From Bacteriovoracaceae bacterium (GTDB lineage Bacteria > Bdellovibrionota > Bacteriovoracia > Bacteriovoracales > Bacteriovoracaceae), in assembly GCA_016784965.1 (NCBI GenBank), contig JADHTQ010000035.1:1-48265 (forward strand): a DNA stretch of 48,265 nt, in the 5' to 3' direction. The translations under genes were made by a program, and so were the position numbers. Each line of letters begins with the position of its first letter. Within the stretch, counting starts at the first letter, position 1. Shown piece by piece: positions 1 to 48,265 of the stretch. Below the pieces are notes generated by a model, which saw only the letters and a list, made by a program, of their open reading frames with translations, was not told where the DNA came from and did not search any database.

Positions 1-202
1 CGTGGGCAGTATTAATAGTGATCCCTCTAGCTTTTTCTTCAGGTGCAGAATCAATCTCGGCATAAGACTTGACCTCTCCCCCAGTCGCTTCTGAAAGAAT
101 CATCGTAATTGCTGCTGTCAGTGTGGTTTTACCATGGTCGACGTGTCCAATCGTACCAATGTTTACGTGTGGCTTACTTCTATCAAATTTTTCTTTTGCC
201 AT
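1..202 (-). CDS. tuf: Elongation factor Tu, N-terminal fragment (cut by window edge)
   Basis: The first 67 codons of EF-Tu, the GTPase that delivers aminoacyl-tRNA to the ribosome, are present; the rest lies beyond the left edge. The visible residues hold the G1/P-loop GHVDHGKTT and the switch I element [13 protein letters not shown], both diagnostic of EF-Tu. The ATG is preceded by GGAG six bases upstream. It follows fusA by 36 bases on the same strand, the usual last gene of the str operon. Whether this is the only tuf copy cannot be judged from the window. Confidence 0.97.
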
Positions 203-238
203 GCTGGACTCCTATTATTGCGTAAATTTACGGTAACG

Positions 239-2323
239 TTAGATATATATGCCTCTTTTTTCAAGTATTATTTTTGCTAAATTCTCTGGAAGCTCCTCAT
301 AACGCAAAAAATTCATTGTAAAGCGAGCACGCCCCTGAGTTTTAGAACGAAGATCAGTACTGTACCCAAACATCTCTGATAATGGTACCTCTGCGTGAAC
401 TCTATCTTTGCCTTGCTTAATATCCATCACAATTATTCTGCCGCGCTTCATATTAATATCTGAAATGACATCGCCTGTATAGTCAGTCGGAGTTACTACT
501 TCCAGTGCCATTACCGGCTCAAACAAAACCGGCTTAGCAACCTTGCACGCATTGCGAAAAGCATTGGCAGCAGCGATAGTATAAGCTATTTCAGAAGATT
601 CAAGCTCATTATACTCGGCTGCCAGCAGAGTTGCTTTTATATTTATAAATGCATATCCCGCAAGTACTCCTCCAGGAGTGGAGTCAATAATACTTTTTTT
701 AATAACATCTAAATATTTTTGGGGTAGTGCTCTTTTTGTTAAAGAAGTATGAAATTCAATACCTTCTTGACAGTCACAACGCTCAACTTTTATGAGACAT
801 TGCCCAAACTGTACCTTGCCCCCAACTTCTTTTTCAAAGGTATCAGCAACCTGTGCAGTTTCCTTAATGCTTTCACGATAAGAAACTTGAGGTTTCCCAA
901 TATTTACATTTACATTAAATTCGCGGCACAGCCTATCTGTAATGATTTCTAAATGTAATTCTCCCATTCCATAAATTAATAACTGACCTGTTTCTTTGTT
1001 ATTTTTATAAGAAAATGAAGGGTCCTCTAAAATAAGTTGATTTAGCACCGTAACTAGTTTTTTCTCATCTATGCTTGTCTTGGGCTCTATTGCAATTGAG
1101 ATTACTGCATCCGGAAATTTCATTAAATCAAATATGATCGTTTTGTTTTCTGCACACAGTGTTTCACCTGTTATAGTTGACTTCATACCAGTTAATGCAA
1201 CAATATCCCCGGCAATAGCACTCTCTAACTCATTTTTTTTATTTGCGTGCATTTGTAAAATTTTACCCACTCTTTCTCTGTTTTTTGATAGTGGATTGTA
1301 GATATTCTGCCCAACTTTTAGCTCTCCTGAATAAATTCGAACATAGGTCAAACTACCTACATAGTGGTCGCTAGTTATTTTAAATGCCAAAGCACTAAAG
1401 GGTTCATTGGTTGATGGTTTTCTGACTTCTTTTTTGTTGGTGTTTTTTCCACCAACTCCGACAACTTCACCTCGGTCTTGAGGGGAAGGTAAGTAATTTA
1501 CTACTGCATCTAAAATTGGCTGAACTCCTTTATTCTTAAATGCAGATCCACACATCACAGGAATAAACCCATAGTCTATTACAGCTTTACGGATGACCTT
1601 TCTAAGCCTAATGGCCGTAATCTCATGCCCCTCCAAGTAAACTTCTGCCAATTCATCGTCATAGTCCGACAGCGTCTCAATTAGCTCTTCAAGAGCAAGT
1701 TGACACTCAGGAACCATACTTGGGGGAATTTCTTTATATTCATAAGTTTCACCTAGGTCATTGTTGTCCCAGTAAACTGCCTTCATTTCAAGTAGATCAA
1801 CTAGACCTACAAATTCATCTTCAACATTGATAGGAAGTTGGATGGGAGCAGCAATTTTATCAAGCTTTTCACGAATTTCATCTAGACAAGCTTTAAAATC
1901 TGCTCCTTGTCGGTCCATTTTATTGACAAATGCAATTCGTGGAACTCCGTATTTATCTGCTTGACCCCATACTGTCTCAGACTGAGGCTCTACCCCAGCT
2001 ACTGCGTCAAAAACTCCTATTGCCCCATCTAATACCCTTAGCGCTCTTTCAACTTCTATCGTAAAATCAACATGTCCGGGAGTATCAATAATATTAATTG
2101 TTGTATCGTGCCACACACAAGTTGTGGCAGCAGAAGTAATTGTGATACCGCGCTCTTGCTCCTGAACCATCCAGTCCATCGTCGCAGCACCATCATGAAC
2201 TTCCCCAATTTTATGGCCTTTACCAGTATAGTAGAGAATTCTTTCTGTCGTAGTAGTCTTACCCGCATCAATATGCGCCATAATACCAATATTACGAACA
2301 GATTCAATGCGTGTTTGACTCAC
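239..2323 (-). CDS. fusA: Elongation factor G
   Basis: Ribosomal translocase EF-G, about 694 residues, the normal length. Seen in order: P-loop [14 protein letters not shown], switch I region [12 protein letters not shown]3 DTPGHVDF, G4 [10 protein letters not shown], then domains II-V with TPGGVLAGY and the conserved end [13 protein letters not shown] longer reading frame begins at a TTG at 2341, but no ribosome binding site precedes it. I prefer the GTG at 2321-2323, which has GGAG seven bases upstream and gives an N-terminus of normal EF-G length ([16 protein letters not shown] after the start). It lies between rpsG and tuf, the standard str-operon place. A second EF-G paralogue elsewhere cannot be excluded. 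Confidence 0.95.
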
Positions 2324-2343
2324 ACTACGTCTCCGGTGCAAGT

Positions 2344-2366
2344 AATCAGCACTACTTTAGCTGATT
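2344..2366 (-). promoter_or_regulatory. Hairpin just upstream of fusA
   Basis: A perfect 7-bp inverted repeat (AATCAGC / GCTGATT, 9-base loop) lies about 10 bases upstream of the fusA GGAG. In the mRNA it would form a stem directly 5' of the ribosome binding site. Nearby, the 10-mer TATCTAAATT occurs twice (2371-2380 and 2389-2398). A role in setting fusA translation is inference only. Confidence 0.35.
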
Positions 2367-2398
2367 GCTTTATCTAAATTGTTACAATTATCTAAATT

Positions 2399-2419
2399 AG
2401 GCACAAAGTTTCTGTGCCT
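2399..2419. terminator. Stem-loop between rpsG and fusA, possible weak terminator or processing site
   Basis: A perfect 7-bp stem AGGCACA / TGTGCCT with a 7-base loop lies eight bases past the rpsG stop. On the minus-strand transcript it is followed by AATTT, not a clean U-run, so at most partial termination or mRNA processing is likely inside the operon. On the plus strand it is followed by TTT. Confidence 0.35.
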
Positions 2420-2427
2420 TTTAGCGA

Positions 2428-2898
2428 TTACCACTTAAGATGAGCAAATGCCTTATTGGCCTCGGCCATTTTATAAACATCTTCCCGTTTCTTGACTGCG
2501 CCACCTCTTTCACTGGCAGCGTCCATAATTTCATCTGCTAGCTTTGAGACCATAGTCTTACCGTTTCTACCCCTCGCATAATCACGTAACCACCTTAGAG
2601 CTAACGACTGCCTTCTAGCAGGCCTTACTTCGACTGGAATTTGATAAGTCGCACCACCAATCCTTCTAGACTTTACCTCAATTGCAGGCTTGATATTAGA
2701 AAGTGCCTTTTTAAAGACTTTCAAGGGTTCTTCATTTGTTTTTTGCTCAACAATTGAAAGGGCTCCATAGAAAATTTTCTCGGCAACAGACTTCTTTCCA
2801 GATGCCATTAATGTATTTACAAACTTGGTCACTACAACATCCTGATAACGTGGATCAGGTAACACTTCTCTGAGAACTGCTCTATGTTTCCTACTCAT
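2428..2898 (-). CDS. rpsG: 30S ribosomal protein S7
   Basis: S7, 156 residues, the usual bacterial length, binds the 3' major domain of 16S rRNA and nucleates head assembly. The family start [16 protein letters not shown], the central [16 protein letters not shown] and the C-terminal region ending FAHLKW are all present. It follows rpsL and precedes fusA on the same strand, the classic str order. In many bacteria S7 represses this operon by binding the rpsL-rpsG junction; the gap here (2899-2950) is short and AT-rich, and I see no convincing copy of that site. Confidence 0.98.
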
Positions 2899-2950
2899 TT
2901 TTTTACCTTTTTAAAATCAATCATTTTTTTATCTTAAATGGTGCTTAGTA

Positions 2951-3325
2951 TTATTTTTTAGGTTTTTTACAACCGTACTTTGAACGCCTCTGATTTCTTT
3001 TATCAACTCCAGTAGTGTCTAACGCTCCGCGCACAGTATGATAGCGAACACCGGGTAAGTCTTTTACTCTCCCCCCTCTAACCAAAACGATAGAGTGTTC
3101 TTGTAAATTATGGCCCTCGCCTCCTATATATGAAGTTACTTCAAAACCACTAGTTAGCTTTACTCTACAAACTTTTCTCATGGCAGAGTTTGGTTTTTTT
3201 GGAGTTGTTGTATAAACTCTCACACATACTCCACGCCTTTGCGGACAACTGTTAAGTGCGGGCGCCTTGGTTTTAGTATACTTGTCAACTCGACCTTTAC
3301 GTATCAACTGATTAATTGTTGGCAT
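2951..3325 (-). CDS. rpsL: 30S ribosomal protein S12
   Basis: S12, 124 residues, lies at the decoding centre and monitors codon-anticodon pairing. It begins [12 protein letters not shown] and contains [11 protein letters not shown] and [13 protein letters not shown], the two loops that carry the lysines equivalent to E. coli K43 and K88. Both lysines are intact, so the allele looks streptomycin-sensitive. It follows rpoC by about 70 bases, so rpoBC and the str operon are probably read together, as in many non-enteric bacteria. Confidence 0.98.
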
Positions 3326-3395
3326 TTCTAATTTACTCCTATAAAACTTGCTAACTTAGTTCTCTAACACGACAAATTAACAAATACAAGTTTTT

Positions 3396-6300
3396 TTATA
3401 ATGTTAGGGCAACTCCCTCGTCCTCTAATGGTTCCTCTTCACAGGCTATTGCCTCATAGTCACGATATCTTGTGATACCACTTCCTGCTGGTATCAAGCG
3501 TCCCATAATTACATTCTCTTTTAGGCCTCTTAAAAAGTCACTTTTTCCTTCCAACGTCGCCTGGGTCAAGACTTTTGTTGTTTCTTGAAATGAAGCTGCT
3601 GAGATAAATGAATCTGTAGTAAGGGATGCCTTGGTTATGCCCAGCAATATAGATTTTGCTGTAGCAGGCTCTTCCCCTAACTCTTCTAGTTTTTTATTGG
3701 TTGCAATAAATTCAGCTTTTGTAACAGAGTCTCCCACTACATAGCGAGAATCTCCTGGGGTAACGATCTCTATCTTTTGCAGCATCCGACTGACAATAAC
3801 TTCTATATGCTTGTCATCTATACTAACACCTTGGAGACGATAAACTTCTTGGATTTCATCGACAATATATCGTGCCAACGTCTTGATTCCCAAAACTCTC
3901 AAAATATCGTGAGGATTACTTGGGCCATCCATAATCGAATCCCCTGCCCTAACATAGTCGCCTTCGTTTACAATGACGTAACGACCTTTTGGAATTGTAT
4001 ATGTTATTGGGTCCTGACCATCATCTGGTTTAATAATAATTCTTCGATTTCCACGAATCTCAGTTCCAAATTCGACCATACCTGCAACGTCTGCAATTTG
4101 AGCGGCCAAAGCTGGCTTTCTGGCTTCAAAGAGTTCTGCAACTCTTGGTAGACCACCGGTGATATCCTTAGTCTTGGTTGTTTCACGCTGAACTTTGGCA
4201 ATTGCTAAGCCAACCCCAACTTCTTCCCCTTCACCAACAACAATGTTAGCTCCAACTGGCAATCGATACACAGCTTGTCGCTTAGTGCCAGGAATAGTCA
4301 GTACATTGCCCTCACTATCATTAATTATAATCTTTGGTTGTAAGCCTATATCCTTAGACTCAATTACCATCCTATGGGTAAGTCCTGTAACAGCATCAAC
4401 CTGCTCATTAATAGTATTACCGACAACTAAGTCATCATATTTAACAAAACCTGAAACCTCAGTCATAATTGGAATTGCAAATGGGTCCCACTCTAAAATT
4501 CTATCACCAACGTTAACATCATTGCCCTCTTCAAATAAAATTTTTGCCCCATAAATTGCAGGATATCTCTCTTTTTCGATACCTTGCTTATTTTTAACAA
4601 TAATTTCACCAGTTTTATTCATTACAATGGTAAAACCATCTTGAGTTTTTGCAGTTACAACATTATCCAAAGCAATGACACCTGCTGTTCGAACCTCCAT
4701 TTTATTAACTTGTGCACCTGCTGTAGCAGTACCGCCAACGTGGAATGTTCTCATGGTTAGCTGAGTACCTGGCTCACCAATGGATTGTGCAGCAATAACT
4801 CCAACAGCTTCTCCAAGACTAACTAGTTTACCTCTGGCCAAATCTCGACCAAAGCACATTGCACAGAACCCATAAACTTCCTTACAGGTTAAAACTGATC
4901 GAACCGCAACCTGGTCAACATTTTTGTCCATCAGAACTTGTTTATCTTCTTCTACCATTATGTGATTTCTTGGAAATAACTCTTCCCCATCGGATCCAAT
5001 GATTGGCCTTGAAGTTACTCGACCCATAACTCTATCAGCAACATGATCTATAATTTCACCTGCTTCAATTCTAGAGGTTAAAATTATACCATCATTAGCA
5101 TTACAATCATGTCCTCTAATAATGGCATCTTGGGCAACATCAACCAACCTTCTAGTTAGATAACCAGAGTTAGCCGTTTTAAGCGCAGTATCGGCCAAAC
5201 CTTTCCGCGCACCGTGGGTGGAAGTAAAGTATTCTAGAACAGATAGACCTTCTCTAAAGTTTGAAGTAATCGGTGTTTCAATAATTTCACCCGATGGTTT
5301 TGCCATCATGCCACGCATCGCAGCAAGTTGTCGCATTTGCTGGGTCGAGCCTCTAGCGCCAGAATCGGTCATCATAAATAGAGCATTAAAAGATGGTCCC
5401 GTAGTCGAGTCTCCTTGCTCATTAAAAAATTTCTGAGTTGAAAGTGTTTCAATCATAACCTTTGTGAGCTTCTCATGATTTTGCGCCCAAACATCAACGA
5501 TCTTGTTATATCGTTCACCGTTGGTTATAGATCCTTCATTATACTCTTCAGTGATTTGATCAACTTCTTGGTATGCATGCTTTAAAATATCAACTTTTTC
5601 ATCAGGTATAATCATGTCGTGAATATTAATCGAAATACCAGCTTTGGTCGCATAACTGTAACCAAGCTTCATAATCGCATCGGCCAAAAGTACCGTATCT
5701 TTTTCAGATCCCTTTCGATAAGTAGTGTCAATAAGCTTGGCCAGAGATTTCTTGTTGAGAATTTTGTTAACATCAGAGTATTCCAGGCAAGCTGGCACAA
5801 CATCATGCACAAAAGTTCTTCCGACACTGGTCTCAACCAACTCTCCGTCAAAGCGTACTTTGATTGGTGCCTGAAGGTGTAATTTCCCCGTGTGATATGC
5901 AAATTGCGCTTCGGCCTTTGATGAAAAGACCCGCCCGTAACCTAGTGAGTATGGTCTAATTCTCGACATATAGTACAGTCCAAGAACAATATCTTGGGTA
6001 GGAACAATTATTGGTGTGCCATCTTTTGGCGACAAAATGTTGTTTGTCGACATTGCAAGAATTCTACACTCAACCTGTGCCTCAAGTGATAGTGGAACGT
6101 GAACGGCCATTTGGTCGCCGTCAAAGTCAGCATTAAAAGCAGTACAGACAAGTGGATGTAGCTGAATCGCTTTACCTTCGATCAAAATTGGTTCAAATGC
6201 TTGGATACCAAGCCTGTGCAAGGTTGGAGCACGGTTTAAAAGAACTGGGTACTCTTGAACGACTTCGTCTAAAACGTCCCAGACCTCTTGCTGTTGACCA

Positions 6301-7514
6301 TCAACCATTCTCTTTGCCACTTTTATAGTGGTACAATGTCCTTTTTCAATTAATTTATTATAGATAAAGGGCTTAAATAGCTCTAACGCCATCAATTTTG
6401 GTAGTCCACATTGATGTAATCTCAATTTGGGACCAACCACAATAACGGATCGTCCTGAATAATCCACACGTTTTCCAAGGAGGTTTTGTCTAAATCTACC
6501 TTGCTTCCCTTTGAGCATATCAGATAAAGAACGAAGGGGTCGCTTATTGGCACCTGTAAATACTTTACCACGACGTCCATTATCAAAAAGAGCGTCTACG
6601 GCTTCTTGTAGCATTCTTTTTTCATTCCGAACGATTATTTCTGGGGCATTTAATTCCTTCAGACGCTTTAAACGATTATTTCTATTAATAACTCGTCTAT
6701 ATAGGTCATTTAGGTCCGAAGTTGCAAATCTACCAGCTTCCAGTGGAACCAGTGGTCTTAAGTCCGGTGGAAGAATTGGCATTACATCCATCATAAACCA
6801 ATCTGGCTTATTTTCAGAGCTTAAAACCGATTCAATTACTTTAAGTCTCTTAATCAATTTGGCCTTCATCATTTCAGCAGATGTTGTTCTTAGGGCCTTT
6901 CTAATTTCTTTTCTTTCAAGTTCTACATCAATTCTTTTAAGCATGTCTTGGACTACTTTACCGCCCATACCTGCTTCAAATTCAACTTTTGACTCTTTTA
7001 ATTCATTATATTGTTGCTCAGAAATGACTCTACCAACATCTAAGCCACCTTCGACGTCATTAGTAGCAGAATCTGTAACGATATATGCTTCATAATATAG
7101 AACCTTCTCTAACTCCTTTAGAGTGAGGTTTAAAAGAGCTCCTAGTCTAGAGGGCAGAGATCGCAAAAACCATATATGGGCAACAGGAGCCGCTAGCTCC
7201 ACATGTCCACATCGCTCTCTTCTAACCTTTGACAGGGTAACTTCAACTCCACATTTCTCACAAACCACACCACGATGCTTCATTCTTTTGTATTTTCCGC
7301 AAATACATTCGTAATCCTTTACGGGTCCAAAAATTTTTGCGCAAAACAAACCATCTCTTTCTGGCTTAAAGGTTCGATAGTTAATTGTTTCAGGTTTTTT
7401 TACTTCTCCAAACGACCACTCTCTTATTGTGTCTGGTGAAGCAAGCTTAATCGAAATAGCTTCAACACTAATTGGATCTTTTGGTTTGTCAAAAAAGTTT
7501 AAAAGGTCTTTCAT
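3396..7514 (-). CDS. rpoC: RNA polymerase beta' subunit
   Basis: Beta', 1372 residues, supplies the catalytic magnesium site of RNA polymerase. Seen in order: the N-terminal zinc site ([20 protein letters not shown], about residues 70-89), the clamp and lid region, the catalytic [12 protein letters not shown] with its three aspartates (about residues 460-470), the trigger-loop region, the second cysteine cluster [11 protein letters not shown], and C-terminal SI3/jaw-type sequence ending with an acidic tail. Length and domain order match a proteobacterial-type subunit. It starts 35 bases after the rpoB stop, as one transcription unit. No internal frameshift was noticed. Confidence 0.98.
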
Positions 7515-7549
7515 GCGGCTTTCGCTCCCTTTATTATAGATCTAAAAAA

Positions 7550-10500
7550 TTATCCCAATGTTTCTTTTGCGGTGTCTTCTTCAAGTTTGACATCCAAACA
7601 TAGCGCTTGCAACTCTCTAATGAGTACGTTGAAAGATTCTGGCAAGCCCGGTTCTAGAGCATGTTCACCCTTAACAATCGACTCATACATTCTTGTTCTT
7701 CCAATAACATCATCTGATTTTACAGTTAGAAATTCTTGAAGAGTATATGCTGCACCATAAGCTTCTAAGGCCCAAACTTCCATTTCCCCAAGTCTCTGCC
7801 CTCCAAATTGGGCCTTCCCTCCTAGAGGTTGTTGAGTAACTAAAGAATATGGTCCAGTAGATCTTGCATGGATCTTTTCATCTACCAAGTGATGTAGCTT
7901 AAGTACATACATGGTGCCAACTGTGACATCCTCAGAAAAAGCATCACCTGTAATACCGTCAAAAAGCGTCGTTTTACCGGTAGGGTCTAGATCGGCAAGC
8001 TCTAACATTTCTTCGATATCTTTTTCCGATGCTCCGTCAAAAACATTTGTCGCAAATCTAACACCAGCACCTAGATGTTTGGCAATTTCTATAACTTTTT
8101 CATCGCTCATCTGCTTCAATGATTCTTTTACTTCAGCAGTTTTATATATTGAGTAAATAAAATCCTTAATCTTATGTATCTCATACTGCTCTTCGAGCAT
8201 CACTGTCAGTTTCTCTGCTAATCCTCTACCGGCCCAACCTAGATGTAGTTCAAGTAATTGACCAATATTCATACGAGAGGGAACACCAAGTGGGTTTAAC
8301 ACTAGATGGACGGGAGTTCCATCGGCCAAAAATGGCATATCTTCTGCGGGTAGCACATTAGAGATAACACCTTTGTTACCATGGCGCCCTGCCATTTTAT
8401 CACCTGGCTGCAGCTTTCTTTTAATTGCCACATAAACGATTACCTTCTTGATAACTCCAGGAGGTAGCTCATCACCTCTGTGTAGCTTTGCAATCTCATC
8501 GTTAGATCTAGTTCTAACTCTATTGATCCTATTTCTTATATCAGCAAAGTACTCACTCAAGCGCTCCTCTAAGGAAGTTTCCAGAGGTAGATAACCAATA
8601 AGATCAAACGGTATTGTTTGTAACACCTCTGGTGTTATTTCTGTCCCTTTTGCCAAGAGATCTTCTGTACCATCTTCAGAAATTAACTTGTCGGTTATGT
8701 TGCAACCTTTGAGCATCTCTACGATTTTAGCAATAACAGATGATTGGATCGCTTTAATTTCAATTCTTTCATCTCTTCTGATGAGTTGGGTATCGTGTTC
8801 AATGATTTTCTTTGAACGACCATCAAGCTCCACTCCCTCACGGGTGTAAACTTTTGCGTCAACGACTGTGCCTCTGACAGAAGATGAAACTCGCAATGAA
8901 GTATCTTTTACATCGCCAGCTTTATCCCCGAAAATCGCCTTCAATAATTTTTCTTCTGGAGAAAGCTGAGTTTCTCCTTTAGGGGTAATCTTGCCAACGA
9001 GAACGTCTCCTGGCTTAATGATAGCACCAACACGTATAATGCCGGACTCATCTAAATCCTTAATAGACTCGCCACTAATATTGGGAATATCTCTGGTGAT
9101 TTCCTCTTTACCTAGCTTTGTGTCTCTGGCTTCTACTTCGAAGCTTTCAATATGAACAGTTGTAAATACGTCCTGAGATAGAAGACTTTCATTAATAAGA
9201 ATGGAGTCCTCAAAGTTGTATCCACCCCAAGGCATAAAAGCAACTAGTACGTTTTGCCCAAGTGCCAAGTCTCCAAGGTGAGTCGCTGGACCATCTGCAA
9301 TGACCATCCCTTTTCTAACGAGGTCGCCTTCTTTTACTAGCGAGCGCTGGTTATTACAGGTATTTTGGTTGGTTCGTTGATATTTAACAAGCTTATATAC
9401 ATCAACTCCAGATTCCCCTTCTGCAAACTCATCTCTTTGAATTACAATTCTATTTGAATCGACAAAAATAACTTTACCATCATCTTTTGCAAATAAAACG
9501 GCACCTGAGTCTCTAGCGATCTTTGTTTCAACCCCTGTTCCAACCATTGGAGCATCAGTTCTAACAACGGGAACGGCCTGCCTCATCATATTAGAACCCA
9601 TTAGAGCACGGTTTGCATCATCGTGTTCTAAAAATGGAATCAACGAAGTAGCAATGGAAACCATTTGATTAGGAGAAACGTCCATTAAGTCGACTTCTTC
9701 CGCTTTCACCATTGCATATTCACCAGCACGACGTGCAGAAATATGTTCTCCATGAATTTTTTTGTTTTTAATATATTTATTGCTGATTTGGGCAATTACT
9801 TTCCCTTCCTCTTCAAACGCGGAAAAGTATCTGGCCTTTTTATTAATGTTGCCAGTTTCTTGCTCAATTACCTGATAAGGTGTTTCAATAAAGCCAAATT
9901 CTGACACTCTTGCGTAAGTCGCCAAGGAGGTTATCAGACCGATATTGGGTCCCTCAGGGGTTTCAACTGGACACATTCGTCCGTAATGAGTTCCATGCAC
10001 ATCTCGAACCTCGAAGCCAGCTCTTTCTCTAGTCAAACCACCAGGGCCAAGTGCTGACAAACGCCTTTTATGAGTAACTTCAGACAAGGGATTGGTTTGA
10101 TCCATAAATTGAGATAATTGAGATGATCCAAAAAACTCTTTAATTGCAGCAGAAACAGGCTTTTGATTTACAAGATCATATGGCATCATCGTTTCAATTT
10201 CTTGAATTGCCATCCTTTCTTTAACCGCTCTTTCCATTCGTACAAGACCTACTCGAAATTGATTTTCTAGTAGCTCCCCAACGGCCCTTACTCTTCTGTT
10301 ACCCAGGTGATCGATATCGTCAACTTTACCCTTTCCATTGTTTAGCTCAACTAGGTATTTGACAGTCATCATGATGTCATCTTTGGTGATGACAGTGTCT
10401 TCAACGGGGATATTCATGCCAAATTTATAATTGATTTTCATCCTGCCTACTTTTGACAGGTCATATCTATTTTTATTAAAAAATAGATTTTCAAATAACA

Positions 10501-11683
10501 ATTCGGCAGCTTCAATGGTTGGTGGTTCTCCAGGTCTTAACCTTTCAAATAACCTTATCAAAGCATCTTCTCTCGAGTCAGTTTTATCGAGTAGTAAAGT
10601 ATTTCTAATCTGATCACCAAAATTGATCATATCAATATATAAAATTTTAATTTGTGTTACACCGGTTTGTAGCAAATCGTGGATTTTAGCTTCACCTAGT
10701 GCTTCATTTACAAGGCAAACCACCTCACCTGTATTTTCATCAAAGATATCTTCGGCCACAATCTTGCCAACAACTTCTTCTAAGGAGGCATCCAGCTCTT
10801 TTATTCCAGCTTCGACAAGTTTTCTGACTGATACTTTTGTGAATTTCTTCCCCTTGCGAACAATAATTTTGCCACTTTTGGGGTCTAAAATATCATAGCT
10901 CGCTCTAGTTCCAACCAATAAGCTCAAATCAAGTTTTCTTTTAAATTTGTTATCTTTTGATAGAGTTAAGACCTCTTGTTCATAGAAAATGTCCAGAAGA
11001 TCTGTCGTAGAGTAACCCATTGCTTTCATTACTACAGTAGCATGAAGTTTTCTCTTTCTATCAATCCTGGCAAAAAGAATGTTTTTATGGTCGAACTCAA
11101 AGTCTAACCAAGACCCTCGATGGGGAATAATTCTAGCAGAATATAAAAGCTTTCCACTTGAATGTTTTTTGCCACTATCGTGCTCGAAAATAATACCTGG
11201 AGAACGATGGAGTTGCGATACGATTACTCTTTCTGTACCGTTATAGACAAATGAACCCGTCTCGGCCATTAGTGGAATATTACCGAGATAAACCTCCTGT
11301 TCCTTGATGGACGAGACTGTTCGTTGCTCAGCTCCATCTTTGCCTTCCACAATGTCGTAAAAGACTAGTCGCACAACGACCTTTAGTGGTGACTCGTACG
11401 ATAAACTTCTCTGCCTACACTCTTTAACTGTGTATTTTGGGTCTTCAAGAGAATAGCTTACAAACTCTAGTGATACCGTTTTGTTAAAATCGTATATCGG
11501 AAAAACAGACTTAAAAACTGCCTGTAGACCAACATCAAGCCTTTTTGCGGGGGGAACTTCCCGTTGCAAAAACTTCTTGTACGATTCGATCTGCAAATTC
11601 ATAAGCGGTGGAGTCGCAAGGGTTTTTGAAGTTTGCGCAAAATTCTTCCTATGCCACTCGTTTGGTGAGAAAACCTGAACCAT
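7550..11683 (-). CDS. rpoB: RNA polymerase beta subunit
   Basis: Beta, 1377 residues, with alpha and beta' forms the core polymerase. The rifampicin pocket is easy to read: [17 protein letters not shown] followed by [13 protein letters not shown]. The residues equivalent to E. coli D516, H526 and S531 are wild-type; position 518 is Thr instead of Asn. The C-terminal clamp sequence [17 protein letters not shown], which packs on beta', is also present. It sits between rplL and rpoC on the same strand. The ATG at 11681-11683 is preceded by AGGAG (RNA sense), about eight bases upstream. Confidence 0.98.
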
Positions 11684-11806
11684 TAGGGGTCTCCTAAGTA
11701 TATTAATTATTAATCAATTTTCACATACAAATTCATCAAGATTGATTAACAACCTTGATGAAAAAAAAAAAAAAAACAATAAAGCTAAGTAGTTAAAGCA
11801 ATCAAC
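11684..11806 (-). promoter_or_regulatory. rplL-rpoB intergenic attenuator-like element with U16 tract
   Basis: In RNA sense, the end of rplL (AGUUGAAG) can pair with CUUUAACU 11 bases downstream. A U-run of 16 (A16 on the plus strand, 11761-11776) follows, then a second hairpin CATCAAG / CTTGATG (13-base loop). The U-run lies about 15 bases after the first stem, so it is not a textbook terminator. In other bacteria this junction holds a partial terminator and an RNase III site that lower rpoB relative to rplL; that role here is inferred from position. Confidence 0.5.
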
Positions 11807-12175
11807 CTACTTCAACTCAACTTTAGCACCAACAGCCTCAAGCTTTTTCTTAATTTCCTCTGCTTCTGCTTTCTCTAATCCTTCTTTAATATCAGAAGGT
11901 ACACCTTCAACAACAGCTTTTGCTTCTTTTAGCCCAAGACCAGTAATTGCACGGACCTCTTTAATAACATTGATCTTTTTAGCACCACATTCAGTAAGTA
12001 CAACTTTAAATTCAGTTTGCTCAGCAGCTGCATCAGCAGCTACAGCAGGGCCTGCGACAGCAACAGGTGCTGCAGAAACTCCAAATTTATCTTCTAGTTC
12101 TTTAACTAGATTTGCCATGTCTAAAACTGACATCTTCGATACGTGCTCTATTAGTTGCTCATTTGTAATACTCAT
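11807..12175 (-). CDS. rplL: 50S ribosomal protein L7/L12
   Basis: L7/L12, 122 residues, forms the flexible stalk that recruits translation GTPases. The N-terminal dimerisation helices (to about residue 33), an Ala/Pro/Val-rich hinge (about 34-52) and the C-terminal globular domain with [24 protein letters not shown] are present in order. It follows rplJ by 56 bases. The stalk normally needs several copies per ribosome, which fits the attenuator-like element after this gene. Confidence 0.98.
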
Positions 12176-12231
12176 TTTATTCTCCTATCTTCTTTTCTTA
12201 ATTATATAATTAAAAGTTTGTTTTTACCTTT

Positions 12232-12747
12232 TTAAGCCTTTGCCTCTGCGACCTCTGTGCCGCCCTCTTTTTGTAGTTTTATTTCATTTAGAGTGCGAGC
12301 AAAAGATGAAATCGGTGCCATAAACGTTGCCAATAATGTACCCAACATTTGATCTCTTGAAGGTAGCTCAGCCAATGCTTTAACCTCATCTGACTTAAGT
12401 AATTTACCCTCACAGAACGCACCTTTTAATGTGACAATTTCTGATTCTTTGTTCGCATTTTTAAGGCACTTGGCAACAGCAGCTGGATCATCAAATGCAA
12501 AGGCAATCGCGTTGGGTCCTACTAAACCTGTCAGTAGTTCTTCATATTCAGTACCCTCTACGGCTTTGGCAAAAAGAGTATTTTTGGTAATTACAATTTT
12601 TCCTTTTGCTTCACGCACCTCTTTTCTAATACTCACAGCAGTATTGCTTGTGACCCCAACTAAATTAGTTAGGAAAATGGCTTGAGCTTTAGCGACATCT
12701 TCCTTAATGGCGTCCACCACTTTAATCTTTTCCATTTTGGTTAACAT
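12232..12747 (-). CDS. rplJ: 50S ribosomal protein L10
   Basis: L10, 171 residues, anchors the L7/L12 dimers to 23S rRNA. The N-terminal RNA-binding domain begins MLTKMEKIKVVDAIKED and the C-terminal helix that binds L12 dimers is present. An ATG at residue 5 is possible, but the first ATG has a strong AAGGAGG four to five bases upstream, so I keep it. Upstream sits a 98-base leader that can fold over this ribosome binding site. Confidence 0.97.
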   Translation of the reverse strand: MLTKMEKIKVVDAIKEDVAKAQAIFLTNLVGVTSNTAVSIRKEVREAKGKIVITKNTLFAKAVEGTEYEELLTGLVGPNAIAFAFDDPAAVAKCLKNANKESEIVTLKGAFCEGKLLKSDEVKALAELPSRDQMLGTLLATFMAPISSFARTLNEIKLQKEGGTEVAEAKA

Positions 12748-12845
12748 TTTTCCTCCTTATTTCTGTTCGGAGGGAGACTTCAGGCAGGATTTATTTACAA
12801 TGTTCATGCAAACCGACCTTCTTCAATCCCAACAAAACTTTTAAT
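12748..12845 (-). promoter_or_regulatory. rplJ leader, candidate L10 autoregulatory RNA
   Basis: In RNA sense, CCUCC (12769-12773) can pair with the rplJ Shine-Dalgarno GGAGG (12752-12756) across a 12-base loop, hiding the ribosome binding site. Further 5', GGAUU and AAUCC can close a larger stem that would hold a GAAGAAGGUCGG segment. In many bacteria L10-L12 binds such a leader to repress its own synthesis; assignment to that family is by position and foldability, not by a model match. Confidence 0.4.
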
Positions 12846-13544
12846 TTAAATATTTAATGCTTCCATTGTATCAATTTTAATCCCAGGACCCATAGTGGTG
12901 CTGACCGTCAAACTTTTAAGGTATGTACCTTTGGCGCTTGCAGGTTTAGCTTTAACAATTGCATGTACAATGACCTCAAAGTTTTCGCGAAGCTTTGTAA
13001 CGTCAAAAGATTTCTTCCCTATTGGTACATGAATGATCCCGGTTTTTTCTGTTCGGTATTCCACTTTACCACTTTTTTGCTCTTTTACAGCTTTGACTAC
13101 ATCAACTGTCACAGTACCTAGTTTGGGGTTTGGCATTAAACCTCTAGGCCCAAGTACACGACCAATGCGACCTAATTTACCCATCATATCCGGAGAGGCA
13201 ATAACTCTATCAAATTCAAGCCATCCACCCTGAATTTTTTGAATCATATCATCGCCCCCAACAAAATCGGCTCCTGCATCTTCTGCTTGCTTAATCTTTT
13301 CCCCAGAAGTAATGACAAGAATTCTAACCTTTTTACCAGTTCCAGCTGGCAGAGCAACTGCACCTCGTATCATTTGATCGGCATGACGTGGGTCAACACC
13401 AAGTCTGAAAGCTAGGTCTACTGTTTCATCAAACTTAGCATACGAACTCTCTTGAGCTAATTTTAACGCATCATTAATGGTAAATTTTTTGTTTGAATCT
13501 ACTTTCTTACAAGCAGATAAGTGTTTTTTTGATTTTTTCTTCAT
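12846..13544 (-). CDS. rplA: 50S ribosomal protein L1
   Basis: L1, 232 residues, the mobile L1-stalk protein that helps release deacylated tRNA. Family segments [36 protein letters not shown] and [19 protein letters not shown] are visible. The ATG is preceded by GAGGGA at suitable distance, with a tight hairpin just upstream. It follows rplK by 70 bases. In E. coli L1 represses the L11-L1 mRNA; no site could be aligned here with confidence. Confidence 0.98.
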
Positions 13545-13557
13545 TTTAAATCCCTCG

Positions 13558-13575
13558 GTAAAAACGACTTTTTAC
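13558..13575 (-). promoter_or_regulatory. Tetraloop hairpin before rplA
   Basis: The RNA reads GUAAAAA-GUCG-UUUUUAC, a perfect 7-bp stem with a 4-base loop that ends directly before the GAGGGA ribosome binding site of rplA. The segment just 5' (GGGAGACU, opposite strand of 13576-13583) is exactly complementary to an 8-mer in the rplJ leader (12772-12779). Function unknown; translational control of rplA is a guess. Confidence 0.4.
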
Positions 13576-13614
13576 AGTCTCCCGTGTGAAAATATAAATT
13601 TTTTATAATGTTAT

Positions 13615-14040
13615 TTAATAATCTAACTTAAGCCCCATAGACTTCACTGAACCCTCTATCGTTCTAAGTCCTGCTTCTAAGGTTGCTGCTGTTAAATCTG
13701 GTTCTTTTGTTTTTACAATCTCCTCAACTATATCTTTGGAAACTTTTCCCGCAACTTCATGGCCGGGCTTCTTGGAAGCACTTTTCAGCTTCAACTTATC
13801 CTTCAGCAGATAAGAAGCAGGAGGTGTTTTTGTTATAAAGGTAAATGATCTATCCGAATAAACAGTTATAATGGTAGGCAGAACAACTCCAGCACTCTTT
13901 TGCGTCTTGGCATTAAATGCTTTACAAAACTCCATTATATTAACCCCTTTTTGTCCCAAAGCTGGTCCAATCGGAGGTGAGGGGTTAGCTTTTCCACCAG
14001 CGATCTGTAACTTAATAAATCCAACTACTTTCTTTGCCAT
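13615..14040 (-). CDS. rplK: 50S ribosomal protein L11
   Basis: L11, 141 residues, the usual length, binds the GTPase-associated centre of 23S rRNA. It shows [20 protein letters not shown] (the proline-rich N-domain that contacts factors and thiostrepton) and the C-terminal RNA-binding domain with [11 protein letters not shown]. It lies between nusG and rplA in the standard order. Confidence 0.98.
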
Positions 14041-14077
14041 TATTGACTCCGCTTTAGTTTAATAAAATAAAATGCAA

Positions 14078-14749
14078 CTATTCAATTTTTTCAATTTGTG
14101 TAAAATCTAGTTCCACAGGGGTCGGTCTACCAAAAATGGAGACACTGACTTTAACCTTACCCTTATCACTCACAGCTTCAATTGTTCCCACAAATGAAGA
14201 GAATGGTCCTTCGATAACTCGTACGGACTCTCCTTCTGCAAAATTAATACTAGTTCTGGGTTTCTTATAACCTTCGACAGCTTGATTTGTCATATAAGCC
14301 GCCTCATCATCTGATATTGGAGCCGGCTTATCAGCCGTTCCCCCTACAAAACCCGTGATTTTATCGGTATTTTTCACAAGGTGCCAGGTTTTATCATTCA
14401 TGACCATCTTTAGCAAGATGTAACCGGGGAAAAATTTCTTTTTAATTGTCCTCTTCTTCCCATTAACAGTGGTCACAACACTTTCTTCAGGTACAAGAAT
14501 TTGCGAGAAAAATTCTGTCAATTTAAGGTTTATAATTCTTTCTTTCAACGCTTTGGAAACCTTGTTCTCTTGACCTGTCATTACTTGAGCAACATACCAC
14601 TTAGAATCTGGAGAATCGTTGTCAGATAGAACATCATCTTTGGCTAGATCAGAGGTAGTATCGTTTTCTTCGACAGCAGCAACGTCAGAATCTGTCTTCT
14701 CAACATCAGCATCTTCAACATTGCTATCGTTCTGATTTGAATCGGTCAT
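14078..14749 (-). CDS. nusG: Transcription antitermination factor NusG with acidic N-terminal extension
   Basis: NusG binds the RNA polymerase clamp and links it to Rho or the ribosome. The NGN domain begins near residue 50 (KWYVAQVMTGQENKV) and contains FFPGYILLKMVM; the KOW domain near the C-terminus contains GESVRVIEGPFSSFVGTIEAV. Residues 1-48 are an Asp/Ser/Asn-rich acidic extension missing from E. coli NusG, giving 223 residues instead of about 180. No internal start with a better ribosome binding site was noticed that would remove it. The gene lies between secE and rplK, as usual. Confidence 0.96.
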   Translation of the reverse strand: MTDSNQNDSNVEDADVEKTDSDVAAVEENDTTSDLAKDDVLSDNDSPDSKWYVAQVMTGQENKVSKALKERIINLKLTEFFSQILVPEESVVTTVNGKKRTIKKKFFPGYILLKMVMNDKTWHLVKNTDKITGFVGGTADKPAPISDDEAAYMTNQAVEGYKKPRTSINFAEGESVRVIEGPFSSFVGTIEAVSDKGKVKVSVSIFGRPTPVELDFTQIEKIE

Positions 14750-14775
14750 ATTATATCCACATCAATATATATAAA

Positions 14776-15162
14776 TTAATAAATAAGGGCCAAAATTTTT
14801 CTAAAGGCAAAGTCAACAAGTACAAAAATAAGGCTTGTAATCGATAGTCCAATAATGATGCCAACAGTGAGCTTCACAACTGAGTCACTACCAGGCCATA
14901 CAACCTTTACAAGTTCGCCATACACTTCATTCAAGTAGGTCATTGCATCTTTGCGTTTTTGAATAACAATAAATGTAACCAGCCCTATAAGTGCTCCTGA
15001 AACCTGAGTTAGTACTAGGTAATACCGAATTTTAGACTCCAGATCGAACCATTCACCCATCTGCCCCATAAATCGTATAAATACAAATCCAACTATAATG
15101 CTAACTATGGCAATGAATGCATTAATCCACTTTTTATTATCTTCACTTCTTATCGCAACCAT
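14776..15162 (-). CDS. secE: Preprotein translocase subunit SecE
   Basis: SecE, 128 residues, clamps the two halves of SecY in the inner-membrane Sec channel. Three hydrophobic segments are visible (about residues 14-32, 48-66 and 96-118). The conserved amphipathic helix plus hinge, LNEVYGELVKVVWPGSDSVVKLT, precedes the last segment. This is the three-segment E. coli type, not the short single-segment type found in many other bacteria. It is the first gene of the minus-strand block; the tRNA-Trp that often precedes secE is absent here. Confidence 0.95.
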   Translation of the reverse strand: MVAIRSEDNKKWINAFIAIVSIIVGFVFIRFMGQMGEWFDLESKIRYYLVLTQVSGALIGLVTFIVIQKRKDAMTYLNEVYGELVKVVWPGSDSVVKLTVGIIIGLSITSLIFVLVDFAFRKILALIY

Positions 15163-15212
15163 AAAATACCTTATGTCATTGAATTAAACGTAGAGTCTTC
15201 CACAAACTATCT

Positions 15213-15241
15213 TATATGCATCAAAACTTGAGCTTTGTCTA
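15213..15241 (-). promoter_or_regulatory. Possible promoter for the secE-nusG-rpl-rpo block
   Basis: In minus-strand sense TAGACA and CATATA are 17 bases apart, ending about 50 bases before the secE ATG. The match to a housekeeping promoter is fair at best, but the position (first gene of a long operon, divergent from 15406) makes a promoter here necessary. The rest of 15163-15405 holds no gene I can support. Confidence 0.3.
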
Positions 15242-15385
15242 TACTTTAAAATGCCTATTTCACACATAAATTTCACTAACTATTACCAGACGCACTAATT
15301 CCATGTGGTATAGTCGCATTCCGTCATCCAGAAATAGGTAGAAAGTTATAAATTTCACTATTACAATAACCATTAACTTAGATAA

Positions 15386-15405
15386 ATGGAGATTAATGGA
15401 GATTA
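15386..15405 (+). repeat. Tandem 10-mer duplicating the ribosome binding site
   Basis: The 10-mer ATGGAGATTA occurs twice in a row directly before the ATGATG start of the SGNH-like gene, so GGAG is present twice (15388-15391 and 15398-15401). The second copy is the likely functional one; the duplication may be a recent replication slip. Confidence 0.7.
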
Positions 15406-16251
15406 ATGATGTTTCGCTACTTTTTATTATTTGCAATTTTTTCTGTGCATTATGTTTATGCAAAAACTTGCATAGTAATTGGTGACTCCCATTCCTCTGG
15501 TGTAAGAAGTGGATTCGGGCACGTATTTACAGGTGAACTCAATGCGCAATCGGGATATGATGTCATCTCATATTCTTTTTCAGGCTCTAGACCAAAAAAC
15601 TGGGCAAAAAAGTGGAAAGGTTCAAGGGTATGCAAGAGAGCATTTTGCAATAATTTTATAGTAAAAAAAAATGGAGCGCGTCAAAGGCAATATAGTACCC
15701 AGAGACTAGAAAAGAGTTTTCCACAACTGCGGGGCAAATCCTTTGTCGAATTTATCTTTACATCACTTCATAAAAACGAGCTGGATTGCATCATTTTCGA
15801 GCAGGGAGATAACGACCAGGGTAATGAAACCCGTTTTTTGCTAAAGGAACTCTCACGAGTGATGACTATGAGCGGCAGACAGGTCAGTTGTTTTTGGGTA
15901 ACTCCTACTTGGGGAGAGAGCAAACACAGAGTAACTGCATATCGCAAACTAGTAACAGATAAAAATAAAAAAAGGGTCATTGCAAAAATCAGTAAGTCTG
16001 TTCGAGAAAACTCAAACTGTACATTAATAGATTCTAGCAATTTAAAAAAACAAACGCTCATAGATAGTACCAAACCAAAATCCTTCACTACAGATGGATT
16101 ACATTTGAGAGCTAAAGCAGCAAAGCTATGGGGAAGCTTCGCAGCAAGGCGCATTGCAGACAAATTGAAACTACGTGATTATTCAGTTTACATGAGTGCA
16201 ATTGACAACCCAACAACGACTCTCAACTTTCAACAAACATGCAAATTATAA
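15406..16251 (+). CDS. Secreted SGNH/GDSL-hydrolase-like protein
   Basis: About 281 residues with a signal peptide (FRYFLLFAIFSVHYVYA) and all hallmark blocks of SGNH hydrolases: GDSHS near residue 26 with the nucleophile serine, GDND as block III, and DGLH near the C-terminus with the Asp and His of the triad. Such enzymes are esterases or deacylases acting on lipids, polysaccharide O-acetyl groups or peptidoglycan; the substrate here is unknown. Two ATGs lie side by side at 15406 and 15409; the second has GGAG seven bases upstream and is slightly better. It is the only plus-strand gene inside a 22-kb minus-strand run, and its stop overlaps that of ftsZ. Confidence 0.75.
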   Translation: MMFRYFLLFAIFSVHYVYAKTCIVIGDSHSSGVRSGFGHVFTGELNAQSGYDVISYSFSGSRPKNWAKKWKGSRVCKRAFCNNFIVKKNGARQRQYSTQRLEKSFPQLRGKSFVEFIFTSLHKNELDCIIFEQGDNDQGNETRFLLKELSRVMTMSGRQVSCFWVTPTWGESKHRVTAYRKLVTDKNKKRVIAKISKSVRENSNCTLIDSSNLKKQTLIDSTKPKSFTTDGLHLRAKAAKLWGSFAARRIADKLKLRDYSVYMSAIDNPTTTLNFQQTCKL

Positions 16252-17760
16252 GGTTAATTCTTCCTGGTACTTATCATCTTTTCGAAGATAGCTAGGTGTA
16301 TCTAATTCGTCTTCATCAAAATTAATAAATCCCAACTTTTCAGCAATACTTTTGGCCCGAGAAATCTTTTTGCTTTGATCATCTGATCTTTTAATCTCCC
16401 GATGATTTGAAAAAGGTATGTTTTGAAAACTAGAGTTATTATTATGAATTGGACGATCAGTAGGAGGTGTTCCTGCACTCTCCATCTTTTCGGGACTGCT
16501 ACTTCTTTTTGCTGCCTCGTATCTATTTGCAGCTTCTTGAATAGTTTGAACAAGTGAGGAAGCTTTAGGAGTGTGCTCCTGCTTTTTCACATTAGTTGCA
16601 GCTTTGTTTTGAGCAAACTCAAGTTTTTGCTCCCTAACTGGTTCTGCAACTTTTGCTGGAGCAGGAGTAGCAGGTGCTACATCTTGAGTTAAACTGGGCA
16701 ATTCTGCTTTATTATTGGTTTCTCGTATAGCAGACTTTTTAGCAGTTTCATAAGACTGTACTTGTGCCTTTACTCTTTCTTGCCCACCTAAGCCTGTTGC
16801 AATCACCGTAATTTTGATATCTTCTCCCATGGTGTCGTCACTCACGGTACCAAAAATAATTTCTGCATCCTCATCTGCTGCGTCCATAATTAAAGTTGCT
16901 GCTTCATTGGCCTCATGCATAGTTAGAGATTCATTAGCGGTAATGTTAATAATTATCCCAGTTGCGCCATCAATAGTGATATCTTCAAGTAGCGGTGAAC
17001 TGATCGCCTCAGTTGCCGCTTTTAATGCTCTATTTTGCCCCTGAGCAATCCCAGTCCCCATTAGAGCTAGACCTTTATTGCGCATAACTGTGCTAACATC
17101 CGCAAAGTCAGCATTTATAAATCCCGTGTGGTTAATCAAATCTGAAATACCCCTTACGGCGTTTAAAAGCACCTCATCGGCCTTTTTAAAAGTTTCTATT
17201 AAAGATAACCCTTCACCAGCTATATGAAGGAGTCTCTGATTGGGGATTGTGATCAAAGAATCAACATTTTCTTCTAGATTTTCGATGCCCATATTGGCAT
17301 GTTTCATTCTCTTTCGACCTTCAAATATGAAAGGTCGCGTTACCACCCCAACCGTCAATGCTCCAAGCTCTGTGGCCAGTTTGGCAATAACAGGTGCAGC
17401 GCCTGTTCCGGTACCTCCACCCATTCCAGCTGTAACAAATACCATATCTGAGCCTTCAAGGACTTCTTGCAATTTTTCATATTCATCTAGTGCAGCCTTT
17501 CTACCCAGTTCTGGATTGGCACCAGCTCCAAGCCCCCTTGTTACCTCAATCCCAAGTTGAACTTTTTTAGGTGCAAGGTTGGCCTTTAAAGACTGTACAT
17601 CTGTATTACACACTACGTATTCCACACCAGTTAGACCGGCCGTTATCATAGTATTAACAGCATTGCATCCACCGCCGCCAACACCTATTACTAGTATTTT
17701 TGCAGCTCCCTCCAACACATTTTGGTCTGAATTTGAATCTGTATCTGAAATTTCAAACAT
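16246..17760 (-). CDS. ftsZ: Cell division GTPase FtsZ
   Basis: FtsZ, 504 residues, polymerises into the division ring. The tubulin signature GGGTGTG is at residues 114-120, and the nucleotide-binding NTD and synergy regions are intact. After the globular part (to about residue 320) comes a long Ala/Lys/Gln-rich linker of about 160 residues, then the conserved C-terminal peptide LDTPSYLRK used to bind FtsA. The protein is much longer than E. coli FtsZ because of that linker. It follows ftsA by 11 bases and its stop overlaps the convergent SGNH-like gene. Confidence 0.98.
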   Translation of the reverse strand: MFEISDTDSNSDQNVLEGAAKILVIGVGGGGCNAVNTMITAGLTGVEYVVCNTDVQSLKANLAPKKVQLGIEVTRGLGAGANPELGRKAALDEYEKLQEVLEGSDMVFVTAGMGGGTGTGAAPVIAKLATELGALTVGVVTRPFIFEGRKRMKHANMGIENLEENVDSLITIPNQRLLHIAGEGLSLIETFKKADEVLLNAVRGISDLINHTGFINADFADVSTVMRNKGLALMGTGIAQGQNRALKAATEAISSPLLEDITIDGATGIIINITANESLTMHEANEAATLIMDAADEDAEIIFGTVSDDTMGEDIKITVIATGLGGQERVKAQVQSYETAKKSAIRETNNKAELPSLTQDVAPATPAPAKVAEPVREQKLEFAQNKAATNVKKQEHTPKASSLVQTIQEAANRYEAAKRSSSPEKMESAGTPPTDRPIHNNNSSFQNIPFSNHREIKRSDDQSKKISRAKSIAEKLGFINFDEDELDTPSYLRKDDKYQEELTL

Positions 17761-17771
17761 ATTGCCTCCAG

Positions 17772-19010
17772 CTAAAATATCTCCCTAAATGCAGAGCGCA
17801 AGGAATCGCTTAATTTTCCTAGAAAATCCATTTGATGTCCTTTGCGCATACTACTTTTAGAATGATCTATATTTTTTTTACTTGATTCTAACAGCAAACC
17901 TAAAACAGTTGAATACTTAGGATGCTGCATTATATTAGTCATACCGCCAAAAGGGGTAGGAAGTCCCATCTTAGTTGGTATTTGTAAAATATATTCTCCA
18001 AACTCAGGCATACCATGAACTAAAGTACCACCACCGGTTAAAATATACCCGCCGGTAATTTCATGATTTAGCCCTCGATCCACAATAATCTCTTTAACAA
18101 TATTAAATAATTCCTCTGCCCTGGCCCCAAGTACTTGTGCTATGGAATTTAGGGGAATTTCCCTCGGTGCTGACCCGGGTAAACCTTGCACCGTAATATG
18201 ACTAGACTGCTCTTTGCTTCCTTTTAACACCGAGCCGTGTTCAATTTTAATTCTTTCTGCTTCTTTGTGCGGTATTTTTAAGGCAACTGCAAGATCATTG
18301 GTAAAGTGGTTACCACCTACAGGAATTACTTGTGAATGAATTAGGCTTCCATTTTTCCAAACTGCTAAATCTGTAGTCCCTCCCCCAATGTCAACTAGAA
18401 CGACACCCAACTCTTTTTCGCCAGTTGAAAGAACTGACTCAGATGAAGCGATAGGTTGAAGACTTATGTGTTCTGCCGTAACACCAGCTTGCTCTACACA
18501 TTTAACCAAATTATGGATAAGTGAAACTGAGCCGGTAACAATATGAACGTGCACCTCCAGGCGTACACCACACATGCCAACAGGATCTTTAATTCCTTTA
18601 GTGTTATCAATGCGAAATTCTTGAGGGATTACGTGTAAAATTTCGCGATCAGTTGGTATCACTACCGCTTTTGCTGCCTCAATGACCCTATCCACATCGC
18701 TTGTTTTAATTTCTTTGTCTTTTACTGCTACGACACCAGTGCTATTAAAACTATAAATGTGACTTCCAGCAATACCAATTGTAGCGTGATTAATCTCCAA
18801 ACCAGACATCAATTTGGCCTCTTTTAGAGATCCTTCAATTGAGTTCACTGTTTGGTCAATATTGACAACAGCACCTTTTTTCAGGCCATAACTTGGGTGC
18901 GTTCCAATTCCGACAATTTCTAATTCTGAGTCACCACCCTGAATGCCTACGATAGTGCAGACTTTGGTGGTTCCAACATCAAGGCCAACAATTATGTTTT
19001 TTTCGTTCAT
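17772..19010 (-). CDS. ftsA: Cell division protein FtsA
   Basis: FtsA, 412 residues, is the actin-like ATPase that tethers FtsZ to the membrane. It shows the phosphate-1 motif GLDVGTTKVCTIVG, the phosphate-2 motif VVLVDIGGGTTDLAV, the adenosine motif ILTGGGTLV, and a C-terminal amphipathic helix (FLGKLSDSLRSAFREIF) expected to bind the membrane. It is immediately followed by ftsZ, the normal pair. The 94-base gap to the upstream gene holds no clear terminator. Confidence 0.97.
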   Translation of the reverse strand: MNEKNIIVGLDVGTTKVCTIVGIQGGDSELEIVGIGTHPSYGLKKGAVVNIDQTVNSIEGSLKEAKLMSGLEINHATIGIAGSHIYSFNSTGVVAVKDKEIKTSDVDRVIEAAKAVVIPTDREILHVIPQEFRIDNTKGIKDPVGMCGVRLEVHVHIVTGSVSLIHNLVKCVEQAGVTAEHISLQPIASSESVLSTGEKELGVVLVDIGGGTTDLAVWKNGSLIHSQVIPVGGNHFTNDLAVALKIPHKEAERIKIEHGSVLKGSKEQSSHITVQGLPGSAPREIPLNSIAQVLGARAEELFNIVKEIIVDRGLNHEITGGYILTGGGTLVHGMPEFGEYILQIPTKMGLPTPFGGMTNIMQHPKYSTVLGLLLESSKKNIDHSKSSMRKGHQMDFLGKLSDSLRSAFREIF

Positions 19011-19104
19011 GAGAGTCCCTTCTCACCTTTACTCAAACAGAATCATTCCGTCTTACACAATCATACCAGTCGTAAATCCGGATAAGACAATGTACCCTAA
19101 AATT

Positions 19105-19878
19105 TTAGAATTTGTTATTAAACTTGACAACTACTTTTTTAGTATTTGTTAGATTTATAACGACTGGCATCTTTTTCTTTAATTCCATGTAGTTAACAAT
19201 TTTATGTAACTTGTCTAGTTTTACCTTCCATTCATCGTGTCCCATGAAGACACTAGAGGGTTTACCATTGATAGACAGGATGATCGTCAGCTCTTTTTCA
19301 TCGCTATAAATAATTTCTGACAACTTCTTAGCAAAATCTTCACTCATTTTTTTGAACAAGTTAGTTATTTTTTGTCTTATACCAGAATTTATGCTCTCAA
19401 TTGGCAAAGCAAGATAGGGAAGATCATGGGCCAATTTTTTTTCGTTTCTTAGAAGTTCTTCATAGGTTGGATCATATAGCTCACTGTTATCAACTAAAAT
19501 TGCATCGTATGAATCCATCCCATCTTTTTTAAATATTTGTACTTTCATTAAAGGAACAGGACATTGAAACTTGAGATTCAAAAATTTCTTTAAGGGATCA
19601 TATTTTATCCTATAACTTGATAAAAAATGCTTCTGCTGTAAATTTTCTTCGAGAATTTGCTGCTTTAACTTTTTAAGTGAGCCAAAACTTTCAAAATTTT
19701 TAATCATTTTCATAGTCATGTTTCCAGCAGCTCTGGCCGGACAACGTCCAAATGATGTTCTATATTTTAGCTTTTGCTTAGACTTAGAAGGACCTAGAGA
19801 TGAAACTGCTACATCAATAATCAAATAACTTGCAGGGAGTAAACAAAAAATAAGTATTGTCTTATGTATTTTGCGCAT
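19105..19878 (-). CDS. ftsQ: FtsQ/DivIB-like division protein
   Basis: A 257-residue protein with one N-terminal membrane segment (about residues 9-27) and an extracytoplasmic remainder. Sequence similarity to FtsQ is weak by eye, but the size, single-pass topology and C-terminal strand pattern VVINLTNTKKVVVKF resemble the end of FtsQ, and the gene lies between murB and ftsA exactly where dcw clusters carry ftsQ. FtsQ links early division proteins to the FtsL-FtsB-FtsWI complex. It overlaps murB by 17 bases, so the two are probably translationally coupled. The usual POTRA domain could not be delimited confidently. Confidence 0.62.
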   Translation of the reverse strand: MRKIHKTILIFCLLPASYLIIDVAVSSLGPSKSKQKLKYRTSFGRCPARAAGNMTMKMIKNFESFGSLKKLKQQILEENLQQKHFLSSYRIKYDPLKKFLNLKFQCPVPLMKVQIFKKDGMDSYDAILVDNSELYDPTYEELLRNEKKLAHDLPYLALPIESINSGIRQKITNLFKKMSEDFAKKLSEIIYSDEKELTIILSINGKPSSVFMGHDEWKVKLDKLHKIVNYMELKKKMPVVINLTNTKKVVVKFNNKF

Positions 19879-20797
19879 ACTTTACTTCCGTCGTTAGGGA
19901 CAAGCCAGTCTGTAGCTTCACTTCATGTTGCACTAATTCTATCATAGCAATTACGTCAGAATAAGTGGCACCACCTACATTTTCCATGAAATTTGCGTGT
20001 ATGTTACTCACTCTAATTTTTCCATTAGAAAATCCTTTCAACCCTATTATATCAATAATTTTGCCGGCCAGACAAGTATCCTTTCCAACTCCTCGATCTA
20101 CATTTTGAAAAATACAACCACATGTCGGTTTATCAAGTGGTTGAGACTTGTTTCTAATCTCTAGGTACTCCTTGATAGTCTTACTTACGGATTGTGATAA
20201 TCCATGATGTAGCATATGGACCTTTATGATAATATCACCTTTTTTTAAAAAATTATTTGTCCTATAACCAAAAGAATCTGCACTCATTTTAATTTTTTTT
20301 ATCTCTCCATCTTTGGTCATGACTTCTACAGAGCTTATCAGATCTCCAATCTCTCCCAAATTTGTACCAGCATTCATAACTGCCGCACCACCTATTGTAG
20401 CAGGTATGCCTGTGAAGACTTCCCAGCCTTTAAGGCCAAACTTTATAGCATGAGCAGTTAGTAGGTTTAATGAAACAGAAGCTGGTAAGCAGTATTGGTC
20501 TCTAACATTATCTAAGTAGTGTTTATCGTAGTCTAACGACAATTTAATGTATGGAATGGATGATGTTTCACTGAGTAAGTGGTTTGCTCCAAGACCCAGC
20601 ACAGTGTACTCTATTTGGGCCTTTTGTAATTTTTTTACGACTTTTTTTAAAGAATCTACTGAAGAAACTGTTATTAAATCACCGGTGGCCTTTAACCTCA
20701 TAGTAGATAGATGAGTCAGATCCTTACCAGTCTCGACTTTTACATCATCAATATGTGCAAGCAACGTATTTAATTCCAATTGGATGACTCCAGCCAT
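19862..20797 (-). CDS. murB: UDP-N-acetylenolpyruvoylglucosamine reductase
   Basis: MurB, 311 residues, is the FAD enzyme that reduces UDP-GlcNAc-enolpyruvate to UDP-MurNAc. FAD-domain sequences ATGDLITVSS, VLGLGANHLLS and GIPATIGGAAVMNAGTNLGEIGD are present, then the C-terminal domain with CGCIFQN and IHANFMEN. The proton-donor position, usually Ser, appears to be Cys in CGCIFQN, as in some other bacteria. The start overlaps the end of murC by 28 bases. Confidence 0.95.
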   Translation of the reverse strand: MAGVIQLELNTLLAHIDDVKVETGKDLTHLSTMRLKATGDLITVSSVDSLKKVVKKLQKAQIEYTVLGLGANHLLSETSSIPYIKLSLDYDKHYLDNVRDQYCLPASVSLNLLTAHAIKFGLKGWEVFTGIPATIGGAAVMNAGTNLGEIGDLISSVEVMTKDGEIKKIKMSADSFGYRTNNFLKKGDIIIKVHMLHHGLSQSVSKTIKEYLEIRNKSQPLDKPTCGCIFQNVDRGVGKDTCLAGKIIDIIGLKGFSNGKIRVSNIHANFMENVGGATYSDVIAMIELVQHEVKLQTGLSLTTEVKYAQNT

Positions 20798-22179
20798 TCC
20801 CTCACTTTTCTGCCAATGGCCCCAGCTCCCAATACCACAACAGTAATTTTTTCTTTAGTTTGAAACTTAATCTCATTTAAAATCGCTTCACCAATTTTAT
20901 CAGTAGACTCAATTAAATGTGCAAATGATGGGTGAAGTAAATTGATATCATTCACCAATCTCTGTGAAACAATACCATCAATTGGCTTTTCACTGGCGGG
21001 GTAAATTGGCGTTAGAAACAATTTATCGGCATGATTGAAACAGTGAAAAAAGCGCTCCCAACAATCTTTAGTCCTAGAAAATCGATGTGGTTCAAAAACT
21101 ACAACAATGTTCGTATCTCCCCTAGTTTCTTTGACTGACTGTAAAATAGCTGCAATTTCTGTAGGATGGTGGGCATAATCATCAATAATTTCCACAAAAT
21201 CATCCGAATGTAATATCTGGAATCGTCTTTTGATACCTTCGAACTTTGTTATTGAAGAGGCAATCTTTTCAAAACTGATCCCCATGTTATAGGCAAGCAC
21301 AATTGCTGCTAAAGAATTTAAAACATTATGTTTTCCGGGTAGTGAAATAGATATTTTACAAACATTTTCACCCTTATAATGTAAATCATAAGTTGCCCCA
21401 GACTTGAGATATTGAACATTTTTAGCATGAAAATCTGCCAATTGTTTCTTACCCTTTTGCGCAATGCCGTAAGTAACCCAAGGTCTCTTCATTTTTTTCT
21501 TAATTATTTTAAATTTTTCATCGTGAATATTTAGTGCACAAAGTCCATAAAAGGGAACTTTATTTGCAAACTCAATAAATGAGTCAACCAAATTTCCCTC
21601 ATTTTCATAATAATCCATATGATCGTGATCAATGTTAGTAATAACCGACATTATAGGATTTAAAAGCAAAAAAGAGCCATCTGACTCGTCAGCTTCAGCT
21701 ACAAGTATGTTACCTTTTCCTACTTTGGCATGTCCTCCTAAGTTTTGGACTGCCCCACCAATTATGTAAGTGGGATCGATTTCACTTTCATGTAGAATTG
21801 TCGCCAAAAAACTGGTGGTTGTCGTTTTTCCATGAGTACCAGCAACTGCCAGTCCATGCTTCAGCCGCATAAGTTCTGCCAACATTTCAGCTCTTCTCAT
21901 AAGTGGAATATTGCCAGCAAGGGCGGCTTTAATTTCGGGATTATTTTTATCAATTGCAGAGCTATAAACGACTACAGTTGCACCTTTAGTATTTTTTGCA
22001 TCGTGCCCAATATTGATCTCTGCACCCATTTTAATCAATTTCTCAACTATCAAAGAATCAGATAGGTCAGAGCCAGACACCTTATAGCCCAAAGAAATTA
22101 GAACTTCAGCTATGCCGCTCATACCAATGCCACCAATTCCGACAAAATGGATCTTTACATTTTTTTTTATAGTAAACAA
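20770..22179 (-). CDS. murC: UDP-N-acetylmuramate--L-alanine ligase
   Basis: MurC, 469 residues, adds L-Ala to UDP-MurNAc with ATP. It carries VGIGGIGMSGIAEVL (UDP-binding domain), the ATP-binding AGTHGKTTTTSFLA near residue 112, the central EADESDGSF, and FEPHRFSRT in the C-terminal domain. The frame starts at a TTG (22177-22179) with GAGG nine bases upstream; the nearby ATG is out of frame and immediately stopped, so TTG is the likely start. It is the first gene of the murC-murB-ftsQ-ftsA-ftsZ run in this window; murG and ddl are not next to it. Confidence 0.96.
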   Translation of the reverse strand: MFTIKKNVKIHFVGIGGIGMSGIAEVLISLGYKVSGSDLSDSLIVEKLIKMGAEINIGHDAKNTKGATVVVYSSAIDKNNPEIKAALAGNIPLMRRAEMLAELMRLKHGLAVAGTHGKTTTTSFLATILHESEIDPTYIIGGAVQNLGGHAKVGKGNILVAEADESDGSFLLLNPIMSVITNIDHDHMDYYENEGNLVDSFIEFANKVPFYGLCALNIHDEKFKIIKKKMKRPWVTYGIAQKGKKQLADFHAKNVQYLKSGATYDLHYKGENVCKISISLPGKHNVLNSLAAIVLAYNMGISFEKIASSITKFEGIKRRFQILHSDDFVEIIDDYAHHPTEIAAILQSVKETRGDTNIVVVFEPHRFSRTKDCWERFFHCFNHADKLFLTPIYPASEKPIDGIVSQRLVNDINLLHPSFAHLIESTDKIGEAILNEIKFQTKEKITVVVLGAGAIGRKVREWLESSNWN

Positions 22180-22363
22180 AACTTAAAACCTCGCCTTTAT
22201 TAGTCAAATTATATAGCTTCATTTTTGCCACATATTTCGTTATATGCATAGTCCTAGTTAAATTAGAGGCGGCATATTGCAACATAACCAAAATGGTCCT
22301 TTCCCTTTTCATTAATATGTTTTAGCGTATTAAAACGAGATACGACTATATTGAGGATAGAAC

Positions 22364-24883
22364 ATGGCAAATTTTAAAGAAATGTCTAATGCCCCAGTTG
22401 GAAGCAAATTTATTTTACAAGGTAATACAGCATTTGCTCTAGGAGTTATCGGTGCCGGATACCATGCAGCTGACGGTTATCCTGGCACTCCTAGTACAGA
22501 GGTAATTGATAAGGGGTTGGCACTAGTTCAAGATAAAATTCAAGTTGGATGGTCTGTCAATGAAGCTGTGGCCTACGCATTGGCGATAGGCCGCTCAATT
22601 GCAGGCCATGACACTGTTGTCACAATGAAAGTTCCAGGTGTTTTTCAAGCTGGCGACGCAATTACGACATCTGCTTTCTACACCGGTAGTGCGGGCGCTT
22701 TAGTAATATATGTAGCTTCTGACTATGTACCATCTAGTACTCAGCACGTAATTGATGCTAGATATTTTTTTGCTTCCTCAAGAATTCCTGTGTTAGAACC
22801 AAAAGACCACCAGCAAATGTATGATATTGCCTGGCATGCGGCAGATATGAGTAGAGAGTTTAATACACCTGTTGTCGTTTTAGCTTCAGGTATTTTGGCC
22901 CATAGTGAAGGAATTGTTGTAACTAAAAAAACACGAAAGGTCTCTCCAAGGGAGTTACCTCCCAATCTACACGACTGGATGTTGCTGCCAAAAAAAGCAC
23001 GGGATAACTATAATCGAGTTAATTTAGAGAGAATCCCAGGTATACAAAAAAAACTTGAGAACTCACAAACTCTTGTTCATCAAGTGGATGGAAGCAGTCG
23101 TTGGGGAATTATAACTTCTGGAGCAAGTACAACAGTAGTTAAAGAGGCATTAGCAGTTGTAGGGGCAAATCCCTCCCTTTTATCCGTAACGTGTACTTAT
23201 CCTATCCCCGAAAAAAGCATTCGATCATTTGCCGAAAAAATAAGTGGGAAGATTTTTGTAATTGAAGATGGTGATAAATTTCTACAGGAAAAAATACAGT
23301 TATTAGGTATAGAAGTTATAGGAAAGAAAACCCCCAGTGTTCTTACCCACTGGACTCCAGAAGCTGTTATCAATTTGTTAGCTGAAAATGTCGATATCAA
23401 ATATAACTACATCAAAAGAAACACTTCACTTCAACCTGTAAACAGACCACCAGCAATTTGTCCAGGATGCCCATACCGAGCTTTTGGGCAAGTGGTTTCC
23501 AAACTTAAAAAGCAAAAAAAGCTCTACGCCTCTTTTGGAGACATCGGTTGCTCTACCCTTTTATATTTTCTGGATGCAATTGATACTGTATTGTGCATGG
23601 GCGCTTCAGATTCTATACGACAAGGTATGGTTTTATCTCGTCCCGACATGAGTTGCCGAACCATCAGTGTCATTGGCGACTCTTGTGAATGTCACTCTGG
23701 CCTTGATTCTACTCGAAACGCCGTTTTTAGAAATGTGGCGGGAGTAAAAGTAATTTTAGATAACCAAATAACTGCTATGACTGGAGGCCAAAGGGCCCCT
23801 AGTTCAAACACCAATTTAGCAAATGAGAGCAATCGATTCAATTTACAAAGGGTAGTGAGTGCTGAAAATGAGAGAACTATAGTTGTCGAAGCATTTGATG
23901 TAGCAGCTATTGAAAAGGAGTTAAAGCAGGCACTCAAATTGGCAGAAAAGGGAGAGTTTTCCACCCTCATTATTGAAGGCCCCTGTATTTCTGAAATTGA
24001 TAATAGTAAAAAAATGAGACAAGTTGAGCTTGATTATAACAAGTGTAAGCTATGTGGATTATGCGATATCTGCCCTGGTATTGAGCTTGATGAAAATAAG
24101 AGACCTAGTTTTACCAATATGTGCACCAATTGTGGTTCTAACTCACAGGTATGCATGCAAAAATGTCCATTTAATGCGATAGTATCAAAAGCTTCAGATA
24201 AATTAGACACTGGCCTAAAACTATTACCACTTGACCTAAAAGAACTTAACAGCATTGACCAAATAGACAAAAGCACTCTACCCGAATCCTTAAGGTTAGC
24301 TATTAGAGGTATTGGAGGCCAGGGTAATCTCTTTTTTGGAAAAGTGTTATCCAAAGTTTTCTTAAATACTCCCTACTGTGAAGATAATATTGTAAAAGGT
24401 GACACCCATGGTATGGCGCAATTGGGTGGGGCAGTTATTTCAACATTTAGTTGTGGAAATGTACATTCCTCGATACCTGCACCTGGATCATTTGATGTAC
24501 TTGTCGTAATGGAGTCATCAGAAGTTTTAAGACCTGGATTTTTAAACTTATTAAAACCAGATGGAGTAGTTTTATTAAACCAATTTTCAGTTTTGCCACC
24601 CAATGTGAAGTTAACTGAGTATCCTCAGGTTGGCGAGATTGAGAAAATGCTTACGGATATAAACCTCATTAAAATAAATGCTCTAGAGGTCGCAAGAGGT
24701 TTTGGAGACGAAATTGGTATGACTTCCAATGTAGTTGTCTTAGGGCTTTTATCTACCATTGCACCTTTTAATTTAATTCCAGAGAATGTGTGGCTAAATG
24801 CTTTGATGTCTTTATCTCCCAACGAGAGATTTAAGTCCGCAAACTTTACTGCATTTAAAGAAGGGAGAAAATATGATCGTTGA
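22364..24883 (+). CDS. Indolepyruvate:ferredoxin oxidoreductase, alpha-ferredoxin-beta fusion
   Basis: An 839-residue fusion of IorA and IorB. Residues 1-360 are the 2-oxoacid:ferredoxin pyrimidine-side and transketolase-like part (GYPGTPSTEV near the start); CPGCPYRAF (about 364), GDIGCSTL (about 392), GDSCECHSGLD (about 437) and DNQITAMTGGQ (about 466) are the thiamine-diphosphate domain. Two 4Fe-4S motifs follow (CKLCGLCDICP near 560 and CTNCG with CMQKCP near 586), then the gamma domain IRGIGGQGNLFFGK (about 647 on). The known reaction is aryl-pyruvate + CoA + oxidised ferredoxin to arylacyl-CoA + CO2 + reduced ferredoxin. GAGG lies seven bases before the ATG. It is coupled to the ADP-forming synthetase downstream by an 11-base overlap. 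Confidence 0.93.
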   Translation: MANFKEMSNAPVGSKFILQGNTAFALGVIGAGYHAADGYPGTPSTEVIDKGLALVQDKIQVGWSVNEAVAYALAIGRSIAGHDTVVTMKVPGVFQAGDAITTSAFYTGSAGALVIYVASDYVPSSTQHVIDARYFFASSRIPVLEPKDHQQMYDIAWHAADMSREFNTPVVVLASGILAHSEGIVVTKKTRKVSPRELPPNLHDWMLLPKKARDNYNRVNLERIPGIQKKLENSQTLVHQVDGSSRWGIITSGASTTVVKEALAVVGANPSLLSVTCTYPIPEKSIRSFAEKISGKIFVIEDGDKFLQEKIQLLGIEVIGKKTPSVLTHWTPEAVINLLAENVDIKYNYIKRNTSLQPVNRPPAICPGCPYRAFGQVVSKLKKQKKLYASFGDIGCSTLLYFLDAIDTVLCMGASDSIRQGMVLSRPDMSCRTISVIGDSCECHSGLDSTRNAVFRNVAGVKVILDNQITAMTGGQRAPSSNTNLANESNRFNLQRVVSAENERTIVVEAFDVAAIEKELKQALKLAEKGEFSTLIIEGPCISEIDNSKKMRQVELDYNKCKLCGLCDICPGIELDENKRPSFTNMCTNCGSNSQVCMQKCPFNAIVSKASDKLDTGLKLLPLDLKELNSIDQIDKSTLPESLRLAIRGIGGQGNLFFGKVLSKVFLNTPYCEDNIVKGDTHGMAQLGGAVISTFSCGNVHSSIPAPGSFDVLVVMESSEVLRPGFLNLLKPDGVVLLNQFSVLPPNVKLTEYPQVGEIEKMLTDINLIKINALEVARGFGDEIGMTSNVVVLGLLSTIAPFNLIPENVWLNALMSLSPNERFKSANFTAFKEGRKYDR

Positions 24884-26942
24884 TCAACTAATAAATCCAA
24901 AATCTATTGTCGTCGTAGGTGGATCTAATGATACCGCAAAAATTGGTGGAAAAATATTAAAGAACTTACTCCTAGGGGGTTTTGAGGGTGACTTAAGTGT
25001 CGTCAACCCTAAAGTAGATGCTGTACAAGGTATAAGGTGCTACCCCAATGTTGAACAAGTGAAAAGCAATATTAGTTTGGCAATAATTGCTTTACCTGCA
25101 AAATTTGTCAAAGATTCAATTGATGTACTTGCTAATAAAAAAGGAGTAAAGGCCTTTATCGTCTTTAGTGCTGGATTTAGTGAGGTAGGCGATGATGGAC
25201 GCAAACTTGAACAAGAGATTGTTGATATAATTAATAAAAACAATGCCTCATTAATTGGGCCAAACTGTATCGGAGTGATCACTCCATATTATAACGGGGT
25301 ATTTGCAGGACCAATCCCTCAGCTAAATCCCCAGGGAATAGATTTTGTAAGCGGCTCAGGTGCAACGGCAGCCTTCATAATTGAAAAGGGCATTCCTATG
25401 GGGCTTTCATTTTCAAGTTTGTTCTCCGTGGGAAATAGCGCTCAGATTGGAATTGAGGAAGTTGTAAAACATTGGGATGAAACTTTTGATGCAAACAATA
25501 GCTCCAAAATCAAACTACTTTATTTAGAAAATATTGAAAAACCAAAACTATTACTAAAACACGCTTCATCTCTAATTAAAAAAGGATGTAAAATTGCTGC
25601 CATTAAATCAGGTTCTTCCGAAGCTGGAATGCGAGCCGCTTCATCTCACACCGGTGCTTTAGCTGGCCCAGATCTGGCAGTAGGAGCCCTTTTTGCAAAA
25701 GCGGGCATAGTTAGATGTTTTGGGCGGGAGGAGTTAATATTAGCTGCTGCCATCTTTACACATAAGAGTCTAAAAGGAAAAAATTTGGCCATTATAACCC
25801 ATGCTGGAGGTCCAGGAGTTATGTTGACCGATACCCTCTCTCATGGTGGAGTAAAAATTCCAAAAATTGAAGGTGAGTATGCCGATGAACTTTTAAGCAA
25901 ACTGTATCCCGGCTCTTCAGTAGCAAATCCCATAGATTTTTTGGCCACAGGAGATGCCAAACAACTGGGAACCATAATTGATTATGTAGATACAAAATTT
26001 GATAACATTGACGGCATGGCAGTAATTTTCGGATCACCAGGACTGTTTAATGTCTCTGATGTGTATAAGGTAATTCATGAAAAAATGGACAGTTGCTCCA
26101 AACCAATATTTCCCATACTGCCTTCAATAGTTACTGCAAAAAAAGAAGTTGAGTACTTCAAATCACTAGGACGCACTTGTTTTTCTGATGAAGTCACATT
26201 TGGAAATGCTCTACTTAAAGTTTTAGATGCCAATACCCCAAAAGAACAAATTGAGTCTGCAGTTGTTAACAAAAGTCAAATTAGAGATATCATAGACAAT
26301 GCCCAAGACGGCTATATCTCACCAGAGGAGATTCAAAAACTTCTCGATGCAGCAGGTATTCCACGGACTCATGAAATTGTGACAAATGTTTTGGCCGATG
26401 CAATTTCTGGGGCAAACAAATTAAAGTATCCTGTAGTAATGAAAGTGGTAGGCCCCTTACATAAAACAGATGTCGGAGGGGTGGTATTAAATGTAAAAAA
26501 TGATGAAATGCTTCGCTCCACATTTGATAAATTAATGACAATTAAAGATGCAACATCTGTGTTAATTCAACCAATGGTACAAGGCATGGAATTATATGTC
26601 GGAGCCAAGTATGAACAAAATTATGGGCACCTAATATTATGCGGGCTTGGAGGGGTATTTATTGAAGCTCTAAAAGATGTCTCTCACGCATTGGGCCCAG
26701 TAGACCACAAACAAGCTATTTCAATGATAAAAGAGTTAAAAAGCTATCAAATCATTCAGGGCATGAGGGGTAGCGAAGGTGTAGATGAATCCAAGTTTGC
26801 CGATATAGTAGTAAAACTGTCGGGTTTGCTTGAAGCTGCTCCAGAGATAGATGAACTTGACTTAAACCCACTACTAGGCACTAAAGAGCAAGTGATAGCA
26901 GTAGACGCAAGAATCAAAATTTGTAAATCGGCACCTAGCTAA
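24873..26942 (+). CDS. ADP-forming acyl-CoA synthetase (acetate--CoA ligase, ADP-forming family)
   Basis: A 689-residue single-chain enzyme with the alpha part (CoA-binding Rossmann fold, IVVVGGSNDTAKIGGKILKN at the start, and SSHTGALAG near residue 258 holding the phospho-histidine) followed by the beta/ATP-grasp part (YPVVMKVVGPLHKTDVGGV near residue 530 with the second histidine). The family converts acyl-CoA + ADP + Pi to acid + CoA + ATP. Placed in an overlapping operon with an indolepyruvate oxidoreductase, an arylacetyl-CoA substrate is likely, but acetyl- or branched acyl-CoA is also possible. The ATG has GGAG five bases upstream, inside the previous gene. Confidence 0.92.
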   Translation: MIVDQLINPKSIVVVGGSNDTAKIGGKILKNLLLGGFEGDLSVVNPKVDAVQGIRCYPNVEQVKSNISLAIIALPAKFVKDSIDVLANKKGVKAFIVFSAGFSEVGDDGRKLEQEIVDIINKNNASLIGPNCIGVITPYYNGVFAGPIPQLNPQGIDFVSGSGATAAFIIEKGIPMGLSFSSLFSVGNSAQIGIEEVVKHWDETFDANNSSKIKLLYLENIEKPKLLLKHASSLIKKGCKIAAIKSGSSEAGMRAASSHTGALAGPDLAVGALFAKAGIVRCFGREELILAAAIFTHKSLKGKNLAIITHAGGPGVMLTDTLSHGGVKIPKIEGEYADELLSKLYPGSSVANPIDFLATGDAKQLGTIIDYVDTKFDNIDGMAVIFGSPGLFNVSDVYKVIHEKMDSCSKPIFPILPSIVTAKKEVEYFKSLGRTCFSDEVTFGNALLKVLDANTPKEQIESAVVNKSQIRDIIDNAQDGYISPEEIQKLLDAAGIPRTHEIVTNVLADAISGANKLKYPVVMKVVGPLHKTDVGGVVLNVKNDEMLRSTFDKLMTIKDATSVLIQPMVQGMELYVGAKYEQNYGHLILCGLGGVFIEALKDVSHALGPVDHKQAISMIKELKSYQIIQGMRGSEGVDESKFADIVVKLSGLLEAAPEIDELDLNPLLGTKEQVIAVDARIKICKSAPS

Positions 26943-27016
26943 TTAATTTAAAGTAGTCCAAACAAGTTACCGATGTATATCTATAGAGTATCCAATTAAT
27001 CGATGAGATATTAACC

Positions 27017-28933
27017 ATGAATATAGTACCTTACTTATTTTGCTTTTTATGTATCTTAAGTGCCAATCTATATGCAGAAACTGAGGCGGAGCCTAGTGAG
27101 GAATCTGATTATTCATATAATACAATGGCCGTCAACAATGATGGCACCGATAATAATGATGGAACCCAAAAGCCAGAGGAATCAAAAGAAACAGTAGGTC
27201 TAGATAAGGTGTTGGAAGACCCAAAAATTGCTGCCCAATATAAAATATGTAAAGAGAAAATGAAGACTGACACTAATACTGATCTGACAAAATGCATGAC
27301 TGCTGCGTTTTCAGAAGAGGAACTAAATGCCATATCTGATAAGTTTTTTTCTGAAAAATTAAAAGACAGATACGAATCTATTTCTTTGGGTACTATGCAA
27401 AACAGACAAGATCCAGCAGTAAAAAAGCTGACCAAATACCTATCTAAAAGACTTTCAGATGCTTTATATGGAGAAATCAAGGACCAAGAAAATAAAACTG
27501 TTACAAAAATTGTTGACCACAGAACTTTTTATGATCTCTACCGCGCTCAAGTGAGTAAAAATATTATTTCCACACTGACCTCTTACTGCATAGATTCTGG
27601 GTCAGACCTACTTATTCACAGAGATGAAACTCAAAGAGAAGCAGTCAGAAAAAAGAATCTAAAAAGTTTAGGTACAGGCTTTAGAACTAGGAAAGATCCA
27701 AGTAAGTCTGGCGACGATAAGCAAACTGCACAACTTAAAACTGATCAGAACTTGCAAGCACCTGATGCTTACGACCACTGGATAGAATGTATCCAAAAAG
27801 TGCAAGATGTCTGTCACAACACAGGGGAGTTTACAACTTTTAACCCGGCAGGAACAAATGATATTGATCTGAATTATAAATATTCACAGCAAAGAGCGTG
27901 TATTGTCACCAACCATATTAAAGGTCTCCGACAAAATCTAATTAGTACAGATCAAATAGACGCGCAACTTAAAATTAATGCTAAACAAAAAGCTATGGCC
28001 CTCTACTCTGGGTGTTTAAAAGTTGGCGAATCTGATAAGTGTGTTGCGATTTATGGACGAGGAGACAATAAAGATGAAAAAACCATAGATGATTTAACCA
28101 GTGTAAGCTCAAATGAGTTTATCAATACCTCAGGCTATAAAAAATCTGTTGATGAGCAGCTCAAAGAGTTGGAAACATGTAAAACAAATAAAGATGCCCA
28201 AATTTGCCAAAAATATTTAAACACAAAAGAAGACCGTGAAAAATTAGAACAAGCCAGTGATGAATTTGCTATGCGTACTCTGCTTATGAAAAAGAGGTTA
28301 GAAAAAATAAAAGATAATGACAAAGAAACACTTACAAAAATTTTACTTGATGAAGGTAGACAAGCTGAAGAGGTAGAAGCGATCCTGAGTAACCCCAATA
28401 CAACCCTAAAAGAAGTTAGAGATCGAATTATTTCAAATTATGATAATGAGAGACAGGCATTAATTAAAATGCTTAATTCACAAATTGAAAATAGATCTAT
28501 AAAAAAAGATAAGTTTGATAGCACCAAGGGAAGTAATGATCTATCGACCTTAGATGGGGTTAAACAAGACCTCACCAGCAGAGTAAGGCAATATAAAGAA
28601 CTTATCCACTTTAACAATATTGTATCTGGATATTTGTTATTAAAAAATCCAGATAGCAACCAATCACTCGGTGCCAATCTAAAGTCGATTCATAGAGAGT
28701 TTAAAGATAGTGCCTACACCCACTCAGAAGAAGAAAGTGATCAAAGGGATCCTGCAGCAACACCCAATGATACATATTACGGTACTAGTGAAGACATTGA
28801 TAAACTAACCAGTAAAACCCACGAGGCAATAGGGGTTGACGGAACCAATGACGCACAAGACAACAAAACTAAGTCTACCCCTCTTCCTCTTGATAGTCTA
28901 AATAAAAACATTTTAAAACCGGTTGAACCTTAA
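27017..28933 (+). CDS. Large secreted protein of unknown family
   Basis: A 638-residue protein with a signal peptide (about residues 1-21, ending LYA-ET). The mature part is hydrophilic, rich in Lys, Asp, Asn and Thr, with long stretches predicted by eye to be helical or coiled coil (about residues 375-500) and scattered cysteines that could form disulfides in the periplasm. No enzyme motif was recognised. The ribosome binding site is weak (GAGAT about 9 bases upstream). Its stop and the start of the next gene share one base (TAATG), so the two are very probably translated together. Confidence 0.8.
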   Translation: MNIVPYLFCFLCILSANLYAETEAEPSEESDYSYNTMAVNNDGTDNNDGTQKPEESKETVGLDKVLEDPKIAAQYKICKEKMKTDTNTDLTKCMTAAFSEEELNAISDKFFSEKLKDRYESISLGTMQNRQDPAVKKLTKYLSKRLSDALYGEIKDQENKTVTKIVDHRTFYDLYRAQVSKNIISTLTSYCIDSGSDLLIHRDETQREAVRKKNLKSLGTGFRTRKDPSKSGDDKQTAQLKTDQNLQAPDAYDHWIECIQKVQDVCHNTGEFTTFNPAGTNDIDLNYKYSQQRACIVTNHIKGLRQNLISTDQIDAQLKINAKQKAMALYSGCLKVGESDKCVAIYGRGDNKDEKTIDDLTSVSSNEFINTSGYKKSVDEQLKELETCKTNKDAQICQKYLNTKEDREKLEQASDEFAMRTLLMKKRLEKIKDNDKETLTKILLDEGRQAEEVEAILSNPNTTLKEVRDRIISNYDNERQALIKMLNSQIENRSIKKDKFDSTKGSNDLSTLDGVKQDLTSRVRQYKELIHFNNIVSGYLLLKNPDSNQSLGANLKSIHREFKDSAYTHSEEESDQRDPAATPNDTYYGTSEDIDKLTSKTHEAIGVDGTNDAQDNKTKSTPLPLDSLNKNILKPVEP

Positions 28934-29427
28934 TGAAGTTAAAATACTTTTGGTTAGGTAGTTTAATTGCTTTTATTATCACAATGTATTTGCGCGTGAC
29001 CTTTGGCTCTCCAGCTTTTCAAAGTTTAGACGGCAAAGCATTCTATACCACTGAGTATGCAATAAGTTTTTTTAAGGGACTAGGACCAGCAGGTAGAGCG
29101 GCTTATATTCGTGGAGAAATTATTGATTTTTTTATAGTGATTTTTTATACAACCTTTGCGCTTCTTTCAATCAATTTAAAATTCTCTAATATTGATCCTT
29201 TAAAAAAGTATATTAAGTGGTGTTATCTATGTGCACTCACACCAGGAATTTTTGATACTCTTGAAAACTCACTTATTCTGTGGATTCTTTCAAGGTATCC
29301 AATACTAGATATATCAACTATTAAGTACCTACCTTTTCTAACATCCACCAAATGGTCAATGGGGGTAGTGCTACTGTTGGTATTTATAACATTATTTTTA
29401 AAATCAAAAAAAACTCTTTCAGTCTAA
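28933..29427 (+). CDS. Four-segment membrane protein of unknown function
   Basis: A 164-residue protein with four hydrophobic segments (about residues 5-25, 62-82, 92-118 and 140-158). Between them are GPAGRAAYIRGEIIDFF and PGIFDTLENS, which contain charged residues near the membrane that may be functional. No family was recognised with confidence. The one-base overlap with the secreted protein upstream suggests they act together, perhaps as a membrane partner for an exported protein. Confidence 0.75.
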   Translation: MKLKYFWLGSLIAFIITMYLRVTFGSPAFQSLDGKAFYTTEYAISFFKGLGPAGRAAYIRGEIIDFFIVIFYTTFALLSINLKFSNIDPLKKYIKWCYLCALTPGIFDTLENSLILWILSRYPILDISTIKYLPFLTSTKWSMGVVLLLVFITLFLKSKKTLSV

Positions 29428-29434
29428 CCCAACC

Positions 29435-29519
29435 GGAAACGGAAACCGCAACGGCAACAGAAACAAAAAACGGTTCCTGTTCCGGCTCCGGTTCCAGTTC
29501 CATTTTCTGTTCCTGTTGT
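29435..29519. repeat. Opposed degenerate hexamer arrays forming an imperfect hairpin
   Basis: After the stop of the membrane protein come five direct copies of a hexamer with consensus GGAAAC (29435-29464), an A-rich spacer (29465-29471), then eight copies of the reverse-complement-like hexamer NGTTCC (29472-29519). The two arrays can pair over about 30 bp with roughly three quarters of positions matched, leaving an A-rich loop. In-frame readings give only low-complexity peptides. It lies between two convergent genes. I recognise no named repeat family. Confidence 0.75.
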
Positions 29520-29550
29520 GCATGCACAACTTAAGTTTTATTTTTTTTTG
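29515..29550 (+). terminator. Palindrome plus T-run, candidate terminator of the plus-strand operon
   Basis: A perfect 16-bp palindrome (GTTGTGCATGCACAAC, 29515-29530) is followed a few bases later by a T-rich tract (from about 29535). As RNA it can form a short stem before U-rich sequence, so it may end transcription from 27017-29427. It overlaps the end of the minus-strand gene that starts at 30308. Confidence 0.45.
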
Positions 29551-30308
29551 TTTTTAAGACGCATATCCTGTTTTTCAGGATTTCCATACTCCCACTCACA
29601 ATGATCGATTTTAGTATACTCAGGCACTGAATCCTGCATAAAGACATTGTTCATTCCTATCCAAGAACCTTTGCCAATTTTGGTTTTTGGACCAATTATG
29701 ACATTCATGCCAACGTATACATCTTCACCAATATGTACTGGAGCTAAAAACAATTTATCGCCTAGAAATGAATGGCAGGCGATATGGACGTAAGCTCCAA
29801 AGCTGCATCCTTTGTCGATAGTAATCAGAGGGTAATCTGCTAAGGTTAAAAACAAAGAAGAGTTAAATCCATACGCTACTTTAGCCCCCATTGCCCGCCA
29901 ATACAAAAATTTTGTAATGTAGAAAGTAAAAAAGAATGGTTGCAAACCAAACATACGTACACTATGTCCCAAACAAAGGGTCAAATACCAAGCAGCAAAT
30001 CCCTTAGAAATGCCTATTTTATAGATTCCTGGCTTCATCTTTGGAATGAACAGACGAAATATTGCAACTGCCACCACAAAGTTAACAACCAATACAAGCG
30101 GCACACCTATTAGAGCTAACAGAAATGGGAAAAAAGAAGTTTCACTGTAAATATGGACAAAACACAACTTTGCATAGTAAATTGCCATCGCCCAAGCAAC
30201 AAGGCCTGGTCCAAGTGAAAAAAACATCGAAATAAAATCAGTAAACAACAGTTTTGGTATAGATAAATTCTGTGATTGGTGTTTTAATTGCTTTTTAATT
30301 TCTTCCAC
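29538..30308 (-). CDS. Membrane-anchored left-handed beta-helix acyltransferase-like protein
   Basis: About 256 residues. The N-terminal half has two long hydrophobic segments (within residues 20-90) and the C-terminal half has hexapeptide-repeat sequence (VHIGEDVYVGMNVIIGPKTKIGKGSWIG) typical of left-handed beta-helix acyltransferases. The donor and substrate are unknown; such proteins often modify sugars or lipids. A longer frame starts at 30344 (TTG), but the GTG at 30306-30308 has GGAGG just upstream and is a better start. It converges with the membrane-protein gene across the hexamer hairpin. Confidence 0.72.
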   Translation of the reverse strand: MEEIKKQLKHQSQNLSIPKLLFTDFISMFFSLGPGLVAWAMAIYYAKLCFVHIYSETSFFPFLLALIGVPLVLVVNFVVAVAIFRLFIPKMKPGIYKIGISKGFAAWYLTLCLGHSVRMFGLQPFFFTFYITKFLYWRAMGAKVAYGFNSSLFLTLADYPLITIDKGCSFGAYVHIACHSFLGDKLFLAPVHIGEDVYVGMNVIIGPKTKIGKGSWIGMNNVFMQDSVPEYTKIDHCEWEYGNPEKQDMRLKNKKK

Positions 30309-30533
30309 ATTACCTCCACAATACCATTTTAAGACCATTATCAAACTGCAAACAGCATAGTTTAATACATATTACAATATTTTTAAAAAGTTGAGGGATT
30401 TAAATTAGGCAAAAAGATCTACAATTTAGTACCATTTTAAAAAATATTTACCTGACAAATTTAATAATTTTGTAAAAATTACGATAAGATATACATAAAT
30501 TTATAGTTAATGAGTCATTAAGTAGGAAAAAAA

Positions 30534-31934
30534 ATGGCCAAAAAAAAAGAAGATATGGCATCACAAGCCACTGAAGGTACTGATGAATTTGATGTCGGTA
30601 CAATGATAGAGGATATTGAAGCAGAAGAATTTGAAGACACTGGAAGTCAAGAAGCTGAAGATTTGCAAGAGGATACAGATGCAGATTTACAAACTGGCGA
30701 TATAACTCCAAGTGAACCTATTGAAGATGAGGATGAAGAAGAAGAAGAAGAAGAAGAAGAAGAGTACACCAGCACAAACACCAAAAGCACTACAAATATC
30801 AGCTTAAAGGACAAAATAGCTGCTGAAATTAACAAAATCTCAGCGCTTTTTAGCAAGTCAGGTAAAAAATCAAAAGATTCGGATTCTGACGAGGATGAGA
30901 GTACCTCTGTCACAAAGTCATCAAGTTTCTTTAGCGGTCTTCACGATAAAATGCCTGAAGGGTTAAAGGAATCATTAAATCCACTGCTAAAAAAATTTAA
31001 TATCAACATCAAAGGAAAAGATGCAAGTGATGATGATGAAGAAGAAGATGAGGCAACTGGGAGCATAACAGATGTAAGTGGGTCAAAGCAAATCAAATCA
31101 GAGTCTGATGATGATGAAGAGGATGAGAATGACAGCAGCAGCAAAGGCACCAAATTATTCACCTTAGATGCCTTAAAAGACCCTAAAAAAAGAGGAAAAC
31201 TAATAATCATAATCAGTATCCCAGCGATAATTTATTTCTTTCTAGATGAAATCTTTCCACCGGAAACACCAAAGCCACAAAAGGTCACAAAAAGGAGTAA
31301 AAAGACCAAGGCAAAAAAAATGAAAAAGGCCAAGAAGAAGATTACCGAAAAAATCAATAAACAAAAAATTGATGACGACATTAAAAAGCGTGCAAAAGAA
31401 GAAGAGGCAAAACAGGCAAGAATAAAAAAAGAAATGGAACACTTGAAAGAACAAAACAGATTGGCCGAAGAACGTCTAAAGAAAGCTGAGGAGGAAAAGG
31501 AGTTAGCTGAGAAAAAAGCACAAGAACTAGAACAAAAGCGAATTGCAGATGCCGCTAAATTAAAAGAAGAGCAAGCAAAACAAGTTGAGCAACCAGCTAT
31601 ACAACCAGCTGAGCAACCAAAACAGCCAACCTCACAATCTATTGCAGAACAACCTGTAATTCAACACACAAAAAGAAAGCTTAAATATACTGCACCACCG
31701 AATTATGAAAGCCTAGGAAGGGGGTTAGTGTATAATTGTGTTGGAAAACATTGGGCATGCTTAAGTCGCGAAAGTTACTTTGAATGTCGAAGCAATATGA
31801 GGTGGTCACAAGAAAATGGAAAAGATCCACACTGTATAGTAAAAAATGTTTATGCTTCCATTAATGATTGCAAAACTATGCAAATTCACAACATTAATAC
31901 TGTTAAATCAACTTCTTTTTGTATGTCAAAATAA
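30534..31934 (+). CDS. TolA-like acidic/coiled-coil membrane protein with a six-cysteine tail
   Basis: A 466-residue protein of unusual composition. Residues 1-215 are strongly acidic, with a run of about ten Glu encoded by nine GAA triplets (30735-30761) plus GAG; a single membrane segment follows (about 222-240, KLIIIISIPAIIYFFL). A Lys-rich stretch comes next, then a long Ala/Glu/Lys/Gln coiled coil (about 275-350) and a Gln/Pro linker. The last 80 residues hold six cysteines (NCVGKHWAC ... FEC ... HC ... DC ... FC) that look disulfide-forming. The layout resembles TolA/TonB-type envelope-spanning proteins, but no TolA or TonB domain was recognised. AGGA lies about eight bases before the ATG. 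Confidence 0.7.
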   Translation: MAKKKEDMASQATEGTDEFDVGTMIEDIEAEEFEDTGSQEAEDLQEDTDADLQTGDITPSEPIEDEDEEEEEEEEEEYTSTNTKSTTNISLKDKIAAEINKISALFSKSGKKSKDSDSDEDESTSVTKSSSFFSGLHDKMPEGLKESLNPLLKKFNINIKGKDASDDDEEEDEATGSITDVSGSKQIKSESDDDEEDENDSSSKGTKLFTLDALKDPKKRGKLIIIISIPAIIYFFLDEIFPPETPKPQKVTKRSKKTKAKKMKKAKKKITEKINKQKIDDDIKKRAKEEEAKQARIKKEMEHLKEQNRLAEERLKKAEEEKELAEKKAQELEQKRIADAAKLKEEQAKQVEQPAIQPAEQPKQPTSQSIAEQPVIQHTKRKLKYTAPPNYESLGRGLVYNCVGKHWACLSRESYFECRSNMRWSQENGKDPHCIVKNVYASINDCKTMQIHNINTVKSTSFCMSK

Positions 31935-31942
31935 ATTAAAAT

Positions 31943-32668
31943 TTAGGCTGCATCTTTTTTGAAGCGTCCATTCACAATGTTTAAAGAGAATGTTCCAACT
32001 TGCTTCATATGTTCTTTTGCCATTGCCTTTAAAAAATTTGTGACTATTAATGGATCAAACTGAGTACCTGAAAAACGCACCAACTCATCAAAGGCAATAT
32101 TAGTATCAAGCCCTTTTCGATAAGGCCGTGAAGACGTCATAGCATCGAAAGTATCAGTAACAAGAATTATTCTTGAAAATAAAGGAATATCATCTTCTGA
32201 TATACCATCTGGATAACCTTTACCGTCATATCTTTCATGATGATGTTTAACAAAATTAACTATATGTCCAAAGTAAGTGAAGTCACCTAAAATCTCAGCA
32301 GATTTTACGGGATGGGTCTTCATTATTCCTAATTCTCGATCATCTAACCTGGTAGGTTTTAATAGTATTGAGTCTGGAATTCCAATTTTACCAATATCAT
32401 GACAAAGTGCTGTCAGCTCTAAGGCATATAACTCCTGATTTGTTAGTCCGATTTCTTTACCAATTATTAAAGCATAGAAAGCAACTCTCATGCTATGGCC
32501 AAAAGTATAGTGATCCTTGTAATCAAGTGCATGCAGTATAGATCTAACGGCCATCTCACATGTTTGTTTGTGACGTCGTTCAAGATTCTCTACCTTATTA
32601 CTTAGATGTAAAAGTGTGACATTATTAATGACTTCATTCAGTGGAAACACTTTTGCATTTTTACTCAT
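31943..32668 (-). CDS. HD-GYP domain protein, probable cyclic-di-GMP phosphodiesterase
   Basis: A 241-residue protein made almost entirely of one HD-GYP domain. The HD pair is in LTALCHDIGKIGIPD, followed by HHHERYDGKGYPDGIS (the GYP motif) and the metal-binding D in VTDTFDAM. All catalytic residues are present, so hydrolysis of cyclic-di-GMP or a related dinucleotide is likely. The N-terminal 40 residues are short and carry no recognisable sensor domain, so control probably comes from a partner protein. It is divergent from the pseudophosphatase gene at 32807, separated by a 138-base promoter region. Confidence 0.9.
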   Translation of the reverse strand: MSKNAKVFPLNEVINNVTLLHLSNKVENLERRHKQTCEMAVRSILHALDYKDHYTFGHSMRVAFYALIIGKEIGLTNQELYALELTALCHDIGKIGIPDSILLKPTRLDDRELGIMKTHPVKSAEILGDFTYFGHIVNFVKHHHERYDGKGYPDGISEDDIPLFSRIILVTDTFDAMTSSRPYRKGLDTNIAFDELVRFSGTQFDPLIVTNFLKAMAKEHMKQVGTFSLNIVNGRFKKDAA

Positions 32669-32806
32669 TTATACTGTCCATCCTATCAAAGCAAATTCTC
32701 CATATTACATTTCGGTATAAATTGATAGAAACTTGAAGTGATAACTTTATATTTTGTGTAAATTGTCTTCACGGCCGTTTGTTTATAAAGTAGAATTAAG
32801 GATGTT

Positions 32807-33973
32807 ATGAATAAAATTATCGTTGTGTGTAAAAACGCGCAGATAGAACAATATTTCAATGGCTTCGATGACTTTTTTGCTCAACTTGGAATCAAGTGTA
32901 TAACACTAACCCCTCAAGAGCTGGAAAAAAGCCCTCATTTAATAGACCTAGCAAGTGTGGTATTTATAGATTTTTCTGTATGGGATGACACCACCACGTT
33001 GGCAAGTAACATACCAAAATATTTGGTTATAAGCCTTGACCAAGATAAAAACAAAGACAAATTAGAACTTATTTTTAAACAAAATAATGCAATTGATGGT
33101 TGGATTGATACTTCTTTGGAACACTTGTACTATCTACCATTACTTAAATCATTTTTAAGACCCAAGCACTCAAAAAATGAGAGAATTATTAAATTGCAAG
33201 TAATGGAGAAAAATTTACGACAAATTGTATCCGACACGTTGGTAGAACTTCAAAGAGTTAAAACTCTTCATGCAAAACTTGTCCCCATGAAAAAAACAAA
33301 ATTAAAGGGATTAAACTTATACAGTAAATATTTGGCAGGTGAAAGCTCAGGAGGAGAGTTTTTTGATATTGTCCAAAAAGATAGAGAATTTTTACTTGTA
33401 TTATCATCTACCTCCTCATATCTATTGTCCGCAATGGTTCTATCCCACTTTGAAGCCCTTAAGGAAAAAAAAGGGTTTTCCATAGATGAAATGGAGGCTT
33501 TTTTATCTGATTTATGTCATGATGCAGATAACTTACTAGTACCCGAGACAGCTAAACGAAGTAACAAGAGGCTGCTAAATGTTTTCATAGCAAGAATTGA
33601 TCTAAACACAATGACTATGGCAGGTTTTAATTTCGGACAAAGTGAATTAATTTCCAATTCCTCTGATCATTACCTTGCAGACAACAATATGAACATCTGC
33701 AGTAGCCAATTTAACTCTGCTTACTTTGAGATGAAAATGAAAAGAGCGGAGGAGTTAATTCTTTTATCTCCAGGTATAAGGTTAAACTCAAGTGGCATTA
33801 TGGGCAATATTGATTTGGTTCAATTTATTCGCAACAATTTCAATAAAGGTCCAGAGAATTTAATTAATGAGATCTTTTATAAATTAAAATCTAATTGTGA
33901 ATCAAGCTTTCTAAAACATGATTCATCATTAATATACATAGAGGTTGATAAAAATGTTATTATGCAGGTATAA
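32807..33973 (+). CDS. RsbU/SpoIIE-type PP2C pseudophosphatase with receiver-like N-domain
   Basis: A 388-residue protein. Residues 1-120 look like a CheY-type fold without a clear phospho-acceptor set (VVFIDFSVWDD). Residues 150-385 follow the RsbU/SpoIIE phosphatase pattern, but the catalytic metal ligands are changed: GGDFYD became GGEFFD (182-187), the DVxGH motif became SSTSS (201 onwards), TDG became SPG (321-323), and DDxT became HDSS (371-374). Catalysis is therefore unlikely; a binding or scaffold role in a partner-switch-like pathway is inferred. No RBS stronger than AAGGATG is seen. The stop overlaps the next gene by 20 bases. Confidence 0.75.
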   Translation: MNKIIVVCKNAQIEQYFNGFDDFFAQLGIKCITLTPQELEKSPHLIDLASVVFIDFSVWDDTTTLASNIPKYLVISLDQDKNKDKLELIFKQNNAIDGWIDTSLEHLYYLPLLKSFLRPKHSKNERIIKLQVMEKNLRQIVSDTLVELQRVKTLHAKLVPMKKTKLKGLNLYSKYLAGESSGGEFFDIVQKDREFLLVLSSTSSYLLSAMVLSHFEALKEKKGFSIDEMEAFLSDLCHDADNLLVPETAKRSNKRLLNVFIARIDLNTMTMAGFNFGQSELISNSSDHYLADNNMNICSSQFNSAYFEMKMKRAEELILLSPGIRLNSSGIMGNIDLVQFIRNNFNKGPENLINEIFYKLKSNCESSFLKHDSSLIYIEVDKNVIMQV

Positions 33974-34646
33974 ATTTTTATTTTTTCTGATCATTCAAAT
34001 TATCTCTACAAATATTGGCGCCCAGGTCATTGAACCATTTTCTATGGATGATTGCCTAAAAAGCTCTTTTTCTCTAGTCACTGTTTCTCACAAGGGTAGC
34101 CCTTTTGGTATGCATGATATTGTCTTAAAGGCAGAAAAAAAAGTCTGTGACATTTCAATCATGCATGAACAATATAAATGGGTAAAATCCAAGTGGCACA
34201 TTGATGTTTGTAGAGGACCCGTTCACATAAAATATGGAACAGACGCAGTAACCGTATTCAAAAGAAGATTACCCTGTAACCAAGATAGAAGTAGTGATTT
34301 TTGTAAATCATACAAAACATTAATGTTACGTTTACAAGATGATGGGCTGATTTTTGCCAAGGGAGAAAAAGAAGACATAACATCAGATCATGGTAAATTA
34401 AACTGTTCATTTGAACTGATAGATTTATACCTCGGTACTGGTACAATACTAAGTCGGCACAAAGAATACCCCTCTTTTATACCTACGATTAACACAATTG
34501 AAAAGCCTACAATAAATTACCCTTCTCCAACTTTGCCAAATGTTCCCAAAGAACAAGAACCTAGGGAACCTATTGAAAGGGTCGAAGTTCCCCAACCAGA
34601 AGAAATTAAAGCACCCGCTGTTGAAGTTAAAGATGGGGAGTTTTAG
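33954..34646 (+). CDS. Small secreted protein coupled to the pseudophosphatase, unknown family
   Basis: About 230 residues with a signal peptide (LLCRYKFLFFLIIQIISTNIGA) and five or six cysteines in the mature part, suggesting a disulfide-bonded periplasmic or outer-membrane domain; the last 60 residues are Pro/Glu-rich and probably disordered. The frame can start at TTG 33945, but the ATG at 33954 has GAGG nine bases upstream and is preferred. It begins inside the end of the pseudophosphatase gene and its 3' end overlaps the convergent ArsA-like gene by 20 bases. No family was recognised. Confidence 0.75.
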   Translation: MLLCRYKFLFFLIIQIISTNIGAQVIEPFSMDDCLKSSFSLVTVSHKGSPFGMHDIVLKAEKKVCDISIMHEQYKWVKSKWHIDVCRGPVHIKYGTDAVTVFKRRLPCNQDRSSDFCKSYKTLMLRLQDDGLIFAKGEKEDITSDHGKLNCSFELIDLYLGTGTILSRHKEYPSFIPTINTIEKPTINYPSPTLPNVPKEQEPREPIERVEVPQPEEIKAPAVEVKDGEF

Positions 34647-35700
34647 ACCATTGTTCAGATAATTTTTGTACTTGATGCACAGAATGCCAAGCCAAGACCT
34701 CGTTAAAACTAATACAATTAGAAAAGTGTTTCTTGGCATATTTTAGTAAATTTAGCTCTGTTTGTAGCATTGATTTTTTTAGTTGATAATCAGGTGAGCT
34801 CGCTTTTGGATGCCAATCATTTAGATGTGTACTGATACATTTGTTAATTAGAATATAGGAATCCTTATGAAAAAAGCTTTGTGCCTGGTCATGAATAGAT
34901 AAAGCTTCATCTATTTTTTGTTGGTCTGCAGAAGTAACTAAAAACCAATTTGAAAAAGTTTGTTGTTTCAAATTTTTCTGAAATGATAGCGATGACAAAA
35001 ACGAATCTTTGGACTTGTAAACAGACACCACTGCATTTATAAAATTATCGACAAATGATGCTCCAGTCACATGTTCTAAATAAGATAACAATTTTTTGAT
35101 CCCACTTTTAATAATAAGAGACACTACCTTTTTGCTTTTTTTTGCTTGCTCTGGTGTTGCAGCAGAAATGGGTTTGTTAAGGTATTTAAATATATCTAAA
35201 TAACTTTTATCAAAAAAAGCATTTATCTTTTTTGTTGCTATAAGAAAATCAATAAAGTGTTTTCCTGGGGGAGTATCCAAAACGATTGTATCATACACTT
35301 TACTTTGTAAATGATATTGTAGTTCCAATACAGACATTATTTCATTCATTCCACCATGTGGGCGAGCTAAAATTTTCAAAATCGGGTTGTTAAAATCGTT
35401 AATCAAATCGTGTTTTATACCCACACGATTAAGGGTAGTTTGTGGGGACATCAAAAGGGCATCAAATTTATAAGATACATCCTTATTAAAAACACTTGCA
35501 TCAATTGTCTGTATCACGCCTGCATTTTCTTCATCCAAATTTAATATCTCTTTTAACCTCTTTGCTGGATCAATAGTAATAACTAGTACCTTCAGTCCTT
35601 GTGAAGTAAGATAAAGCGCCCTCGACGTGGCTAAAGTTGTCTTGCCAACACCTCCTGTTCCACAAAATATTTCAATGGGTTTGCTTGGAATTTTTATCAC
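34627..35700 (-). CDS. ArsA/Get3-family ATPase, subunit lacking the signature lysine
   Basis: A 357-residue member of the ArsA/Get3 family. The Walker A is CGTGGVGKTTLAT (about residues 13-25), where the first lysine of the deviant Walker A (normally GKGGVGKT) is Thr. Later, VLDTPPGKHFIDFL corresponds to the switch II loop DTAPTGHT. A GTG start at 35700 overlaps the stop of the upstream ArsA-like gene as GTGA, so the two are translationally coupled. It is probably the partner of the next protein in a heterodimer. Arsenite transport is not implied; no arsB or arsR is nearby. Confidence 0.82.
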   Translation of the reverse strand: MIKIPSKPIEIFCGTGGVGKTTLATSRALYLTSQGLKVLVITIDPAKRLKEILNLDEENAGVIQTIDASVFNKDVSYKFDALLMSPQTTLNRVGIKHDLINDFNNPILKILARPHGGMNEIMSVLELQYHLQSKVYDTIVLDTPPGKHFIDFLIATKKINAFFDKSYLDIFKYLNKPISAATPEQAKKSKKVVSLIIKSGIKKLLSYLEHVTGASFVDNFINAVVSVYKSKDSFLSSLSFQKNLKQQTFSNWFLVTSADQQKIDEALSIHDQAQSFFHKDSYILINKCISTHLNDWHPKASSPDYQLKKSMLQTELNLLKYAKKHFSNCISFNEVLAWHSVHQVQKLSEQWSKTPHL

Positions 35701-36569
35701 ACTAACTTCTCCATTTTCTCTTCTAACTCACATATTATTTTCTTTTTACTCATGTATATCGAGTGGGGTAGTATTTGTGATATTTGCTTTGAGTATTTAG
35801 CCTGGATCTCCTGCTCAAATTTTATTTTTTCTTTTAGAAATGAAGGTAACGTTTCCATTTTTAAATTGCTTGTATTTACCAGTGAGTTGTTTAATACCAG
35901 GTCGATGTCAACAAAGTTATGGGATTGTAAAAAATTTTTTACTTCCATACCTTCATGAATGGCCAGAGGTGTGGGAAGAGTACAAACTATACCTTTGAAA
36001 AAGTTCGCAGAATACAATGATTTGTGCATCTTTTTTATATCGTTAGTCAATATTCCATCTTTACCAAACATCTCTTTAAAATTGTGAGGCGACTCTAGCA
36101 TTGCGATGGTATGTCCAGATGACGGGGAATCTAGGACAATAATAAGTTCTGGGTCCTTCATCAACTTATCAACAATATCTCCAAGCAGGATCATATCAGA
36201 TACCCCTGGCACCATATCAAAGATAGATTTGAAAAATGGAGTTTTTAAAATCCAAGATGCAATAAGTTTTGATCCCAGTTTATCAGCAATATAGGCCATC
36301 ACACTCTCTGCAATGTCTAATTGCTGATAACTAATTTTTAAATCTTTTGATAATTTATGGTCACCTCTTGAGGTAAAACAAATGTAATGGGCCTTCAAAC
36401 CACAGGACTTTAAGTAACGAGTTAGTGCCAAAGAAAGTGTTGTTTTACCAACGCCTCCTTTACCTGTTACAAAGTATAATCTGCTAAGATCATTAAAATG
36501 TGTAGCTTCCTGTGATGAGAAGTTTGAAGTATGATCCTTCAATGTCTGTTCCGATTTCTTGTTTGACAT
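35697..36569 (-). CDS. ArsA/Get3-family ATPase, subunit with intact signature lysine
   Basis: About 290 residues. The deviant Walker A GKGGVGKTTLSLAL (residues 36-49) is intact, including the signature lysine, and LDSPSSGHTIAML is the switch II region. The frame may start at TTG 36572, but ATG 36567-36569 is likely; either start lies inside the preceding beta-barrel gene (about 77 bases of overlap), and I see no strong ribosome binding site. Together with the Thr-variant partner downstream it suggests an asymmetric ATPase dimer, a pattern seen in other bacterial tandem ArsA pairs. Function unknown. Confidence 0.82.
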   Translation of the reverse strand: MSNKKSEQTLKDHTSNFSSQEATHFNDLSRLYFVTGKGGVGKTTLSLALTRYLKSCGLKAHYICFTSRGDHKLSKDLKISYQQLDIAESVMAYIADKLGSKLIASWILKTPFFKSIFDMVPGVSDMILLGDIVDKLMKDPELIIVLDSPSSGHTIAMLESPHNFKEMFGKDGILTNDIKKMHKSLYSANFFKGIVCTLPTPLAIHEGMEVKNFLQSHNFVDIDLVLNNSLVNTSNLKMETLPSFLKEKIKFEQEIQAKYSKQISQILPHSIYMSKKKIICELEEKMEKLV

Positions 36570-37167
36570 CAAAAGGATCGTGGTACTGACCTAAGACGCC
36601 GATAGTATAATGTTCATTCAATTTAAGGTCGACGCCTCCTCCAAAATGAAAACCGAAAGTAATTCTAGCAGTTGAAGTTACCCATCCTTGACTACCAATC
36701 TCTCTTCGAAGTCTGGGTCTGTAAAAACCTAGTCCCCCTACAACAAATGGAGAAAAAGAATCTAAGTGGAATAGTCTTGCTTTGATCCCAACAACTAACG
36801 CTGGGAGCTTTACATAACCGCTCTTAAAGCTATGTTTAGAGTAATGTAGATTTGCAATCATATCAAAGGAGTGACTCGCAGAATAACTGTAAATAACATC
36901 GAAGGTTATAGAGTCCACGGCTACATGCCTAAAATCACCTAGTAAAACAGTTTGCCCGACACCCAAACCAACAGAGTGTTTTCTTGTACCGTCTGGAATT
37001 CTTGGTTGTGCTCTATGAGGCTTGGAACTTCCCAGCTTTTTGGACATGTCCTGCGAAGTTATTTTTTGAATACTTGTTTTTGCTTCCTTACAAATTGCCT
37101 TGTTTCCGACCATTATTAACGCGAAAACAAGGCAATAAACTATCCTTACTGTGGAATTTTTTTTCAT
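36493..37167 (-). CDS. Outer-membrane beta-barrel protein
   Basis: A 224-residue protein with a signal peptide (about residues 1-26) and a mature part of alternating-residue strands (for example HSVGLGVGQTVLLGDF and TARITFGFHFGGGVDLKL) ending in Tyr-Thr-Phe, the terminal phenylalanine that the BAM complex reads. It is probably an eight-stranded barrel of OmpA/OmpW-like size. It lies between the PhaR-like regulator and the ArsA-like pair, and its 3' end overlaps the start of the second ArsA-like gene. Pore or structural role unknown. Confidence 0.75.
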   Translation of the reverse strand: MKKNSTVRIVYCLVFALIMVGNKAICKEAKTSIQKITSQDMSKKLGSSKPHRAQPRIPDGTRKHSVGLGVGQTVLLGDFRHVAVDSITFDVIYSYSASHSFDMIANLHYSKHSFKSGYVKLPALVVGIKARLFHLDSFSPFVVGGLGFYRPRLRREIGSQGWVTSTARITFGFHFGGGVDLKLNEHYTIGVLGQYHDPFDVKQEIGTDIEGSYFKLLITGSYTF

Positions 37168-37208
37168 TTTGACCCTTGCTTGACTATTTCATTACAAAAC
37201 TAATGATA

Positions 37209-37586
37209 CTAGTTTAGCACAGCAGGGGCTTCTGTTGAACTATTCATTTCAACATTTTCAGCAAAGGGCCTAAGCTCTTCAGCTGGAGCAGGTGCTTCAA
37301 TACCTTCCATTTCTCTAATATACCCAGTGAAAGTACCTTCTTTAGAACGAATAACTCTTTTTAAAAGTTCAACGTCCCCGGGTATTGTTGATTTGCGCTC
37401 TTGATCAAATAGTAACATAATTTGAGTGTTGTAAGTGATGTCATTTTTCGTTTTGTTGTCAATAACTTTGATTTCATTTCCTTCTCTAATGATCTGAGAA
37501 ATTTCCTCAAGAGTTACATAACAACTTTGAAAAGTGTCATACAACTTTCGATTTTGATAACGTTTAATAATTCTTACTTCTGTCAT
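37209..37586 (-). CDS. PhaR-type polyhydroxyalkanoate regulator, DNA-binding domain protein
   Basis: About 125 residues starting TEVRIIKRYQNRKLYDT after the ATG, the very characteristic N-terminus of the PHB/PHA accumulation regulator DNA-binding domain. The second family domain is not clearly present; the tail is short and Glu/Pro/Ala-rich. PhaR proteins bind DNA and poly-hydroxybutyrate, but no PHA synthesis gene is in this window, so the effector here may differ. The longer frame starting at 37634 is rejected because the ATG at 37584-37586 has GGGGA seven bases upstream. It is first in a run with the barrel and ArsA-like genes. Confidence 0.88.
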   Translation of the reverse strand: MTEVRIIKRYQNRKLYDTFQSCYVTLEEISQIIREGNEIKVIDNKTKNDITYNTQIMLLFDQERKSTIPGDVELLKRVIRSKEGTFTGYIREMEGIEAPAPAEELRPFAENVEMNSSTEAPAVLN

Positions 37587-37796
37587 TTCGTTTCCCCTAT
37601 TTTGTGACCTCAAGGTTTTCTCCCTTAATACCACCTGTTAAATAAAATCAATAAAAAACTATAAAAATAAAGCAGTTCTCCATCCCGGCACCCTTATACA
37701 ACAAAAATTTGTTTTTTATAACAGGGTGTGTAATTTTTCCAATGCACTGTGAAAAAGGGTGTATTATTTATACTACTTTTAGTACTAATTTCTCAT

Positions 37797-37820
37797 AATT
37801 TCAGTAAATTATCTGAAATT
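37797..37820. promoter_or_regulatory. 8-bp inverted repeat in the PhaR/TPR intergenic region
   Basis: AATTTCAG and CTGAAATT are perfect inverted arms around an 8-base spacer, lying between the divergent PhaR-like and TPR-lipoprotein genes. This is an operator-like arrangement, and the PhaR-like protein is an obvious candidate binder, by position only. The rest of 37587-37980 (394 bases) is AT-rich and also contains a second imperfect hairpin near 37690-37730 (CACCC ... GGGTG) and two short GGGTGT repeats; I see no other gene. Confidence 0.35.
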
Positions 37821-37980
37821 TTCAAAAACAGTGTCAAATAATGCCTTGCTCTTCGCATGATGCATTCAATTAGCAATTTTTTTTTGATGCTGTCAACCAT
37901 ATTTTTACGTGAAATACTTAATTTTTTTAAAAATTAGGACGACAAGGAGTTAATGAAACCTTAAATCATGGTGTTAGCTG

Positions 37981-39876
37981 ATGATTAAGAAGTTATGGCA
38001 AATTTTTTCTCTCTCTCTTCTCTTGCTGCTCGTCTCTTGCGCAATGCTGCATAATGATAAGCTGACCAAACATGCTGATGAAGCAAAACAAGAAATAATA
38101 AAAGTAGCAGAACTACATGAAAACCTATCACCTGAAGAGTTGATTGCCCAAACCTCTAAAAAGTTTGATGCCTTAATAGCGAAGGCAAAGCAACAAGGTC
38201 CCGAAATGGTGCGCTTTTTTGCAAGTGACCTTTACTTAAAAGGATCAGACGCATCGCTGCATGGGAATCATAAGACAGCAGCTTTTATTTTCAAATATGT
38301 TTTAAAACTCACACCAGAAGATAGCTATTTAAAGCAAAGATATGCTGTAGAGCTAATTCATGTCGGTGAAATGACGCAAGCAATGGACATTCTTGAAAAA
38401 CTATTTGAAAACAAGGAGACACAAACAGAAAAAGTCGGTTTAATACTTGGAGGCATATATACCGCATTAAACTATGGGGATAAAGCACAGCAAACTTATA
38501 AAAAAATTCTCAGTCTAAATAGCAAGAGCGAAGAAGCATGTATGTTTCTAGCAAAGTCGTACGCCACAAAAAATCAGTTTAAAAGTGCCAATAAGTTACT
38601 AGGCAAGTGTGAGAAGCAGATTAAAAACAAGGGAATATTTTCTTATTTCAGAGGTAAGGTTGCACTCGACCGCAGCAAAAGAAAACAAGCCAAAAAATAT
38701 TTTAAAAAATCATTAAAAATTGAACCTACCTTCTATCAAGCTGCCTTGGCTTTAGGCCTCTTGGAAGAAGAGGGGGAGGGAAAAGAGAATTTTGAGCGTG
38801 CCCAAAAAATTTACAAAGACTTTTTAGAAAAAAGGCCTGATAACTTCGTAATATTGACCAGACTGACACAATTGTTGTTTATTGAAGGCAAGTTTAAAGA
38901 AGCAATTCCCTACTTGGAACAATTAACAAGTATAGATCAAGAAGACCTAAACCTAAAAGTAAAGCTTGGAATAATTTATACTGACGAAAATCGCATTGAT
39001 GAGGCAAAAAGTATCTTCAAAGAAATTTTAAAGCAAGCACCTAATTCAGACAAAGTCTTATACTACCTCGGTTCACTTTATCAAGAAACTGAAGATTACA
39101 ACCAAGCCATTGAATATTTTAATAATATTCAATCAGACAGTCCTTTGTTTTATGACAGCTGCTTACAGATTGGCAAAATGCTACATGTTTATGCTCTACA
39201 AGATTTTATCAAAGGAAAGAATGGGCATCTACAAAAGCTTGAGGATTATGTCTATCTAAAGGCAGGCCAACACCGAGAAATCAGTGTCGATTTAATGGTT
39301 ATTTTGGCAAGTTACTACGAAAACACTAAGAATCTCACCAAGGCAATCGCTATTATGGAGTCAATTCAAAGTGAGAAAGGATATGTAAATGAACACGACT
39401 ATTATGTCGCATCACTATACGAAAAAAATGATCAATTTAGTAAAGCTGAAGTGATAATTAAAAATATTTTGGCCGAAGAACCCAATAACGCCGATGCCTT
39501 GAACTTTTTGGGATATTCTTATTTGGACAAAGACATCAGTCTCGATAAAGCTTACGAGTATATTGCAAAGGCCGTAAAATTAAAACCCGATGATGGATAT
39601 ATTCAAGATTCTTTGGGCTGGTACTACTACAAGCGGGGAGAATTTAAGCGGGCGTTAAAAATAATTAAAAGAGCTTGGGAAAAGGTCAAAGATGATGTAG
39701 TTATTAACAAACACTTGGCTACAATTTATGCTGATATGAAAAAATACAAGTTGGCCAAGAAATTTTTTGTGGAGGCATTAAAACATTGTACTGTCGAATC
39801 GGATCGAATGGAATTGAACAAGGCTATAGAAGACTTAGAGCAACATCGACTACCAGCTTCAGTCGAGCAAAAATAA
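37981..39876 (+). CDS. TPR-repeat lipoprotein
   Basis: A 631-residue lipoprotein: signal peptide ending in lipobox LVSC with the acylated Cys at residue 20, then many tetratricopeptide repeats covering most of the chain (for example SDKVLYYLGSLYQETEDYNQAIEYF and the C-terminal DALNFLGYSYLDKD and DSLGWYYYKRGEFKRALK). TPR lipoproteins hold protein complexes together, often at the outer membrane. The ribosome binding site is poor (GGTG seven bases upstream), while a strong AAGGAG lies further up before a three-codon ORF. Its 3' end overlaps the LolB-like gene by about 90 bases, which suggests joint translation. Confidence 0.85.
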   Translation: MIKKLWQIFSLSLLLLLVSCAMLHNDKLTKHADEAKQEIIKVAELHENLSPEELIAQTSKKFDALIAKAKQQGPEMVRFFASDLYLKGSDASLHGNHKTAAFIFKYVLKLTPEDSYLKQRYAVELIHVGEMTQAMDILEKLFENKETQTEKVGLILGGIYTALNYGDKAQQTYKKILSLNSKSEEACMFLAKSYATKNQFKSANKLLGKCEKQIKNKGIFSYFRGKVALDRSKRKQAKKYFKKSLKIEPTFYQAALALGLLEEEGEGKENFERAQKIYKDFLEKRPDNFVILTRLTQLLFIEGKFKEAIPYLEQLTSIDQEDLNLKVKLGIIYTDENRIDEAKSIFKEILKQAPNSDKVLYYLGSLYQETEDYNQAIEYFNNIQSDSPLFYDSCLQIGKMLHVYALQDFIKGKNGHLQKLEDYVYLKAGQHREISVDLMVILASYYENTKNLTKAIAIMESIQSEKGYVNEHDYYVASLYEKNDQFSKAEVIIKNILAEEPNNADALNFLGYSYLDKDISLDKAYEYIAKAVKLKPDDGYIQDSLGWYYYKRGEFKRALKIIKRAWEKVKDDVVINKHLATIYADMKKYKLAKKFFVEALKHCTVESDRMELNKAIEDLEQHRLPASVEQK

Positions 39877-40634
39877 CTGTTACTTTCTTTTCTAGTTTAA
39901 TTCTATCAATTTTTGTAACATCATGTGCCACCACTGAGTGGACAGATAAATTAAAGCTTTCAGAAGCTTTTTCCTCCTCAATTAATAGGATCTGCTTATC
40001 TGGGGAAGGTAGAGGACGCGTGCAAATATCAAAAAAACGCCATTCTTTCGATTATGAAAGCTTACTAGATGTTAAAAAAGATCAGTGGATTCTCACATTC
40101 CAAATCCCACTGTATGGTGAGGAGGTATTTTTTCTTGACTACCGAGATGCATATAAAGGTCCTGTGAAAGTAAATGGTAGTTTTTATAATAAAATTAAAC
40201 AAAGACATTCCAAATATTATGCAAGTGCAAAAAGCCTAAAGTTGCTAGAAAAGCATATTGAAATGCTTGCCATTTTCTTTAAGTTTTACACCCAGCATAA
40301 AAAGAAATTACTACCAAAGAAGCTATGCTCTAGAGGAAAACAAACTAATGGGAAATATCGGGGCATATGTAAAATCCTAGAAATAAATCGAAGATTTGTT
40401 TGGAAACTTGATACAAATTCAGATGATTTTACAATAGATTTCAAGTTGAGCAAGAACCGTCATTTCATAGTAAAGGCCTTAGACCTGTATTTTGACCACT
40501 ATAAAAGAGTAAATTTATCTTTGGTCGATACCTCAAAGGGATCAAATCCTTCTGGCCAACCTATAGAGATAAATCTATTTTCAAATAATTGCACAATGCG
40601 TCCGCAACAAAAGCAGCCTTCAACTACTATTTGA
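39786..40634 (+). CDS. Lipoprotein, possibly LolB-like
   Basis: About 282 residues. An N-terminal hydrophobic stretch ends in lipobox VTSC with Cys at residue 47 if translation begins at TTG 39786, which has GGAGG ten bases upstream inside the TPR gene; no ATG or GTG lies between that TTG and the lipobox. Downstream, GEGRGRVQI, then a strand-rich segment with a Trp and QIPLYGEEVFFLDY, resemble LolB, the outer-membrane receptor that inserts lipoproteins. The match is by eye and modest; a plain unknown lipoprotein is the alternative. Confidence 0.55.
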   Translation: MYCRIGSNGIEQGYRRLRATSTTSFSRAKITVTFFSSLILSIFVTSCATTEWTDKLKLSEAFSSSINRICLSGEGRGRVQISKKRHSFDYESLLDVKKDQWILTFQIPLYGEEVFFLDYRDAYKGPVKVNGSFYNKIKQRHSKYYASAKSLKLLEKHIEMLAIFFKFYTQHKKKLLPKKLCSRGKQTNGKYRGICKILEINRRFVWKLDTNSDDFTIDFKLSKNRHFIVKALDLYFDHYKRVNLSLVDTSKGSNPSGQPIEINLFSNNCTMRPQQKQPSTTI

Positions 40635-40643
40635 TATAATAAT

Positions 40644-40669
40644 ATGTAGCAATATTATGTAGCAATATA
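40644..40669 (+). repeat. Tandem 13-bp repeat
   Basis: ATGTAGCAATATT is followed directly by ATGTAGCAATATA, 12 of 13 bases identical, ten bases after the stop of the LolB-like gene and about 100 bases before the peptide-transporter operon. It may be a regulatory binding site or a replication slip. The remainder of 40670-40769 holds no gene; it should carry the promoter of the transporter operon. Confidence 0.6.
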
Positions 40670-40769
40670 GCGATAAGTTCTGTATAGTCCCCTCGACTTC
40701 TTTGTAGAATACTCACAAAAGTTGTTCAATTATTTAACTTAACCATTTATTGAAACGTTCGGGGGAATC

Positions 40770-42536
40770 ATGATGAAAAACATTACAACACTACTCACCG
40801 TTTTTGCTTTTATACTCGGTATTGGCGGTTGTACAAAAAAAGTTGATGTTAAAGAGAGAGTGTTAAATCTTGCTGTTGGGTCAAAAATCAAAGGTATGGA
40901 CCCAATTTATGCCAACGATAGATACTCAAGTAACGAGGTTGGTAGAGTTTATGAAGGTCTACTTGAGTATCACTACTTAAAAAGACCATACACACTAGTT
41001 CCAAATCTTGCTGAAGCAATGCCAGCAGTTTCTGCAGACGGTCTTACCTATACATTTAAAGTCAAAAAGGGCGTCTATTTTCACGACGACAAAGCTTTCA
41101 CAGACGGTAAAGGCAGAGAGCTTGTTGCAGAAGATTTCGTTTATTCAATTAAACGCTTGGCCGACCCAAAGCTTCAATCGCTTGGATGGTGGGTTCTTGA
41201 TGGAAAAATTAAAGGACTAAATGAATGGCGAAAGAAAAACTCTGCTCTTCCAAAAGTAAATTATGATGAGGTTGTTGAGGGAGTTAAGGCACTGGATCGA
41301 TATACAGTACAATTTAAGTTGAGCAAAAGTTTTCCACAATTTTTATACTCGCTGGCCATGACCTTTACCTTTGCAACTGCTAGGGAAGTAGTCGAGCATT
41401 ACGGTAAAGAATTTCTAAACCATCCAGTTGGAACTGGCGCATTTGTTCTACCAGAATTCAAGCAGAGTAATAAAATAATTTACACTAAAAACCCAAAATT
41501 TAGAAAGAAGCTGTACCCAAGTGAAGCTTCAGAAGAATTTAAGCAAAAGGGCTACTTAGCTGATGCAGGTAAACAGTTACCTTTGGTGGACAAGGTAGTC
41601 GTTCACATTATGGTTGAAGCGCAACCTAGATGGCTTAACTTCCAAAAAGGTAATATCGACTACTTAGGGATTCCAAAAGATAATTTTGCTTCAACGATTA
41701 CTCCAAGCAAAACCCTTACACCTGAGCAAAAGAAAAAGGGGTTGATACTTTCAATCACGCCATCTTTGGATATTACCTATATGGCTTTCAACAATGACTC
41801 TGATCTGTTCAAGAACATTAAACTCAGAAGAGCAATGAGTCTTGCTTACGATGTCAATAAGTCAAATGAACTATTTTACAATGGTACCGGTCTTCCCGCT
41901 CAGTCGGTAGTTCCTCCAGGTATTGCCGGAAACATTAAAGGCTACGTTAATCCTTACCGCGGAACCGATGTAGCAAAGGCCAAAGCACTACTTGTTGAAG
42001 CTGGTTACCCAGAAGGTAAAGGTCTTCCTGCCATTACTTACGATATTTCTGTCAGCACAGTTGCAAGGCAAATGGGTGAGTTTTTCAAAAAGCAAATGAA
42101 GGAAATTGGCATCAATATCAAAGTACAAGCAAATCCATGGCCAGAGCTACAAAAGAAAGTTGATACTAGGAAAGTTATGATGTACGGCATGGCTTGGGGC
42201 GCTGATTACCCAGATGCAGAAAACTTTCTACAACTTCTTTATGGACCAAATAAACCCCCAGGGCCAAACGGTTCTGGCTTTAACAATGAAGAGTTCAACC
42301 GACTTTATAAAGTGGCTTCTTTGATGCAAGATACTCCAGAAAGAACTGCTCTTTATGAAAAAATGAATAGAATGATTGCCGAAGAGATGCCAGTTATTTG
42401 GGGTCTACATAGACAGGACTATGTTCTATATCAGGGATGGCTAAAAAATTACATAAGATCAGACTTTGAAACTGGTCAGGTGCAATACTTGAATATGGAT
42501 ATTGAAAAGAAAAAGGCGCTACTTAGTAAATTCTAG
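40770..42536 (+). CDS. Peptide ABC transporter, substrate-binding lipoprotein
   Basis: A 588-residue family-5 extracellular solute-binding protein (DppA/OppA type), with signal peptide and lipobox IGGC (Cys 21). The start of the mature chain, NLAVGSKIKGMDPIYANDRYS, then LVPNLAEAMPAVSADGLTYTFKVKKGVYFHDD, is typical of the family. It delivers di- or oligopeptides to the permeases encoded next. Substrate length cannot be read from the sequence. The lipidated form is Gram-positive-like but also common in this lineage and may be held at the inner or outer membrane. Confidence 0.93.
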   Translation: MMKNITTLLTVFAFILGIGGCTKKVDVKERVLNLAVGSKIKGMDPIYANDRYSSNEVGRVYEGLLEYHYLKRPYTLVPNLAEAMPAVSADGLTYTFKVKKGVYFHDDKAFTDGKGRELVAEDFVYSIKRLADPKLQSLGWWVLDGKIKGLNEWRKKNSALPKVNYDEVVEGVKALDRYTVQFKLSKSFPQFLYSLAMTFTFATAREVVEHYGKEFLNHPVGTGAFVLPEFKQSNKIIYTKNPKFRKKLYPSEASEEFKQKGYLADAGKQLPLVDKVVVHIMVEAQPRWLNFQKGNIDYLGIPKDNFASTITPSKTLTPEQKKKGLILSITPSLDITYMAFNNDSDLFKNIKLRRAMSLAYDVNKSNELFYNGTGLPAQSVVPPGIAGNIKGYVNPYRGTDVAKAKALLVEAGYPEGKGLPAITYDISVSTVARQMGEFFKKQMKEIGINIKVQANPWPELQKKVDTRKVMMYGMAWGADYPDAENFLQLLYGPNKPPGPNGSGFNNEEFNRLYKVASLMQDTPERTALYEKMNRMIAEEMPVIWGLHRQDYVLYQGWLKNYIRSDFETGQVQYLNMDIEKKKALLSKF

Positions 42537-42555
42537 GATACGAGGTTAAAAAACT

Positions 42556-43497
42556 GTGAATATCTATATTTATACTATCAGACGGCTTTTATACGTAATT
42601 CCAGTTCTGCTTGGAGTTTGTTTTATCATCTTTTTTCTCTTTAATGTGGTATCTCCGGATCCCGCTAGAATGATGTTAGACAAACATGCGACCGTGAAAC
42701 AAATTGCAGAAATGAGGCATGAATTGGGGCTCGACCGACCCTTTTTCATGCAATATCTTGATGTGGTAAAATCTGCTTTTACTTTCAATTTCGGACGGTC
42801 TTGGTCAACGAGACAAGAGATCTCTGAAATGATTATGGATGGAGCAATACCCTCATTAAGCCTATCATTTCCCGCTTTTTTTCTTGCGACGCTTATATCA
42901 ATTTGTATATCCCTGTTTGTGTCTTTTTTTCGGGGCAAAGTTATCGACAGATTAGCGGTAATATTTTGCGTTGGCATGATGAGCGTTTCTAGTTTGGCCT
43001 ACATTTTATTTGGCCAGTGGTTTTTGGCCTATCACATGGGATTATTTGAAATTTCGGGGTATGAGTTTGGTTTTCCTTTCTTTATACCTTATGTGATTTT
43101 ACCAATAATCATCTGGATAATTCTATCTATTGGTCCCGATGTTCGATTTTATAGAACAGTAATTCTAGATGAAATATACCAGGATTACGTGAGGACCGCT
43201 AGGGCAAAGGGATTAAGTGAAATTGTGATTTTGTTTAAGCATGTCTTAAAAAATGCCATGATTCCGATTATTACTTATGTCGTAATTAGAATTCCTTTTT
43301 TAATTTTAGGGGCGCTTCTACTTGAGAGCTTTTTTAGTATCCCAGGACTTGGCGGAATTACTCTAGACGCTGTGAAATCCTCTGATTTTCCAGTACTTAA
43401 GGCCATGACTGTATTAAGCTCTATCGCATATATTACGTTTAGTGTCATTACTGATGTTCTGTACACCGTGGTTGATCCTAGGGTTAGACTAAAATAG
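42556..43497 (+). CDS. dppB: Peptide ABC transporter permease, DppB type
   Basis: A 313-residue inner-membrane permease with about six transmembrane segments. The EAA-type loop (DYVRTARAKGLSE, about residues 212-224) that contacts the ATPases is present, and the family C-terminus ends DVLYTVVDPRVRLK. The start is a GTG with GAGG about 11 bases upstream. It is the second gene of the operon, 20 bases after the binding protein. Confidence 0.93.
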   Translation: MNIYIYTIRRLLYVIPVLLGVCFIIFFLFNVVSPDPARMMLDKHATVKQIAEMRHELGLDRPFFMQYLDVVKSAFTFNFGRSWSTRQEISEMIMDGAIPSLSLSFPAFFLATLISICISLFVSFFRGKVIDRLAVIFCVGMMSVSSLAYILFGQWFLAYHMGLFEISGYEFGFPFFIPYVILPIIIWIILSIGPDVRFYRTVILDEIYQDYVRTARAKGLSEIVILFKHVLKNAMIPIITYVVIRIPFLILGALLLESFFSIPGLGGITLDAVKSSDFPVLKAMTVLSSIAYITFSVITDVLYTVVDPRVRLK

Positions 43498-43518
43498 AAG
43501 AAAGAAGGTTTATAAAAA

Positions 43519-44424
43519 ATGGAAAGTGCACAAACTGCAGATTTTTCTCAAAATACATCCAAGACAAAGGTGGCAAAATCTAAATCTCTTTGGCAACATG
43601 CATTCTCTAGTTTACTGAAAGACAAAATAGCAGTAATTGCTTTTAGTTTTGTGCTACTTTATGCTGTTGTTGCTCTAGGTGCTGGACTTGGCATTATTGC
43701 CAGCGACTGGACCAAAGAGATCGGCCCATCTTATGCTGCCCCCACTTTTAAATACATATTAGGTACTGATATCTTTGGTAGATCTGTTGCACTAAAAGCC
43801 ATCAAAGGAACCCAAGTTGCTATGTTGGTAGGTCTGTTTACTGCAATGCTATCCATCACTATTGGTGTTACTTTGGGCGCAATTGCCGGTTACTTTGGAG
43901 GTAGGATCGACGAGTTTATCGTATGGTTTTATACTACTTTCTCTTCAATACCGTACATCATGCTACTAATGACATTTGCATTTATCCTGGGCAAGGGGGT
44001 TACTTCCGTTTGCCTGGCACTGGGCTTAAGTAGCTGGGTGAGTCTTTGTAGGCTAATTCGTGGAGAGGTGATAAGGCATAAGGATCGAGAATACGTCCAT
44101 GCGGCGGCAGCTATTGGTGGAGGGGATTTTCGGAAGTTATTTTTGCACATTCTCCCCAATGTTTTCCACATTGTGATTATTAACTTTTCACTCACATTCC
44201 AAATGGCCATTAAATCAGAAGTTATTTTGTCTTACTTAGGAATTGGTGTTCAAGAATTGCCCAGTTGGGGTAGAATGATTGATGAGGCCAAGGATGAATT
44301 GGCCAGAGGTGTTTGGTGGCAGCTAGCGGCTGCGGCTTTGGCCATGTTTATAATTGTTTTAGCATTTAACCTCTTAGGGGACGCACTAAGAGATGCCTTA
44401 GATCCAAAATTGAAGGGTAAGTAG
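43519..44424 (+). CDS. dppC: Peptide ABC transporter permease, DppC type
   Basis: A 301-residue permease that pairs with the preceding one. It has the N-terminal DppC/OppC extension, GTDIFGRSVALKAIKGTQVAMLVG, the EAA loop (REYVHAAAAIGGGD) and the end LLGDALRDALDPKLKGK. About six membrane segments are visible. Its stop codon directly touches the ATG of the next gene. Confidence 0.93.
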   Translation: MESAQTADFSQNTSKTKVAKSKSLWQHAFSSLLKDKIAVIAFSFVLLYAVVALGAGLGIIASDWTKEIGPSYAAPTFKYILGTDIFGRSVALKAIKGTQVAMLVGLFTAMLSITIGVTLGAIAGYFGGRIDEFIVWFYTTFSSIPYIMLLMTFAFILGKGVTSVCLALGLSSWVSLCRLIRGEVIRHKDREYVHAAAAIGGGDFRKLFLHILPNVFHIVIINFSLTFQMAIKSEVILSYLGIGVQELPSWGRMIDEAKDELARGVWWQLAAAALAMFIIVLAFNLLGDALRDALDPKLKGK

Positions 44425-45420
44425 ATGGGCGAAAAAATTTTAGAAGTAACCGATTTAAAAGTGGAATTTAATACCGACCAGGGTCGAATTAATGCCGTTA
44501 AAGGTGTTAGTTTCGATGTATATAAAGGCAAAACATTGGGTATCGTAGGTGAGTCTGGATCTGGAAAATCAGTCAGTGCCTTATCTATAATGCGCCTGAT
44601 TCCTGATCCTCCCGGAAGAATAGTTGGTGGCAAGGCTTTATTTAAAGGTCAAGATTTACTACAAATTCCAATGAATAAAATGAGAAACATTCGCGGTAAT
44701 AAAATTGCGATGATTTTTCAAGAACCAATGACCTCCTTAAATCCCGTATTTACCTGTGGGAGTCAAATTGAAGAGGTTTTGGCCATTCACCAGATGCAGC
44801 TAACCAAGCAGCAAAGAAAGAATAAAGCCGTTGAGTTACTTGACTTAGTCGGGATTCCAGCACCAGAAAAACGTATAAAAGAATACCCTCATCAACTCTC
44901 TGGAGGTATGCGACAAAGAGTAATGATCGCCATGTCGCTGGCCTGCGAGCCAGATATTCTTATTGCAGATGAGCCAACTACTGCCTTAGACGTGACAATT
45001 CAGGCCCAAATTTTAGAGTTAATGCATTCTTTGCAGAAAGAATTAGGTATGGGACTCATCATGATAACCCATGACCTGGGTGTTGTCGCTGAAGTTTGTG
45101 ATGACGTATCGGTCATGTATTGTGGCAAAATCGTCGAAGCGGCAGATGTAAGAACTCTTTTTACTCGGCCCAAACATCCATATACTAAAGGTCTTATAAA
45201 TTCTATTCCCTCATATGACGCTACTGATGAAGGGGAAAAAGAACGTCTTCAGACAATTAGAGGGATGGTTCCCTCTCTTTTTGACTTGCCTACAGGTTGT
45301 AGCTTTCAAGATCGTTGTGATTTTGCAAGTGATAAATGCAGGGGATTTGATGGGAATCCAATTTTGAAAAAGATCGCCGATGGACATGAAGTGTCTTGTT
45401 GGCATCCATTATCAAATTGA
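44425..45420 (+). CDS. dppD: Peptide ABC transporter ATPase, DppD type
   Basis: A 331-residue nucleotide-binding subunit. Walker A GESGSGKSVSALS, Q-loop FQEPMTSLNPVF, signature LSGGMRQRVMIAMS and Walker B ILIADEPTTALD are all intact, and the oligopeptide-specific C-terminal domain with four cysteines (a probable iron-sulfur or zinc site, CSFQDRCDFASDKCR plus CWHP) follows. The start touches the stop of dppC. Confidence 0.95.
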   Translation: MGEKILEVTDLKVEFNTDQGRINAVKGVSFDVYKGKTLGIVGESGSGKSVSALSIMRLIPDPPGRIVGGKALFKGQDLLQIPMNKMRNIRGNKIAMIFQEPMTSLNPVFTCGSQIEEVLAIHQMQLTKQQRKNKAVELLDLVGIPAPEKRIKEYPHQLSGGMRQRVMIAMSLACEPDILIADEPTTALDVTIQAQILELMHSLQKELGMGLIMITHDLGVVAEVCDDVSVMYCGKIVEAADVRTLFTRPKHPYTKGLINSIPSYDATDEGEKERLQTIRGMVPSLFDLPTGCSFQDRCDFASDKCRGFDGNPILKKIADGHEVSCWHPLSN

Positions 45421-45445
45421 TATTATCAGACATAGGATAAATAAC

Positions 45446-46429
45446 ATGAGTTCTGGAGAAAAATATTTATTAGAAGTACAAGGACTAACCAAGCGTTTCC
45501 CCGTCAGAGGTGGAATACTTGGAAGAGAGTTAACTGCCGTTAAAGCTGTAAATGATGTCAGCTTTGGGATTAAAAAAGGCGAAACCCTAGGTTTGGTTGG
45601 TGAATCTGGATGTGGCAAAACTACCCTTGGAAGGTGTATCTTAAGGCTAATAGAGCCCACAGCGGGAAAAATTCTCTATAATGGTGAAGATGTAATTCAG
45701 TTTGATAAAAACCAGATGAGAAGAATTAGAAGAAAAATGCAGATTATCTTTCAAGATCCCTATGCATCGCTAAATCCAAGAATGACTGTTGGAAGCATCT
45801 TGTCAGAACCAATGAATATACATCAACTCTTCCTTGAAAAAAATGAAAGAAAGAAAAGATTATACGAACTTTTAGACTGTGTGCACCTTCCCAAAGATGT
45901 ACTCAATAAATATCCCCACGAATTTTCTGGGGGACAAAGGCAGAGGATCTGTATTGCCAGGGCCCTTGCTGTTGAGCCAGAATTTATTGTTTGTGATGAG
46001 CCAGTCTCGGCGTTGGACGTTTCAGTTCAGGCCCAAGTCGTCAATCTTTTGATGGATCTACAAAAAGAGTTGGGTCTTACATACTTGTTTATCGCCCATG
46101 ATTTAAAAGTTGTTGAGTATATTTCTTCGCGAGTAGCCGTTATGTATTTGGGCCATACTGTTGAGTTGGCTTCATCAAGTGAGCTATATGGTGCCTCAAA
46201 GCATCCATACACAAAGGCCCTATTTTCAGCAATTCCCAAGCCTGATCCAATAAACAAACAAGAGCGGATTATCTTACAGGGAGACCTACCAAGCCCCATG
46301 AATCCACCCAATGGGTGTCATTTTCACCCTAGGTGTTGGCTGAAATCCGATCTTTGCCTAAAAGATTACCCAAACGTTACAAAGCAGAGTCACTCTCATG
46401 AATTTCGCTGTTTTCATCCAACTGCATAA
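45446..46429 (+). CDS. dppF: Peptide ABC transporter ATPase, DppF type
   Basis: About 327 residues. Walker A GESGCGKTTLGRC, Q-loop FQDPYASLNPR, signature FSGGQRQRICIARAL and Walker B FIVCDEPVSALD are intact; the C-terminal motif CHFHPRCWLKSDLC with CFHP follows. A longer frame starts at 45380, but the ATG at 45446 has AGGA eight bases upstream and lies just after the dppD stop, so it is the likely start. It closes the five-gene importer operon. Confidence 0.95.
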   Translation: MSSGEKYLLEVQGLTKRFPVRGGILGRELTAVKAVNDVSFGIKKGETLGLVGESGCGKTTLGRCILRLIEPTAGKILYNGEDVIQFDKNQMRRIRRKMQIIFQDPYASLNPRMTVGSILSEPMNIHQLFLEKNERKKRLYELLDCVHLPKDVLNKYPHEFSGGQRQRICIARALAVEPEFIVCDEPVSALDVSVQAQVVNLLMDLQKELGLTYLFIAHDLKVVEYISSRVAVMYLGHTVELASSSELYGASKHPYTKALFSAIPKPDPINKQERIILQGDLPSPMNPPNGCHFHPRCWLKSDLCLKDYPNVTKQSHSHEFRCFHPTA

Positions 46430-46624
46430 TTTGCATTTTGAAAATTTCTTCTTGTCAGTTCCTCTGGAAATGAGTAAAAGATTATTAATCCTGACTTCGA
46501 CACAATACACAGCATAAAATCGCTGATAGGCGCATAAATAGGCGATCCATTTTTAAATTTAAATTGTAGTGCCCCAGCGAGATATATCTTGACAGGACTG
46601 AAATGCTTTTGTAAAGTTCTTTTC
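46430..46624. other. Gap between the transporter operon and the transposase, probable IS left end
   Basis: 195 bases with no gene I can support. A terminator for the transporter operon is not obvious. Short structures include direct repeats of ATAGGCG near 46526-46550 within a weak ATCGC/GCGAT inverted repeat. The left end of the insertion sequence should fall here, but without the right end its inverted repeat cannot be set. Confidence 0.5.
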
Positions 46625-48265
46625 ATGTTTGTAAGAGTTAAAAATAAATCAAATGGAAAACAATCCATCCAAATCGTGGAATCATGCCGACGTGGAGATA
46701 AGGTTAGTCAAAAGATTGTTAGACATGTAGGGCAAGCGTCAAATGAGCGTGAAATGGAGGAACTTAAGAGACTTGCAAGATCCATAATTGCTGAACTTGA
46801 AAATGCAAGACAACCAGTATTGCCATTCCTCCCTCCAGAAAAAGTTTATGATTTTGAAAAGAGTAGACAAAAAGCAGATGACAGCGTTCATATGTCGGCC
46901 TTGCGAGAGGAGCAGCGTATAGTTGTTGGAATTGGGGATGTGTTCGGGAAATTGTATAGAGATTTATCTTTTGATCAGATTATATCAGGCACAAAGAAGG
47001 ACAAGCAGTGGAATGCTATATTGAAAACGTGTGTGCTGGCCAGGGTTGCAAACCCCGTAAGCAAACGTGAAACGGCTTCTTACTTAGAGAGAGACTATGG
47101 AATAAAAGTTCCGCTAGAGAAGATTTATCGGATGATAGATCATGTGGCAGAACAAGAAGACAAAATCAAGAAAACAATATCCAATACAACTTTGAATTTA
47201 TTTGATCAAAAGGTTGATGTTTTATTTTTCGATGTTACAACGCTTTACTTTGAAAGTGCTAAGCAAGATGAGTTAAAGGATTTTGGATTTAGTAAGGATT
47301 GTAAGTTCAAGGAGGTACAGATAGTCCTTTCTCTTGTCACAACAACATCGGGGATGCCTATTGCTTATGAAATATTTCCAGGAAATATGTATGAAGGGCA
47401 CACATTGATTGAAATGGTAAAGAAGCTGAGAAAAGATTACTCAATCAGTAATGTGATGTTAGTGGCAGATAGAGGGATGTTCAACGAAGATAACCTTGTT
47501 CTCATGGAAAAAGAGAACATTAAATACATAGTTGCGGCAAAACTGAAGTCAATGGGAAAAGAAATAAAAAATAGCATTTTAGAAGATAATGGTTATCGAA
47601 CAACTTTGGTTTCAAAGGAGCTTCACTGGGTGAAGGAGCTAAAATATAAATCTCGTCGCCTAATTGTGAGTTATAGCACCAAGCGAGCACGTAAAGACAG
47701 TTCTGATCGTCAGCGTTTAATCGACCGCCTAATGAAGAAGGTTAAAAACGGCAAGATTAAAATAAAAGACATCATCCCCAATTACGGCACAAAAAAATAT
47801 TTGAAAGTTACTCGTGGTGAGGCATGTGTTGATAGAAGTAAAATTGCCCAAGATGCAAAATGGGATGGGCTTCATGGAATAATAACGAACGTAAACAAAA
47901 AGTCTGCTCAGGAGCTATTGGGAAGGTATCGAGGCCTATGGCAAATCGAAGAGGCGTTTAGGGTTAATAAACATAATCTGAAAATGCGTCCCATTTATCA
48001 TTGGACTCCACAGCGAATTAGAGGGCATGTGGCCATTTGTTTCCTAGCATACGCATTAATCAAGCAAGCGATGTATCGTATCGAACAACAACAAACCAAA
48101 ATGTCCCTTGAACAGATACGTAATGAGTTACTACACGCTCAATCTAGTTTGCTTGTCGACATAGAAACGAAGAAAAAATATCTACTTCCATCAAAAGTCA
48201 CCGTAAATCAAAGAAAGATCTATCAAGTTTTTGGCCTCAAACGCAGTGAAGTTCCAGAAGAATAT
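46625..48265 (+). mobile_element. IS1634-type (IS4-like) transposase, open at window end
   Basis: An uninterrupted frame of 547 codons from ATG 46625 to the last base, with no stop. The DDE residues are D203 (FFDVTTLYF), D282 (VADRGMFNE) and E442 or E443 (LWQIEEAFRVNKHNL, the YREK-like region), the spacing expected of the IS1634 group. The C-terminal RPIYHWTPQRIRGHVAICFLAYAL is also family-typical. Length is near complete for the family (about 540-600), so only the end and the right inverted repeat are missing. The frame is intact, so the element may be active. Confidence 0.88.

Follow-up and report, generated by a model that had tools for sequence, protein, structure and literature searches.

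We propose that two overlapping genes in the window, the 48,265-nucleotide stretch of Bacteriovoracaceae DNA analyzed here, encode a catabolic energy module that converts keto acids derived from amino acids into ATP and reduced ferredoxin, a reading to which we give a probability of roughly 0.6. The first gene (positions 22364 to 24883; all features are on the forward strand) encodes an 839-residue fused 2-oxoacid:ferredoxin oxidoreductase (OFOR), with an IorA-like TPP part, a two-cluster ferredoxin segment and an IorB/POR-gamma-like part, and the second (24873 to 26942) encodes a 689-residue, alpha-beta fused ADP-forming acyl-CoA synthetase (ACD). In the proposed route an amino acid would be transaminated to a 2-oxo acid, which the fused OFOR, with TPP and CoA, would oxidatively decarboxylate to an acyl-CoA and reduced ferredoxin. 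The ACD, acting through two histidines, would then convert the acyl-CoA, phosphate and ADP to the free acid, CoA and ATP, and the membrane Rnf complex would reoxidize the ferredoxin, at least in part, and add an ion gradient. The observations behind this proposal are the genes themselves, their overlap, their domains and conserved residues, their linkage in relatives and the content of the host genome, and they are best read as a two-gene module that yields ATP and reduced ferredoxin. An arylpyruvate is the leading candidate substrate, at a little under even odds, and another 2-oxo acid is possible because the motifs of the OFOR have diverged.

The original prediction of an 11-base overlap between the two genes was confirmed by the open reading frames, which share positions 24873 to 24883 (ATGATCGTTGA), and by eye an AG-rich, Shine-Dalgarno-like stretch precedes the ATG of both. 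A related genome (G063) encodes OFOR and ACD proteins that are 63% and 64% identical to those of the window, again with an overlap of 11 bases, and hence the pair is not a chance arrangement. The linkage in G063 is itself a reconstruction because a contig break lies inside the ACD gene, the contig ends having approximately 34 residues in common with one difference. The possibility that the pair lies on a contaminant contig was dropped, as murC, murB-like (by eye), ftsA and ftsZ genes adjoin it, rpoB, rpoC and EF-G are found in the same window, and the pair recurs in relatives. The promoter scan gave nothing above chance (12 found, 14.5 expected by shuffling) and the terminator-like sites were not notable in number (5 found, 3.3 expected, sd 1.7).

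The fused protein can be assigned from its sequence to the 2-oxoacid:ferredoxin oxidoreductase superfamily, and the architecture first predicted for it holds, with the POR_N TPP domain (residues 29-190; 22448 to 22933), the TPP_enzyme_C domain (residues 394-530; 23543 to 23953) and the IorB/gamma-like POR domain (residues 651-835; 24314 to 24868; Pfam and NCBIfam) all above the Pfam gathering scores. The order of TPP alpha part, two-cluster ferredoxin segment and gamma/IorB part is that of indolepyruvate:ferredoxin oxidoreductase (IOR), but in one chain. The ferredoxin segment (C561 to C601; 24044 to 24169) gave no ferredoxin domain match in the Pfam scan, and its eight cysteines, invariant across the three fused proteins found, have a pattern from which two [4Fe-4S] clusters are expected. 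Residues E67, C366, C369, C396 and C541 are common to IOR-type proteins in the alignment, and we take them to be the catalytic Glu and the four core Cys ligands.

That IOR_alpha and IOR_beta are the best NCBIfam matches of the fused OFOR favors a true indolepyruvate:ferredoxin oxidoreductase working with an aryl-ACD as in Pyrococcus, in which case the divergence would have had no effect on the substrate. This is a special case of the main reading, with which its odds overlap, and we consider it tentative and somewhat doubtful. The IOR equivalog cut-offs were not reached (alpha, 374.6 vs 650.9 bits, TIGR03336; beta, 90.4 vs 205.8, TIGR03334), and of the 11 proteins scanned the fused trio scores lowest for IOR alpha (374.6, 357 and 303.9) even though all three span nearly the whole profile. 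The cofactor motif is also changed: GDSTF, found in 32/32 aligned non-fused proteins, is replaced in GDSCECHSG (residues 438-446; 23675 to 23701), while the GVFQA and ASDYVPSSTQ segments of the POR_N domain are altered around the retained E67. Hence, with the equivalog cut-off missed and fixed changes in conserved motifs, the name indolepyruvate in the original prediction is not secured. A Bacteroides IorA-type protein likewise falls below the cut-off (519 vs 650.9), so a low score does not exclude aryl substrates, provided that this protein is orthologous, as we assume, to the B. thetaiotaomicron IOR that is reported to act in the conversion of phenylalanine to phenylacetate (excerpts of PMC13285125). 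The fused OFOR may act on an aromatic substrate.

The extent of the divergence was defined in two comparisons. In the first, 3 fused and 13 IOR-type proteins differed in 13 columns, representing 12 substitutions and one deletion (after residue 401), and in the second, with 14 IOR-type and 18 long proteins making up the 32 non-fused proteins, nine of the 12 substitutions remained unique to the fused trio (3/3 vs 0/32; for example, GDSTF to GDSCE), which argues against a true IOR. At positions 68 and 126 the fused proteins carry the residue of 18/18 long IOR-family proteins, a point in favor of a true IOR, and D302 is found in 2/14 IOR-type proteins. GDSTF and the His of CxGCxH are each present in 32/32 non-fused and 0/3 fused proteins, in a motif set drawn up here rather than a published criterion. 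The alignment omits loci L010 (G128), L011 (G023), L012 (G103), L026 and L027, together with places that have no locus except the second copies of the host genome and G063. In a tree of the 14 IOR-type proteins, the 3 fused proteins and 5 of the 18 long proteins (the region of window residues 15-490), the fused OFOR groups only with its two relatives, on a long branch that meets that of the long proteins, leaving the precise position of the fused clade uncertain.

The ACD was correctly predicted to be an ADP-forming synthetase, as its set of CoA-binding, flavodoxin-like ligase and ATP-grasp domains is complete (CoA_binding_2, CoA_binding, Succ_CoA_lig and ATP-grasp_5, all above the Pfam gathering scores) and both histidine motifs are in place. 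His259 of SSHTGALAG (25647 to 25649) is present in the alignments with 2csu, 8wzu and 9y43 and is presumably, from work on ACD enzymes, the phospho-relay histidine of the alpha part. His530 of LHKTDVGGV (26460 to 26462) matches the histidine conserved in solved beta parts, in 5/5 printed alignments (1wr2, 8wzu, 4xyl_B, 7cm9 and 9y43), and we take it to correspond to His71 of the beta subunit. Both are found in 7/7 aligned rows, the window included. His71 of the beta subunit is described as an active-site residue (PMC3942289, in part).

The specificity of the ACD is less well defined by its sequence. No named NCBIfam equivalog (acetate, hydroxybutyrate, hydroxypropionate) is reached (352.7/1200, 343.4/1300, 323.5/567.15 and 265.8/1300), and the solved relatives include enzymes named as ligases as well as a DMSP lyase. 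As the best NCBIfam names are acetate--CoA or hydroxyacyl-CoA ligases, the ACD might be essentially acetate-forming and the OFOR might use pyruvate or another aliphatic oxo acid, giving a pyruvate/acetyl-CoA (or short-chain acyl-CoA) module. The GCYTLG of IOR is GCSTLL here, closer to the IGCSS of 6n2n_B (the beta subunit of a pyruvate ferredoxin/flavodoxin oxidoreductase), and G063 contains PFOR but has no acetate kinase match, so its acetyl-CoA would need an outlet. Nevertheless, an acetate kinase (506.3 bits) is encoded in the host genome, as is a separate PFOR-like protein of 1535 aa, albeit itself below its cut-off, the domain order is that of IOR, and the aminotransferase that accompanies the pair in relatives is related to one found in an IOR cluster, all of which make an aliphatic module improbable.

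A search for the gene pair across Bdellovibrionota, suggested with the original prediction, was run for the fused OFOR within the class and for the ACD within the phylum. Close full-length fused OFORs are present in 3/129 class genomes (the host, G063 and G059) and the ACD (E<=1e-100) in 5/368 phylum genomes, with the identical overlap in G063, and the pair is therefore rare. When genome contigs were searched with the fused OFOR only two weak relatives were found, and the scan of viral contigs gave none. An aminotransferase gene follows the pair in G063, touching the ACD stop, and in G059 the OFOR, ACD and aminotransferase genes are neighbors in a different order, while the host has no close homolog of this aminotransferase (best, 27% over residues 33-271). 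A 45%-identical aminotransferase lies in a Phocaeicola cluster of IorA, IorB, aminotransferase, PaaK-like and ACT-like genes (the last two named by eye), and a gene of the tryptophanase/tyrosine phenol-lyase family is close to the ACD in G060 and G061. The peptide importer of the original prediction is represented by Opp/Dpp-like genes for a binding protein, two permeases and two ATPases (40770 to 46429; the matches listed, at most 25 for each ATPase gene, are all below curated cut-offs), but these are about 14 kb downstream of the pair and are only a possible supplier of peptides. Importer-like genes (by eye) begin approximately 2.8 kb from the OFOR in G063, where the binding-protein gene has no NCBIfam match at E<=1e-40.

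The OFOR and ACD families are both reversible, which for the ACD is a point against the main reading. The pair could in principle serve biosynthesis, with the ACD spending ATP to activate salvaged organic acids and the OFOR carboxylating the acyl-CoA to an oxo acid for amino acids, a direction proposed for methanogen enzymes and suggested for the Bacteroides IOR (PMC13285125, excerpts). A biosynthetic role is very improbable, however, as aroC is above its cut-off in 4/5 genomes searched, including the host and G063, so the usual aromatic pathway is represented there by at least one marker; only in G059 (84% complete) is aroC fragmentary and below the cut-off, as the reverse use might predict. 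In addition, discussion of the reverse route concerns an AMP-forming ligase, whereas the partner in the pair is ADP-forming by its domains. An annotated AMP-forming phenylacetate--CoA ligase adjoins the IOR genes of Selenomonas, Monoglobus and Bacteroides.

The genomic setting favors catabolism. The host has a complete rnfBCDGEA (6/6 subunits above a subfamily cut-off), an outlet for reduced ferredoxin, and it encodes VOR-like, KOR-like and AOR-like enzymes, with AFOR domains, VorB and a 2-oxoacid:acceptor alpha subunit above cut-off, the AFOR-domain protein scoring much lower than the NCBIfam AOR equivalog requires (129.2 vs 868). AOR also occurs in Pyrococcus. The COX1 (heme-copper oxidase) profile has no match in the host or G063, which are among the 7/129 class genomes without it (122/129 have it), multihaem cytochromes are present alongside this absence, and both genomes are among the 6/129 with RnfC above cut-off. 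The ferredoxin-plus-ATP role of the predicted energy module is strengthened by Rnf, the VOR/KOR/AOR-like enzymes and the missing heme-copper oxidase match, even as its indolepyruvate identity is left unsecured. The overlapping pair is associated with absence of COX1 and presence of RnfC (Fisher p 0.0025 and 0.0018, respectively, from two genomes, post hoc and ignoring relatedness). The features also occur apart: G059 has the OFOR, ACD and COX1 and G061 the ACD and COX1, neither with RnfC above cut-off, while Rnf and COX1 coexist in G056 and G127 and are both missing from G060. The host lineage may be anaerobic, the oxygen reductase covered by the search being the heme-copper oxidase. A bolder view, which we regard as rather unlikely, makes the fused proteins an OFOR subfamily apart, with a non-canonical choice of oxo acid and an ACD dedicated to them. 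The lineage would then be a rare one that carries Rnf, lacks heme-copper oxidase and ferments peptides, perhaps those of prey, using a Pyrococcus-like ferredoxin kit.

True anaerobes in the Bdellovibrionota were previously unknown and have only now been suggested (2026 paper, PMC13200544, in part). If the phylum assignment is right, the pair and Rnf, together with the missing heme-copper oxidase match, outline an energy route that is specific enough to test in such anaerobes. If the route is real as well, the host would be an amino-acid-fermenting anaerobe in a phylum better known for its aerobic predators. The fused OFOR would also be a new candidate specificity in a superfamily where substrate prediction is hard.

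The logic proposed for the pair is that of peptide fermentation in Pyrococcus furiosus, where IOR with ACS2, beside VOR and KGOR, takes an oxo acid to acyl-CoA and reduced ferredoxin and then to acid and ATP (PMC3942289, excerpts), and the host similarly has VOR-like, KOR-like and AOR-like proteins. The P. furiosus ACS is alpha2-beta2, whereas the window has a single fused OFOR chain and a single fused ACD chain from overlapping genes, and the OFOR has diverged from IOR, as judged from an alignment that contains no P. furiosus IOR sequence. The view that archaea are the best-known setting for this route is incomplete. Among Peptostreptococcales, Pta plus a kinase or an ADP-forming ligase is reported in the vicinity of many sequences of the IOR and VOR/HpdE clusters, PF13607 ligases being among the neighbors of cluster 2 (IOR) and cluster 3 sequences, and the C. 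difficile ligase is active with phenyl-, hydroxyphenyl- and indoleacetate (all from portions of PMC13285125). An OFOR with an ADP-forming ligase (PF13607) follows the same logic as the window pair, but in those portions the assayed C. difficile ligase is paired with Cd3c, in the VOR-holding cluster. The bacterial IORs examined have separate alpha and beta genes, and identity to the three best of them is 31-32% for the fused chain. The TIGR03336 IorA proteins of Selenomonas and Peptoclostridium share its domain order and cofactor ligands but pass the IOR cut-off (711.2 and 761.9), which the fused OFOR, with GDSCE replacing GDSTF, does not. Outside the class, the most similar ACD in the plasmid collection searched is the 'acetate--CoA ligase' of Bacteroides finegoldii (WP_055279344.1; 55% identical, full length), which has no adjoining OFOR and a function taken from its annotation. 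The pairing of IOR-cluster genes with a ligase is itself not new, having been reported in bacteria (PMC13285125, in part). Among the open-license papers listed, no title or abstract opening describes this fused enzyme in this phylum. The new elements are the diverged, fused OFOR and its occurrence in a lineage that is putatively anaerobic.

The overlap on which the original prediction was built was borne out by ORF calling, which places a fused 2-oxoacid:ferredoxin oxidoreductase (OFOR) of 839 aa at 22364-24883 and an ADP-forming acyl-CoA synthetase of 689 aa at 24873-26942, both on the + strand and with 11 bases in common. The POR_N, TPP_enzyme_C and POR domains of the former and the CoA_binding_2, CoA_binding, Succ_CoA_lig and ATP-grasp_5 domains of the latter are each above the Pfam gathering score. 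A divergent murC adjoins the pair, ftsA, ftsZ, rpoB, rpoC and EF-G are also in the window, and the host assembly (G000; 4.59 Mb, 126 contigs) has a completeness of 97.47% and a contamination of 3.78%. The window also holds two neighboring ArsA/GET3-like ATPase genes (34627-36572, - strand, 4-base overlap), which match BagA/BagB and GET3/ArsA models below their cut-offs.

We propose with moderate confidence that this gene pair is an energy module, while the further parts of the prediction, that its substrates are aromatic 2-oxo acids and that these come from prey, are not secured. By family chemistry, a transaminase would convert an amino acid to the oxo acid, the fused oxidoreductase would convert this and CoA to acyl-CoA, CO2 and reduced ferredoxin, the synthetase would use acyl-CoA, ADP and phosphate to yield the acid, CoA and ATP, and Rnf would oxidize the ferredoxin. 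The ADP-forming partner favors ATP gain. Among the 14 solved-structure sequences matched by the synthetase, 4-hydroxybutyrate--CoA ligase (ADP-forming; 8wzu, E 2e-87) aligns almost end to end, and chains of 2csu and 4xyl also match; the His of the first motif is kept in three printed alignments and that of the second in five. Since the matches include a DMSP lyase (7cm9), the substrate and direction of the synthetase relatives vary, and none of the named NCBIfam equivalog cut-offs is reached, so that more than one acyl group may fit. Acyl specificity in P. furiosus resides in the alpha subunit, and ACS2 acts on aryl acids (PMC3942289).

The best NCBIfam matches of the oxidoreductase are the indolepyruvate:ferredoxin oxidoreductase (IOR) models IOR_alpha (374.6, cut-off 650.9) and IOR_beta (90.4, cut-off 205.8). 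The IOR_alpha cut-off splits the 10 comparison proteins evenly: those of Selenomonas (711.2), Peptoclostridium (761.9), Monoglobus (709.4), G058 (668.8) and G369 (782.3) lie above it, and those of Bacteroides (519) and G109 (557.2), a second copy in G000 (446.7) and the fused proteins of G063 (357) and G059 (303.9) lie below. The Bacteroides and second G000 scores are lowered because these proteins have no ferredoxin segment, but the fused proteins cover almost the entire profile and yet score lowest. When the fused trio (G000, G063 and G059) was aligned with 13 IOR-type proteins, 73 positions, including E67, C366, C369, C396 and C541, were conserved in both groups, and 13 columns differed (12 substitutions and one deletion), in that at least 12 of the 13 IOR-type proteins agreed and all three fused proteins shared another state. 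When the comparison is widened to 14 IOR-type proteins plus 18 long ones of the IOR family, nine of the 12 substitutions (P91, F94, Q95, Y121, G176, Y371, L400, C441 and E442) are unique to the trio, A68 and T126 are the state of the long proteins, and D302 also occurs in two of the 14; the GDSTF motif of all 32 non-fused proteins is GDSCE in all three fused ones. The trio forms one branch (support 100/100, length 2.95, with a long-branch warning from the tool), and its eight ferredoxin cysteines are invariant. Hence, with catalytic and cysteine residues kept, the oxidoreductase looks intact and under constraint, with the neighborhood of its conserved motifs changed, and from their place in known motifs the changed positions may touch the substrate. 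These changes weaken the aryl reading, which is helped by the tryptophanase-family genes that neighbor the G060 and G061 synthetases and by kin of the aminotransferase in a Phocaeicola IorA-IorB-aminotransferase-PaaK-like-ACT-like cluster (assigned partly by eye); the substrate may be aryl.

Although 49 of the 129 class genomes match the oxidoreductase in some form (E<=1e-30), the high-identity fused form is confined to G000, G063 (63%) and G059 (49%). The synthetase (E<=1e-100) occurs in five of 368 phylum genomes, G000, G059, G060, G061 and G063, to all of which a single family code is common. The 11-base overlap is identical in G063, where a contig end splits the synthetase and, on the second contig carrying the remainder, an aminotransferase start touches its stop; in G059 an aminotransferase gene on the opposite strand lies between the oxidoreductase and synthetase genes. 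Loci in G060 and G061 (L054:7225-10857 and L055:6449-11642) carry the same kind of synthetase without the fused oxidoreductase, a tryptophanase/tyrosine phenol-lyase family gene adjoining it directly in G060 and being separated from it by a proS-like gene (named by eye) in G061. The oxidoreductase search (E<=1e-30) found nothing in G061 and, in G060, no more than a distant match of the two-gene IOR type. A second IOR-synthetase layout was seen in G127 (contig C64, L058:6562-10971), in which a ferredoxin-less IorA and IorB are followed by a synthetase of 721 aa whose ATP-grasp part comes first (beta-alpha order). Identity of the window synthetase is 56.5-64.2% to its four relatives, which are 53.8-73.6% identical to one another, and 54.4-55.4% to Bacteroides/Parabacteroides proteins annotated as acetate--CoA ligase. 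Aminotransferases from G063, G059, G060 and G061 (two copies) share 44.6-54.6% identity with their Bacteroides/Parabacteroides counterparts; gene sharing with Bacteroidota, in either direction, is therefore plausible.

The heme-copper oxidase gene COX1 is present in 122 of the 129 class genomes and absent from G000, G060, G063, G083, G109, G121 and G126, the first three being the only such cases among 73 of good quality. RnfC is above the cut-off in six (G000, G056, G063, G109, G126 and G127), and in G000 the full rnfBCDGEA set lies in one run, every subunit scoring above a subfamily cut-off. COX1 absence is associated with the synthetase (Fisher p 0.00095), with the overlapping pair (0.0025) and with RnfC (0.00005), and RnfC with the pair (0.0018), all in tests picked post hoc that treat related genomes as independent. 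A simple link of pair, Rnf and COX1 absence is countered by G056 and G127, which have both Rnf and COX1, by G060, which has neither, and by G059, in which non-adjacent oxidoreductase and synthetase genes accompany COX1.

Further oxidoreductases of G000 include VorB (above cut-off, its beta-gamma-like partner below), an AFOR-domain protein (above Pfam gathering scores, under the NCBIfam AOR cut-off), a second, ferredoxin-less IorA/IorB, and a 2-oxoacid:acceptor alpha subunit, which we label KOR-like, above cut-off beside multiheme cytochromes, with a beta partner marginally under (254.1 of 261.9). A 1535-aa PFOR-like protein (contig C20, L109:3273-7877) scores 343.7 of the 911.35 bits required and exceeds the PFOR profile in length by some 370 residues; G056 has a comparable 1549-aa open frame. 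Acetate kinase is present in G000, and in G063, which has a full PFOR, it was not found. On contig C72 of G000, ferredoxin-like, VorB, beta-gamma-like OFOR, iron alcohol dehydrogenase and AFOR-domain genes form one run (L113:457-6090), about 7 kb from acetate kinase. Contig C6 (L098:5892-11082) carries NuoE-like (by eye) and NuoF-like genes and a 956-aa fusion of glutamate-synthase-small-subunit-like and NuoG-like parts, possibly an NAD(P)/ferredoxin electron-transfer complex. A run in G063 (contig C110, L097) resembles, by eye, a bacterial microcompartment, with shell-protein-like, aldehyde dehydrogenase-like, deoxyribose-phosphate aldolase-like and RnfC-like genes.

Anaerobes in the Bdellovibrionota have been suggested only recently (PMC13200544), and no title or abstract start listed in searches of open-licence papers names the fused oxidoreductase. 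The enzyme set of G000 resembles that of peptide-fermenting Thermococcales, as partly described in PMC3942289. Unlike the window gene with its ADP-forming partner, the IOR genes adjoin an annotated phenylacetate--CoA ligase in Selenomonas, Monoglobus and Bacteroides; in Peptoclostridium their neighbor is a phosphate acetyltransferase-like gene, and in Parabacteroides they have neither beside them. The authors of PMC13285125 tie the AMP-forming partner to a possible biosynthetic use in Bacteroides and report that many IOR- and VOR/HpdE-cluster sequences of Peptostreptococcales have either an ADP-forming ligase or Pta and a kinase nearby, and so the principle of pairing an OFOR with a ligase is not new in bacteria.

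Follow-up and report, generated by a model that had tools for sequence, protein, structure and literature searches.

An RssB-like pseudo-PP2C protein of Bacteriovoracaceae and the start site of a secreted cysteine protein within its gene

Why is a phosphatase-like gene with altered metal motifs kept in a bacterial genome, and why does it run into the gene of a secreted protein? The locus that raises this question lies in a contig of a Bacteriovoracaceae bacterium, of which the whole stretch of 48,265 nucleotides that was analysed is called the window. The original prediction described a degenerate RsbU-type PP2C phosphatase gene that overlaps the gene of a secreted cysteine protein by 20 bases and diverges from an intact HD-GYP gene. 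Both ORFs were present with exactly this overlap, and the HD-GYP product had intact HDIGK and HHERYDGKGYP motifs. The prediction had missed the membrane-protein gene at 30534, the receiver-like domain with its RssB architecture, and the Shine-Dalgarno sequence and start codon embedded in the phosphatase-like gene. The genes of the locus are as follows.

30534..31934, plus strand: single-pass membrane protein gene, co-conserved (synteny, conservation and family-restricted distribution).
31943..32668, minus strand: HD-GYP protein gene, a divergent neighbour that is common, not universal, at this place.
32807..33973, plus strand: pseudo-PP2C gene, 388 aa (ORF; AlphaFold model with a mean pLDDT of 88; best Foldseek match RssB).
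33954..33973, plus strand: overlap of the two genes, 20 bases, of the same length in 73 of 80 named loci.
33954..34646, plus strand: secreted protein gene, 230 aa from its ATG (ORF; alignment; AlphaFold model with a pLDDT of 87).

A promoter scan at the locus gave no excess over shuffled sequences, and no terminator was found there.

The AlphaFold (AF2) model of the 388-aa protein was built with 34 relatives. Its PP2C fold comprised residues 160–381 and was preceded by two further elements.

32807..33157, plus strand: receiver-like (beta/alpha) domain, residues 1-117 (DSSP of the model and family alignment).
33167..33280, plus strand: long linker helix, residues 121-158 (AF2 model).

When the PP2C part was aligned structurally with RsbX, SpoIIE and others, Z scores of 17.7-19.3 and rmsd values of 2.7-3.2 were obtained over about 190-200 residues. 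The best Pfam match of the protein was SpoIIE (PF07228) with 16.6 bits, under the 25-bit cut-off, and 6 of the 35 alignment members matched PF07228 at E 0.01. Since the Pfam score is under the cut-off, the PP2C fold is called from structure, and the predicted RsbU-type fold is backed by both the model, which is PP2C-like, and the structural alignment. At the receiver positions of the family alignment, the receiver-like domain had neither the acidic pair nor the Lys, and the acceptor Asp was not conserved.

The four metal motifs of the PP2C domain were found altered as the original prediction had listed them (GGEFFD, SSTSS, SPG and HDSS).

33350..33367, plus strand: altered motif 1, GGEFFD, residues 182–187; canonical GGD or SGD (sequence and family comparison).
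33401..33421, plus strand: altered motif 2, LSSTSSY, in which SSTSS is residues 200–204; canonical D-x-[ST]-G-H-G.
33764..33778, plus strand: altered motif 3, LSPGI, in which SPG is residues 321–323; canonical TDG or SDG.
33914..33928, plus strand: altered motif 4, KHDSS, in which HDSS is residues 371–374; canonical DDIT.

Three SpoIIE-type paralogues of the same genome are intact, with SGD, GDFTGHG, TDG or SDG, and DDIT or DDIS at these places. Compared with them, the window protein has lost the ligand Asp in motifs 2, 3 and 4 and has Glu in place of the Asp of motif 1. The ligands named for SpoIIE are D628, D746 and D795 (PMC8080068). Their Asp equivalents were replaced in every Bacteriovoracaceae member examined, and no homologue with intact ligands was seen among these members. 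The pseudo-PP2C protein is therefore predicted to be non-catalytic. Because the phosphorylation residues of the receiver are lost together with the metal motifs, both signalling domains look inactive.

GG[ED]..D and xD[AS] were nearly invariant in the family. With the tail excluded, the PP2C domain had 21 positions with a conservation of at least 80%, and 13 of these fell within the four former metal motifs; these motifs account for 39 of the 219 positions (hypergeometric P 2e-6, a value that ignores relatedness). The former active-site surface is thus among the best-conserved parts of the domain. Near-invariance of these two motifs would also suit a phosphatase that is still active through an unusual metal centre of E184, D187 and D372, the more so as deeper homologues keep GGD, DSS, SDG and a second Asp. 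The replacement of all three named Asp equivalents throughout the family members examined argues against this, and we consider an active enzyme unlikely, although E184 and the conserved residues D187 and D372 might still coordinate a metal.

The end of the pseudo-PP2C gene also carries signals for the gene that follows. In the window, GAGGT is followed after eight bases by ATG in the last codons of this gene, so that a conserved Shine-Dalgarno sequence and start codon of the downstream gene are located within the upstream gene.

33941..33945, plus strand: GAGGT, Shine-Dalgarno sequence of the secreted-protein gene, codons E379-V380 (Glu codon bias).
33954..33956, plus strand: ATG start of the secreted-protein gene, codons N383-V384 (codon 383 always NAT).

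We counted overlaps in 80 loci from named genome records, and found exactly 20 bases in 73 of them. Where coupled loci have a Glu codon at the position of codon 379, it was GAG in 70 of 70 cases, compared with 39% elsewhere in the same genes. Codon 383 was NAT in 73 of 73 (AAT in 47, CAT in 25 and GAT in 1), which means that the ATG is retained whatever the residue. These overlap and codon counts are descriptive, as related genomes were counted separately, and a genus that lacks the partner gene (0 of 9 genomes) serves as an independent control: there the ATG was missing in all five loci checked, and GAA was used in four of the five. The whole-genome set gave the same overlap picture, with one of its 66 rows (G031) starting 13 bases downstream.

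Conservation of this tail might instead reflect a protein-level binding motif, EVxxN[VA]IxQV, with the embedded start site being incidental; the E-V pair does occur also in outgroups that have no partner gene. However, a binding motif would explain neither the exclusive use of GAG nor the change of Asn to His or Asp while the ATG is retained. In two loci (L198 and L242) the tail is truncated and the Shine-Dalgarno sequence and ATG still lie intact inside the first gene, and no ATG is found where the partner is absent. We regard the binding-motif explanation as very unlikely. A ribosome binding site and a start codon inside the end of the upstream gene suggest that the two genes are translationally coupled in vivo, in agreement with the coupling that had been proposed for the pair. 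The locus provides a clear natural example of selection maintaining a start site within another gene.

Homologues of the pseudo-PP2C protein were found in 94 of 97 Bacteriovoracaceae genomes, and profile homologues in 267 of the 291 genomes of a Bdellovibrionota sample. Near-universal presence, altered motifs that are shared, and a gene end that bears the start of the partner together indicate that the gene is not broken and that its product is a conserved, functioning protein, as had been anticipated. Loss of the catalytic residues is what a gene decaying in one genome only would also show. That reading was rejected, and is extremely improbable, because the ORF is open in nearly all genomes of the family, the motifs are altered alike, the former active site is conserved and the length of the overlap is fixed.

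In the phylum the motifs form a gradient of states. One set of Bdellovibrionota families retains GGD, DSSSYG, SDG and [EQ]DC, with Asp in three of the four motifs; another outgroup shows partial loss (GGDYFDI, SSSGY, TEG and RDQT); and the Bacteriovoracaceae, in which all four motifs are altered, stand at its end. In the tree the family of the window was one clade with a support of 100/100, while the deep branches needed for ordering the motif losses were weakly supported. The outgroup homologues belong to the same PP2C family by profile, but they have neither the secreted partner nor the membrane protein, and some are without the receiver-like domain. The phylum thus offers a series that starts with forms retaining most of the metal Asp, passes through partial alteration and ends with full alteration, the stage at which new genes were added, and this series makes a change from enzyme to adaptor testable. 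In three outgroup loci (L068, L065 and L073) a citrate synthase-like gene comes next after the PP2C homologue. A search for phage relatives gave no match. A short-pattern search of genome contigs with the single PP2C protein gave no relative, the sequence being too divergent, and a literature search found no report of a SpoIIE-type phosphatase in Bacteriovorax.

The secreted protein has a signal-peptide-like N-terminus, and its six Cys are invariant in an alignment of 31 homologues, which bears out its description as a secreted cysteine protein. It was found in 83 of 97 Bacteriovoracaceae genomes and in 0 of 194 genomes outside. Searches with Pfam, NCBIfam and PDB profiles gave nothing usable on its family or fold. 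Against solved structures the best Foldseek E value was 1.2, and the best VIA-align Z was 5.2, a value to be expected also when no true relative exists. The tail is variable and of low complexity; its last residue is Phe in 57 of 79 homologues and Tyr in 4 more, compared with a C-terminal Phe in 2.6% of the remaining ORFs of these loci. This Phe (window 34632-34643; homologues L163-L242) resembles a sorting or PDZ-type signal, and the model is not a beta barrel. A second copy of the secreted-protein gene, unlinked and uncoupled, is present in the genome of the window (G000, contig C81, 135271-135876; L144). It adjoins a Fur-like regulator ORF, with FeoB-like and DtxR-like ORFs near.

The membrane protein (30534–31934) is acidic at its N-terminus, has a single hydrophobic segment and carries invariant Cys in its C-terminal domain. 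Its N-terminus is probably cytoplasmic and its cysteine domain periplasmic. In most loci the gene lies upstream of the pair in the same orientation, and the protein was found in 95 of 97 Bacteriovoracaceae genomes, with one marginal match outside. Bacteriovoracaceae include known predators, so the locus holds two uncharacterised cysteine-protein families that are specific to a group including predatory bacteria. Two genomes (G023 and G293) contain elsewhere several extra short ORFs (120-160 aa) with the Cys domain of the membrane protein.

In most loci the membrane-protein gene and the pseudo-PP2C gene are separated by the HD-GYP gene, and a tie to cyclic-di-GMP signalling had been suggested from this neighbour. 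The pseudo-PP2C protein would then be a signalling component that works with the divergent HD-GYP protein. The HD-GYP gene was not detected there in five loci that have both flanking genes (G022, G017, G019, G025 and G001), which leaves the idea with adjacency as its evidence; moreover, it is on the opposite strand, and Pfam found no cyclic-di-GMP-binding domain. We think that such a role has a small probability.

Beyond the secreted-protein gene, the region 34627-39876 of the window encodes two ArsA-type ATPases, an outer-membrane barrel-like protein, a PHA-regulator-type DNA-binding protein and a TPR protein, and this gene order, from the ArsA-type pair to the TPR protein, is conserved across Bacteriovoracaceae. 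In three relatives (L045 4430-8209, L047 10430-13844 and L035 5188-7814) the secreted-protein gene is separated from the ArsA pair by putative sulfur amino-acid genes on the opposite strand. These resemble genes of cystathionine lyase and cystathionine beta-synthase, with a glutamate-cysteine ligase in two of the three. The window has no such genes at the corresponding place.

What, then, does the pseudo-PP2C protein do? Our preferred reading, for which we see about an even chance, is that it is a conserved adaptor of the RssB kind, which binds proteins without catalysis and serves an envelope module specific to the lineage. The receiver-like domain would not be phosphorylatable in the usual way, the long helix would probably dimerise or transmit a signal, and the former PP2C active site would, as in RssB, have been retained as a surface for binding proteins or ligands. 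Bacteriovoracaceae would have taken this adaptor into an envelope module, where the 3' end of its gene would couple its translation to that of a secreted, disulfide-type partner. The cytoplasmic adaptor would most likely be linked to the exported partner through the membrane protein, and the likeliest clients of the adaptor would be products of the conserved locus. Of the non-catalytic sensor or scaffold with a tie to the envelope that was originally proposed, the non-catalytic part is supported by the ligand loss and the conservation, and the cyclic-di-GMP part is not.

The main alternative to the adaptor, to which we give a modest chance, is a decoy or pseudo-substrate regulator in a partner-switching circuit. 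By binding a phosphoprotein, of the STAS type or another, the dead PP2C domain would compete against the intact SpoIIE-type phosphatases of the genome. The genome does encode three intact SpoIIE-type proteins as well as RsbW-type ATPase domains, and the strong conservation of the former active-site surface would fit a decoy too. However, the conserved neighbourhood contained no recognisable STAS or RsbW gene, and many of the ATPase matches sit in long ORFs that are possibly histidine kinases. Returning to the adaptor, in a bolder version the doubly inactive protein would act as the cytoplasmic hub of a trans-envelope module that occurs in Bacteriovoracaceae only and also comprises both Cys proteins. 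It would be needed for predatory or envelope biology, and translation of the exported partner would have to start at the end of the adaptor mRNA. As a whole this version is doubtful.

Like RsbU, RsbX and SpoIIE (PF07228), the window protein has a PP2C fold, with Z of about 18 to RsbX and SpoIIE, but in contrast to these phosphatases its metal ligands are replaced and its Pfam score is below the cut-off. The full-length model was closest to RssB: the best Foldseek matches were RssB of P. aeruginosa (E 1e-15) and of E. coli, and the top seven were all RssB. A sequence profile matched P. aeruginosa RssB (3eq2) over the receiver, the linker and the start of the PP2C domain with E 2e-5. The order of receiver, helical linker and PP2C fold is that of RssB (PDB 8t85, 6od1, 3eq2 and 3f7a), at an identity of 9-14%. 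Unlike RssB, the window protein has a receiver without phosphorylation residues, and its gene overlaps a secreted-protein gene in a lineage-specific context. The RssB client RpoS gave no TIGR02394 match over the cut-off in the window genome, which is 97% complete, so the client would differ from that of RssB. The PP2C domain of E. coli RssB is a pseudo-phosphatase that acts as a non-catalytic protein-binding adaptor (PMC12143880, PMC7226468), and RssB is the one bacterial PP2C-fold pseudophosphatase adaptor that we found described in the literature surveyed. Though it has neither the phosphorylatable receiver nor the RpoS client, we infer by analogy that the pseudo-PP2C protein of Bacteriovoracaceae may work like an RssB-type pseudophosphatase adaptor.
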